Part shown: in pieces, positions 1-40,171 of the stretch | Layout: every line of letters begins with the position of its first letter | How positions within the stretch are numbered: the stretch's first letter is position 1 | Assembly (NCBI GenBank): GCA_027621505.1 | Contig: JAQCBK010000013.1 | Coordinates: forward strand, 1 to 40,171 | DNA from: Bacteroidota bacterium | GTDB taxonomy: Bacteria > Bacteroidota > Bacteroidia > Flavobacteriales > Flavobacteriaceae | Reading direction: 5' to 3' | Length of the DNA stretch: 40,171 nucleotides | Notes under the pieces: model-generated | What the model saw: only the letters and a program-made list of their open reading frames with translations | What the model was told of the DNA's origin: nothing | Databases searched by the model: none | Translations under genes and position numbers: made by a program

Positions 1-242
1 TTCCCCCACATTTGTTCCAAAGGAGTTCCAAACATCCACAATCCGAACATATTAAAGAAAATATGGGAGATGTCTCCATGCATGAACATATGGGTTAAAG
101 GTTGCCAAAACTCAAATTTGGGGTTTTCAGGATAATGTAATGCGAACCAATCATATACCTGATTACCAAGGGTTAGGGTGGCCAAGAAAAAAATACCGTT
201 GATGATCAGTAGGTGCTTTACCGTTTCAGTAACGTTACGCAT
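1..242 (-). CDS. Rhomboid-family intramembrane serine protease, N-terminal fragment (gene runs off the window)
   Basis: Only the first 80 or so residues are present; the rest lies beyond position 1. The peptide starts MRNVTETVKHLLIINGIFFL, has a first hydrophobic segment at about residues 10-26, then the segment HMFMHGDISHIFFNMFGLW. The two spaced histidines followed by N and the FGLWMFG run match the conserved second membrane region of rhomboids. The catalytic GxSG serine would lie in the missing part, so activity cannot be judged. Its ATG overlaps the mutL stop by one base (TAATG), so translation is probably coupled to mutL. mutL followed by rhomboid genes is, as I recall, a common flavobacterial order. 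Confidence 0.85.
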   Translation of the reverse strand, partial: MRNVTETVKHLLIINGIFFLATLTLGNQVYDWFALHYPENPKFEFWQPLTHMFMHGDISHIFFNMFGLWMFGTPLEQMWG

Positions 243-2029
243 TAATTCAATTTATTTTCTAATTCTTCTTTATCTAAAGTAATAAAAATCCGACGATTAA
301 ACGGGCTAGTCAAGGTATCTTTACAAGCAAAAAAATCATCTAACAAAGCCTGTTGCTCTTGGGTGGAAAGAACGGTATTGGACTGTATAGAAAGTGATTT
401 TGACAGCATTTTGGCCATGTAATCGGCTTGACTAAAGCTTTCAGTTTGATGATCACTATTGATAGCAGAAAGAATCTCTTCAAATAGCTTTCCCAATTGT
501 TTATCATCACAGACGGCTGGAATACCGGTAATGATTAATTTTTGTTTCTTGAGCTTTACAGCAAACCCCATGGCGTTTAAGTTTTCTTCAAGTTCACCGA
601 ATAAGGCCATTTGCTGTTGGGAAAGCTCTATTTCTTTAGGAAAAATCAATTGTTGGCTCAGTAAGTTCCTTTTGGTGACTCCTATCAGAAATTTTTCATA
701 CAACACCCGCTGGTGGGCTCTTTGCTGATCGATGATTAAAAGACCCGATCGGGTGCTGGTTACAATAAATTTTCGAAGCAATTGGAAAACCTTTGGTGCT
801 TCCTCTATCGCCATTTTCAAACTGTTATCCAAGGGAAAGGGGTCATTGGGAATTTCCAATCCAGAGTATAAACTCTCCCAGCTGCTCTGAGTGGTCTTTA
901 ACCGACTTCCCTCTGAGCTTTTAAAGGGGTTAAAACTGGAGTCCACTTCGATGGGAGGTTGCTCCGTGGGAATTTTCTGGTGTAAAGCATAGGGCGTATC
1001 CAAGTTGGGGTCTCGATCAAAATCCAATACAGGTGTCGCTTGAAACATACCCAAGCTGTGTTTTACCATCGATTTGATAATGGCATAAAGGTTTTGCTCC
1101 TCCTCAAATTTAATCTCTGTTTTGGTAGGATGAATATTGATATCAATTGTTTTGGGATCGACTTGTATGTAGATGAAATATCCCGGATGAAAATGATCCC
1201 TCAGCAATCCTTCAAAAGCAGAACTAACTGCATGGTGCAAAAAAGGACTTTTGATAAACCTTCTGTTCACGAAAAAAAACTGTTGTCCCCTGGATTTTTT
1301 TGCAAATTCAGGCTTTACAACAAAACCCTCAATTCCTGCGACAGTAGTCATCTCCTCTACAGGGATTAGTTTTTCTTCAATTTTATTTCCAAAAACATTG
1401 GCGATCCTTTTTTTGAAAGATACAGCAGGAAGATCAAAAAGCTCCGATCCATTTTGCAAAAAACTAAATTTTACTTCTGGATGAGTCAGTGCCACCCGAT
1501 GAAATTCATCAATGATGTGCCTTAATTCTACCTTTTCGGATTTGAGAAAATTTCTTCTTGCTGGAACATTAAAAAAAAGATTCTTAACAGCAATAGAAGT
1601 ACCTGTGGGGGCAACAGAGACTTCCTGTTCCTCAATTTTGCTTCCGGATATTTTGATATAACTTGCCGTTTCTCCCTCTGCGGTCTTACTGTGAACCTCA
1701 ACTTGTGCGATAGCAGCGATCGAAGCTAAGGCTTCCCCTCTGAATCCTTTGGAACGGATTGAAAATAGGTCGTCTGCCGACTTAATTTTTGAGGTAGCAT
1801 GACGTTCGAAAGACAACCTCAGATCGGTTGGCGACATTCCTATGCCATTGTCGATAACCTGAATTAATGTCTTCCCCGCTCCGTTGATCAATAGTTGAAC
1901 CTCAGTCGCTTCGGCGTCTAGGGCGTTTTCAAGAAGCTCTTTCACAACTGATGCAGGTCTTTGAATGACTTCGCCAGCAGCAATCTGGTTGGCTACATGA
2001 TCTGGCAAAAGCGTTATTATGTCAGCCAT
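242..2029 (-). CDS. mutL: DNA mismatch repair protein MutL
   Basis: MutL is the ATP-driven linker of mismatch repair, recruited by MutS. The 595-aa protein has the GHKL ATPase motifs in order: ENALDA with catalytic E34 and N35, DNGIGM at about 60-65, and GFRGEAL at about 95-101. The C-terminal dimerisation domain follows a low-complexity linker around residues 330-400. The usual endonuclease motif DQHA(X)2E(X)4E reads DQQRAHQRVLYE at 434-445, and the usual CPHGRP-like motif near the end reads SPFNRR at 575-580, so the metal site looks altered. The ATG overlaps the stop of the upstream 95-aa gene by one base, and the stop overlaps the rhomboid start, giving a tightly coupled trio. Confidence 0.97.
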   Translation of the reverse strand: MADIITLLPDHVANQIAAGEVIQRPASVVKELLENALDAEATEVQLLINGAGKTLIQVIDNGIGMSPTDLRLSFERHATSKIKSADDLFSIRSKGFRGEALASIAAIAQVEVHSKTAEGETASYIKISGSKIEEQEVSVAPTGTSIAVKNLFFNVPARRNFLKSEKVELRHIIDEFHRVALTHPEVKFSFLQNGSELFDLPAVSFKKRIANVFGNKIEEKLIPVEEMTTVAGIEGFVVKPEFAKKSRGQQFFFVNRRFIKSPFLHHAVSSAFEGLLRDHFHPGYFIYIQVDPKTIDINIHPTKTEIKFEEEQNLYAIIKSMVKHSLGMFQATPVLDFDRDPNLDTPYALHQKIPTEQPPIEVDSSFNPFKSSEGSRLKTTQSSWESLYSGLEIPNDPFPLDNSLKMAIEEAPKVFQLLRKFIVTSTRSGLLIIDQQRAHQRVLYEKFLIGVTKRNLLSQQLIFPKEIELSQQQMALFGELEENLNAMGFAVKLKKQKLIITGIPAVCDDKQLGKLFEEILSAINSDHQTESFSQADYMAKMLSKSLSIQSNTVLSTQEQQALLDDFFACKDTLTSPFNRRIFITLDKEELENKLN

Positions 2030-2316
2030 CAGCCATTGAATATGGATAAATCAAAATCAATGACATACAGAAATATCAATACCAAAATCAAAATGATAAT
2101 GACCAATCGTGAAGAGGCTCCGCGGTTGCTTCGAGATCGCATTTTCATACGAGCTTCTTGCCATTGTTGTCCAAAATCATTTTTATTGAAGGTGTCTCTA
2201 TACTTTGAGAACTTAGAATCAAAATCGAAAGGATTACCTGCCTCTTTTCCCTTATAGTAACGAGGGGTATAATTGTAACGACGGTTTTTTCTGAGTTTAA
2301 GGAGGCTGATTTTCAT
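2029..2316 (-). CDS. Small membrane protein of unknown function (95 aa)
   Basis: The protein has a basic, tyrosine- and arginine-rich N-terminal half (about residues 1-70) and one strong C-terminal transmembrane helix at about 71-86 (LVIIILILVLIFLYVI), followed by a short acidic tail. This suggests a tail-anchored inner-membrane protein with a cytoplasmic basic domain. Homologues next to ribH and mutL in flavobacteria are, as I recall, often labelled riboflavin synthase subunit beta. Nothing in this sequence supports that name; the true RibH is the neighbouring gene. Its stop overlaps the mutL start (TGATG). A TAAATTTG promoter element lies 38 nt upstream. Function unknown. Confidence 0.8.
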   Translation of the reverse strand: MKISLLKLRKNRRYNYTPRYYKGKEAGNPFDFDSKFSKYRDTFNKNDFGQQWQEARMKMRSRSNRGASSRLVIIILILVLIFLYVIDFDLSIFNG

Positions 2317-2354
2317 TCTGATGCGCTTGAGTTAAGAAAAAAGGCAATACCTAC

Positions 2355-2362
2355 CAAATTTA
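2355..2362 (-). promoter_or_regulatory. Promoter -7 element (TAAATTTG) for the 95-aa gene, mutL and rhomboid
   Basis: The minus strand reads TAAATTTG, a full match to the Bacteroidota TAnnTTTG consensus. It lies in the 97-bp gap after ribH and 38 nt before the start of the 95-aa gene, so the mutL cluster may be transcribed separately from ribH. I see no well-spaced -33 TTG. Confidence 0.5.
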
Positions 2363-2413
2363 AAGAAAGTGATCCAAAACACCATTGCTCAAATCAATAA
2401 TTAGAAGATAAAT

Positions 2414-2887
2414 CTAAAGCGAAGCCATATGAAGCGCAGTGACAGCGGCCTCAACCCCTTTATTGCCTTTGTCTCCTCCACTCCTTGCCTTAGACTGTTC
2501 GAGATTATCATCGGTCAAAACACAGAAAATAACAGGGGATTTGTTATTCAAGTTCAAATCCTTAATGCCCTGAGCAATGGCATTGGAAATAAATTCAAAA
2601 TGTCTCGTTTCACCTTGAATCACACAACCGATGGCAATGATGGCATCGAAATCCTTTTCCTGTGCATGACGAGCACCAAAAATCAACTCAAAACCACCAG
2701 GAACGTCAATTCTAACAATGTTTTTTTCAAGGACGTTGTGATCAATCAATGTGTCCCTAGCCGCTTGAAAAAGGGGGGTTGTAATGACCTCATTCCAGGC
2801 TGAGACAACCAAGGCAAAACGAAGGTTTTTCCCATCAGGGACTTTAGAGCGATCGTAATGGGAAAGACTGTGATCGTCAGTAGCCAT
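2414..2887 (-). CDS. ribH: 6,7-dimethyl-8-ribityllumazine synthase
   Basis: RibH condenses 5-amino-6-ribitylaminouracil with 3,4-dihydroxy-2-butanone 4-phosphate, the penultimate step of riboflavin synthesis; the family forms 60-mer shells or pentamers in the cytoplasm. The 157-aa length is typical. Family segments seen are VVSAWNEVIT near residue 30, VPGGFELIFGA near 63, and GCVIQGETRHFEF, whose histidine is the catalytic base, followed by VLTDDNLEQ and a GNKGVEAA segment near the C-terminus. It begins 2 nt after the TPR gene stop, so the two form an operon. The ATG gives the expected N-terminus. Confidence 0.96.
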   Translation of the reverse strand: MATDDHSLSHYDRSKVPDGKNLRFALVVSAWNEVITTPLFQAARDTLIDHNVLEKNIVRIDVPGGFELIFGARHAQEKDFDAIIAIGCVIQGETRHFEFISNAIAQGIKDLNLNNKSPVIFCVLTDDNLEQSKARSGGDKGNKGVEAAVTALHMASL

Positions 2888-2889
2888 TA

Positions 2890-3654
2890 TTAATCGAGAT
2901 TTTCCAATCGACCAATCTGTACTCCAACTTTGCGGGCTTCTGGGGAATCGGGGTATTCGGATTCAATCCTTTTGAAAAAACCTAAAGATTCTTTGTTTCT
3001 GTCTAAGGATGCGCCCAAAATTCCAGCTTTGAAAAGATATTTCGGAGCACTAAAGCTGTTGTCACTTGCTTTAAATGCTTGAACGTAGTAATCGAAGGCC
3101 TCTTCGGGCTGGCCGATTTGAGCAAAAGCATCACCAATTGCCCCTTTGGCCAAAGCTTTTAGCATCACGTCTTTTGTGTTGAATTGATCCAAATAGTCAA
3201 TGGCATTCACATAATCTCCAAGGTTGAGATAAGCCATACCGGCACTGTAAGTTGCCAATTGTGCTGCTGGTGTTCCACCGTAGTTATCGATGATATCAAG
3301 AAAACCGTATTTTCCTTCCCCACCGTTGAGGGCCCTACTAAATAAAGAATCTGAATCTTGTCCATTCACGGCCAACTCAAAATAGTATTGCGCTTGACTC
3401 AATTCACTGATGGCCTCGATTTTCTTCGGTTCAAATATATAATTCTGGTAACCCAAATAAGACAATACCGTCAACGCAATGAGGCCAACTCCTCCAAAAA
3501 TAAAATTTTGATATTTGGATATCCATTCCTCTGTTTTGGAAGCAGTAGTGTCTAACTTTTCAAAAACCTCCGCCGTGGTACTCTCTATCTCAGCTTGATT
3601 TTGTGAATCAGCCGCAATAGACTTTTTATAACCCCTCTTTTTGTAGGTTGCCAT
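2890..3654 (-). CDS. Membrane-anchored tetratricopeptide repeat protein
   Basis: A 254-aa protein with a basic N-terminus, a predicted single transmembrane helix at about residues 51-68 (FIFGGVGLIALTVLSYLG), and then TPR-type helical pairs (for example AQLATYSAGMAYLNLGDYVNAIDYL and AIGDAFAQIGQPEEAFDYY). The topology, a short cytoplasmic N-terminus with periplasmic TPRs, resembles YfgM-type proteins that work near the Sec translocon or with periplasmic chaperones; that comparison is inference from layout. It is the first gene of an operon with ribH (2-nt gap) and is divergent from recF. Confidence 0.85.
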   Translation of the reverse strand: MATYKKRGYKKSIAADSQNQAEIESTTAEVFEKLDTTASKTEEWISKYQNFIFGGVGLIALTVLSYLGYQNYIFEPKKIEAISELSQAQYYFELAVNGQDSDSLFSRALNGGEGKYGFLDIIDNYGGTPAAQLATYSAGMAYLNLGDYVNAIDYLDQFNTKDVMLKALAKGAIGDAFAQIGQPEEAFDYYVQAFKASDNSFSAPKYLFKAGILGASLDRNKESLGFFKRIESEYPDSPEARKVGVQIGRLENLD

Positions 3655-3673
3655 CTGATTTTTTTTAAGTCCC

Positions 3674-3704
3674 CAAAATTAACCTTTTTTAAACAAAACC
3701 AAAA
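3674..3704 (-). promoter_or_regulatory. Promoter for the TPR-ribH operon
   Basis: On the minus strand TAATTTTG (3681 to 3674) matches TAnnTTTG, and TTTTG (3704 to 3700) sits 18 bp upstream as a -33 element. The leader to the ATG at 3654 would be about 15 nt. This is one of the better full Bacteroidota-type promoters in the window. Confidence 0.6.
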
Positions 3705-3746
3705 CACTCAGCTTAGATTGTATTAATTGTAAGGAAACAGAGGTAA

Positions 3747-3781
3747 TTTTGATCTAAAATAGCACAAGCTCACTATATTTG
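3747..3781 (+). promoter_or_regulatory. Promoter for recF, probably giving a leaderless mRNA
   Basis: TTTTG at 3747-3751 and TATATTTG at 3774-3781 are separated by 22 bp, fitting the flavobacterial TTG-N17-23-TAnnTTTG pattern. Only 5 nt separate the -7 element from the recF ATG, so transcription would start at or within a few bases of the start codon. Confidence 0.6.
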
Positions 3782-3786
3782 TTTCC

Positions 3787-4872
3787 ATGTTTTTGAAACA
3801 GCTAACCCTAACCCACTACAAAAATATAGAGGCTTCACAATTCCGTTTTAAGACGCCTATTAACTGTTTTATTGGAAATAATGGTATTGGAAAATCCAAT
3901 ATTTTGGACAGCATTTACCATTTGGCCTTCACCAAAAGCTATTTCAACCCCTCGGGGGTTCAAAACATACAATTCGGTAAAGATTTTTTTTTGATAGAGG
4001 GAAAATTTGAAAAGGATGGAAAGGAAGAGAAAATCAATTGTAGCCTTAAAAAAGGACAAAAAAAAAATATCAAAAGGAACGGCAAGGCTTATTTAAAAAT
4101 TGCCGATCATATTGGATTAATCCCCCTTGTTATTATCTCCCCTGCCGATCGGGATTTAATCATTGAGGGAAGTAGCACCCGAAGAAAATTTATCGATGGA
4201 GTCATTGGTCAGACCGATAAGGAATATTTACAAAATCTGACCGACTACAATAAAATTCTTGCCCAGCGCAATGCACTCTTAAAATTTTTTGCAAAAAACC
4301 GCACATTCGACGGGGATACATTGGCAATATACAATCACCAAATGAGTGGTTTGTCTAAGCCCATCTTTGAAAAAAGAAAAGCTTTTTTGGAGGTATTTAT
4401 TCCCATTTTTACAAGGAGATACCAAAGCATTAGCGGAGGGGTGGAAGAAGTGGGCATAAGTTATCACTCAGATTTGACTGAAAATAATCTATCTGATCTA
4501 CTGGATCAAAACTTGGAAAAAGATAAATTGTTGCAGTATTCCACTGTAGGGATTCACAAGGACGACTTGGATTTGTTGCTTTCGGGAGTGCCAATTAAAA
4601 AATTTGGTAGCCAGGGGCAACAGAAAACTTTTTTAATCGCGCTAAAATTAGCACAGTTCGATTTTATAAAAGACAAGTTCGGAATGAATCCCATTGTATT
4701 GTTAGATGACATATTCGATAAGTTGGATCAAGACCGCGTTACCCAAACCATCCAATTGTTTGACAATGAAAGTTTAGGGCAAATCTTTATCTCTGATACA
4801 CACGAGGACAGAATCAAAGCTGCACTGGAAAAGAGTTCCATGCCTTACGAAATTTTTAACATCGGAGGATGA
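3787..4872 (+). CDS. recF: DNA replication and repair protein RecF
   Basis: RecF is an SMC-like ATPase that, with RecO and RecR, loads RecA at single-strand gaps. The 361-aa protein shows a Walker A motif GNNGIGKS at 30-37, an ABC-type signature region GSQGQQKTFLIALKLAQ, and a Walker B segment LLDDIFDKLD with D307 and D308. Length and motif order are normal. A run of ten A residues (4058-4067) lies inside the gene, in a lysine-rich region. The stop overlaps the following lipoprotein start by 4 nt (ATGA). The start codon sits just after a TATATTTG promoter element. Confidence 0.97.
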   Translation: MFLKQLTLTHYKNIEASQFRFKTPINCFIGNNGIGKSNILDSIYHLAFTKSYFNPSGVQNIQFGKDFFLIEGKFEKDGKEEKINCSLKKGQKKNIKRNGKAYLKIADHIGLIPLVIISPADRDLIIEGSSTRRKFIDGVIGQTDKEYLQNLTDYNKILAQRNALLKFFAKNRTFDGDTLAIYNHQMSGLSKPIFEKRKAFLEVFIPIFTRRYQSISGGVEEVGISYHSDLTENNLSDLLDQNLEKDKLLQYSTVGIHKDDLDLLLSGVPIKKFGSQGQQKTFLIALKLAQFDFIKDKFGMNPIVLLDDIFDKLDQDRVTQTIQLFDNESLGQIFISDTHEDRIKAALEKSSMPYEIFNIGG

Positions 4873-5285
4873 CCATGTACAGAGTTTTTTTGGTTGTAAT
4901 ACTTATGATGTTCTGGGGATGCAAAAATGATATAAATCCCTCTGAGCTTCATTTGCTCAATGGTTATTGGAAAATCGAATTCATCACCCACAACAACGAA
5001 ACTTTTTATCCCAAAGGGGAAGCTCAACTATTGGATTTTTATGAGTTTGATCAGCAGGGGGGTGTAAGAAAAAAAGTACAACCAAAATGGGACAATACCT
5101 ACTCAGTTACCAATGACCAAAATCAATTCAAAATACTATTGGAAGAAAAAGCCTGTTATCTTCAATTCAGGACGTTATGGGATGAATGGAGAGAGCGCAT
5201 CATTGCAGTAGATGAAAAAAAACTTATATTGGAACATCAAGAAAAAAGATACCATTACAGTCGTTACCAAAATACGAATCGATAG
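4869..5285 (+). CDS. Small putative lipoprotein, lipocalin-like, function unknown
   Basis: The 138-aa product has a short hydrophobic signal followed by a candidate lipobox ending FWGC (C18), a non-classical box because of W at -2. The mature part (LNGYWKIEFI near the start, then alternating beta-type segments and a charged end) resembles small lipocalin-like lipoproteins of Bacteroidota, which would point to an envelope location. It overlaps recF by 4 nt and abuts the DUF721 gene, so all three are likely one transcript. The start could instead be the second ATG at 4875. I cannot assign a function. Confidence 0.7.
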   Translation: MTMYRVFLVVILMMFWGCKNDINPSELHLLNGYWKIEFITHNNETFYPKGEAQLLDFYEFDQQGGVRKKVQPKWDNTYSVTNDQNQFKILLEEKACYLQFRTLWDEWRERIIAVDEKKLILEHQEKRYHYSRYQNTNR

Positions 5286-5588
5286 ATGAAATCCTCAAAA
5301 AGAAAATTCGAGCCACAAAGCCTTAAGCAGGTCCTGGCCCACATTGTGGAGGATAAAGCCCTAAATGCAGGAATTAACAATACCCGTGTCAATGCGCTTT
5401 GGTATGAATTGATGGGAGCTCATATGACCCGCTATACGAATAAAATTATGCTTAAAGGAAATACTCTTTTTGTCTCCCTAAACAACGCAGCACTCAGAGA
5501 AGAATTGAGTTATGGCAAAGAAAAGATCATCAAGATGATGAACGACGAATTGGGCAAAGTCCTAATCGAAAAAATAATACTGCGTTAA
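5286..5588 (+). CDS. DUF721 / DciA-like protein
   Basis: A 100-aa basic protein with the DUF721 pattern: a central [39 protein letters not shown] segment (described here as three short pieces in a row) and a C-terminal helix region. DUF721 contains DciA, the replicative helicase loader/operator of bacteria without DnaC or DnaI. Being in an operon with recF fits a role in replication. It begins right after the lipoprotein stop with no gap. Its stop codon overlaps the stop of the convergent ndk gene by 4 nt. The DciA role is inferred from the family. Confidence 0.85.
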
Positions 5589-6004
5589 AACATTTCTCTG
5601 CTGGAGAAATGAAAAGCACCTTCAATGGCGGCATTTTCATCACTATCAGAGCCGTGAACAGCATTCTCCCCTACCGAAGTGGCAAATTGGTTGCGTAGGG
5701 TTCCCTCTGCAGCTTCCTCCGGGTTGGTTGCTCCAATCAGTGTTCGGAAATCGTCCACCGCATTTTCCTTTTCCAATATGGCTGCCACGATAGGTCCTCT
5801 GCTCATAAAAGCAACCAACTCCCCAAAAAAAGGGCGTTCTTTATGCACCGCATAAAATAATTCAGCATCCCGTTTTGACATTTGTGTCATTTTCATACTG
5901 ACAATTCTAAATCCAGAAGCATTAATTTTGTTGAGGATTGCACCGGTATGACCCTTTTCTACAGCGTCCGGCTTAATCATAGTAAAAGTTCTTTTGGAAG
6001 ACAT
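5585..6004 (-). CDS. ndk: Nucleoside diphosphate kinase
   Basis: Ndk transfers the gamma phosphate of ATP to NDPs through a phosphohistidine, balancing NTP and dNTP pools. The 139-aa protein begins [19 protein letters not shown], the family N-terminus, and has the active-site segment [12 protein letters not shown] with the catalytic histidine. Length is typical. It is a single minus-strand gene between convergent DUF721 and the divergent DHH gene, with its own promoter. The gene pair ndk and DHH phosphoesterase next to gldI is, as I recall, conserved in Flavobacterium. Confidence 0.97.
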
Positions 6005-6021
6005 AGCTTTTTTTTGTGCTG

Positions 6022-6029
6022 CAAATTTA
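6022..6029 (-). promoter_or_regulatory. Promoter -7 element (TAAATTTG) for ndk
   Basis: The minus strand reads TAAATTTG, a full TAnnTTTG match, 17 nt before the ndk ATG. No clear -33 TTG at the right spacing. Confidence 0.5.
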
Positions 6030-6109
6030 AGAAAATTGTGATTTTTTAGTCCCTAAATGTTTAAATCTATTTTTGAACCCTCACTAAAATCATAAGCGCC
6101 AAATTTTGG

Positions 6110-6117
6110 TATCTTTG
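6110..6117 (+). promoter_or_regulatory. Promoter -7 element (TATCTTTG) for the DHH-gldI cluster, leaderless
   Basis: TATCTTTG matches TAnnTTTG and ends 5 nt before the ATG at 6123, the same spacing as recF. The mRNA should be leaderless or nearly so. No good -33 element was found. Confidence 0.55.
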
Positions 6118-6122
6118 AATGC

Positions 6123-7136
6123 ATGGATAATCATAAGCTTGAAGCATTCAAAGAACTGCTGGGTACCCCAAAAAAAATAGTGATCATACCACACAAAAAT
6201 CCCGATGGCGATGCATTGGGGAGTTGTTTGGCACTTCAGTTATTTTTAACCAAATCCGCACACACCGCAGTAGTGATCAGTCCAAACGAATATCCTGAGT
6301 TCTTGTGTTGGATGCCCAACCAAGAGGAAATCATCAAATTTTCCAAATCACCCGATCAATCGCATCTTTTGATCAATGATGCAGATATTGTATTCACAAT
6401 GGATTTTAATCAATTGAATAGAATTGATTATATGTCCTCCATTGTCTCCAATTGTCCAGCAAAAAAAGTGATGATTGACCATCACGAAAATCCTGGTGAT
6501 TATGCCGCTTTGACCTATTCAGACTCAGAAAGGGGATCCACCTGTGAGATGGTTTTTGAACTCATTTATGCCTTGGATGCCTCTTTGATTGATTCCTCCA
6601 TTGCCACTTGTCTCTACACCGGTATGATGACCGATTCTGGATCTTTTCGATTCCCCTCTACAACTGCCAGAACCCACCAAATCATTTCGATTCTCATTGA
6701 AAAAGGAGCTCAACCCCATACCATTCATCAAAAAATCTATGATACCTTCTCTTTTGATAGGCTTAAGTTGTTGGGCACTACTTTGAACAACATGAAAAAA
6801 ATAGAGGGTCTTCCTGTGGTCTACATGACCCTCTCACAAAAAGAATTAGATGACAATCAATTCAAAAAAGGAGATACAGAAGGGTTTGTCAACTACGGCT
6901 TAAGTCTCTTGGGAATAAGATTAGCCGTGATTATGATTGAAAACACATCAGAAAAAATCATAAAAATGTCTTTTCGCTCCAAAGGGACTTTCGATGTAAA
7001 TCAATTCGCAAAAAAGTACTTCAATGGCGGGGGGCATATCAACGCCGCTGGAGGAATTTCCTCCACATCACTTGAAAATACGGTTACTCAATTAAGAAAT
7101 TCGATTGAAAATGAGAAGAGTCAATTTGATGTTTAA
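6123..7136 (+). CDS. DHH/DHHA1 phosphoesterase, NrnA-like (oligoribonuclease / pAp phosphatase)
   Basis: The 337-aa protein has the DHH-family metal motifs in order: IPHKNPDGDALGS near residues 21-33, a DFNQLNRID segment near 98, the MIDHHENP motif near 118-125, and the DHHA1-domain glycine motif NGGGHINAAGG near the C-terminus. NrnA-type enzymes degrade nanoRNAs and dephosphorylate pAp; which substrate applies here cannot be read from sequence. It heads a plus-strand cluster and overlaps gldI by 26 nt. Confidence 0.92.
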   Translation: MDNHKLEAFKELLGTPKKIVIIPHKNPDGDALGSCLALQLFLTKSAHTAVVISPNEYPEFLCWMPNQEEIIKFSKSPDQSHLLINDADIVFTMDFNQLNRIDYMSSIVSNCPAKKVMIDHHENPGDYAALTYSDSERGSTCEMVFELIYALDASLIDSSIATCLYTGMMTDSGSFRFPSTTARTHQIISILIEKGAQPHTIHQKIYDTFSFDRLKLLGTTLNNMKKIEGLPVVYMTLSQKELDDNQFKKGDTEGFVNYGLSLLGIRLAVIMIENTSEKIIKMSFRSKGTFDVNQFAKKYFNGGGHINAAGGISSTSLENTVTQLRNSIENEKSQFDV

Positions 7137-7662
7137 AAGCTGTGTTTTTTTGTTTGCTATTGGCACAATCAGTTGTCAAAGCCCAGAACCCAGACGCCCG
7201 ATCAACAAAAATAAACGGGTGTTTCTAATGGAATCTGCTAAGAGAAATAAGAACATTATTGCTATTGAACAATCCTTGTTTCAACAAGTAATCAATAAAG
7301 AAAAACACCTGCTTTTCAGTATGACCCCAAAAGGGTTTCACTATGCCCATCTGAAAAAGAGCTCCCAAATCAATCCACTTCCCAAAAAAGGGGATCGTGT
7401 TACATTCAAATATCGGATAGAAGACTTGAGTGGAAACTTACTTTATGATGAAAAAGATCTGGGAAATATCAGCTTTTTTATCGATCAAGAGGATTTGATC
7501 CCCGCTTTGAGAGAGGGATTAAAATATTTAAGGAGTGGCGAAATTGGTCTATTTCTGTTTCCTTCATACCTTTGCTACGGCTATCAAGGGGACGGTGACA
7601 AAGTGGGCATCAATCAGCCCCTACGATTTACCATAGAACTTTTAAAACTTGAAAAAAACTAA
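7111..7662 (+). CDS. gldI: Gliding motility-associated FKBP-type peptidyl-prolyl isomerase lipoprotein GldI
   Basis: GldI is a lipoprotein of the gliding machinery of Bacteroidota with an FKBP-type prolyl isomerase domain, thought to help fold envelope components. The 183-aa form starting at ATG 7111 has a signal peptide and lipobox ending TISC (C22). The FKBP domain covers about residues 80-180, with [21 protein letters not shown], then [24 protein letters not shown] and [11 protein letters not shown], a pattern I recognise from GldI. A TTG at 7105 or ATG at 7129 are alternative starts; the basic n-region MRR favours 7111. It overlaps the DHH gene, as expected for a co-translated pair. Confidence 0.88.
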
Positions 7663-7672
7663 ACGCTTTAAG

Positions 7673-8755
7673 ATGAAAAAAAACAATTTACTCGGTCTCA
7701 TTTTGGTCCTATTAATCACAGCATGCGATCAGGAATATCCCAACTTAGACAACGGTATCTATGCCAATATTGAAACCAATAAGGGAATCATTATGCTAGA
7801 ATTGGCAATGGATAAAACCCCAATTACAGTTGCAAATTTTGTTTCCTTGGCAGAGGGCAACAACCCAAAAGTTGAAGAGCGTTTTTCCGGTAAAAAATAC
7901 TACGACGGAATTCTATTCCACCGAGTTATAAAAGATTTTATGATTCAGGGGGGAGACCCCACCGCTACCGGTTCGGGTGGCCCTGGCTATCAATTTGACG
8001 ATGAATTCACAGACCTGGCACACAGCGGACCGGGAATACTCTCAATGGCCAACGCTGGCCCAGGGACCAATGGAAGTCAGTTTTTTATCACCCATAAAGA
8101 AACCCCCTGGCTCAATGGAAAACATACCGTTTTTGGAAAAGTCGTTGAGGGACAGTCAGTCGTTGACAGCATCGCGCAGAATGACACCATACTCAAGCTA
8201 TCCATCATCCGAAAGGGTGGAGCTGCCAAAAAGTTTGATGCCCCTAAAATTTTCTCTGATTACTTTGAAAATAAGATCATCGCAGATCGCGAAAAAGCTG
8301 AAAAAGAAGCCGTGATCGCCAAAGCCACTCAAGAAAAATTCGAAGGCCAAAAATCCAAAGCCAAAACCACCGACTCCGGATTGCAATATTTGATCACCGA
8401 AAAAGGAAATGGTCCAAAAGTAACCACTACCAATCTTGTTAGTACCCACTATGCGGTTTACTTTTCAGATGGTGTTTTGTTGGAAACCAGTAAGCTGGAA
8501 ATCGCTGAGGCCCTCAACAGAGTAGACCCCAACCGAAAAGCCGCCAACGCCTATCAACCCATCAGCGCTGATGTCAATCCCGATGCAGGGATGATTCCTG
8601 GGTTTAAGGAAGGACTGAGGCTGTTAAATGTAGGGGACAAAGCCACTCTATTTTTACCCTACAATCTGGCCTACGGTGAAAATGGAAACCGAGCCATTCC
8701 CCCGCGTTCCGATTTAATTTTTGAGGTAGAGATCCTTGAATTGATCGAAAACTAA
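7673..8755 (+). CDS. Lipoprotein with cyclophilin and FKBP peptidyl-prolyl isomerase domains
   Basis: From ATG 7673 the 360-aa product has a signal peptide and a good lipobox ending ITAC (C18). A cyclophilin domain follows at about residues 28-180, with [20 protein letters not shown] and NGSQFFIT active-site segments. A charged helical linker at about 190-240 leads to an FKBP domain at about 245-360 ([28 protein letters not shown]). Both domains catalyse proline cis-trans isomerisation, here in the envelope. The gene starts 10 nt after gldI, so two prolyl isomerase lipoproteins are co-expressed. An in-frame TTG at 7649 overlapping gldI would destroy the signal peptide and was rejected. Confidence 0.94.
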
Positions 8756-8790
8756 CACACCCTCCAGCAATGGAAATGTAAAAAATAAGC

Positions 8791-9843
8791 ATGAAGATTC
8801 AATCAACCACAGTGGTTTGGTTTTCCGCTATACCCCTGTGGTTACTGATTGACTTTGCACAAAAAAACCCTAAAATTGTCGAAGAATACTACAGCGGGTT
8901 ACTCTACCCTATTTTCTTTGACTTACACCAAACTTTTTTGCAATGGATTCCCTTTTCGATAGGGGATTTACTCTATTTAGCACTCGCCCTCTTTTTTTTC
9001 TTGAAGGCGATTAAAAAAATACCTTATTGGAGGGTCAAACCCATTCAAATTATTCGAGATTTTGGTGCCTTGATGATACTACTACTTTGGTTGTTTCATC
9101 TGAGTTGGGGCTTCAACTATCACCGACTTCCTCTAAACGAACAACTCAAAACATCTATTAAATATAGTGAGCAAGATTTGGAATACCGTTTGGACCAGAT
9201 CATTGAAAAATCGAACCATTGGCACCAACAACTGGCTCCCGCGGACAGCCAGGCCGTAACTTTTCCCTTTTCAAGCAAACAAATCAATGATATCGTCGTA
9301 TTGCATCACCCGCTTGGTCAAGAAAGTATTACTCCCTTTTCAAACGTAAAAAAATCGATTTGGAGTCTTCCCTTGTCCTATATGGGATATGCAGGCTACT
9401 TGAATCCATTTACCTTGGAATCTCAGGTAAACGCAAAAATGCCTGTCTTAAGTTTGATCACCACATCCCTGCACGAAATGGCCCATCAATTGGGCTACGC
9501 CTCCGAAAAAGAAGCGAATTTCATTGCCTATCTCTCCGCCATACATTCCGATAATCCTTACGTTCAATTTGCCGGAAATACCTTTGCTTTTCGATATCTC
9601 TTCTCCGAACTCTATCGCTTGGATGCCGACAAGGCAAATGAAAAATTAAAAAAACTACGTCCTGGCATCCTCAAAAATCTCCGAGAAATCAACAATTTTT
9701 GGAAACAATACGACAATCCCTTTGAAGTTGTTTTTGATAAAACTTATGACCGTTATCTCAAGGCCAATGGTCAAAAAAGTGGTCTCGAGAGTTACAATGA
9801 AATGGTAGGTTTGGTCATCAATCATCACAAAAAACATCATTGA
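8791..9843 (+). CDS. DUF3810 protein, putative membrane zinc metallopeptidase
   Basis: A 350-aa protein with hydrophobic segments at about residues 7-22, 57-72 and 91-109, then a soluble domain. The motif HEMAH at 228-232 is an HExxH zinc site, and E241 in the following ASEKEANF run could be the third ligand, as in gluzincins. This layout is that of DUF3810, a Bacteroidota family without known substrate. It follows the cyclophilin-FKBP gene by 35 nt and may share its transcript, hinting at envelope protein quality control (inference). Start at the ATG at 8791 puts the first hydrophobic segment near the N-terminus. Confidence 0.85.
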   Translation: MKIQSTTVVWFSAIPLWLLIDFAQKNPKIVEEYYSGLLYPIFFDLHQTFLQWIPFSIGDLLYLALALFFFLKAIKKIPYWRVKPIQIIRDFGALMILLLWLFHLSWGFNYHRLPLNEQLKTSIKYSEQDLEYRLDQIIEKSNHWHQQLAPADSQAVTFPFSSKQINDIVVLHHPLGQESITPFSNVKKSIWSLPLSYMGYAGYLNPFTLESQVNAKMPVLSLITTSLHEMAHQLGYASEKEANFIAYLSAIHSDNPYVQFAGNTFAFRYLFSELYRLDADKANEKLKKLRPGILKNLREINNFWKQYDNPFEVVFDKTYDRYLKANGQKSGLESYNEMVGLVINHHKKHH

Positions 9844-9871
9844 AAATGGAAAAACTATAGCCTCCAACTTA

Positions 9872-9879
9872 TAACTTTG
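9872..9879 (+). promoter_or_regulatory. Promoter -7 element (TAACTTTG) for the TrmH-family gene
   Basis: TAACTTTG matches TAnnTTTG and ends 13 nt before the TTG start at 9893. It supports use of that TTG and a leader of under 12 nt. Confidence 0.5.
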
Positions 9880-9892
9880 TAAAAAAACAGAT

Positions 9893-10663
9893 TTGAAATT
9901 CATCAGCAGCAAGCAAAACCCACTCATCAAAAAACTCACACTTTTGATGAACAAATCCAGGGAACGAAAAAAAGAAAATCTTTTTGTAGTTGGAGGACAA
10001 CGTGAGCTGTCCCGAGCATTGGAAATGGGCTACAGGGTTGATGCCCTTTTTTACAAGGAGGGTACTGACGAAAGTATCGTTTTGAAAGGCACGGAGAACA
10101 CTTTTGAATTGAGTAACAAATTATTTGAACAAATCAGTATGCGATCGGGATCGGAGGAAGTAATCGCTATCATGGAATCCATACCCCATCGGATCGAAGA
10201 CTTAACGACCCATACTGATCAGCGGATATTGGTCTTAGAATCTCCTGAAAAACCAGGAAATATCGGTGCCTTATTGCGAACTGCTGCTGCCGCAGACTGG
10301 GATGCGGTCATCATCGCCAACCCCAGAACAGATTTGTACCACCCCCAGATCATCAGAAACAGTATGGGAGGAGTGTTTTCCATTCCCATCGCCTGCGATG
10401 ACACAGTTAATGTAATTTCATTTTTGAAAAAAAATGATTTCAACATCATCGCAGCCGCACTGCACAGCAGTGCCAAACACTTCAAAAGGATTAAATATTC
10501 CACTCCCATGGCCTTGATTATGGGTACAGAAGACAATGGCCTTGAACCACTCTGGATGAAAGAGGCGCATCAGACCGTCAAAATTCCTGTAAAATTTCCT
10601 ATTGATTCACTCAATCTCTCCGTTTCGGCAGGGATTTTGATGTATCACTATGGAAATCAATGA
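9893..10663 (+). CDS. TrmH/SpoU-family RNA 2'-O-methyltransferase
   Basis: SpoU-class enzymes methylate a ribose 2'-OH of tRNA or rRNA using SAM, through a knotted fold. The 256-aa protein has the N-terminal substrate-binding part beginning ISSKQNPLIKKL, then motif 1 PGNIGALLRTAAA near 120, motif 2 LIMGTEDNGLEP, and motif 3 SLNLSVSAGILMYHY at the end. The start is TTG at 9893: no upstream ATG fits, the next ATG at residue 19 would cut into the conserved N-terminus, and a promoter element lies just upstream. The target nucleotide cannot be assigned. Confidence 0.92.
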   Translation: MKFISSKQNPLIKKLTLLMNKSRERKKENLFVVGGQRELSRALEMGYRVDALFYKEGTDESIVLKGTENTFELSNKLFEQISMRSGSEEVIAIMESIPHRIEDLTTHTDQRILVLESPEKPGNIGALLRTAAAADWDAVIIANPRTDLYHPQIIRNSMGGVFSIPIACDDTVNVISFLKKNDFNIIAAALHSSAKHFKRIKYSTPMALIMGTEDNGLEPLWMKEAHQTVKIPVKFPIDSLNLSVSAGILMYHYGNQ

Positions 10664-10687
10664 TTTTGTCGAATTAAAAGTTTCAAG

Positions 10688-10695
10688 TACCTTTA
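10688..10695 (+). promoter_or_regulatory. Possible promoter -7 element (TACCTTTA) for rel
   Basis: TACCTTTA differs from TAnnTTTG at the last base. It ends 8 nt before the ATG at 10704, which is the start that matches the family N-terminus, so rel may have its own near-leaderless transcript as well as read-through from upstream. Confidence 0.35.
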
Positions 10696-10703
10696 TATTA
10701 CCG

Positions 10704-12908
10704 ATGATCGTAAGTGAAAAAATAGAGAATAAGGAGATTGCAAAACAGTACAAAGAATTGCTTCGAATCAGCTATCAGACCCTGTCTGAAGATAATAAAA
10801 AATTAATTCGAACTGCTTTTGACACCGCTGTTCATGCCCATCGAAACCAAAGGCGTAAATCAGGGGAACCCTATATCCATCACCCGATCAGTGTGGCCAA
10901 AATTGTTGCACAGGAAATAGGACTCGATGCCACCTCCATTGCTGCTGCGCTGCTCCACGATGTGGTGGAGGATACAGAATACAATTTCGAAGATCTTGAA
11001 AAACTCTTTGGCCCTGGGGTAGCAAAAATTGTGGAGGGATTGACCAAAATATCCAAACTCAGCAAGGAAAGCAATGTATCCCTGCAAGCAGAAAACTTCA
11101 GAAAACTATTGCTTACCCTCAATGATGATATTCGGGTGATCATTATTAAGATTGCCGACCGACTGCACAACATGCAAACCATGGATGCAATGCCGGAGGA
11201 TAAACAAGAGAAAATTGCCTCTGAAACCCTCTATATTTACGCCCCTTTGGCGCACAGAATTGGCCTTTACAACATCAAAAATGAACTGGAGGACCTCAGC
11301 TTTAAATATACCGAACCCAACCGGTATGAATCCATCAAAAACAACATTGAAGACAGCAAAGAGGAGCAAGACCAATACATAAAATCATTTTCTGAGATCG
11401 TTCAATTTGCCCTTGCCGAAGAAGGCTTGGAATACCAAATCAAAGGAAGGAGCAAATCTATTTTTTCCATCAACAGGAAAATGACCACTCAAAATATCCC
11501 TTTCCAGAAAGTTTTTGACAAATTTGCGATCAGGATCATCTACAATGCCACCCATAGAAATGAAAAATTTTTGGCATGGAAGATCTACTCTATAGTCACC
11601 GATCATTTTACCCCCAACCCAACCCGATTGAGAGATTGGATTACTTCGCCCAAATCGAATGGATATGAAGCACTTCACATCACTGTGATGGGACCCGAAA
11701 ACAAGTGGGTTGAGGTTCAAATCCGCTCGGAAAGGATGAACGAAATAGCCGAAAAAGGCTATGCTGCACATCACAAGTACAAACAAGGAGAACAAAAAGA
11801 TATCGGAATTGATTCTTGGTTGGATAAGCTTCAAGAGGTGTTGGAGAGCAATACAGAAAACCCTGTTGATTTTGTAGAAAACTTTAAGCTCAGTCTTTAC
11901 TCCAAAGAGATCTTTGTTTTCACTCCCGATGGCGAAATCAAATCCCTCCCCAAAGGTTCCACGGCTTTGGATTTTGCATTTAACATTCATACCGAGGTTG
12001 GAATGAAAACGCGAGGAGCTAGGGTCAATGGTAAACTTGTTCCCCTTAGCAGAACCCTAAAAAGTGGAGAGCATGTTGAAATTATAACTTCCGAGAGCAT
12101 TAAGCCTACGGCCAACTGGTTGGATTTTGTTCAGACTTCGAGGGCCAAATCCAAAATCAGATCATTGCTCAACGAAGAGAAGAAAAAAATTGCCGAGGAT
12201 GGCCGAGAAAGTTTAAGAAGAAAACTCAAGCAACTCAAAATTACGCTCAACGACAAAACCACAGCACATATGTTGCGCTACTTCAATCTCAACAGCAGTT
12301 TGGATTTGTTCTACCGTATTGGCCTGGGAACCATTGAAAACAAACAGTTAAAAGCATTCTCTAACGATTTCAATAGCACTTTTCTCAACTTCTTCAAAAA
12401 GCGTATTCGAAAACAAAATCCCGTATACAAAAAAGAAGCTCAGGAAAAAATCACCCAAAGATTCGATACCCTTGTTTTTGGAAAACAAAAAGAAAGTCTT
12501 AAACATGGACTTGCACCATGTTGTAACGCAATCCCAGGAGACCCGGTTTTTGGTTTCATTACCATCAACGATGGGGTAAAAGTCCACAAAAAAGATTGTC
12601 CCAATGCCCTTTCCCTGCAATCCAATTTCGCCTATAGGATCATTAATGCCAAATGGGTTGACTCCTCATCCGAAGAATTTTCTGCCACCCTTAAACTTTC
12701 AGGTATAGACAATATGGGCATTGTCAGCGAAGTAACTCAATCCATCTCTAAACTCATGAGTGTAAATATCAACAAAATCAGTTTTGATAGCGAGGATGGA
12801 ATTTTTAATGGTTTGATCAGTGTGAGTGTTAAAAACAAAACGATTCTCAACAAATTGGTAAAACATCTTAAAAAAGTAAATGGAGTAGATAAAGTACTTC
12901 GGGAATGA
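10704..12908 (+). CDS. Bifunctional (p)ppGpp synthetase/hydrolase, RelA/SpoT family
   Basis: The long Rel protein makes and degrades the stringent-response alarmone. From ATG 10704 it has 734 aa: a hydrolase HD domain with LLHDVVEDT (H85, D86), a synthetase domain ending EVQIRSERMNEIAEKGYAAHHKYK, a TGS domain (VFTPDGEIKSLPKGSTALDFAFNIH), a helical/zinc-finger-type region with CC at PCCNAIPGD, and a C-terminal ACT domain. Both catalytic halves look intact. An in-frame ATG at 10650 would add 18 unconserved residues and overlap the TrmH gene; the 10704 start gives MIVSEKIENKEIAKQYKELL, which resembles flavobacterial Rel N-termini. Confidence 0.93.
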   Translation: MIVSEKIENKEIAKQYKELLRISYQTLSEDNKKLIRTAFDTAVHAHRNQRRKSGEPYIHHPISVAKIVAQEIGLDATSIAAALLHDVVEDTEYNFEDLEKLFGPGVAKIVEGLTKISKLSKESNVSLQAENFRKLLLTLNDDIRVIIIKIADRLHNMQTMDAMPEDKQEKIASETLYIYAPLAHRIGLYNIKNELEDLSFKYTEPNRYESIKNNIEDSKEEQDQYIKSFSEIVQFALAEEGLEYQIKGRSKSIFSINRKMTTQNIPFQKVFDKFAIRIIYNATHRNEKFLAWKIYSIVTDHFTPNPTRLRDWITSPKSNGYEALHITVMGPENKWVEVQIRSERMNEIAEKGYAAHHKYKQGEQKDIGIDSWLDKLQEVLESNTENPVDFVENFKLSLYSKEIFVFTPDGEIKSLPKGSTALDFAFNIHTEVGMKTRGARVNGKLVPLSRTLKSGEHVEIITSESIKPTANWLDFVQTSRAKSKIRSLLNEEKKKIAEDGRESLRRKLKQLKITLNDKTTAHMLRYFNLNSSLDLFYRIGLGTIENKQLKAFSNDFNSTFLNFFKKRIRKQNPVYKKEAQEKITQRFDTLVFGKQKESLKHGLAPCCNAIPGDPVFGFITINDGVKVHKKDCPNALSLQSNFAYRIINAKWVDSSSEEFSATLKLSGIDNMGIVSEVTQSISKLMSVNINKISFDSEDGIFNGLISVSVKNKTILNKLVKHLKKVNGVDKVLRE

Positions 12909-12917
12909 TTTAAAAAC

Positions 12918-12925
12918 TATATTTG
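12918..12925 (+). promoter_or_regulatory. Promoter -7 element (TATATTTG) for fur-purA, leaderless
   Basis: TATATTTG is a full TAnnTTTG match, 6 nt before the ATG at 12932. The TTG in the element (12923) is an in-frame start candidate for fur but would be lost from the transcript, which supports ATG 12932. Confidence 0.6.
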
Positions 12926-12931
12926 CGGCAA

Positions 12932-13387
12932 ATGGAAACAAACAAATCAAATCAGGAAATCGTCAAGGAGGTTTTTGTTAATTTTTTAAATAAACATGCC
13001 CACCGAAAAACACCAGAACGTTTTGCTATTTTATATGAAATATATGACAGTGATGAACACTTCGATATCGAATCATTGTACATCACTATGAAAAATAAAA
13101 ATTACAGGGTCAGTAGAGCTACCCTTTACAACACCATCGAACTTTTATTAGAGTGTGGTTTGGTGAGAAAACATCAATTTGGTAAAAATCAGGCTCAGTA
13201 CGAAAAATCTTATTTTGACAAACAACACGATCATATTATTTTAACCGACTCTGGGGAGGTGAAAGAGTTTTGCGATCCTCGAATCCAAAACATTAAAAAA
13301 ACCATCGAGGAAATTTTTGATATTGAAATCCATAACCATTCTCTTTATTTTTACGGAACAAAAAAAAAGAGTAAATCAATAATATGA
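12932..13387 (+). CDS. Fur-family transcriptional regulator
   Basis: A 151-aa metal- or peroxide-responsive repressor. The N-terminal winged-helix part includes [15 protein letters not shown] and the recognition-helix region [21 protein letters not shown]. The dimerisation part carries the regulatory-site segment [22 protein letters not shown] and a C-terminal HSLYFYG. Only two cysteines are present and neither forms a CxxC pair, so the structural zinc site of classical Fur/PerR is missing; I recall this variant in flavobacteria. Whether it senses iron, zinc or peroxide cannot be told. The stop is 1 nt before the purA start. Confidence 0.9.
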
Positions 13388-13388
13388 T

Positions 13389-14660
13389 ATGTCGGTAGAC
13401 TTATTGTTAGGCCTCCAATGGGGAGATGAAGGCAAGGGTAAAATCGTTGATGTTCTCACTAAATCTTATGATATCATCGCCCGATTTCAAGGCGGTCCCA
13501 ACGCTGGACATACGCTCGAATTTGAGGGAATAAAACACGTTTTACATACCATTCCTTCGGGAATTTTTCATCCCAGCGCTATTAATCTTATCGGAAATGG
13601 CGTGGTCATTGATCCTGTCATTTTTGAGAGAGAATTAAGTAATCTTGAACCCTACAAAATTGATTTTTCCAGCAAATTACTTATCTCGAAAAAAGCACAT
13701 TTGATTTTACCTACGCACCGACTGCTGGATGCAGCCTCTGAATCCTCCAAAGGAAAGGCAAAAATTGGATCTACCCTCAAAGGTATTGGTCCTACTTATA
13801 TGGACAAAACTGGTAGAAACGGCATCCGTGTTGGAGATGTTTTGACCAAAGACTGGAGGGAACGCTACAATACATTGACCCAAAAACACCTTAGGATGCT
13901 CAATTTCTACAATGTCGAGTTAGACTTTGACTTAGAAAAATTAGAGCGTGAATTTTTTAATTCCATAGAGACCTTAAAAAAATGTCAAATTGTGGACAGT
14001 GAAAACTACATTCACCACGCACAAGCCACCGGCAAAAAAATACTTGCTGAGGGGGCACAAGGTTCTTTGCTGGATGTTGACTTTGGAACCTACCCTTTTG
14101 TCACCTCCTCCACCACCACTGCAGCGGGTGCCTGTACCGGTTTAGGGGTAGCGCCCAATAAAATCAAAGAAGTTTTTGGAATATTCAAAGCTTACACCAC
14201 CCGTGTGGGCAGTGGCCCATTCCCTACAGAATTATTTGATTCTGTGGGCGAGCGCATTGCTAAGGTAGGGCATGAATTTGGTGCCACTACTGGCCGGGCG
14301 CGCAGATGCGGGTGGATTGACCTTGTTGCACTAAAATATGCCATCAACATTAATGGGGTTACCCAACTGATGATGATGAAGGGGGATGTTCTTTCCGGTA
14401 TTGATACCATCAAAGTTTGCAATCAATACAAAACAGAACAGGGATTGATCGATCATCTGCCCTACGACATCAATGATAAATCGTTGACCCCCGAATACAT
14501 TGAATTCCCAGGTTGGGAAGAAGACCTTACCCAGATAAATGCTGCGGATCAATTCCCCAAAAATTTCGTTGATTATATAGATTTTCTAGAAAAAGAACTC
14601 AATACCCCCATAAAAATTGTCTCTGTGGGACCAGACAGAAAACAAACCATTTTTAGGTAG
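13389..14660 (+). CDS. purA: Adenylosuccinate synthetase
   Basis: PurA uses GTP to join IMP and aspartate, the first committed step to AMP. The 423-aa protein opens with VDLLLGLQWGDEGKGKIVDVL, containing the GDEGKGK P-loop-like motif and the catalytic aspartate, followed by GGPNAGHTL with the catalytic histidine near residue 39. Later come GSTLKGIGPTYMDKTGRNG, GAQGSLLDVDFGTYPFVTSS and TTGRARRCGWID segments. All catalytic motifs are intact. It follows fur after 1 nt, so they are co-transcribed from the TATATTTG promoter. Confidence 0.98.
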   Translation: MSVDLLLGLQWGDEGKGKIVDVLTKSYDIIARFQGGPNAGHTLEFEGIKHVLHTIPSGIFHPSAINLIGNGVVIDPVIFERELSNLEPYKIDFSSKLLISKKAHLILPTHRLLDAASESSKGKAKIGSTLKGIGPTYMDKTGRNGIRVGDVLTKDWRERYNTLTQKHLRMLNFYNVELDFDLEKLEREFFNSIETLKKCQIVDSENYIHHAQATGKKILAEGAQGSLLDVDFGTYPFVTSSTTTAAGACTGLGVAPNKIKEVFGIFKAYTTRVGSGPFPTELFDSVGERIAKVGHEFGATTGRARRCGWIDLVALKYAININGVTQLMMMKGDVLSGIDTIKVCNQYKTEQGLIDHLPYDINDKSLTPEYIEFPGWEEDLTQINAADQFPKNFVDYIDFLEKELNTPIKIVSVGPDRKQTIFR

Positions 14661-14691
14661 TCATCATTAGACCCTAAGATATTTAATTGCT

Positions 14692-16359
14692 GTGAAAAAA
14701 ATCATACCCCTTTTTGTTTTCAAGCTAATGGTTGTATTTCCAGCTTCAAGCGTCTTGGCTCAGGAGACACCCAAGATTATTGAGATCATTCAAGCAGGGG
14801 GATCCACCCAAGACCAATTCAATTTTCCTGGTGCTAATATTTTGGTAAAAAAAGAAGGTATCAGGGTCCATCTTTTCCATGAGGGAGCGTTAATAAAGTC
14901 TGATATTTCCTATTTCTATCCCAAGCAGAATTTTTTTAAAGCAAATGGAAATGTCATAATGACTCAAGGAGATACTCTAAAAATGGCTTGCGATCAAATT
15001 GAATACAATGGAAACACTAAATTGGCCAAAGCATGGGGGAAAGTAGTATTGGAAAGACCCGATATGGTTTTGAAGACCGACACCCTCTATTTGGATCGCA
15101 ATAAAAATGAGGCCTTTTACAATTCTTTTGGAACCATCGTCGATGAAAAAAGAAAACTAACCAGTATCAGAGGTATCTATTTTATGGATGAAAAAAAATA
15201 CCGATTCATTTCCAAGGTAAAGATTGAAGACCCTCAATATGAACTGCGTTCCCAGCAATTGGATTACTATACAGAAAGAGACAAAGCTTTCTTTTACGGC
15301 AAAACAACCATCGTCGGTGAAGACTACGATATTTACTGTGAAAAAGGAGCTTATGACACCCAACTACAAAAAGGGAACTTCCAAAAAAATGCAGTAATTT
15401 TTTACGACAATAAAGAAATCAGGGGGGACAGTCTCTACTTTGAAAAGGAAAAAGATTACGCAGCCGCAACGAATCACATCAGCATCATTGACACCCTCAA
15501 CCAATCGGTCATCAATGGTCATTATGGAGAAATATTTAAAGCCAAAGATTCGGCCATTATCACACGAAGAGCAATGGCAATCAATATCATTGACCAAGAT
15601 TCCCTCTACATTCATGCCGACACTTTGTTGGCAACCGGACCCCAAGAAAAAAAAATACTCAGAGGTTATTATGATGTTAGGATTTTCAAGAAAGACCTAA
15701 GAGGAAAGTCCGACTCGCTTCACTTGGATCAAAGTACTGGTTTGATAAAAATGCTAAAACTTCCACTGAGTCGAAAAGAAAATCAAATTTTCACCATCAG
15801 TCAAAAAAATGCCAGAAACCCTGTTCTTTGGTTTGGAAAAAGTCAGATGTCTGGAGACAAAATTTTTCTCACCTCCGACATCAATACAAAAAAATTGGAT
15901 TCCCTAAAGATCATTGGAAACAGCTGGATCATCGAAAAAGATTCACTCAGTGATAGCGGTTTCAACCAAATCAAAGGGGGGGTGTTGGATGGATTATTTG
16001 AAGAAGGAGCGCTTCGAGAAATTGAAGTCAGCAAAAATACAGAAGTAATTTACTACATGTATTCGGATGAGGACAATGAATTGATCGGTATTGACCAGAC
16101 CACATGCAGCCGTTTAAAAATGCTAACGGAAAACAACGAAATTAAAGACATTACCTTTTATGTTAGCCCTGACGGTAATTTGTTCCCCGAAAAAGATTTA
16201 CCAATAAACGACCGAAAACTTGAGGGATTTATTTGGAGAGATCAAGAAAGGCCCAAAACCATACTGGAGCTATTCAGCGAGGAAGACAACCAGTTTCAGC
16301 CTATAGAAATCAAGGAGATGAGTATTCCGGAAGGATTTTTGGAAAAGAAGGATGAATAA
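14692..16359 (+). CDS. OstA/LptA-like periplasmic protein
   Basis: A 555-aa exported protein with signal peptide at residues 1-23 (cleavage after VLA, before QE). The mature part consists of repeated beta-strand segments typical of the OstA-N/LptA beta-jellyroll, for example DISYFYPKQNFFKANGNVIM, YDIYCEKGAYDTQLQKGNF and DSLYFEKEKDYAAATNHI. LptA forms the periplasmic bridge that carries LPS to the outer membrane; this larger protein probably holds several such modules. The start is GTG at 14692, the only start that keeps the signal peptide. Its stop is directly followed by the aminotransferase ATG. Confidence 0.85.
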   Translation: MKKIIPLFVFKLMVVFPASSVLAQETPKIIEIIQAGGSTQDQFNFPGANILVKKEGIRVHLFHEGALIKSDISYFYPKQNFFKANGNVIMTQGDTLKMACDQIEYNGNTKLAKAWGKVVLERPDMVLKTDTLYLDRNKNEAFYNSFGTIVDEKRKLTSIRGIYFMDEKKYRFISKVKIEDPQYELRSQQLDYYTERDKAFFYGKTTIVGEDYDIYCEKGAYDTQLQKGNFQKNAVIFYDNKEIRGDSLYFEKEKDYAAATNHISIIDTLNQSVINGHYGEIFKAKDSAIITRRAMAINIIDQDSLYIHADTLLATGPQEKKILRGYYDVRIFKKDLRGKSDSLHLDQSTGLIKMLKLPLSRKENQIFTISQKNARNPVLWFGKSQMSGDKIFLTSDINTKKLDSLKIIGNSWIIEKDSLSDSGFNQIKGGVLDGLFEEGALREIEVSKNTEVIYYMYSDEDNELIGIDQTTCSRLKMLTENNEIKDITFYVSPDGNLFPEKDLPINDRKLEGFIWRDQERPKTILELFSEEDNQFQPIEIKEMSIPEGFLEKKDE

Positions 16360-17535
16360 ATGATAGAGGACTTTTTAAAATATCAAGCCAAAACAACTCC
16401 TTATCCCCTCGGCTTGGAGATTGAGCGTGCGCTAGGAAGCTATATTTATGATACTCAGGGGAAATCCTATTTGGATTTTGTAGCGGGCGTCTCAGCCCTT
16501 CCTTTGGGTCACTCCCACCCCAAGGTCGTTCGTGCTCTGCAAGACCAGATTGAAAAATACATGCACGTGATGGTCTATGGTGAATTTGCTCAAGCCCCAG
16601 CGGTGGCACTCTGCAAAAGATTGGTTCACCTCCTCCCCAATGAACATGAAGTCGTCTATCTAACCAACTCAGGGACCGAGGCCATTGAGGGTGCTTTGAA
16701 GTTGGCCAAAAGAGCAACGCAACGAACTGGACTCATCGCAGCTCACAATTCCTATCATGGTAGCACCCACGGAGCTTTAAGTCTTTTGGGTTTTGAACAA
16801 CAAAAAAAAGCTTACCGTCCTCTACTGCCTGGGGTGAAATTCCTGAAGTTCAACGAAAAGAGAGATTTGGATCAAATTGATGCATCCACCGCTGGTGTTT
16901 TATTGGAGACCATACAGGGTGGAGCTGGATTTATCTTACCCAAAGACGATTATTTGAAAGCAATAAAAAAAAGATGTGAAGCAGTAGGTGCTTTACTGCT
17001 ATTGGACGAAATTCAACCTGGATTTGGTCGTACGGGTAAAATGTTTGGTTTTGAAAATTTTGGAATAGCCCCTGATATAGTGGTAATGGGAAAAGCACTG
17101 GGGGGTGGTCTTCCCATTGGTGCATTCTCCGCCTCCAGAGCACTGATGGAAAAGTTAGAAGACCAACCTAAATTAGGACACATCACAACTTTTGGCGGAA
17201 ATCCCGTGGTGGCTACAGCCGCTTTAACTACTATTGATGAAATCATCAATGAGAATTTGATAGGTCAAATCCCTGAGAAAGAAAAAATCTTCAGAAAAAA
17301 CCTACAACATCCAAAAATCAAACAGATTCGAGGGAAAGGATTGATGCTGGCCCCCCTATTCGAAAATCCCGAAATCCCCAATTTTTTGGTCCATCGGTGC
17401 ATGGAAAAAGGACTTTTATTGTTTTGGTTATTGTGGGAAAAAAATGCGATTAGAATCTCACCTCCGCTGAACATTAGCAAAGAAGAAATTGAATTGGGTT
17501 GTGGAATCATTCGAGAGTGTTTGAACGAAATCTAA
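16360..17535 (+). CDS. Class III pyridoxal-phosphate aminotransferase
   Basis: The 391-aa fold-type I enzyme resembles acetylornithine/ornithine aminotransferases. It shows VAGVSALPLGHSHPKV near 43-58, TNSGTEAIEGALKLAKRAT (PLP phosphate site), LLLDEIQPGFGRTGKMF (cofactor-ring aspartate), and VVMGKALGGGLPIGAF with the Schiff-base lysine. Substrate cannot be fixed: no arginine genes are nearby, and the upstream partner is the OstA-like gene, to which it is joined with no gap. A C-terminal segment ends NISKEEIELG as in family members. The general class is secure. Confidence 0.9.
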   Translation: MIEDFLKYQAKTTPYPLGLEIERALGSYIYDTQGKSYLDFVAGVSALPLGHSHPKVVRALQDQIEKYMHVMVYGEFAQAPAVALCKRLVHLLPNEHEVVYLTNSGTEAIEGALKLAKRATQRTGLIAAHNSYHGSTHGALSLLGFEQQKKAYRPLLPGVKFLKFNEKRDLDQIDASTAGVLLETIQGGAGFILPKDDYLKAIKKRCEAVGALLLLDEIQPGFGRTGKMFGFENFGIAPDIVVMGKALGGGLPIGAFSASRALMEKLEDQPKLGHITTFGGNPVVATAALTTIDEIINENLIGQIPEKEKIFRKNLQHPKIKQIRGKGLMLAPLFENPEIPNFLVHRCMEKGLLLFWLLWEKNAIRISPPLNISKEEIELGCGIIRECLNEI

Positions 17536-17553
17536 TCCATGTTAATATATTTG
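17520..17553 (+). promoter_or_regulatory. Promoter for the 452-aa TPR gene
   Basis: TTTG at 17520-17523, inside the end of the aminotransferase gene, and TATATTTG at 17546-17553 are 22 bp apart. The leader to ATG 17626 would be about 68 nt, much longer than for most other genes here. Confidence 0.5.
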
Positions 17554-17625
17554 TTGAAAACAAAGCGATAGTCTTTCCACACCCTAACAATTCTTCAATA
17601 ATTTTATTTAAAGATATAGATCCAT

Positions 17626-18984
17626 ATGTTCGATAGTTTATCGGAGGACTTCAACCCCTCATTGTCCAAGTTTGAGCAAATGCTTAAAACCAATCAACTC
17701 CTCTTTTTTGATGCCATTGAATTTGAAGATATCATCCACCATTACATTGATTTTGCTCAATTCTCACTGGCTAAAAAAGCCATAAAAATGGGCAGAGAGC
17801 AACACCCCCAAAATGTAGAACTGATGTTGCTAAACAGTGAGATTCTGCTGATCGATGGTGCCTATGAAGCCGCTGAGAAATTACTCTTGGAAATAGAAAG
17901 ACTTTCCCCTCAACATGAAGAAATTTTCTTACAAAGAGCGAATATTTACTCCAAGAAGAAGGATCACCTTACTGCGATTGGCTTACTCGAAAAAGCCTTG
18001 GATATAACAGAGGAACCCGAAGAAATATGGAATCTTTTGGGAATGGAATACCTCTTTTTGGAGGAATACAACCAAGCCAAAAGCTTTTTCTATAAGTGCG
18101 TTAAAGAAAATGAAATGGATTACCAGTCCCTCTATAATTTACTGTATTGCTTTGAGCAGTTAGAGGAAAATAATGATGCCATCAGTACGCTCAATGAGCT
18201 TTTGGAAGAAAACCCTTACAGTGAAATAGCTTGGCACCAATTGGGTAAATTATACGTCAAAATCAACAAGCACCAAGAGGCACTATCGGCCTTTGAATTT
18301 GCCATCATCAGTGATGACTGCTTTACCGGTGCCTACATAGAAAAGGGTAAATTGCTTGAAAATATGGGAAGAATCAACGAGGCCATTCACGAATATGAAT
18401 TCTCTCTCAACTTCAATGACCCCAATGCCTTTGTGAATCACAGGATCGGAAGGTGTCATCAAAAATTAGGGAATGACCAGCTGGCCTTACAGTATTATAA
18501 AGAATCGATCAAGCTCGAACCTAATCATGAGAACAGCTGGCTGTCCATTATTGATTATTTTATTGATAATCAGGAATTTAAAAAGGCCCAGCATTACGCA
18601 AAAAAGTCATTACAATCCAATGCAGACAGTAAAGAATTGTGGAAGAAAAGTGCTCATCTTCACAAGCTAATCGATGATCACCAAGAAACCGTATTGGGAT
18701 GCAAAAGAGCGATCGATCTGGGAGACAATGACCTCGAGACTTGGCTCTTGTGGATGGATGCATTGATATTGTCCCGTGATTGGAAAAAAGCGGCTGAAGT
18801 GGCTCATCTGGCAATGCAATTCCACCGTAAAAATCCCAACCTGATGTATCGATTGGCTGGATGTAAAATTAAGCTGGGTAGCAAAACTGAAGCACAAACT
18901 ATCTACGATCAAATTGAGGATGAAATCCACATTCCAAAAAACATAAATTATTTGTTTCCGGAATTGTTGAAAATCCAATCCTAG
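17626..18984 (+). CDS. Tetratricopeptide repeat protein (452 aa)
   Basis: An acidic, soluble protein without signal peptide, built almost wholly of TPR helix pairs: for example AIGLLEKALDITEEPEEIWNLLG, SALAWHQLGK-type segments (SEIAWHQLGKLYVKINKHQEAL) and GRCHQKLGNDQLALQYYKESIKLEP. I count roughly ten repeats by eye. TPR solenoids are binding scaffolds; no partner or enzyme domain is visible, so the function is unknown. It has its own promoter and precedes the DUF368 pair by 56 nt. Bacteroidota genomes carry similar cytoplasmic TPR proteins near housekeeping genes. Confidence 0.85.
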   Translation: MFDSLSEDFNPSLSKFEQMLKTNQLLFFDAIEFEDIIHHYIDFAQFSLAKKAIKMGREQHPQNVELMLLNSEILLIDGAYEAAEKLLLEIERLSPQHEEIFLQRANIYSKKKDHLTAIGLLEKALDITEEPEEIWNLLGMEYLFLEEYNQAKSFFYKCVKENEMDYQSLYNLLYCFEQLEENNDAISTLNELLEENPYSEIAWHQLGKLYVKINKHQEALSAFEFAIISDDCFTGAYIEKGKLLENMGRINEAIHEYEFSLNFNDPNAFVNHRIGRCHQKLGNDQLALQYYKESIKLEPNHENSWLSIIDYFIDNQEFKKAQHYAKKSLQSNADSKELWKKSAHLHKLIDDHQETVLGCKRAIDLGDNDLETWLLWMDALILSRDWKKAAEVAHLAMQFHRKNPNLMYRLAGCKIKLGSKTEAQTIYDQIEDEIHIPKNINYLFPELLKIQS

Positions 18985-19027
18985 GCGCAGGTGATCTTTT
19001 AATTCGGTTTTTCGCTCTATATTGTGC

Positions 19028-19035
19028 TAAATTTC
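19028..19035 (+). promoter_or_regulatory. Possible promoter -7 element (TAAATTTC) for the DUF368-aroE cluster
   Basis: TAAATTTC differs from TAnnTTTG only at the last base. It ends 5 nt before the TTG start at 19041, matching the spacing at recF and the DHH gene. Confidence 0.35.
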
Positions 19036-19040
19036 GAATA

Positions 19041-20000
19041 TTGAAACATATCCCCTCAAAAAAAATCATGCTTTTCTTTAAGGGTGTGGCCATGGGTATA
19101 GCAGATTTAATGCCCGGTGTCTCAGGGGGAACCATTGCGCTTTTAATGGGGGTCTACAAAGAACTGGTAGAGTCCATTGATTCCATCAATCTAAATAACC
19201 TAAAACTCCTAAAGAATGATGGATTCACTAGCTTTTGGAAGGCCATCAACGGTAATTTTCTCAGCCTACTCTTCCTGGGGATTATCACTGCTATTTTCAC
19301 CTTCTCTTTTGCCATCGATTATCTCATGACCCACCACCCCATCCCTTTGTGGTCATTCTTTTTCGGTTTGTTGCTAGCAACGATAATAGCTCTTAAAAAT
19401 TCACTGAGCCAGTGGAGTCCTTTCAACTTTTTGTCAATGCTACTGAGTGCTGTACTGTCTTTTTTTGTTACACAAATTACCCCTAGCAATACTGAAATTG
19501 GAATGGTTTACCTCTTCATTTCAGGATTTTTCGGCATCATTGCCATGATCTTACCAGGAATATCTGGAGCCTATATCCTATTGATTCTAGGGGCCTACAG
19601 TACCGTAATAGGACTTATTAAAGATACCCTTAGGGGGTTGACGAACTTTCAAATAGACTTATTGATCCCCACGCTGACTCAGCTTATGGTATTTGTATTG
19701 GGAATTTTGACCGGTTTGAAAATTTTTTCTTTTGTCCTAAAATGGTTATTCAAGCACAAGCACGACACAACCATGGCTGTACTCATTGGATTGATGATTG
19801 GAGCATTACACAAAATATGGCCATGGCAGGAGAAGTTTGATCTGGTATTAACTAACAGCACCAAAACCATCTTACTCCCTTTATCCCCATTGGAATATCC
19901 AGGAGACCCACAATTTTTGAGCGCCTTATTCTTTTTTGTATTGGGGATGGGTTTGGTATTCCTATTGGAGAGAAACAAAAAAATAATAGCCCCAAAATGA
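19041..20000 (+). CDS. DUF368 membrane protein 1, putative undecaprenyl-phosphate translocase
   Basis: A 319-aa polytopic membrane protein with about eight to nine hydrophobic segments. The signature FFKGVAMGIADLMPGVSGGTIALLMGVYKEL at residues 12-42 is that of DUF368; a second inverted-repeat-like glycine motif reads MILPGISGAYILLILGAY near 177-194. DUF368 proteins (PopT) were recently shown to recycle the lipid carrier undecaprenyl phosphate across the inner membrane. The likely start is TTG at 19041; the next ATG at 19068 would remove nine residues only. It overlaps the second DUF368 gene by 4 nt. Confidence 0.88.
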   Translation: MKHIPSKKIMLFFKGVAMGIADLMPGVSGGTIALLMGVYKELVESIDSINLNNLKLLKNDGFTSFWKAINGNFLSLLFLGIITAIFTFSFAIDYLMTHHPIPLWSFFFGLLLATIIALKNSLSQWSPFNFLSMLLSAVLSFFVTQITPSNTEIGMVYLFISGFFGIIAMILPGISGAYILLILGAYSTVIGLIKDTLRGLTNFQIDLLIPTLTQLMVFVLGILTGLKIFSFVLKWLFKHKHDTTMAVLIGLMIGALHKIWPWQEKFDLVLTNSTKTILLPLSPLEYPGDPQFLSALFFFVLGMGLVFLLERNKKIIAPK

Positions 20001-21016
20001 ATCAAAATAAAAAAACTCTCACTGAAGACTTGATTCTTATTTTGAAGGGAATTGCCATGGGAGCGGCCAATAAAGTTCCAGGGGTATCGGGAGGTATCGT
20101 GGCTTTTGTCGCTGGATTTTATGAAGAATTGATCTATTCCCTTCAGAAAATTAACCTCAAAGCCTTTAAAATTCTCATTAAAAGAGGATGGAAACCTTTT
20201 TATCAATACACCAATGGACGTTTTTTAGTATTGCTTTTTTCGGGGGTTATCATCAGCTATTTCAGTATTTCATTGATCTTGGATTATCTCATTAAAAACT
20301 TTGAATTACAGGTTTTAGGTGTGTTTTTTGGTATGATTCTCGCTTCGTTATACTTTGTTTACTTCCAGGTAGAAAAATGGAATTTAAAAACCTTCCTTTT
20401 TTTTCTAATGGGGCTGTCCATTGGATTGATCATCATGTTCACCAAACCCTCTACCGAAAACGAAAACTTACTCTTCGTACTTTTTTGTGGCATCATCAGC
20501 GTGTCTGGAATGACACTTCCTGGATTGTCTGGGTCTTTTTTATTGCTATTACTAGGAAACTATTCGCTTTTATTGGTCGATACTGTTAATGCCATTTATT
20601 TCACACTTACGGATTTTACAAGATTCGATTTTCAATTCGTTCATGACCCCTCACGAATGAAATTACTGCAATTGGCAATGGTTTTCACCCTTGGATCTAT
20701 CACGGGCTTGGTCGTGTTTTCTAACCTTCTCAGTTTTGTATTGAAATACCACAAGAAAGTTACATTGGCCACCATCATTGGTTTTATAGCAGGTTCACTT
20801 GGAGTAATATGGCCTTGGAGGGAAAAAAGTTTTAAAATGGATGAATTGGGTCAAATTCAATACAACCAAGTAGGAAACCCTATTATTGAATCTTATGAAT
20901 ATTTTTTTCCAAACCTTCTCAAGTTCGAATTTTGGTTCATCACAATATTTATAATTTTAGGGGTATTGATCGTTACTTTATTAGAAAAATATGGAATCCA
21001 AAAAAAAGAGCATTAA
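19997..21016 (+). CDS. DUF368 membrane protein 2, putative undecaprenyl-phosphate translocase
   Basis: A 339-aa paralogue of the upstream gene with the same architecture: ILKGIAMGAANKVPGVSGGIVAFVAGFYEEL at about residues 15-45 and the second motif MTLPGLSGSFLLLLLGNY near 170-187. Here the first motif has N-K-V where the paralogue has D-L-M, the kind of change expected if the copies have diverged in substrate or coupling. The ATG overlaps the previous stop (ATGA), and its own 3' end overlaps aroE by 26 nt. Role in carrier-lipid recycling is inferred from the family. Confidence 0.88.
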   Translation: MNQNKKTLTEDLILILKGIAMGAANKVPGVSGGIVAFVAGFYEELIYSLQKINLKAFKILIKRGWKPFYQYTNGRFLVLLFSGVIISYFSISLILDYLIKNFELQVLGVFFGMILASLYFVYFQVEKWNLKTFLFFLMGLSIGLIIMFTKPSTENENLLFVLFCGIISVSGMTLPGLSGSFLLLLLGNYSLLLVDTVNAIYFTLTDFTRFDFQFVHDPSRMKLLQLAMVFTLGSITGLVVFSNLLSFVLKYHKKVTLATIIGFIAGSLGVIWPWREKSFKMDELGQIQYNQVGNPIIESYEYFFPNLLKFEFWFITIFIILGVLIVTLLEKYGIQKKEH

Positions 21017-21743
21017 ACGCTATGGCCTAATTGGAAAGAATATAGAATACTCCTTTTCTAGAGCTTACTTTAAACAAAAATTCGAGAACGAAAACTTGAA
21101 TGACTGCAGCTATGAGAATTTCGATTTGGAAAATATCAAATTACTTCCTGAAGTTTTAAAGCTGGAACATATTTCAGGGCTGAATGTTACCATTCCCTAC
21201 AAAAGGGAAGTACTGCCTTTTTTGGATACCCTCTCTCCAGCAGCACAAAAAATAAATTCGGTTAATACGATAAAGTTTGAGCCAGATGGGAGCATTAGCG
21301 GTCACAACACGGATGTTTATGGATTCCAAAAATCCCTTTTTGAGCGGGTTGCCAACCCTCCAAAAAAAGCTCTCATCATAGGCACAGGGGGTGCATCCTC
21401 TGCCATTGCATATGTATTGGAACAATATGGCATTGAATTTTCTTACGTCTCGAGAAACGAAGGTGCCAATACCTATCAATACCATGCCTTGGATGATCAA
21501 ATAATCCGTGAACACCTTTTGATTATCAATGCATCTCCTGTGGGAACATTTCCAAATATTAATCAAGCGCCAGATCTTCCCTATCAAGCGCTTACAAATA
21601 ATCACATCCTCTATGATCTCATTTATAATCCTTTAGAAACAAAATTTCTTAAAGAAGGAAAGAAAAGAAATTGTACCATCTCCAATGGATTAAAAATGCT
21701 CGAATATCAAGCGGAAAAATCTTGGGAGATTTGGAATCAATAG
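20991..21743 (+). CDS. aroE: Shikimate dehydrogenase
   Basis: AroE reduces 3-dehydroshikimate to shikimate with NADPH in aromatic amino acid synthesis. The 250-aa protein begins YGLIGKNIEYSFSRAYF, followed by LNVTIPYKREV with the catalytic lysine (about residue 70), GHNTDVYGF with the catalytic aspartate (about 106), the nucleotide-binding loop IGTGGASSAIAY near 127, and LIYNPLETKFL. The usual SxSP is SFSR here, a known flavobacterial-style change I note but cannot verify. The start codon lies inside the preceding DUF368 gene (26-nt overlap); no later start fits. Confidence 0.94.
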   Translation: MESKKKSIKRYGLIGKNIEYSFSRAYFKQKFENENLNDCSYENFDLENIKLLPEVLKLEHISGLNVTIPYKREVLPFLDTLSPAAQKINSVNTIKFEPDGSISGHNTDVYGFQKSLFERVANPPKKALIIGTGGASSAIAYVLEQYGIEFSYVSRNEGANTYQYHALDDQIIREHLLIINASPVGTFPNINQAPDLPYQALTNNHILYDLIYNPLETKFLKEGKKRNCTISNGLKMLEYQAEKSWEIWNQ

Positions 21744-21775
21744 GATGACATCTATTTTTTTCGTAAATTTTAACA

Positions 21776-21783
21776 TATTTTAG
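21776..21783 (+). promoter_or_regulatory. Possible promoter -7 element (TATTTTAG) for the DUF349 gene
   Basis: One mismatch to TAnnTTTG (A at the seventh base), 15 nt before ATG 21799 in the 55-bp gap after aroE. Weak. Confidence 0.25.
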
Positions 21784-21798
21784 TGTAAAATACCTGAT

Positions 21799-23769
21799 AT
21801 GGCCAAAAAAACAGATAAAGCCAATGATCCTCAGGAAGAAGCAAAGGTTGATTTATCTCAATCTATTAACTCTCCTGAAGGTGACCCCGATGAAAATTTA
21901 ATCCAAGACAAGCAAGCTTCAGAGGAAAAGACATCGGAAAATGACGAAACCAACCCTAAGGAATCTGCTTCGGAAGTGACCGAAGACTATAGTAAGTTCA
22001 GTTTTGATGAATTATTGGTTGAACTTCAGAAAAGAACCAAAACCGAACAGTGGTTCAGCAATGCAAAAAACATACAGGAAATCATTCAAGCTTTCGAACT
22101 AAAGTTCAAAGCCGAAATTCAAGAGAAAAAAGAAGCCTTTATCAATGAAGGGGGAAATGAAATTGATTTTTTCTTTAGACCAGAATACAAAAATAAGTTC
22201 GATCAGTTAACTAGGGATTACAAAAAAAACAAGAGAACTTATTTTCAAGAGAGGGAACAAACCCAAAAACTAAATCTAGATCGTAAATTAGAAATCATTG
22301 AGAGTATCAAGGAACTTATCAATGTTGACGAAAACATCAATACGATTTACAAAAAATTTAAAAACCTCCAAGAAAGTTGGCATAAAACAGGCCCTGTACC
22401 CCGTTCGCAAAGCAACAATATATGGCAAACCTACAAACATCACACTGAAATATTTTATGATTTTCTTCATCTGAATCGCGAGTTAAGAGATTTGGACTTC
22501 AAACACAACTATGAAGAGAAAGTTAAGATCATAGAACAGGCGGAGGCATTGTCAAAAATTACTGACGTGCTCAAGGCCTCAAGAGATCTCAATACCCTTC
22601 ACCGACTCTGGAAGAATGATTTGGGACCAGTAGCCAAAGAACATCGGGAAGAATTGTGGTCGCGTTTTCAGGCAGCCAGTCAAATTATTCATAACAAAAG
22701 ACAAGAATTTGATAAAGAATATGATAATATCCTAGAGGATAACCTCAATAAAAAACGAGCACTTTTGAGTCAATTGGATGAGATCATCAATCAGCCTCCA
22801 AAAAATCATAATGAATGGAGAAAAACCATTGATACCTTTAACAAAATCAGAGAGCAATTTCAGTCCATAGGTCAAGTCACCAAAAAGTACAGTAAAGAAA
22901 CTTGGAGAGAATTCAGAGATAAAAGTCGTGAAATCAATCTTGAAAAAAATCAGTTTTATAAATCCCAAAAAGCTGATCAAAAAAAGAATATCGACCTCAA
23001 AAAAGCCCTCATTGATGAGGTAAAAGGGATTCTTGAAAAAGACGATTGGAGGAACTACAACAATCGGATGAAAAACATTCAAAAGGACTGGAAAGCCATC
23101 GGATTCATCCCCAAAAAATTATCCAATTTACTTTGGGAAGAATTTCGAGCACAGTGCAATCTCTATTTTGATCGCATCAAATCGGGCTACGAAAAAATTA
23201 ACGAAAGTGAATTGGAGGCCCATGAAAAGAAAGAAACATTTATCGAAGGAATCTCCAGTCTTAAAATCCCACTGAAAATGGATGATTTTATTGCATTTTT
23301 CGAAATGCAATGGAAAAATTACAATCAATTAGGGGCACTAACGGGCCATGTTATGAATAAAAGCGTTGAAGCCTTCAGAAAGGCCTTTATTTCCCTAATT
23401 AATCAGTCTGAAATGGATGGAGAAACAAAGCAAGAGGCCCAGAATCACGTCCGCATAACCTTGATCAAAGAGGATAAAAATGAATTGTCCCTTGAAATTC
23501 AAAATAGTAAAAAACGCGTTGACGAACTGAAAGGCGAAGCCCGACAATTAGAAAACAACCTGGACTACTTCTCTGATAAAAGTAACGACAACCCTCTGTT
23601 TCTTGAGGTTAACTCAAAACTCGATCAGCTCAGATCTGAAATTGAAACCCATCAAGCGCAATTGGTCAACTTCAAGAAATTTAAAAGAGAATTGGAGGCT
23701 CGAAACGAAGTAACTAAGGCTAAGGATGAAGTAGAAGACCAACAGGAGGAAGAGGAAACAGAAAATTAG
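21799..23769 (+). CDS. DUF349 repeat protein
   Basis: A 656-aa highly charged protein. Residues 1-75 are acidic and low-complexity, likely disordered. The rest contains about five DUF349 repeats, each with a W-K-x-x-G-P/I-x-P core (SWHKTGPVPRSQSN, LWKNDLGPVAKEH, DWKAIGFIPKKLSN), and a C-terminal coiled coil at about 565-640. DUF349 proteins are abundant in Bacteroidota but without settled function. It is convergent with mazG, with a single base between the two stop codons and no terminator hairpin. Confidence 0.88.
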   Translation: MAKKTDKANDPQEEAKVDLSQSINSPEGDPDENLIQDKQASEEKTSENDETNPKESASEVTEDYSKFSFDELLVELQKRTKTEQWFSNAKNIQEIIQAFELKFKAEIQEKKEAFINEGGNEIDFFFRPEYKNKFDQLTRDYKKNKRTYFQEREQTQKLNLDRKLEIIESIKELINVDENINTIYKKFKNLQESWHKTGPVPRSQSNNIWQTYKHHTEIFYDFLHLNRELRDLDFKHNYEEKVKIIEQAEALSKITDVLKASRDLNTLHRLWKNDLGPVAKEHREELWSRFQAASQIIHNKRQEFDKEYDNILEDNLNKKRALLSQLDEIINQPPKNHNEWRKTIDTFNKIREQFQSIGQVTKKYSKETWREFRDKSREINLEKNQFYKSQKADQKKNIDLKKALIDEVKGILEKDDWRNYNNRMKNIQKDWKAIGFIPKKLSNLLWEEFRAQCNLYFDRIKSGYEKINESELEAHEKKETFIEGISSLKIPLKMDDFIAFFEMQWKNYNQLGALTGHVMNKSVEAFRKAFISLINQSEMDGETKQEAQNHVRITLIKEDKNELSLEIQNSKKRVDELKGEARQLENNLDYFSDKSNDNPLFLEVNSKLDQLRSEIETHQAQLVNFKKFKRELEARNEVTKAKDEVEDQQEEEETEN

Positions 23770-23770
23770 A

Positions 23771-24544
23771 TCATTCTATTTTTTTTGCCTCCTTCCAGTA
23801 GGCTTCCATCTCGTCAAGACTCAGATCATTCACTTTTTTTCCTGACTGTTCTGCTTTACTTTCGATGTAACCAAAGCGTTTGATAAACTTTTTATTGGTT
23901 CGCTCCAGCGCATTTTCAGGATTAATTTTAAGGAATCGTGCATAGTTGACCAATGAAAAAATAACATCCCCGAGTTCATCCTCAACTTTTTGGGAATCTG
24001 CCTCTACCTCTACTTTCAACTCATCCAGCTCCTCCCTCACCTTGTCAAAAACCGCGTCGGCATGCTTCCAATCAAAGCCCACTCCGGCTACCTTGTCTTG
24101 GATTCTAAAAGCCTTAACCAAAGCAGGTAAACTTTTTGGAACCCCTTGTAAAACACTTTTTTTACCCTCCTTCAACTTGATGGCCTCCCAATTTTTTTCC
24201 ACCTCATCGGCATTTTCAACCGCTATATCAGCGTAGATGTGGGGGTGTCGGTGGATCAATTTATCCGAGATCTCATTGGCAACGGTAGCCATGTCGAAGG
24301 CATTGGTTTCACTTCCTATTTTGGCATAAAACACAATGTGAAGAAGAAGGTCACCCAGCTCTTTTTTGATTTCATCGGGATCGCCCTCTAGAATGGCATC
24401 TCCCAATTCATAGGTCTCCTCAATGGTCAAATGACGTAGCGATTCAAAAGTTTGCTTTCGATCCCAAGGACATTTTTCCCGAAGTTCATCCATGATGTCC
24501 AGTAAACGCTCAAAAGCTCTTAGTTGTGCTTGTCTTGATTCCAT
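23771..24544 (-). CDS. mazG: Nucleoside triphosphate pyrophosphohydrolase MazG
   Basis: MazG cleaves (d)NTPs to NMP and pyrophosphate, cleaning non-canonical nucleotides and affecting ppGpp. The 257-aa protein has two MazG domains: the first with the metal motif EETYELGDAI followed by KKELGDLLLHIVFYAKIG at about 47-80, the second with REELDELKVEVEA and VEDELGDVIFSLVNYARFL. WDRKQTFESLRHLTIEETYEL is the family's N-terminal signature (given here to its core). Last gene of the ruvX-def-DUF5606-mazG operon; its ATG abuts the DUF5606 stop. Confidence 0.96.
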   Translation of the reverse strand: MESRQAQLRAFERLLDIMDELREKCPWDRKQTFESLRHLTIEETYELGDAILEGDPDEIKKELGDLLLHIVFYAKIGSETNAFDMATVANEISDKLIHRHPHIYADIAVENADEVEKNWEAIKLKEGKKSVLQGVPKSLPALVKAFRIQDKVAGVGFDWKHADAVFDKVREELDELKVEVEADSQKVEDELGDVIFSLVNYARFLKINPENALERTNKKFIKRFGYIESKAEQSGKKVNDLSLDEMEAYWKEAKKIE

Positions 24545-24985
24545 TTACGCTTCTTCGCTGGAAGGTGAAGAATTTTCCTTCCCAGGCAACTCAAAATTTA
24601 GAAGTTTAGATTGGAGGAGAAGGTTGTACCACTGAATGATTTTCTTAATGTCACTTGCATACACACGATCCTCGTCATAGTCCTGAAAAACTTCAAAAAA
24701 ATACGATTCCAATTCCTCTTTGGAAGCTTTGGGTTTAACCCGAGCAGCCTTCCCTTTTTCCAATTGAAACATCTTTTCAAAAACATCCTCTAGAGGAAGC
24801 TCCTCTTTAATACCAAAAACTCTAATTTCTGACAGTACATTGATCTGTTGTCCCATGTTAGTGACCATTTTCTTCTGATCCAAAAGGGAAATAGCAATGA
24901 CTCCAGTTCGCGTCTGGGCCATCAGTTGAAATAAACCAGTCTTCCCTGATATGGTTAAGATTTTATCTAATTTATTTTTACTCAT
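24545..24985 (-). CDS. DUF5606 protein
   Basis: The 146-aa protein begins LDKILTISGKTGLFQLMAQTRTG, a small barrel-like N-terminal region, and then a helical part with EVFQDYDEDRVYASDIKKIIQWYNLL. This is the pattern of DUF5606, a Bacteroidota family of unknown role. It overlaps def by 4 nt and abuts mazG, so it is translated with them. No signal peptide or membrane segment, hence probably cytoplasmic. The constant company of peptide deformylase suggests a translation-linked job, but that is speculation. Confidence 0.85.
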   Translation of the reverse strand: MSKNKLDKILTISGKTGLFQLMAQTRTGVIAISLLDQKKMVTNMGQQINVLSEIRVFGIKEELPLEDVFEKMFQLEKGKAARVKPKASKEELESYFFEVFQDYDEDRVYASDIKKIIQWYNLLLQSKLLNFELPGKENSSPSSEEA

Positions 24986-25572
24986 CTCTTTGTTTTGCTA
25001 GAGGGGAAACGCATTTTATAATCCGCATCCGTATTACCTTTGCTAATATCATTTAATTTTCCTTTCAACAATCTTCTTTTGAGTGGGCTCAATTTATCGG
25101 TAAACAAAATGCCCTCAATATGATCGTATTCATGCTGGACAACCCGAGCTGGCAAGCCCCCCAATTTTAGGGTCTGTTCTTGAAAATTTTCATCCCAATA
25201 TTGCAAGGTGATCTCCTCCTTTCTGTATACATCCTCTCTGATGTTGGGGATGCTCAAGCATCCTTCAGTAAAGGCCCACTCTTCTCCATTTTCTTCGAGC
25301 ATTTTCGGATTGATGAAAACCTTTTTAAAATCTTTTAATACCTCAGCTTCTTCAGGACTCAATTCCTCATCCTGAGCAAAGGGGGAGGCATCGATGACAA
25401 ATAAGCGCATGGACAGTCCCACTTGCGGAGCAGCTAAGCCAACGCCATTGGCATTGTACATGGTTTCCCACATATTATCAATCAAAGCATTTAGATTGCT
25501 ATCGTTCATATCCACCTCTTTGGATCGGACTTTTAAAACACTAGACCCATATGCCACGATCGGTAAAATCAT
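24982..25572 (-). CDS. def: Peptide deformylase
   Basis: Def removes the N-formyl group from new polypeptides. The 196-aa protein has all three family motifs: GVGLAAPQVG near residues 40-49, EGCLSIPN near 122 with the metal-binding cysteine, and QHEYDHIEG near 165 with both metal histidines and the catalytic glutamate. A family-typical insertion (SPEEAEVLKDFK) sits between motifs 1 and 2. It overlaps ruvX and DUF5606 by 4 nt each, fitting a translationally coupled operon. Confidence 0.97.
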   Translation of the reverse strand: MILPIVAYGSSVLKVRSKEVDMNDSNLNALIDNMWETMYNANGVGLAAPQVGLSMRLFVIDASPFAQDEELSPEEAEVLKDFKKVFINPKMLEENGEEWAFTEGCLSIPNIREDVYRKEEITLQYWDENFQEQTLKLGGLPARVVQHEYDHIEGILFTDKLSPLKRRLLKGKLNDISKGNTDADYKMRFPSSKTKR

Positions 25573-25994
25573 AAAACTGGTTTAGAATTTGCGTTTATAT
25601 ATGACTGTAAGATTAAGGTTGCACTGATTTCATCAATCAGGCCTTTGTCTTTTCTTTTTTTTTTCTTTGCTCCTATATCAATCAAACTATTAAGAGCCAT
25701 TTTGGAGGTAAAACGCTCGTCCTGTCGGCTTATCATTGTCCTAGGAAAAGCCTTTTTTAAGCGATCAATAAAATCTAGGATTTCATGCTCCACCTCAGAT
25801 GGGTTACCATCTCTCTGTTTGGGTTGCCCCACTACAAATTTCTCAATAGCGGTTTCCTTGTGATAATTTTTCAAGAAGGAAATGATCGAAGGAGTATCAA
25901 CAGTGATTAAACCACTGGCAATGATGTGACCAGGATCGGTATGGGCCAATCCTGTTCTTTTTTTTCCGAAATCAATTCCAATCAAAACCCCCAT
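25569..25994 (-). CDS. ruvX: Putative pre-16S rRNA nuclease / Holliday junction resolvase-like YqgF
   Basis: The RNase H-fold YqgF/RuvX family matures the 16S rRNA 5' end and has been linked to Holliday junction cleavage. The 141-aa form starting at ATG 25994 opens with GVLIGIDFGKKRTGLA, where the first catalytic aspartate lies, followed by VVGQPKQRDGNPS, RQDERFTSKMA and a late EISATLILQSYI. An in-frame upstream ATG at 26027 would add 11 residues that span a TATATTTG promoter element, so I chose 25994. It heads the def-DUF5606-mazG operon and is divergent from dapD. Confidence 0.92.
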   Translation of the reverse strand: MGVLIGIDFGKKRTGLAHTDPGHIIASGLITVDTPSIISFLKNYHKETAIEKFVVGQPKQRDGNPSEVEHEILDFIDRLKKAFPRTMISRQDERFTSKMALNSLIDIGAKKKKRKDKGLIDEISATLILQSYINANSKPVL

Positions 25995-26002
25995 TGTATT
26001 TA

Positions 26003-26010
26003 CAAATATA
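26003..26010 (-). promoter_or_regulatory. Promoter -7 element (TATATTTG) for ruvX-def-DUF5606-mazG
   Basis: The minus strand reads TATATTTG, a full consensus match, ending 8 nt before the ATG at 25994. The element lies inside the longer reading frame that begins at 26027, which argues against that start. Confidence 0.6.
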
Positions 26011-26055
26011 CTTTTTTGAACAAACAATAATGGCGATAAAAACTACTGAATTGAG

Positions 26056-26063
26056 TATTTTTG
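26056..26063 (+). promoter_or_regulatory. Promoter -7 element (TATTTTTG) for dapD
   Basis: TATTTTTG is a full TAnnTTTG match, 12 nt before ATG 26076. An in-frame TTG at 26061 lies within the element and cannot be in the mRNA if this promoter is used. Confidence 0.55.
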
Positions 26064-26075
26064 AAAAAAAACAAT

Positions 26076-26882
26076 ATGCAAAGCATCATAGAATCCGCAT
26101 GGGAGGATCGATCACTACTTGAAAATATTGAAACACAGGAAGCCATTAGAGCTGTCATTAATCAATTGGATACTGGAGCCATTAGGGTTGCCAGTCCTAG
26201 TGATGACGGTTGGCAGGTAAATGAGTGGGTCAAAAAGGCAGTAGTTCTCTATTTCCCTATCCAAAAGATGGAAACCTTGGAGGCAGGTCCCATGGAGTTC
26301 CATGATAAAATGCCCTTAAAAAGAGGCTATAAAGAAAAAGGTATTCGAGTGGTTCCTCATGCTATCGCCCGACACGGCGCCTATATTTCCAGTGGGGTAA
26401 TCATGATGCCCAGTTACATTAACATTGGTGCATATGTGGATGCGGGTACCATGGTTGATACTTGGGCCACAGTGGGCAGTTGTGCTCAGATCGGGAAAAA
26501 TGTTCACCTTAGCGGTGGCGTTGGCATTGGAGGTGTTTTGGAACCTTTACAAGCAGCTCCGGTTATTGTTGAAGACAATGCCTTTATTGGATCTAGATGT
26601 ATCGTCGTAGAAGGAGCACGAATTGGTAAAGAAGCTGTACTGGGTGCCAATGTGGTCATCACTGCCTCAACCAAAGTTATCGATGTATCAGGCCCCAGTC
26701 CTGTGGAATACAGAGGAGAAGTCCCTCAAAGATCAGTCGTCATCCCAGGGAGTTATACCAAATCTTTTCCTTCAGGGGACTATCAAGTCCCTTGCGCCCT
26801 CATTATTGGAAAAAGAAAAGAAAGTACTGACAAGAAAACATCCCTCAACGATGCGCTTAGAGAACACAATGTAGCGGTATAG
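26076..26882 (+). CDS. dapD: 2,3,4,5-tetrahydropyridine-2,6-dicarboxylate N-succinyltransferase
   Basis: DapD succinylates tetrahydrodipicolinate in the succinylase route to meso-diaminopimelate and lysine. From ATG 26076 it has 268 aa: an N-terminal helical domain (MQSIIESAWEDRSLLE), then a left-handed beta-helix of hexapeptide repeats from about residue 100 (YINIGAYVDAGTMVDTWATVG, IGKNVHLSGGVGIGGVLEPL), ending in the C-terminal segment RGEVPQRSVVIPGS. lysA at the far end of the window completes the pathway's last step. The gene leads a plus-strand series with a 13-nt gap to the glycosyltransferase. Confidence 0.96.
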   Translation: MQSIIESAWEDRSLLENIETQEAIRAVINQLDTGAIRVASPSDDGWQVNEWVKKAVVLYFPIQKMETLEAGPMEFHDKMPLKRGYKEKGIRVVPHAIARHGAYISSGVIMMPSYINIGAYVDAGTMVDTWATVGSCAQIGKNVHLSGGVGIGGVLEPLQAAPVIVEDNAFIGSRCIVVEGARIGKEAVLGANVVITASTKVIDVSGPSPVEYRGEVPQRSVVIPGSYTKSFPSGDYQVPCALIIGKRKESTDKKTSLNDALREHNVAV

Positions 26883-26895
26883 GACTCTCCAAATA

Positions 26896-27804
26896 ATGAC
26901 CGATCTAAGTATTGTTATTGTCAACTATCGCTCATGGTCGAAACTCGATAAGTGTTTACAGAGCTTGGAACAGCAAACCAAAGGTGCTGATCAAGTCATC
27001 GTGGTGGACAATCGTTCCGATGATGGCCAAATGGAAATCTTTGAAGACAAATTTACTTGGGTCAACTGGATTAAAAACGAGAGCAATGCAGGTTTTGCAG
27101 CTGGCTGCAACTTGGGTGCGCGTAATGCATCATCCAATTGGATTTTATTTCTCAATCCCGATACCCAACTCCCCAAAGACTGTTTGGAGACTTTGATCCC
27201 CTATTGCGATCGTCATCCAGATTTTCACTTGGTCACCATCAAGCAATTGAGTGAAAATGGAAAGAATACACACCCCTACGGTATTTTTCCAACCCCTTGG
27301 AACAGTGCTGGACCGATTCGATCGCTGGAGCGTCTGCTTTTCCATCCCGATCAAACCAAAAAAGCCATGGCGACCAATCCCATTTGCTTTCCTGATTGGA
27401 TCTCGGGATCCTTCGTGCTGATCCGAAAAAAACACTTTGACCTTTTGGAGGGATGGGATGAAAGATTTTGGATGTACTGTGAGGATATCGATTTGTCCAA
27501 AAGAGCTGCTTCAAAAAGTTTAAACAGGGTCTTACTCAATAATTGGGAATGCCTGCATACCCATGGGGGTGCCTCCAGAGTTAACAGAGAAACCAAAATC
27601 AAGACCAAAGCAGAAGTCATCAAATCCACCCATTATTATATCGAAAAACACTTTGATAAAAAAAATAAAAAATGGGCGCATCAATGGTTAAAATTCCACA
27701 AAATGACCGAATTGTATTTCCTTAGTTTTTTTGACACTTCAAAACAAGAATTATTAACCATAATCGTTGCTTTTTGGCGGGAGTTGTTTTCTGAACAGGT
27801 TTAA
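26896..27804 (+). CDS. Family 2 glycosyltransferase
   Basis: A 302-aa GT-A fold enzyme. LSIVIVNYRSWSKLDKCLQSL at the N-terminus and VIVVDNRSDDGQ near residue 35 form the nucleotide-sugar site; WILFLNPDTQLP near 78-89 holds the metal-binding NPD motif, and MYCEDIDLSKRA near 193 is the ED-type acceptor/catalytic motif. It resembles rhamnosyltransferase-like enzymes of surface polysaccharide synthesis. Donor and acceptor cannot be read from sequence. There is no wider polysaccharide cluster here; neighbours are dapD and tsaC. Confidence 0.9.
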   Translation: MTDLSIVIVNYRSWSKLDKCLQSLEQQTKGADQVIVVDNRSDDGQMEIFEDKFTWVNWIKNESNAGFAAGCNLGARNASSNWILFLNPDTQLPKDCLETLIPYCDRHPDFHLVTIKQLSENGKNTHPYGIFPTPWNSAGPIRSLERLLFHPDQTKKAMATNPICFPDWISGSFVLIRKKHFDLLEGWDERFWMYCEDIDLSKRAASKSLNRVLLNNWECLHTHGGASRVNRETKIKTKAEVIKSTHYYIEKHFDKKNKKWAHQWLKFHKMTELYFLSFFDTSKQELLTIIVAFWRELFSEQV

Positions 27805-27806
27805 TG

Positions 27807-27837
27807 TTGATCAAGCAGGGAGAAAGCCGTATTTTTG
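27807..27837 (+). promoter_or_regulatory. Promoter for tsaC
   Basis: TTG at 27807-27809 and TATTTTTG at 27830-27837 are 20 bp apart, a good Bacteroidota promoter. It ends 8 nt before ATG 27846, favouring that start over the upstream in-frame ATG at 27804. Confidence 0.55.
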
Positions 27838-27845
27838 TATCATCA

Positions 27846-28391
27846 ATGGAAAAAATCATCAAAATGCTTGAAGCTGGTCGCTTGCTACTTGCGCCTACAG
27901 ACACCATTTGGGGAATTCTCTGTGATGCGACCAATCCCCAAGCTGTTGAGCAAGTGTATGCATTAAAAAAAAGACCGGACAGCAAGGCCATGGTGTGTAT
28001 GGTTTCTGATATCGAAATGCTCAAAAAACACCTTGATGATTTGCCCCGAAAACTTGATCAATACATTAACGACCACAGACCGACCACTGTCATCTACAAC
28101 CATCCCAAAGGCATCGCAAACAATGCAATTGCCCAAGAAAACACCGTTGCCATTAGAATTGTGAATCATCACTTCTGCACCCCATTGATCCAAGCGTTTG
28201 GAAAACCATTGATCTCCACTTCAGCCAACATTAGTGGTGCTCCCCACCCCCAAAAGTTCTCCGATATCGATATTGAAATTCTTAATGGTGTGGATCATAT
28301 CGTTGCGATGGATCAAGAAAAAACCAACGGTCAACCGTCTCGAATCATCAAAATTGAACCCACAGGAGAAATAACCATTCTCAGAGATTGA
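27846..28391 (+). CDS. tsaC: Threonylcarbamoyl-AMP synthase (Sua5/YrdC/TsaC family)
   Basis: The enzyme makes threonylcarbamoyl-AMP for the t6A37 modification of ANN-decoding tRNAs. The 181-aa YrdC domain has LLLAPTDTIWGILCDATN, YALKKRPDSKAMVCMV with the substrate-binding KRP, and PLISTSANISGAPHP near the C-terminus; no Sua5 C-terminal domain follows. I start it at ATG 27846 because a promoter lies between 27807 and 27837 and the family's N-terminus begins shortly before LLLAPTDT. The longer frame from 27804 overlaps the glycosyltransferase stop by one base and remains possible. Confidence 0.93.
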   Translation: MEKIIKMLEAGRLLLAPTDTIWGILCDATNPQAVEQVYALKKRPDSKAMVCMVSDIEMLKKHLDDLPRKLDQYINDHRPTTVIYNHPKGIANNAIAQENTVAIRIVNHHFCTPLIQAFGKPLISTSANISGAPHPQKFSDIDIEILNGVDHIVAMDQEKTNGQPSRIIKIEPTGEITILRD

Positions 28392-28393
28392 AC

Positions 28394-29824
28394 ATGCTGA
28401 ATCAAAACTTCCATACCCTACTAAAACAAGATGTTTTTAAAAGCCTTACCCAATGTGCGGAGGCACTGAAAGTAGAAAGTTATTTGGTAGGTGGTTTTGT
28501 TCGTGATCATCTTTTGGGAAGAGGAAAAGCAAAAGACATAGATGTGGTAGCGGTAGGATCGGGTATCGATCTCGCCAAGGCCGTTCAAAAGAAACTACCC
28601 CATGCCCAAAAAATTCAAATATTTAAATCCTACGGAACGGCAATGGTCCGCTGGGGGGACATTAGTCTTGAATTTGTTGGGGCAAGAAAAGAATCTTACT
28701 CCAAAGAAAGTCGAAACCCCAAGGTCACTGAAGGTACTTTGGAAGATGATCAAAACCGAAGAGATTTTACCATCAATGCCATGGCGGTCAGTTTGAATTC
28801 ACAAAATACGGGAACCCTGATCGATCCTTTCAATGGTTTAGAGGATTTGGAGCAGGGCATCATCAGAACTCCATTGGAACCAGGCATTACCTATTCCGAT
28901 GATCCTTTGCGCATGTTGCGTGCCATTCGATTTGCTACCCAGCTGAATTTTAAAATTGACCCCCCATCGCTTCAAGCCATCCGAGATCACGCCCATCGCA
29001 TTGCCATCATATCGAATGAGCGCATTGTTGAAGAGCTGCATAAAATCATGAGCACCCCCAAACCGTCCATCGGATTTTTATTGTTGGAACAAAATGGATT
29101 GTTGGAACGCATCCTTCCCGAACTGATCCAACTTAAAGGGATAGAGGAAGTCGAGGGCCAACGACATAAAGACAATTTTTACCACACCCTTGAAGTGGTG
29201 GACAACATTTGTGAGCATACCGAAAATTTATGGTTGCGCTGGGCGGCTCTTTTACACGATATTGGTAAGGCACCAACCAAAAAATTTCATCCCAAAATCG
29301 GTTGGACTTTCCACGGTCACGAATTTGTAGGGTCCAAGATGGTTTACAAGCTATTCAAACGGCTGAAAATGCCCCTGAACGAAAAAATGAAATACGTTCA
29401 AAAGCTAGTGTTTATGAGCTCCAGACCGATCGTCATTTCCGAGGAGATCGTCACCGACTCCGCCGTCCGGCGCTTGGTTTTTGATGCCGGGGAAATTTTA
29501 GAGGACTTGATCACCCTATGTGAGGCGGACATTACCACAAAAAACCCTACTCGGTACAAACGCTATAACAACAATTTTAAGCTGGTAAGACAAAAAATTA
29601 AGGAGGTTGAAGAACGGGATCGCGTCCGAAATTTCCAACCCCCTGTTACGGGAGAAATGATCATGGAGCATTTTCGTTTAAAACCCTGTAAGGAAATTGG
29701 CATCATCAAAGAGGCCATTAAAGAAGCCATCTTGGAGGGGGAGATCCCCAACGAATACGATGCTGCCTTTGCGTTGATGCTTAAAAAAGGAAGCGAAATG
29801 GGACTGGAAACACATGGAAAATAA
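28394..29824 (+). CDS. cca: CCA tRNA nucleotidyltransferase with HD domain
   Basis: The enzyme adds or repairs the 3' CCA of tRNAs. From ATG 28394 it has 476 aa: a class II nucleotidyltransferase head with YLVGGFVRDHLLG and KDIDVVAVG (metal aspartates) near residues 31-58, the RRDFTINAMAVS motif near 128, a neck with DPLRMLRAIRFATQL, and an HD phosphohydrolase domain with LLHDIGKAPTKKF and HGHEFVGSKM near 290-325. Because the A- and CC-adding activities can be split between paralogues, A-adding only is a possibility. A TTG six bases upstream was rejected. It overlaps ctaA by 11 nt. Confidence 0.94.
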   Translation: MLNQNFHTLLKQDVFKSLTQCAEALKVESYLVGGFVRDHLLGRGKAKDIDVVAVGSGIDLAKAVQKKLPHAQKIQIFKSYGTAMVRWGDISLEFVGARKESYSKESRNPKVTEGTLEDDQNRRDFTINAMAVSLNSQNTGTLIDPFNGLEDLEQGIIRTPLEPGITYSDDPLRMLRAIRFATQLNFKIDPPSLQAIRDHAHRIAIISNERIVEELHKIMSTPKPSIGFLLLEQNGLLERILPELIQLKGIEEVEGQRHKDNFYHTLEVVDNICEHTENLWLRWAALLHDIGKAPTKKFHPKIGWTFHGHEFVGSKMVYKLFKRLKMPLNEKMKYVQKLVFMSSRPIVISEEIVTDSAVRRLVFDAGEILEDLITLCEADITTKNPTRYKRYNNNFKLVRQKIKEVEERDRVRNFQPPVTGEMIMEHFRLKPCKEIGIIKEAIKEAILEGEIPNEYDAAFALMLKKGSEMGLETHGK

Positions 29825-30833
29825 ATTCAGCGTATCCGTTAAAGCAAGCTTGATCCTCGTCTATTTGGTCATTGCTGCGGGAGCCATTGTCCGGATGACT
29901 GGAAGTGGAATGGGCTGCCCTGATTGGCCCAAATGTTTTGGCTATTGGATTCCTCCTACGGAAAGAGCACAACTGGATTGGAAAGCCGATCATGAGTACC
30001 GCAAGGGACAAGTCATTATTTTGAATGAAGAGCTCAGAGTAGCCAACAGTGACTTTAAGTCTTCTACTGCATTTAAGGAGGAACATTGGGACTTCTATAC
30101 CCAGCACGACTACGCCCTATTCAATGCCTATCACACTTGGATAGAATATCTGAATCGTTTGTTGGGGGCACTGGCCGGATTGGCAGTTTTGGTCATGACA
30201 GTCCTTTCCTTTTGGTTGTCGAAAAAAAACACCACCTACCCCATCGTTTCCTTTTTGATACTTTTGGGAATGGGATTTCAAGCCTGGTTGGGAAAAACCG
30301 TGGTCGATTCCAATTTGGCGCCCTATCGTATCAGTCTGCACATGGGCATGGCCCTACTGATTGTTTTGGGCTTAATCTTTTTACGCCATACCGCACAAAG
30401 AAATACTTTTTCAATCCCTACCCCTCCATTCATGAAAGTCGTGGCTGCATTGGCTGTATTGCTCACCATTTTTCAAATTGGGCTGGGTACCCAAGTTCGG
30501 CAATTTGTTGACCTGCAGATGAACGAACCTGCCGGTGAGTGGCTCGATCCCGCGCCCCTAAAATTTTATGTTCACCGGAGTCTTTCCCTTTTGGTCTTGG
30601 CCGTACACTTGATCCTCTTTTGGATGTTGCGAAAAATCAAAAGCAACCTTAGGATCTTCAACCAAATCATAGGTTTGATCGGATTGGAAATATTTACTGG
30701 TATTCTCATGTTTTATATGGACTTTCCATTCAGTTCCCAACCTTTACATCTAATCCTTGCAGCCCTCTTGTTCGGGGCGCAATCTTATTTTATATTGCAA
30801 CTACTATCAAAAAGACAAACCTATGATCTATAG
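29814..30833 (+). CDS. ctaA: Heme A synthase, COX15/CtaA family
   Basis: CtaA oxidises heme O to heme A for aa3-type cytochrome oxidase, in the inner membrane. The 339-aa protein has about eight transmembrane helices. Helix 1 is followed by VRMTGSGMGCPDWPKCFG with a cysteine pair at C35 and C41, a form common in this phylum, and heme-ligand histidines appear in HTWIEYLNRLLG, SLHMGMALL and YVHRSLSLLVLAVHL. It tells that the organism respires oxygen with a heme A oxidase. The start lies within the end of cca (11-nt overlap). Confidence 0.94.
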   Translation: MENKFSVSVKASLILVYLVIAAGAIVRMTGSGMGCPDWPKCFGYWIPPTERAQLDWKADHEYRKGQVIILNEELRVANSDFKSSTAFKEEHWDFYTQHDYALFNAYHTWIEYLNRLLGALAGLAVLVMTVLSFWLSKKNTTYPIVSFLILLGMGFQAWLGKTVVDSNLAPYRISLHMGMALLIVLGLIFLRHTAQRNTFSIPTPPFMKVVAALAVLLTIFQIGLGTQVRQFVDLQMNEPAGEWLDPAPLKFYVHRSLSLLVLAVHLILFWMLRKIKSNLRIFNQIIGLIGLEIFTGILMFYMDFPFSSQPLHLILAALLFGAQSYFILQLLSKRQTYDL

Positions 30834-31326
30834 AATACGAGCCATTTTAGACGCTGAAAGTGACGTGATTCGAGATTTTGAGATCGAAGCCAGCGCCACA
30901 TTAGAGGAATTACATGATGCCGTATCACAATCCTTTGGCTTTGCGGGAAACGAAATGGCTTCTTTCTTTCGCTCCGATGAAAATTGGACGCAGGGCGAGG
31001 AATTACCGTTGGTGGATATGGGGGTAGGTGAAAAACCCCTCAATGAAAAACCCTTGAAGGACGTACTCTCCGAAAATGAAAACCGCCTGATTTATGTTTA
31101 TGATTTTCTCAACCTTTGGACATTTTTTGTTGAACTGATGGAAACCGCCGAAAAAGACCAACTCAAAGGCTATCCCAGTTTGATTTTTTCTCATGGGGAG
31201 GTTCCAGAAACACCTCCTGAAAAAGATTTTATCTCCGACGACGACGACCATGACTTTTTGGAAGAGGAAGACTTCGGCGATGATGAATACGATGGGGATG
31301 AATATGATGGGGATGAATTCTACTAG
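30823..31326 (+). CDS. Plasmid pRiA4b ORF-3-like family protein with acidic tail
   Basis: From ATG 30823 the 167-aa product begins MIYRIRAILDAESDVIRDFEIEASATLEELHDAVSQSFG (first half described), matching the small beta/alpha domain of the pRiA4b ORF-3-like family, also found as a passenger of IS1096-type elements. No transposase is near, so it is a resident chromosomal gene. Residues after about 137 are almost all D, E, Y and G, ending with a DEYDG repeat. It overlaps ctaA by 11 nt and the convergent 353-aa gene by 4 nt. Function unknown. Confidence 0.83.
   Translation: MIYRIRAILDAESDVIRDFEIEASATLEELHDAVSQSFGFAGNEMASFFRSDENWTQGEELPLVDMGVGEKPLNEKPLKDVLSENENRLIYVYDFLNLWTFFVELMETAEKDQLKGYPSLIFSHGEVPETPPEKDFISDDDDHDFLEEEDFGDDEYDGDEYDGDEFY
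31282..31320 (+). repeat. Short in-frame tandem repeat, 15-nt unit coding for DEYDG
   Basis: Two complete units (31282-31296 and 31297-31311, differing by one base) and a partial third unit to 31320 encode DEYDG, DEYDG and DEF at the acidic C-terminus of the pRiA4b-like protein. The reading frame is kept, so copy-number change would only lengthen or shorten the tail. Confidence 0.8.
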
Positions 31327-32384
31327 AGTAAACCTCCCAAGCTAACATTTTGATAATTGCGTCGCAAATAGTCAAATGCGGCCTGCATTAGTTCTCCCAT
31401 CGACTTACTTTTGGAAAAAGACTCGTCTTTGGTGAAAACAAAAATTTCATTTTTGAGTTTTTCAAGATTTTCTGGGGTGGTGAGTTGATCGTTTTTCATG
31501 ATGTTTACCAAAAGTTGGATTCGGTTACCCGAATTTATCAAGCGCCGAGAAACAATGGAACGTTCTTCGATTTTGTATTGGATGATGGACTCATGGTTTA
31601 ACTTTTCTTTGACGACCTCCATCAGAGGATAATTTTCTTTAAAAAATTGAGGCCTGTATACCGAGAATTTTCCCTCGTAAGACTGTTGGTCGAAATCGAT
31701 AGCCCTGATCCTGAAAATCACTTGATCAAAATCATGAATCGGAATCACCACGTAATTATAGGCGCGCATATCCCCGAGGAGGCGAATCATGCAGCGTTCA
31801 TTGAATTTGACATATTCTTTTGCAATTTGGGCTTTCTCGGAGGGACTGCATAGCTCAAGGGATTCTTTGATAAAAACATCTCCAGGAATCCCAGCAATAT
31901 GCTCTTCGATTAGGGTATTGTGATTGACCAAATAATTGAGGTTGTAGGGCGAAAGGATGTGTTCAAATTCCAAGCCGTATACCCTTGAGGCATCGGTTTT
32001 CTTGACGTAGAAATAGATAAAATTGTCATTTAAGATGTTTCGAATCTTGATGCGAAAGGGTTTCGAATTTCCAAAAGTACAATAATCAATAGCATCTATG
32101 TTCAGGTCGGGTAAGGAGGAAGTATTTCCATCGGAATGCAAAAGGGTATAAATCGTTTTGAGGTGGGCATCGATTTCCGACCGGTCGGAGTCGGAATAGT
32201 AAACCCGCACCCATAGGGTATCGTGATCGTTTTTATCATAAACCGTAACCGAGCCAGAAAAGCGCAGCAAATCTTCATAGCATATCGAAGACTCCATCCA
32301 ACGGTCGTATTTCTTAAGAAATAGCATCAAAGTGTCGGAGATAGGGAAAAAGGGCTTTTTTTGGCTGATCAGTTTTTCCTCCAC
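31323..32384 (-). CDS. Hypothetical protein (353 aa)
   Basis: I do not recognise this protein. It has no signal peptide or membrane helix and mixes beta-rich and helical parts; aromatic and acidic residues are common (for example VRVYYSDSDRSEIDAHL near 57-74 and LLGDMRAYNYVVIPIHDFDQVIFRIRAIDFDQQ, near 203-235, the latter given as its core). Such R-x-x-D-F-D-Q patterning faintly recalls kinase-like folds, but no full motif set is present. The likely start is GTG at 32384, 14 nt after a TATTTTTG promoter element. It overlaps the convergent pRiA4b-like gene by 4 nt and is divergent from uvrB. Confidence 0.75.
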   Translation of the reverse strand: MEEKLISQKKPFFPISDTLMLFLKKYDRWMESSICYEDLLRFSGSVTVYDKNDHDTLWVRVYYSDSDRSEIDAHLKTIYTLLHSDGNTSSLPDLNIDAIDYCTFGNSKPFRIKIRNILNDNFIYFYVKKTDASRVYGLEFEHILSPYNLNYLVNHNTLIEEHIAGIPGDVFIKESLELCSPSEKAQIAKEYVKFNERCMIRLLGDMRAYNYVVIPIHDFDQVIFRIRAIDFDQQSYEGKFSVYRPQFFKENYPLMEVVKEKLNHESIIQYKIEERSIVSRRLINSGNRIQLLVNIMKNDQLTTPENLEKLKNEIFVFTKDESFSKSKSMGELMQAAFDYLRRNYQNVSLGGLL

Positions 32385-32398
32385 ACTAATATTTTTTT

Positions 32399-32431
32399 CA
32401 AAAATACCTCTTTTTATCGATTGCTTTTCAA
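32399..32431 (-). promoter_or_regulatory. Promoter for the 353-aa gene
   Basis: On the minus strand TATTTTTG (32406 to 32399) and TTG (32431 to 32429) are 22 bp apart. The -7 element ends 14 nt before the GTG start at 32384, supporting that unusual start codon. Confidence 0.5.
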
Positions 32432-32464
32432 TCCAGTTGCTTTCACTAAAACATGGACATAATA

Positions 32465-32495
32465 TTGTGCAAGGGCGAGATATACTTTAATTTCG
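32465..32495 (+). promoter_or_regulatory. Probable promoter for uvrB, near-leaderless
   Basis: TTG at 32465-32467 and TAATTTCG at 32488-32495 (one mismatch to TAnnTTTG) are 20 bp apart, and only 4 nt separate the element from the uvrB ATG at 32500. Confidence 0.4.
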
Positions 32496-32499
32496 CAAG

Positions 32500-34491
32500 A
32501 TGCAATTCAAACTGACGTCTGACTTTTCACCCACTGGGGACCAACCCGAAGCGATACAACAGATTGTAAAAGGTTTTAGCGACGGCGACAAATACTTGAC
32601 TTTACAGGGAGTGACTGGCTCAGGTAAAACTTTTACCGTGGCCAATGCAGTTAAAGAATTGCAGCGTCCTACGCTGGTTTTGGCACATAACAAAACACTG
32701 GCTGCCCAACTGTATTCTGAATTCAAGCAATTTTTTCCCGAAAATGCCGTAGAATATTTTGTTTCTTATTATGATTATTACCAACCCGAGGCCTATATCC
32801 CCACCAGCGGTTTGTATATCGAAAAGGATTTGTCTATCAATGAAGAAATTGAAAAATTACGATTGAGCACCACCTCCTCTCTCCTCTCTGGCAGAAGAGA
32901 TGTATTGGTTGTGGCGTCGGTCTCCTGTCTCTACGGGATCGGAAATCCTTTGGAGTTTCAAAAAAATGTCATCGCTGTAGAAAAGGGGGAGATGATTTCC
33001 CGAACTCAATTCCTGCATCGTTTGGTGCAAAGCCTTTACTCCAGAACAACGGGAGCTTTTGAACGGGGAAACTTCAGGGTCAACGGAGATATTTTAGACA
33101 TCTTTCCTGGCTATGCTGACATCGCCTTCAAAATCCATTTTTTTGGGGATGAAATTGAGGAAATTGAGTCTTTTGATCCCATCGAAAACCGAATCTTAGA
33201 AAAATTCGAACGCCTGACCCTCTACCCCGCCAATATGTTTGTTACCTCCCCAGATATTCTCCAAAATGCCATTACCCAAATCCAAGACGATTTGGTAAAA
33301 CAAGTAGATTATTTCAATGCCAATGGCAATTTTTTGGAAGCCAAGCGTTTGCATGAACGGACGGAATTTGACTTAGAGATGATTCGCGAACTGGGCTATT
33401 GTTCGGGGATTGAAAATTACTCTCGCTATCTGGACGGCAGAGATCCAGGTACGCGTCCTTTTTGTTTGTTGGATTATTTTCCCGACGATTATTTGATGGT
33501 GGTGGACGAAAGTCATGTCACCATTTCACAGGTGCACGCCATGTACGGTGGGGATCGCAGTCGCAAGGAAAATTTGGTCAATTATGGCTTTCGATTGCCG
33601 GCAGCCATGGACAACCGACCCCTAAAGTTTGAGGAGTTTGAAGCCTTGCAAAACCAAGTATTGTATGTCAGTGCTACCCCTGCAGACTATGAACTCAAGC
33701 AAACTGAGGGATTTTTTGTGGAACAGGTCATTCGCCCCACAGGACTGCTCGACCCAGAAATCGAAATCCGACCCAGTCTCAATCAAATAGACGACCTGAT
33801 CGAGGAAATTCAACTCAGGGTGGAAAAAGACGAGCGCACGCTGGTGACCACGCTGACCAAAAGAATGGCGGAGGAACTCACCAAATATTTTTCTCGGGTG
33901 AACATCCGATGCCGATACATCCACAGTGATGTGGATACTTTGGAGCGGGTGGAGATCATGCAAGACCTGCGCAAAGGATTATTTGATGTATTGGTAGGAG
34001 TCAACTTATTGAGAGAAGGACTCGACTTACCGGAAGTCTCACTGGTGGCCATATTGGATGCCGACAAAGAAGGTTTTTTAAGAAGCCACCGCTCCCTGAC
34101 CCAAACCGTGGGAAGGGCGGCCAGAAATGTAAACGGTAAGGCCATCATGTATGCCGATAGCATCACCAAAAGCATGCAAAAGACCATTGATGAAACCTTG
34201 TATCGACGGGACAAGCAGCAGGCCTATAACCTCAAAAATAATATGACCCCCACCGCATTGAACAAATCTTTGGACAATGCATTGTCAAAAAATTCAGTGG
34301 CCACCTATGCCCAAGAACTGAGCGAGCGAAAAGCCGCCGAGGCCAAAAATCGCTATTTGACCATGGAAGAAGTGGAAAAGAAAATTCGGGAGTCGAGAAA
34401 AGCCATGGAAGCGGCAGCCAAAGACTTGGACTTTATTGAGGCAGCAAGACTCAGAGACGAAATAAAATCATTGCAAAACCAATTGCAATAA
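32500..34491 (+). CDS. uvrB: UvrABC excision nuclease subunit B
   Basis: UvrB is the damage-verifying helicase-like subunit of nucleotide excision repair. The 663-aa protein has Walker A GVTGSGKT near residues 38-45, the beta-hairpin region YYDYYQPEAYIP, the DEAD-like box DESH (VVDESHVTISQ), a domain-3 helicase motif (LREGLDLPEVSLVAILDADKEGFLRS, in two parts) and QTVGRAARN, and a C-terminal UVR motif (MEAAAKDLDFIEAARLRDEI) that binds UvrC. Length and motifs are complete. It is a single-gene unit convergent with hsp20, with a shared hairpin between them. Confidence 0.98.
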   Translation: MQFKLTSDFSPTGDQPEAIQQIVKGFSDGDKYLTLQGVTGSGKTFTVANAVKELQRPTLVLAHNKTLAAQLYSEFKQFFPENAVEYFVSYYDYYQPEAYIPTSGLYIEKDLSINEEIEKLRLSTTSSLLSGRRDVLVVASVSCLYGIGNPLEFQKNVIAVEKGEMISRTQFLHRLVQSLYSRTTGAFERGNFRVNGDILDIFPGYADIAFKIHFFGDEIEEIESFDPIENRILEKFERLTLYPANMFVTSPDILQNAITQIQDDLVKQVDYFNANGNFLEAKRLHERTEFDLEMIRELGYCSGIENYSRYLDGRDPGTRPFCLLDYFPDDYLMVVDESHVTISQVHAMYGGDRSRKENLVNYGFRLPAAMDNRPLKFEEFEALQNQVLYVSATPADYELKQTEGFFVEQVIRPTGLLDPEIEIRPSLNQIDDLIEEIQLRVEKDERTLVTTLTKRMAEELTKYFSRVNIRCRYIHSDVDTLERVEIMQDLRKGLFDVLVGVNLLREGLDLPEVSLVAILDADKEGFLRSHRSLTQTVGRAARNVNGKAIMYADSITKSMQKTIDETLYRRDKQQAYNLKNNMTPTALNKSLDNALSKNSVATYAQELSERKAAEAKNRYLTMEEVEKKIRESRKAMEAAAKDLDFIEAARLRDEIKSLQNQLQ

Positions 34492-34496
34492 AAAAA

Positions 34497-34517
34497 GGCT
34501 CGGTAAAATACCGAGCC
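34497..34517 (-). terminator. Intrinsic terminator, probably bidirectional, between uvrB and hsp20
   Basis: A perfect 9-bp stem (GGCTCGGTA and TACCGAGCC) around a 3-nt loop. On the minus strand it is followed by a run of seven T, so it is a strong terminator for hsp20; on the plus strand it is followed only by CTTTCC and may stop uvrB transcripts more weakly. It is the clearest terminator in the window. Confidence 0.85.
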
Positions 34518-34545
34518 CTTTCCAACAAAAACAAAATTAATTCAT

Positions 34546-34962
34546 TTATTTAATGGAAATCAACTGCTTGGGTTGGGGAAGTGCCTCTGCTTTTTTGGGC
34601 AGACTGACCGTCAAAATTCCTTCTTTGTAGCTGGCAACGATTTTGTCAGCAGCCACCGTTTCTGGAATATTAAATGACCTTTTAAAAGAGCTATAGCCAA
34701 ACTCCTTACGGGTAAAGCTGCCGTCTTTTTCAGTTGACTTTGTCTCGGTTTCAGAGGAAATGGTCAATACCCCCTCCTCCAACTCGATTTTAAAGTCACT
34801 TTTCTTCTTTCCTGGCGCGGCCAATTCAATGTTGAAATGGTCATCGGCTTCGATGATATTAGCTGCAGGAACGGTAGTACTGATGTGGTTCCAATCTTGA
34901 TTGATAAATAAATCGTCGATCAAAGATGTAAAAACTGGATTTTGTCTTTTAATTAAATTCAT
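34546..34962 (-). CDS. Small heat shock protein, Hsp20/alpha-crystallin family
   Basis: An ATP-independent holdase chaperone of 138 aa. A short N-terminal arm (MNLIKRQNPVFTSLIDDLF) precedes the alpha-crystallin domain at about residues 35-125, with NIELAAPGKKKSDFKIELEEGVLTI, FGYSSFKRSFNIPE and the end motif YKEGILTVSLPKK. The C-terminal tail ends LISIK, a short I-x-I-like anchor for oligomer assembly. It lies downstream of sucC on the same strand after 114 bp that hold inverted repeats; no standard TAnnTTTG element is seen there, so it may have stress-specific control. Confidence 0.95.
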   Translation of the reverse strand: MNLIKRQNPVFTSLIDDLFINQDWNHISTTVPAANIIEADDHFNIELAAPGKKKSDFKIELEEGVLTISSETETKSTEKDGSFTRKEFGYSSFKRSFNIPETVAADKIVASYKEGILTVSLPKKAEALPQPKQLISIK

Positions 34963-35031
34963 GATGTTAAGATTTTAAATTAAACTTTTTTATAAAGCTT
35001 TATTCAAATCCCATACCAAGCAGATAACGAT

Positions 35032-35042
35032 GACAAAATGTC
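35032..35042. promoter_or_regulatory. Inverted repeat upstream of hsp20, possible operator
   Basis: GACA-AAA-TGTC is a perfect 4-bp inverted repeat, flanked by ATAAC and GTTAT arms (35024-35028 and 35044-35048) that extend it imperfectly. It lies about 70 bp before the hsp20 start. No known Bacteroidota heat-shock operator matches it to my knowledge. Confidence 0.3.
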
Positions 35043-35053
35043 GGTTATTTTCT

Positions 35054-35075
35054 AAAAAAGCATGTCAAATTGACA
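35054..35075 (-). terminator. Candidate weak terminator of sucC
   Basis: Two nt after the sucC stop, the minus strand forms TGTCA-ATT-TGACA (35075 to 35063), a 5-bp stem, followed by TGC and six T. The stem is short and AT-rich, so read-through into hsp20 is likely to be partial; it could equally be an operator, as it shares TGTC/GACA with the repeat at 35032. Confidence 0.4.
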
Positions 35076-35076
35076 A

Positions 35077-36267
35077 TTAAAGCGCCTCTTGTACCTTTTG
35101 TGCGGCTTCTTCAAAGGCGGTTGCGGACATCACATTGAGACCGGAATCGTCGATCAACTTTTTGGCAATATCAGCATTGGTTCCTTGCAAACGAACGATG
35201 ATGGGTACATTAATGGCATCCCCCATGTTTTTGTAGGCATCGACAATTCCCTGAGCTACACGATCACAACGAACGATCCCTCCAAAGATATTGACCAAAA
35301 TAGCGGCCACATTGGGATCTTTTAAGATCAATCGAAAAGCAGTCTCCACACGGGCAGCATCGGCAGTTCCCCCTACGTCTAAAAAGTTGGCTGGAGATCC
35401 TCCAGATTGTTTGATCAAATCCATGGTCGCCATAGCCAATCCAGCACCATTGACCATACAGCCTACATTACCATCCAAGGCCACATAGTTAAGTCCAACT
35501 TCACGGGCCTCTACCTCAGTAGGGTTTTCTTCGCTTAAGTCTCTGAGTTCGGCATAGTCTGTATGTCTATACAAGGCATTGTCGTCCAAGGTTACCTTGG
35601 CATCGACGGCGATGATCTTATCATCAGAAGTTTTTAGAACTGGATTGATCTCAAAAAGGGAAGCATCTGCTCCCACATAGGCATTGTATAAAGCCGTAAT
35701 GAATTTCACCATTTCCTTAAAGGCAACGCCACTCAAACCGAGATTAAAAGCCACGTTTCGGGCTTGGAAAGCGCGCAGTCCATAGGCAGGGTCGATCTCC
35801 TCTGTAAAGATCAACTCTGGGGTTTTTTCGGCGACCGCCTCAATGTCCATCCCTCCTTCAGTGGAGTACATGATCATGTTATTTCCGGTGGATCGGTTGA
35901 GCAAAACCGAGACATAAAATTCTTTGGGTTCTGAATCTCCAGGGTAGTAAACATCTTCAGCAACCAATACCTTATTGACTTTCTTCCCTTCAGGTGGGGT
36001 CTGGGGGGTGATGAGTTGCATCCCTATGATCTTTTCAGAAATGGATTTAACCTCATCCAAACTTTTGGCCAATTTAACCCCTCCGCCTTTACCGCGACCA
36101 CCAGCGTGTATTTGCGCCTTGATCACATGCCACGAGGTTCCCGTCTCTGCCGTAAGCTTTTCCGCTGCGGCCACAGCCTCGTCTGAGTTGTTGGCCACCA
36201 AACCTTTTTGAACGGCTACGCCAAAGCCCGCTAAAATCTCCTTTCCTTGATATTCGTGTAGATTCAT
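35077..36267 (-). CDS. sucC: Succinyl-CoA ligase (ADP-forming) subunit beta
   Basis: SucC is the ATP-grasp subunit of the TCA-cycle enzyme that makes succinate and NTP from succinyl-CoA. From ATG 36267 it has 396 aa: MNLHEYQGKEIL at the N-terminus, an ATP-grasp domain with VIKAQIHAGGRGKGGGVKLA, a FEINPVLK metal-ligand segment, and the C-terminal flavodoxin-like domain with GLAMATMDLIKQSGG and NIFGGIVRCDRVAQGI. The length equals the family norm; an in-frame ATG at 36327 would add 20 residues that include the promoter region. The alpha subunit gene sucD is not in the window. Confidence 0.97.
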   Translation of the reverse strand: MNLHEYQGKEILAGFGVAVQKGLVANNSDEAVAAAEKLTAETGTSWHVIKAQIHAGGRGKGGGVKLAKSLDEVKSISEKIIGMQLITPQTPPEGKKVNKVLVAEDVYYPGDSEPKEFYVSVLLNRSTGNNMIMYSTEGGMDIEAVAEKTPELIFTEEIDPAYGLRAFQARNVAFNLGLSGVAFKEMVKFITALYNAYVGADASLFEINPVLKTSDDKIIAVDAKVTLDDNALYRHTDYAELRDLSEENPTEVEAREVGLNYVALDGNVGCMVNGAGLAMATMDLIKQSGGSPANFLDVGGTADAARVETAFRLILKDPNVAAILVNIFGGIVRCDRVAQGIVDAYKNMGDAINVPIIVRLQGTNADIAKKLIDDSGLNVMSATAFEEAAQKVQEAL

Positions 36268-36285
36268 CCTATGAATTTTATCCCC

Positions 36286-36293
36286 CAAAAATA
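36286..36293 (-). promoter_or_regulatory. Promoter -7 element (TATTTTTG) for sucC
   Basis: The minus strand reads TATTTTTG, a full TAnnTTTG match, 18 nt before the sucC ATG at 36267. It sits inside the longer frame from 36327 and so supports the shorter protein. Confidence 0.5.
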
Positions 36294-36335
36294 ATAAATC
36301 ACCTCTGAAAAAAAGACCATTAGCCAAAAAGTATA

Positions 36336-36374
36336 ATGTTATATTTAAAACAATAAGTTTGATTTTTATAACAT
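36336..36374. repeat. Inverted repeat in the divergent sucC-lysA region
   Basis: ATGTTATA (36336-36343) and TATAACAT (36367-36374) form an 8-bp inverted repeat with 23 bp between arms, in the 173-bp intergenic region. It might be an operator for the divergent pair, but in AT-rich DNA it could be chance. Confidence 0.3.
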
Positions 36375-36410
36375 CTGTTTCTTTTCATCGTCAATTATGA
36401 GGGAGGGGTT

Positions 36411-36418
36411 TAATTTCG
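36411..36418 (+). promoter_or_regulatory. Possible promoter -7 element (TAATTTCG) for lysA
   Basis: The same TAATTTCG variant as at uvrB, within a shared 9-base core TTTAATTTC. It ends 22 nt before the lysA GTG. Confidence 0.3.
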
Positions 36419-36440
36419 CCTTTGAAAAAATAGAACGAAA

Positions 36441-37664
36441 GTGACAAATAGTGATCTAGTGGCCATTGCCGCGGAATTTGGCAATCCCGTTTACGTGTAT
36501 GACTCAGAAAAAATAGCTGCGCAATACCAAAGATTGACCGCTGCTTTTAGCAATGTGGGAGATCTGCGAATCAACTATGCTGCCAAGGCTTTGTCCAATG
36601 TGTCCATCCTCAAACTGCTGAGGCAGTTGGGTTCTGGATTGGATACCGTTTCCATCCAGGAGGTTCAGTTGGGATTGGCTGCGGGTTTTAAACCCCAATC
36701 CATCATCTATACTCCCAATGGCGTTTCTTTAAAAGAAATCGAAAGCGTTGCCCAAATGGGCGTTCAGATCAATATCGACAATCTGTCCCTCTTGGAGCAG
36801 TTTGGTACGCGCCATCCCAAAACACCGGTTTGTATCCGTATCAATCCTCATGTAATGGCCGGGGGCAACAGCAATATTTCTGTTGGCCATATCGATTCCA
36901 AATTCGGTATTTCCATTCATCAAATCCCACACCTGCTTCGCATTGTAGAAAATACCGCCATGAACATCAATGGGATCCATATGCATACCGGTAGTGATAT
37001 TTTAGACATTGACGTGTTCCTCCACGCCGCAGAAATTCTATTCGACACCGCCAAGCATTTTAAAGCCTTGGAGTTTCTGGACTTTGGCAGTGGGTTTAAA
37101 GTGCCTTATCATGAGAACGACATCGAAACCAATATCGAAGAATTAGGAGAAAAACTCTCCAAGAGGTTTGTGGCTTTCTGCAAAGAATACGGAAATGAGT
37201 TGCAATTGATCTTTGAACCCGGCAAGTTTTTGGTCAGTCAGGCTGGGCATTTCGTTACCCAGGTCAACGTGGTCAAACAAACCACCTCCACGGTTTTTGC
37301 CCAAGTGGACAGTGGGTTTAACCACCTGATCCGGCCCATGCTTTACGGCTCCCACCACCACATCGAAAACCTTTCCAATCCCAAAGGAAAAGAACGTTTT
37401 TACTCCGTCGTCGGCTATATCTGTGAGACGGACACTTTTGGGAGTAACCGTAAGATTGCCGAGATAACCGAGGGCGATCTGTTGGTCTTTCGCAATTCTG
37501 GTGCCTACTGTTTTTCGATGGCCAGCAACTACAATTCCCGTTACCGGCCCGCAGAGGTATTATGGCACGAAGGGAAAGCCCACTTGATCCGAAAAAGAGA
37601 AACTTTTGAAGACATCCTGCACAATCAAGTGGAGATAGCGTTTTCGGAAGTATCGGAGCCATAA
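36441..37664 (+). CDS. lysA: Diaminopimelate decarboxylase
   Basis: LysA converts meso-diaminopimelate to lysine with PLP. The 407-aa protein has the family signature: NYAAKALSN with the Schiff-base lysine near residue 50, GLDTVSIQEVQLGL, HMHTGSDI near 175, LDFGSGFKVPY (phosphate-binding glycines), a FEPGKFLVSQAG segment, and CETDTFG with the active-site cysteine from the partner subunit. The best start is GTG at 36441; no ATG fits the family N-terminus. It is divergent from sucC and convergent with mnmA. With dapD it marks the succinylase lysine/peptidoglycan route. Confidence 0.95.
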   Translation: MTNSDLVAIAAEFGNPVYVYDSEKIAAQYQRLTAAFSNVGDLRINYAAKALSNVSILKLLRQLGSGLDTVSIQEVQLGLAAGFKPQSIIYTPNGVSLKEIESVAQMGVQINIDNLSLLEQFGTRHPKTPVCIRINPHVMAGGNSNISVGHIDSKFGISIHQIPHLLRIVENTAMNINGIHMHTGSDILDIDVFLHAAEILFDTAKHFKALEFLDFGSGFKVPYHENDIETNIEELGEKLSKRFVAFCKEYGNELQLIFEPGKFLVSQAGHFVTQVNVVKQTTSTVFAQVDSGFNHLIRPMLYGSHHHIENLSNPKGKERFYSVVGYICETDTFGSNRKIAEITEGDLLVFRNSGAYCFSMASNYNSRYRPAEVLWHEGKAHLIRKRETFEDILHNQVEIAFSEVSEP

Positions 37665-37728
37665 ATGCATCCTAAAAAGTATTGGTAGCCGTCGGAGCAG
37701 TTGTTAACTATATTTATAAATGTTATGT

Positions 37729-38901
37729 TCAAGCAATCACCCCCGAACCCAACAACTCCTCGTCCTCATACCAAGCCACAAACTGTCCCGAAGTGATGGC
37801 CGATTGGGGTTGATCAAATTGCACATAAAGCCCATCGGCTTGTAAAATTAACCTTGCTTTTTGGAGGGGTTGACGGTATCGTATTCTGGCCATCACCTTC
37901 ATTTCTGTTCCTTCAATATGGCGTAGGTCCTCTCTTACCCAGTGCACCTCATCGGTCTTAACCTTAAGGGCTTTTCGATACAAACCAGGGTGGTCTTTAC
38001 CCTGCCCTACATAGACCACATTTTTGGTTACATCGGTATCAATCACAAACAGCGGCTCAGGGGTTCCTCCTACGGCCAAACCTTTTCTTTGGCCAATGGT
38101 AAAAAAATGCGCCCCTTGGTGGGTTCCCACAATTTTTCCATCGCTGGTTTGGTAGGTAGTTTTTTTGGATTGCGCGATCAGGCTTTGTGCTGGCGCCCTA
38201 CTCGCGTAAAAATATTCGGGAATCTCAATGATGTCGCCAGTTTTGGGCTGTAGTTGTTGTTGTAAAAAATCGGGTAAACTCACTTTTCCGATAAAGCAAA
38301 GTCCTTGGGAATCTTTTTTTTCGGCAGTTACCAAATTCAATTTGCGAGCGATTTCTCTTACCTCTGCTTTTTGAAGATGCCCGATGGGAAACAAGGTTTT
38401 GGCCAACTGTTCTTGGGTCAGCTGGCATAGGAAATAGGACTGGTCTTTGTTACCGTCTGCACCACTCATCAATCGGTAAACACTGCCGTTTTCGGTAGAA
38501 AGCGTTTCCTTTTGACAATAGTGCCCCGTAGCCACATAATCGGCACCCAAGGAAAGGGCGATCTTTAAAAAAACATCAAACTTAATTTCCCGGTTGCACA
38601 GCACATCGGGATTGGGGGTTCTTCCGGCGGCGTATTCATCGAACATATAGTCCACAATGCGTTCTTTGTATTCGGCACTTAAATCGACGGTCTGAAAAGG
38701 AATTCCCAACTTTTCGGCCACCAGCATGGCATCGTTGCTGTCTTCCAGCCAAGGGCACTGGTTGGAGAGGGTCACCGACTCATCGTGCCAGTTTTTCATA
38801 AAGAGGCCGATGACTTCGTAATCCTGTTGGATAAGCAAATGGGCGGCTACACTGGAATCAACACCACCGGACAAACCTACAATGACCCTTTTCTTTTTCA
38901 T
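37729..38901 (-). CDS. mnmA: tRNA-specific 2-thiouridylase MnmA
   Basis: MnmA thiolates U34 of Lys, Glu and Gln tRNAs. The 390-aa protein opens with the PP-loop [18 protein letters not shown] (SGGVDSS near residues 10-16). The two catalytic cysteines lie in [12 protein letters not shown] (near 103) and DSQGLCFIG (near 203). The central and C-terminal beta-barrel domains follow, with [17 protein letters not shown]. The ATG at 38901 lies only 4 nt after a TAACTTTG promoter element, so the mRNA should be leaderless. It is convergent with lysA over a 64-bp gap without an obvious hairpin. Confidence 0.97.
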
Positions 38902-38905
38902 AGCG

Positions 38906-38913
38906 CAAAGTTA
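38906..38913 (-). promoter_or_regulatory. Promoter -7 element (TAACTTTG) for mnmA, leaderless
   Basis: The minus strand reads TAACTTTG, a full TAnnTTTG match, with 4 nt to the mnmA ATG. This is the shortest spacing seen in the window. Confidence 0.55.
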
Positions 38914-38949
38914 CGCCAAGAAATTAAATTCTGATTCTTTAGCTTAAAC

Positions 38950-40171
38950 CTATCTACCGCGGGCTTTTTTTTGCTTTTCAGCCTCTTCCATCGCCTTTTG
39001 CAAACGGGCTGAAAACCCACCCGCTTTTTTGGGTTTCTTTTTATTTTCCTCGATTTTGGCGTGGATTTTATCGTCGTCTATGATGTAATTCTTGATCACC
39101 AACATCAAAATAATGGTCAAGAGGTTGGAAACAAAATAGTACAAACTCAATCCACTGGCGTAGTTGTTAAAGAAAAACAACATCATCAATGGCATCAGGT
39201 ACATGATGATCTTCATATTGGGCATACCAGGCTGTTGGGGCATGGTCTGCTGCCCAGTGGTCATCTGGGTGTAAAAGAAAATGGCTATGGAAGCTAAGAT
39301 GGGAAACAAACTGACGTGGTCACCATAAAAGGGTATGTTGAATCCCAAATCCAAAACCGAGTCGTAGGAGGACAAATCATCGGCCCAAAGGAAACTCTTT
39401 TTACGCAGCTCAAAAGCAACCGGGAAAAAAGTAAAAAGGGCATAGAATACAGGAAGCTGTAACAAAGCAGGGATACATCCGGCCATGGGATTGGCTCCGG
39501 CACGATTGTAAAGGCTCATGGTCTCCTGCTGACGTTTGACCGCATTGTCTTTGTATTTCTTGTTCAGCTCCTCGATTTCAGGTCGCAAGACTTTCATTTT
39601 GATCTGAGAAACATAGGACTTATAGGTGACCGGAGACATGGCCAATCGAACGATGATGGTCATCACAATAATGGCGATACCATGGGGAAAGAAAGAGGAC
39701 AAGAAACCAAACAAAGGCAAAAAGATAAATCGATTGAGCCAACCGAAAATACCCCAACCCAAGGGGATAGAGGATTCCAAATCCCGATCATAAGATTTTA
39801 ACGTCTGATAGTCCGTGACACCAAAGTAATATTCAAAGCGACTGCCAAATTCACCCATTTGATATGCCAATGGAATTTGAATCCCAAATTTTTTGGTAAA
39901 AACCTCCTCTAATGATTTGTCTTCCGCTAGGTTATTGGAAGTTACCGTTAACTGATCAATCGGCTTTTCGGGAATCAGAATGGCACTGAAAAAATGTTGT
40001 CGAAAAGAGACCCATCGAATTTCCTCTGGGGATTCTTCATCAGTACCAGAAAGTGACAAATAGTCAACTTTATCCCCTTCATAGCCATAGGTGAGTTCGG
40101 TATAGCGACCTTCATAATCAATGCTTTTGGAATTCCGATAGGCACGGGTTTCCCCTGTCATTAAAGCAGGT
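38950..40171 (-). CDS. yidC: Membrane protein insertase YidC, C-terminal part (5' end outside the window)
   Basis: YidC inserts and folds inner-membrane proteins, alone or with Sec. The frame stays open to the last base of the window, so the ATG at 40161 is internal; roughly the first 200 residues of a Bacteroidota YidC are missing. Visible are the end of the periplasmic beta-rich domain, then the conserved insertase core: FFPHGIAIIVMTIIVRLAMSP (first core helix, in part), the basic cytoplasmic coiled hairpin MKVLRPEIEELNKKYKD, NPMAGCIPALLQLPVFYALF and later helices. The tail is rich in lysine, as usual for ribosome contact. Confidence 0.96.
   Translation of the reverse strand, partial: PALMTGETRAYRNSKSIDYEGRYTELTYGYEGDKVDYLSLSGTDEESPEEIRWVSFRQHFFSAILIPEKPIDQLTVTSNNLAEDKSLEEVFTKKFGIQIPLAYQMGEFGSRFEYYFGVTDYQTLKSYDRDLESSIPLGWGIFGWLNRFIFLPLFGFLSSFFPHGIAIIVMTIIVRLAMSPVTYKSYVSQIKMKVLRPEIEELNKKYKDNAVKRQQETMSLYNRAGANPMAGCIPALLQLPVFYALFTFFPVAFELRKKSFLWADDLSSYDSVLDLGFNIPFYGDHVSLFPILASIAIFFYTQMTTGQQTMPQQPGMPNMKIIMYLMPLMMLFFFNNYASGLSLYYFVSNLLTIILMLVIKNYIIDDDKIHAKIEENKKKPKKAGGFSARLQKAMEEAEKQKKARGR

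Follow-up and report, generated by a model that had tools for sequence, protein, structure and literature searches.

Two diverged DUF368 genes overlap in a conserved aroE block of Flavobacteriaceae and may encode undecaprenyl-phosphate translocases with divided labor

Why should a bacterium keep two DUF368 genes in overlapping frames, and why should the second of them run into aroE, a gene of the shikimate pathway? The question is raised by a stretch of 40,171 nt from a member of the Flavobacteriaceae (contig JAQCBK010000013.1 of assembly GCA_027621505.1; hereafter the window), in which two genes, here called A and B, lie between a gene for a TPR-repeat protein and aroE (Table 1). DUF368 proteins of Vibrio cholerae and Staphylococcus aureus are experimentally supported candidates for the translocase of undecaprenyl phosphate (C55-P; PMC9876793). 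A sequence-only reading of the window had described two diverged DUF368 genes overlapping by 4 nt, the second of which overlaps aroE by 26 nt, and the open reading frames bear out each of these points; it had also suggested that the two products might form a heterodimer or serve different conditions, and had left the coupling to aroE unexplained. The reading that we favor, with moderate confidence and from comparison of sequences, is that A and B are two co-translated C55-P translocases that divide the labor between them.

Table 1. Features of the DUF368 locus, with positions counted from the first nucleotide of the window
Feature	Position	Strand	Basis
TPR-repeat protein, 452 aa	17626..18984	+	Pfam TPR families
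DUF368 copy A, acidic (D) type, 319 aa, TTG start	19041..20000	+	PF04018, 259.5 bits
Asp22 codon, motif 1 (GIADLMPGVSGGT) of A	19104..19106	+	sequence; D in 101/101 readable A rows
Ala168 codon, motif 2 (AMILPGISG) of A	19542..19544	+	Ala in 141/141 D/E-type rows
DUF368 copy B, asparagine (N) type, 339 aa	19997..21016	+	PF04018, 239.3 bits
Asn25 codon, motif 1 (GAANKVPGVSGGI) of B	20069..20071	+	sequence; N in 103/103 B rows
Gly171 codon, motif 2 (GMTLPGLSG) of B	20507..20509	+	Gly in 118/119 N-type rows
aroE, shikimate dehydrogenase, 250 aa, start codon within B	20991..21743	+	Pfam Shikimate_dh_N
DUF349 protein, 656 aa, downstream end of conserved block	21799..23769	+	Pfam DUF349, 5 stretches

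The overlap of A and B is of the ATGA type, and the two frames are presumably co-translated; A has an alternative in-frame ATG at 19068. The overlap of B with aroE is needed, because any later canonical start in the aroE frame would cost the product its YGLIG N-terminus. In a Pfam profile search both A and B scored above the PF04018 cut-off of 26 bits, and they are 35% identical over 273 residues, so that neither is a recent near-identical duplicate of the other and the description of the pair as diverged holds. No third PF04018 gene was found in the genome of the window, a 1.85-Mb assembly that is 86% complete. The best match of B among named relatives is to a Flavobacteriaceae assembly, at 79% identity, in a comparison from which records of its own genome may be left out. 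AroE scored 69.8 bits against Shikimate_dh_N (cut-off, 27) and 169.9 against TIGR00507, below 200.2 but in a match of nearly full length. Promoter-like sites at the locus numbered 11 versus 14.4 expected, counted with a sigma-70 consensus that may not suit Bacteroidota, where a poor fit is expected, and terminator-like sites numbered 8 versus 3.5 expected (standard deviation, 2.5); the minus strand carries five of these, and three fall within B. We place no transcript boundary on the strength of these counts.

The sequence-only reading had left it to a phylogeny to say whether the two copies parted long ago or recently, and the trees speak for an old split. The more careful tree was built from 81 selected rows; it omits, among others, L127 and L141, which are on long branches, and the single-copy genes of families f14, f22, f24, f30, f34, f36, f40, f45, and f52. 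There the 36 N-type rows of the order formed one clade with support of 100/100. The clade stayed together after both motif regions had been removed (SH-aLRT, 100; 35 rows). A grouping of the N-type rows with only the D-type rows of the family, as recent duplication within the family would have it, was rejected (AU p, 0.004; quick tree), and a grouping with all D-type rows of the order was marginal (AU p, 0.038, at a cost of 40 log units); Halomonas and the single gene of family f60 (L189), whose placement on a branch of 2.24 is unsure, had been dropped from the later tree and from these tests. Because the within-family clade is rejected and the N-type rows form one clade, the split between A and B is older than the family. 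It could go back to a duplication at about the base of the order, or to a still older one, after which lineages lost one or other copy; alternatively, an N-type gene could have been gained from elsewhere. One single DUF368 gene from outside the order (L150, family f30) is also of N type, and in a first tree, built from 112 of 244 rows, it sat outside the B clade, so that the change from D to N seems to have happened more than once; this row was absent from the test that gave 100/100.

Two residues mark the split. In motif 1, three residues before PGVSGG, all 101 readable A rows have Asp and all 103 B rows have Asn, the latter mostly as ANKVPGVSGG; these counts include the duplicate contigs L155, L157, and L161, and the rows L096, L153, and L154 listed as single are pair loci in which one copy is short or broken. 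The sequence-only reading had singled out the first-motif difference as worth mapping, and its constancy across loci supports that judgment. In motif 2, the residue before MILPG is Ala in 141/141 D/E-type rows, and the N-type rows have Gly in 118/119. The clean separation of Asp22 from Asn25 in the residue comparison arises by construction, the rows having been divided by that residue, and independent support for the division comes from gene position and from the tree built without the motif columns. Rows from Vibrio, Photobacterium, Salinivibrio, Halomonas, Roseburia, and Haladaptatus are acidic at the motif 1 position, and in a Latilactobacillus row the residue is neither acidic nor Asn. By this residue A falls with the D/E-type, Vibrio-like DUF368 proteins and B does not. 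The PGxSG residues are common to at least 97% of rows. The single N-type gene of f60, strongly diverged, reads ANIIPGISGST at motif 1 and still has aroE downstream of it.

AlphaFold models (mean pLDDT, 87.8 for A and 86.8 for B) predict multi-helix proteins with two helix-breaking PGxSG motifs. In the model of A, one PGxSG loop sits between helices 5-23 and 29-35 and the other between helices 155-170 and 176-182. In the models, the Asp/Asn and Ala/Gly residues come just ahead of these loops, one in each half of the protein. No relative of solved structure was found by sequence for A or B at E values up to 1, and a Foldseek search with the model of A only gave no match at E 0.001. A VIA-align comparison with the same model placed ZIP transporters first (Z, 6.8) and parts of BacA at a Z of about 4, values at background level that we set aside.

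In family membership and sequence, the pair shares some features with VCA0040-type proteins of V. cholerae and departs from them in others. Like the VCA0040 type (PMC9876793), A and B belong to PF04018, both exceeding its cut-off, and A resembles the Vibrio-group rows, which stand in for VCA0040 in this comparison, in its acidic motif ADxxPGVSGGT, which reads GAADVVPGVSGGTIAF in Vibrio, Photobacterium, and Salinivibrio. The flavobacterial locus differs from the VCA0040 type in its pair of diverged copies with overlapping reading frames, in the Asn and Gly that B carries at the motif positions, and in the scores of both proteins, which fall short of the NCBIfam equivalog cut-offs. Against the polyprenyl-phosphate transporter model NF052564, A scored 275.9 and B 225.7 bits (cut-off, 400). 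Against NF052563, the model of PopT, which we take to be the DUF368 protein of the Gram-positive work, the scores were 117.9 and 85.1, well under the cut-off of 400 in matches that span most of the model. As neither protein reaches these cut-offs, the substrate could differ.

The genomic setting bears on what that substrate may be. BacA, which produces C55-P on the outside, was found in the genome of the window. The DedA/UptA C55-P flippases (COG0586; PMC10127716) have the same proposed job as A and B and belong to a different Pfam family. A search for the DedA family (PF09335) gave no match in the genome of the window, whose assembly is 86% complete so that a gene could be missed, and in the genus as a whole 19/22 genomes had none and 3/22 had matches at E values of 1e-12 to 1e-10; the control for this search was detected in 13/14 genomes. 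By these searches, the DUF368 pair is the only known candidate for C55-P return in the genome of the window. This reading does not extend to the whole order, because 115/154 of its DUF368-bearing genomes have a DedA-domain protein of some kind; 32/154 have a match at E 1e-14 or better. Across the order sample, 115 genomes had both families, 39 DUF368 only, 228 DedA only, and 11 neither (Fisher p, 4e-9, with kinship ignored and with families f2 and f70 and genus g2 making up most of the DUF368-free side). The trend, for which all DedA matches were counted together whatever their COG, agrees with the mutual exclusion of COG0586 and COG2035 reported in PMC10127716.

One possibility is that A does the C55-P job and that B, having lost the acidic residue, moves a different substrate, such as a phospholipid, a glycolipid carrier, or some polyprenyl phosphate other than C55-P. 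The fixed changes from Asp to Asn and from Ala to Gly would fit such a shift, as would the lower score of B against the Vibrio-named equivalog model. However, both types share the PGxSG loops, and in family f65, where none of the 13 DUF368-bearing genomes had a DedA match and the seven genomes read had only N-type genes, this explanation would leave the cell with no known C55-P translocase. The f65 genomes suggest instead that the N type alone suffices, and we consider a different substrate for B rather unlikely.

Alternatively, the pair might be plain redundancy or a matter of dosage, with D and N types functionally equivalent, and here the distribution of copies is informative. PF04018 was matched in 130 of the 392 genomes sampled from the phylum. 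A single match was found in 108 of the 130 (two of them under the PF04018 cut-off), which upholds the expectation that one copy is the usual state; two full copies were found in 21, every one in the family of the window (f1), and one genome had two fragments on separate contigs. In the genus of the window, 21/22 genomes had PF04018 matches, and every one of these showed at least part of both genes; one B is interrupted by stops and another truncated at a contig end. In a sample of the order Flavobacteriales, 154/393 genomes had a match; among the 65 such genomes of f1, 61 had two copies and four had one. Outside genera g2 and g204, every DUF368-bearing genome sampled from the family had both copies. 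The pair is an old, conserved habit of the family and no local oddity. Genomes of g2 have one DUF368 gene or, in the majority, none, so that the family can do without two copies and the pair is dispensable where DedA is kept.

The g2 genomes speak for redundancy. Equivalence of the two types agrees poorly with the retention of both copies elsewhere in the family, with motif differences fixed over the whole clade, and with the different rates at which the copies change: over 98 loci the mean pairwise identity was 64.7% for B versus 53.8% for A (means that include duplicate contigs L155, L157, and L161). We judge mere redundancy distinctly unlikely. As B is the better conserved of the two, it is no decaying copy, and that idea was set aside. 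Within the genus of the window, too, A changes faster than B: in 15 rows, of which three come from duplicate contigs, mean pairwise identity was 60.9% for A and 72.1% for B.

Genomes outside the family show how far the two types are tied to each other. Nine of them in the order sample had two PF04018 matches. Adjacent D- and N-type genes were found in f59, f64, f68 (two genomes), and f2; in f58 they lay on separate contigs in both genomes (L191/L175 and L193/L174), where a tandem may have been split apart and where in one case adjacency could be masked by a contig end. One f65 genome had two N-type copies, and one f61 genome had two fragments. Only N-type genes were present in all 17 genomes read from the small-genome families f60, f62, f63, f65, and f69 (16 with one gene and one with two), and only D-type genes in all 11 single-copy genomes of the order whose motif was read (f61, f66, f67, g2, and g204), some of these single-type genomes being drafts 90 to 99% complete in any one of which a copy could have been missed.

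Where the two genes do occur together, they are closely packed, more consistently than chance would give. Pair loci were compared at 101 places, which are not an unbiased sample because 80 came from a search seeded with conserved words of B. The A-B gap, computed from the first possible start codon so that overlaps are upper bounds, had a median of -1 nt and lay within -70 to +60 nt in 97/101 loci, counts that omit L153 (B with stops), L154 (B truncated where its contig stops), and L155, L157, and L161 (the same contigs as L038, L036, and L034). In Lacinutrix himadriensis (L096), the frame of A is only about 242 aa long and is followed by a 281-nt gap before B, and this copy of A is possibly damaged or mis-sequenced. 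At L153 (genome G407), A is open and B is broken together with several neighboring genes, so that an assembly fault or sequencing error is the probable cause. An obligate form of the heterodimer that the sequence-only reading had suggested, which the conserved order, the tight spacing, and the prevalence of two copies in the family might encourage, is very unlikely because N-only and D-only genomes coexist in the order, and the separate contigs of f58 also speak against it. An optional complex of A and B is possible.

These comparisons favor a model in which an inherited TPR-DUF368-aroE-DUF349 block contains A and B, two old paralogs of the DUF368 C55-P translocase whose reading frames overlap. 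A would have retained the acidic residue of the Vibrio-group proteins, and B would represent the Flavobacteriales clade with Asn at motif 1 and Gly for Ala at motif 2. Each copy would be able to act alone. Where both are kept, as is the habit of the family, a division of labor is implied, most likely through differing dependence on ions or pH, and a division by pH or ion gradient would be compatible with Asp in one protein and Asn in the other. We infer C55-P translocation by both proteins, the divided labor, and the link of the Asp/Asn difference to ions or pH from the comparisons described above. A literature search, made mostly among papers open without subscription, found no paper on the flavobacterial pair or its adjacency to aroE and no activity data for any flavobacterial DUF368 copy.

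A further, tentative step, to which we give only a modest chance, would make the N-type clade an acid-free C55-P translocase, lacking a coupling to protons or sodium that the D type would have. The Flavobacteriaceae pair would then be a coupled and an uncoupled flippase for use under different pH or gradients, and the small-genome relatives would live on the uncoupled form alone. The idea argues by analogy from DedA proteins, in which acidic residues at the tip of a re-entrant helix are tied to transport driven by the proton motive force (PMC10127716), and from the pH and Na+ dependence reported in the V. cholerae work, which leaves energetics and directionality to future study (PMC9876793). 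A natural pair with Asp versus Asn at a helix-breaking motif, together with relatives that have a single type, makes the powering of a C55-P translocase directly testable.

The overlap with aroE loses most of its mystery when single DUF368 genes are considered. At the pair loci, the B-aroE gap had a median of -26 nt, overlaps again being upper bounds. Of the 100 loci in which aroE was seen, 87 have it overlapping B, and of the 98 in which aroE and DUF349 were both in view, 90 have DUF349 starting no more than 200 nt from aroE. Yet aroE also directly followed DUF368 in 10/11 D-type and 17/17 N-type single-type genomes read from the order, and a single DUF368 gene directly preceded aroE in families f5 (2/5 loci), f7, and f8, so a link specific to the pair was set aside. 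Because single DUF368 genes share these neighbors, the block either predates the second copy or does not depend on it. As the adjacency occurs without B, inherited operon order is the best account of the overlap and is probably all that the apparent coupling to the shikimate pathway, left unexplained in the sequence-only reading, amounts to. In families f16, f22, f24, and f34, the single DUF368 gene has neither TPR nor aroE beside it.

The upstream TPR gene, which the sequence-only reading did not mention, is a more widely conserved neighbor than aroE. It was seen at 95 pair loci, at 90 of which it ended no more than 200 nt from A, and a TPR gene lies closely upstream of single DUF368 genes in f12, f14, f30, f36, f45, f52, and Parabacteroides (including L142, L148, L150, L151, L152, L133, and L196). 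It is thus the most widely conserved neighbor of DUF368 in the block, well beyond the order, and its product is a candidate functional partner of DUF368.
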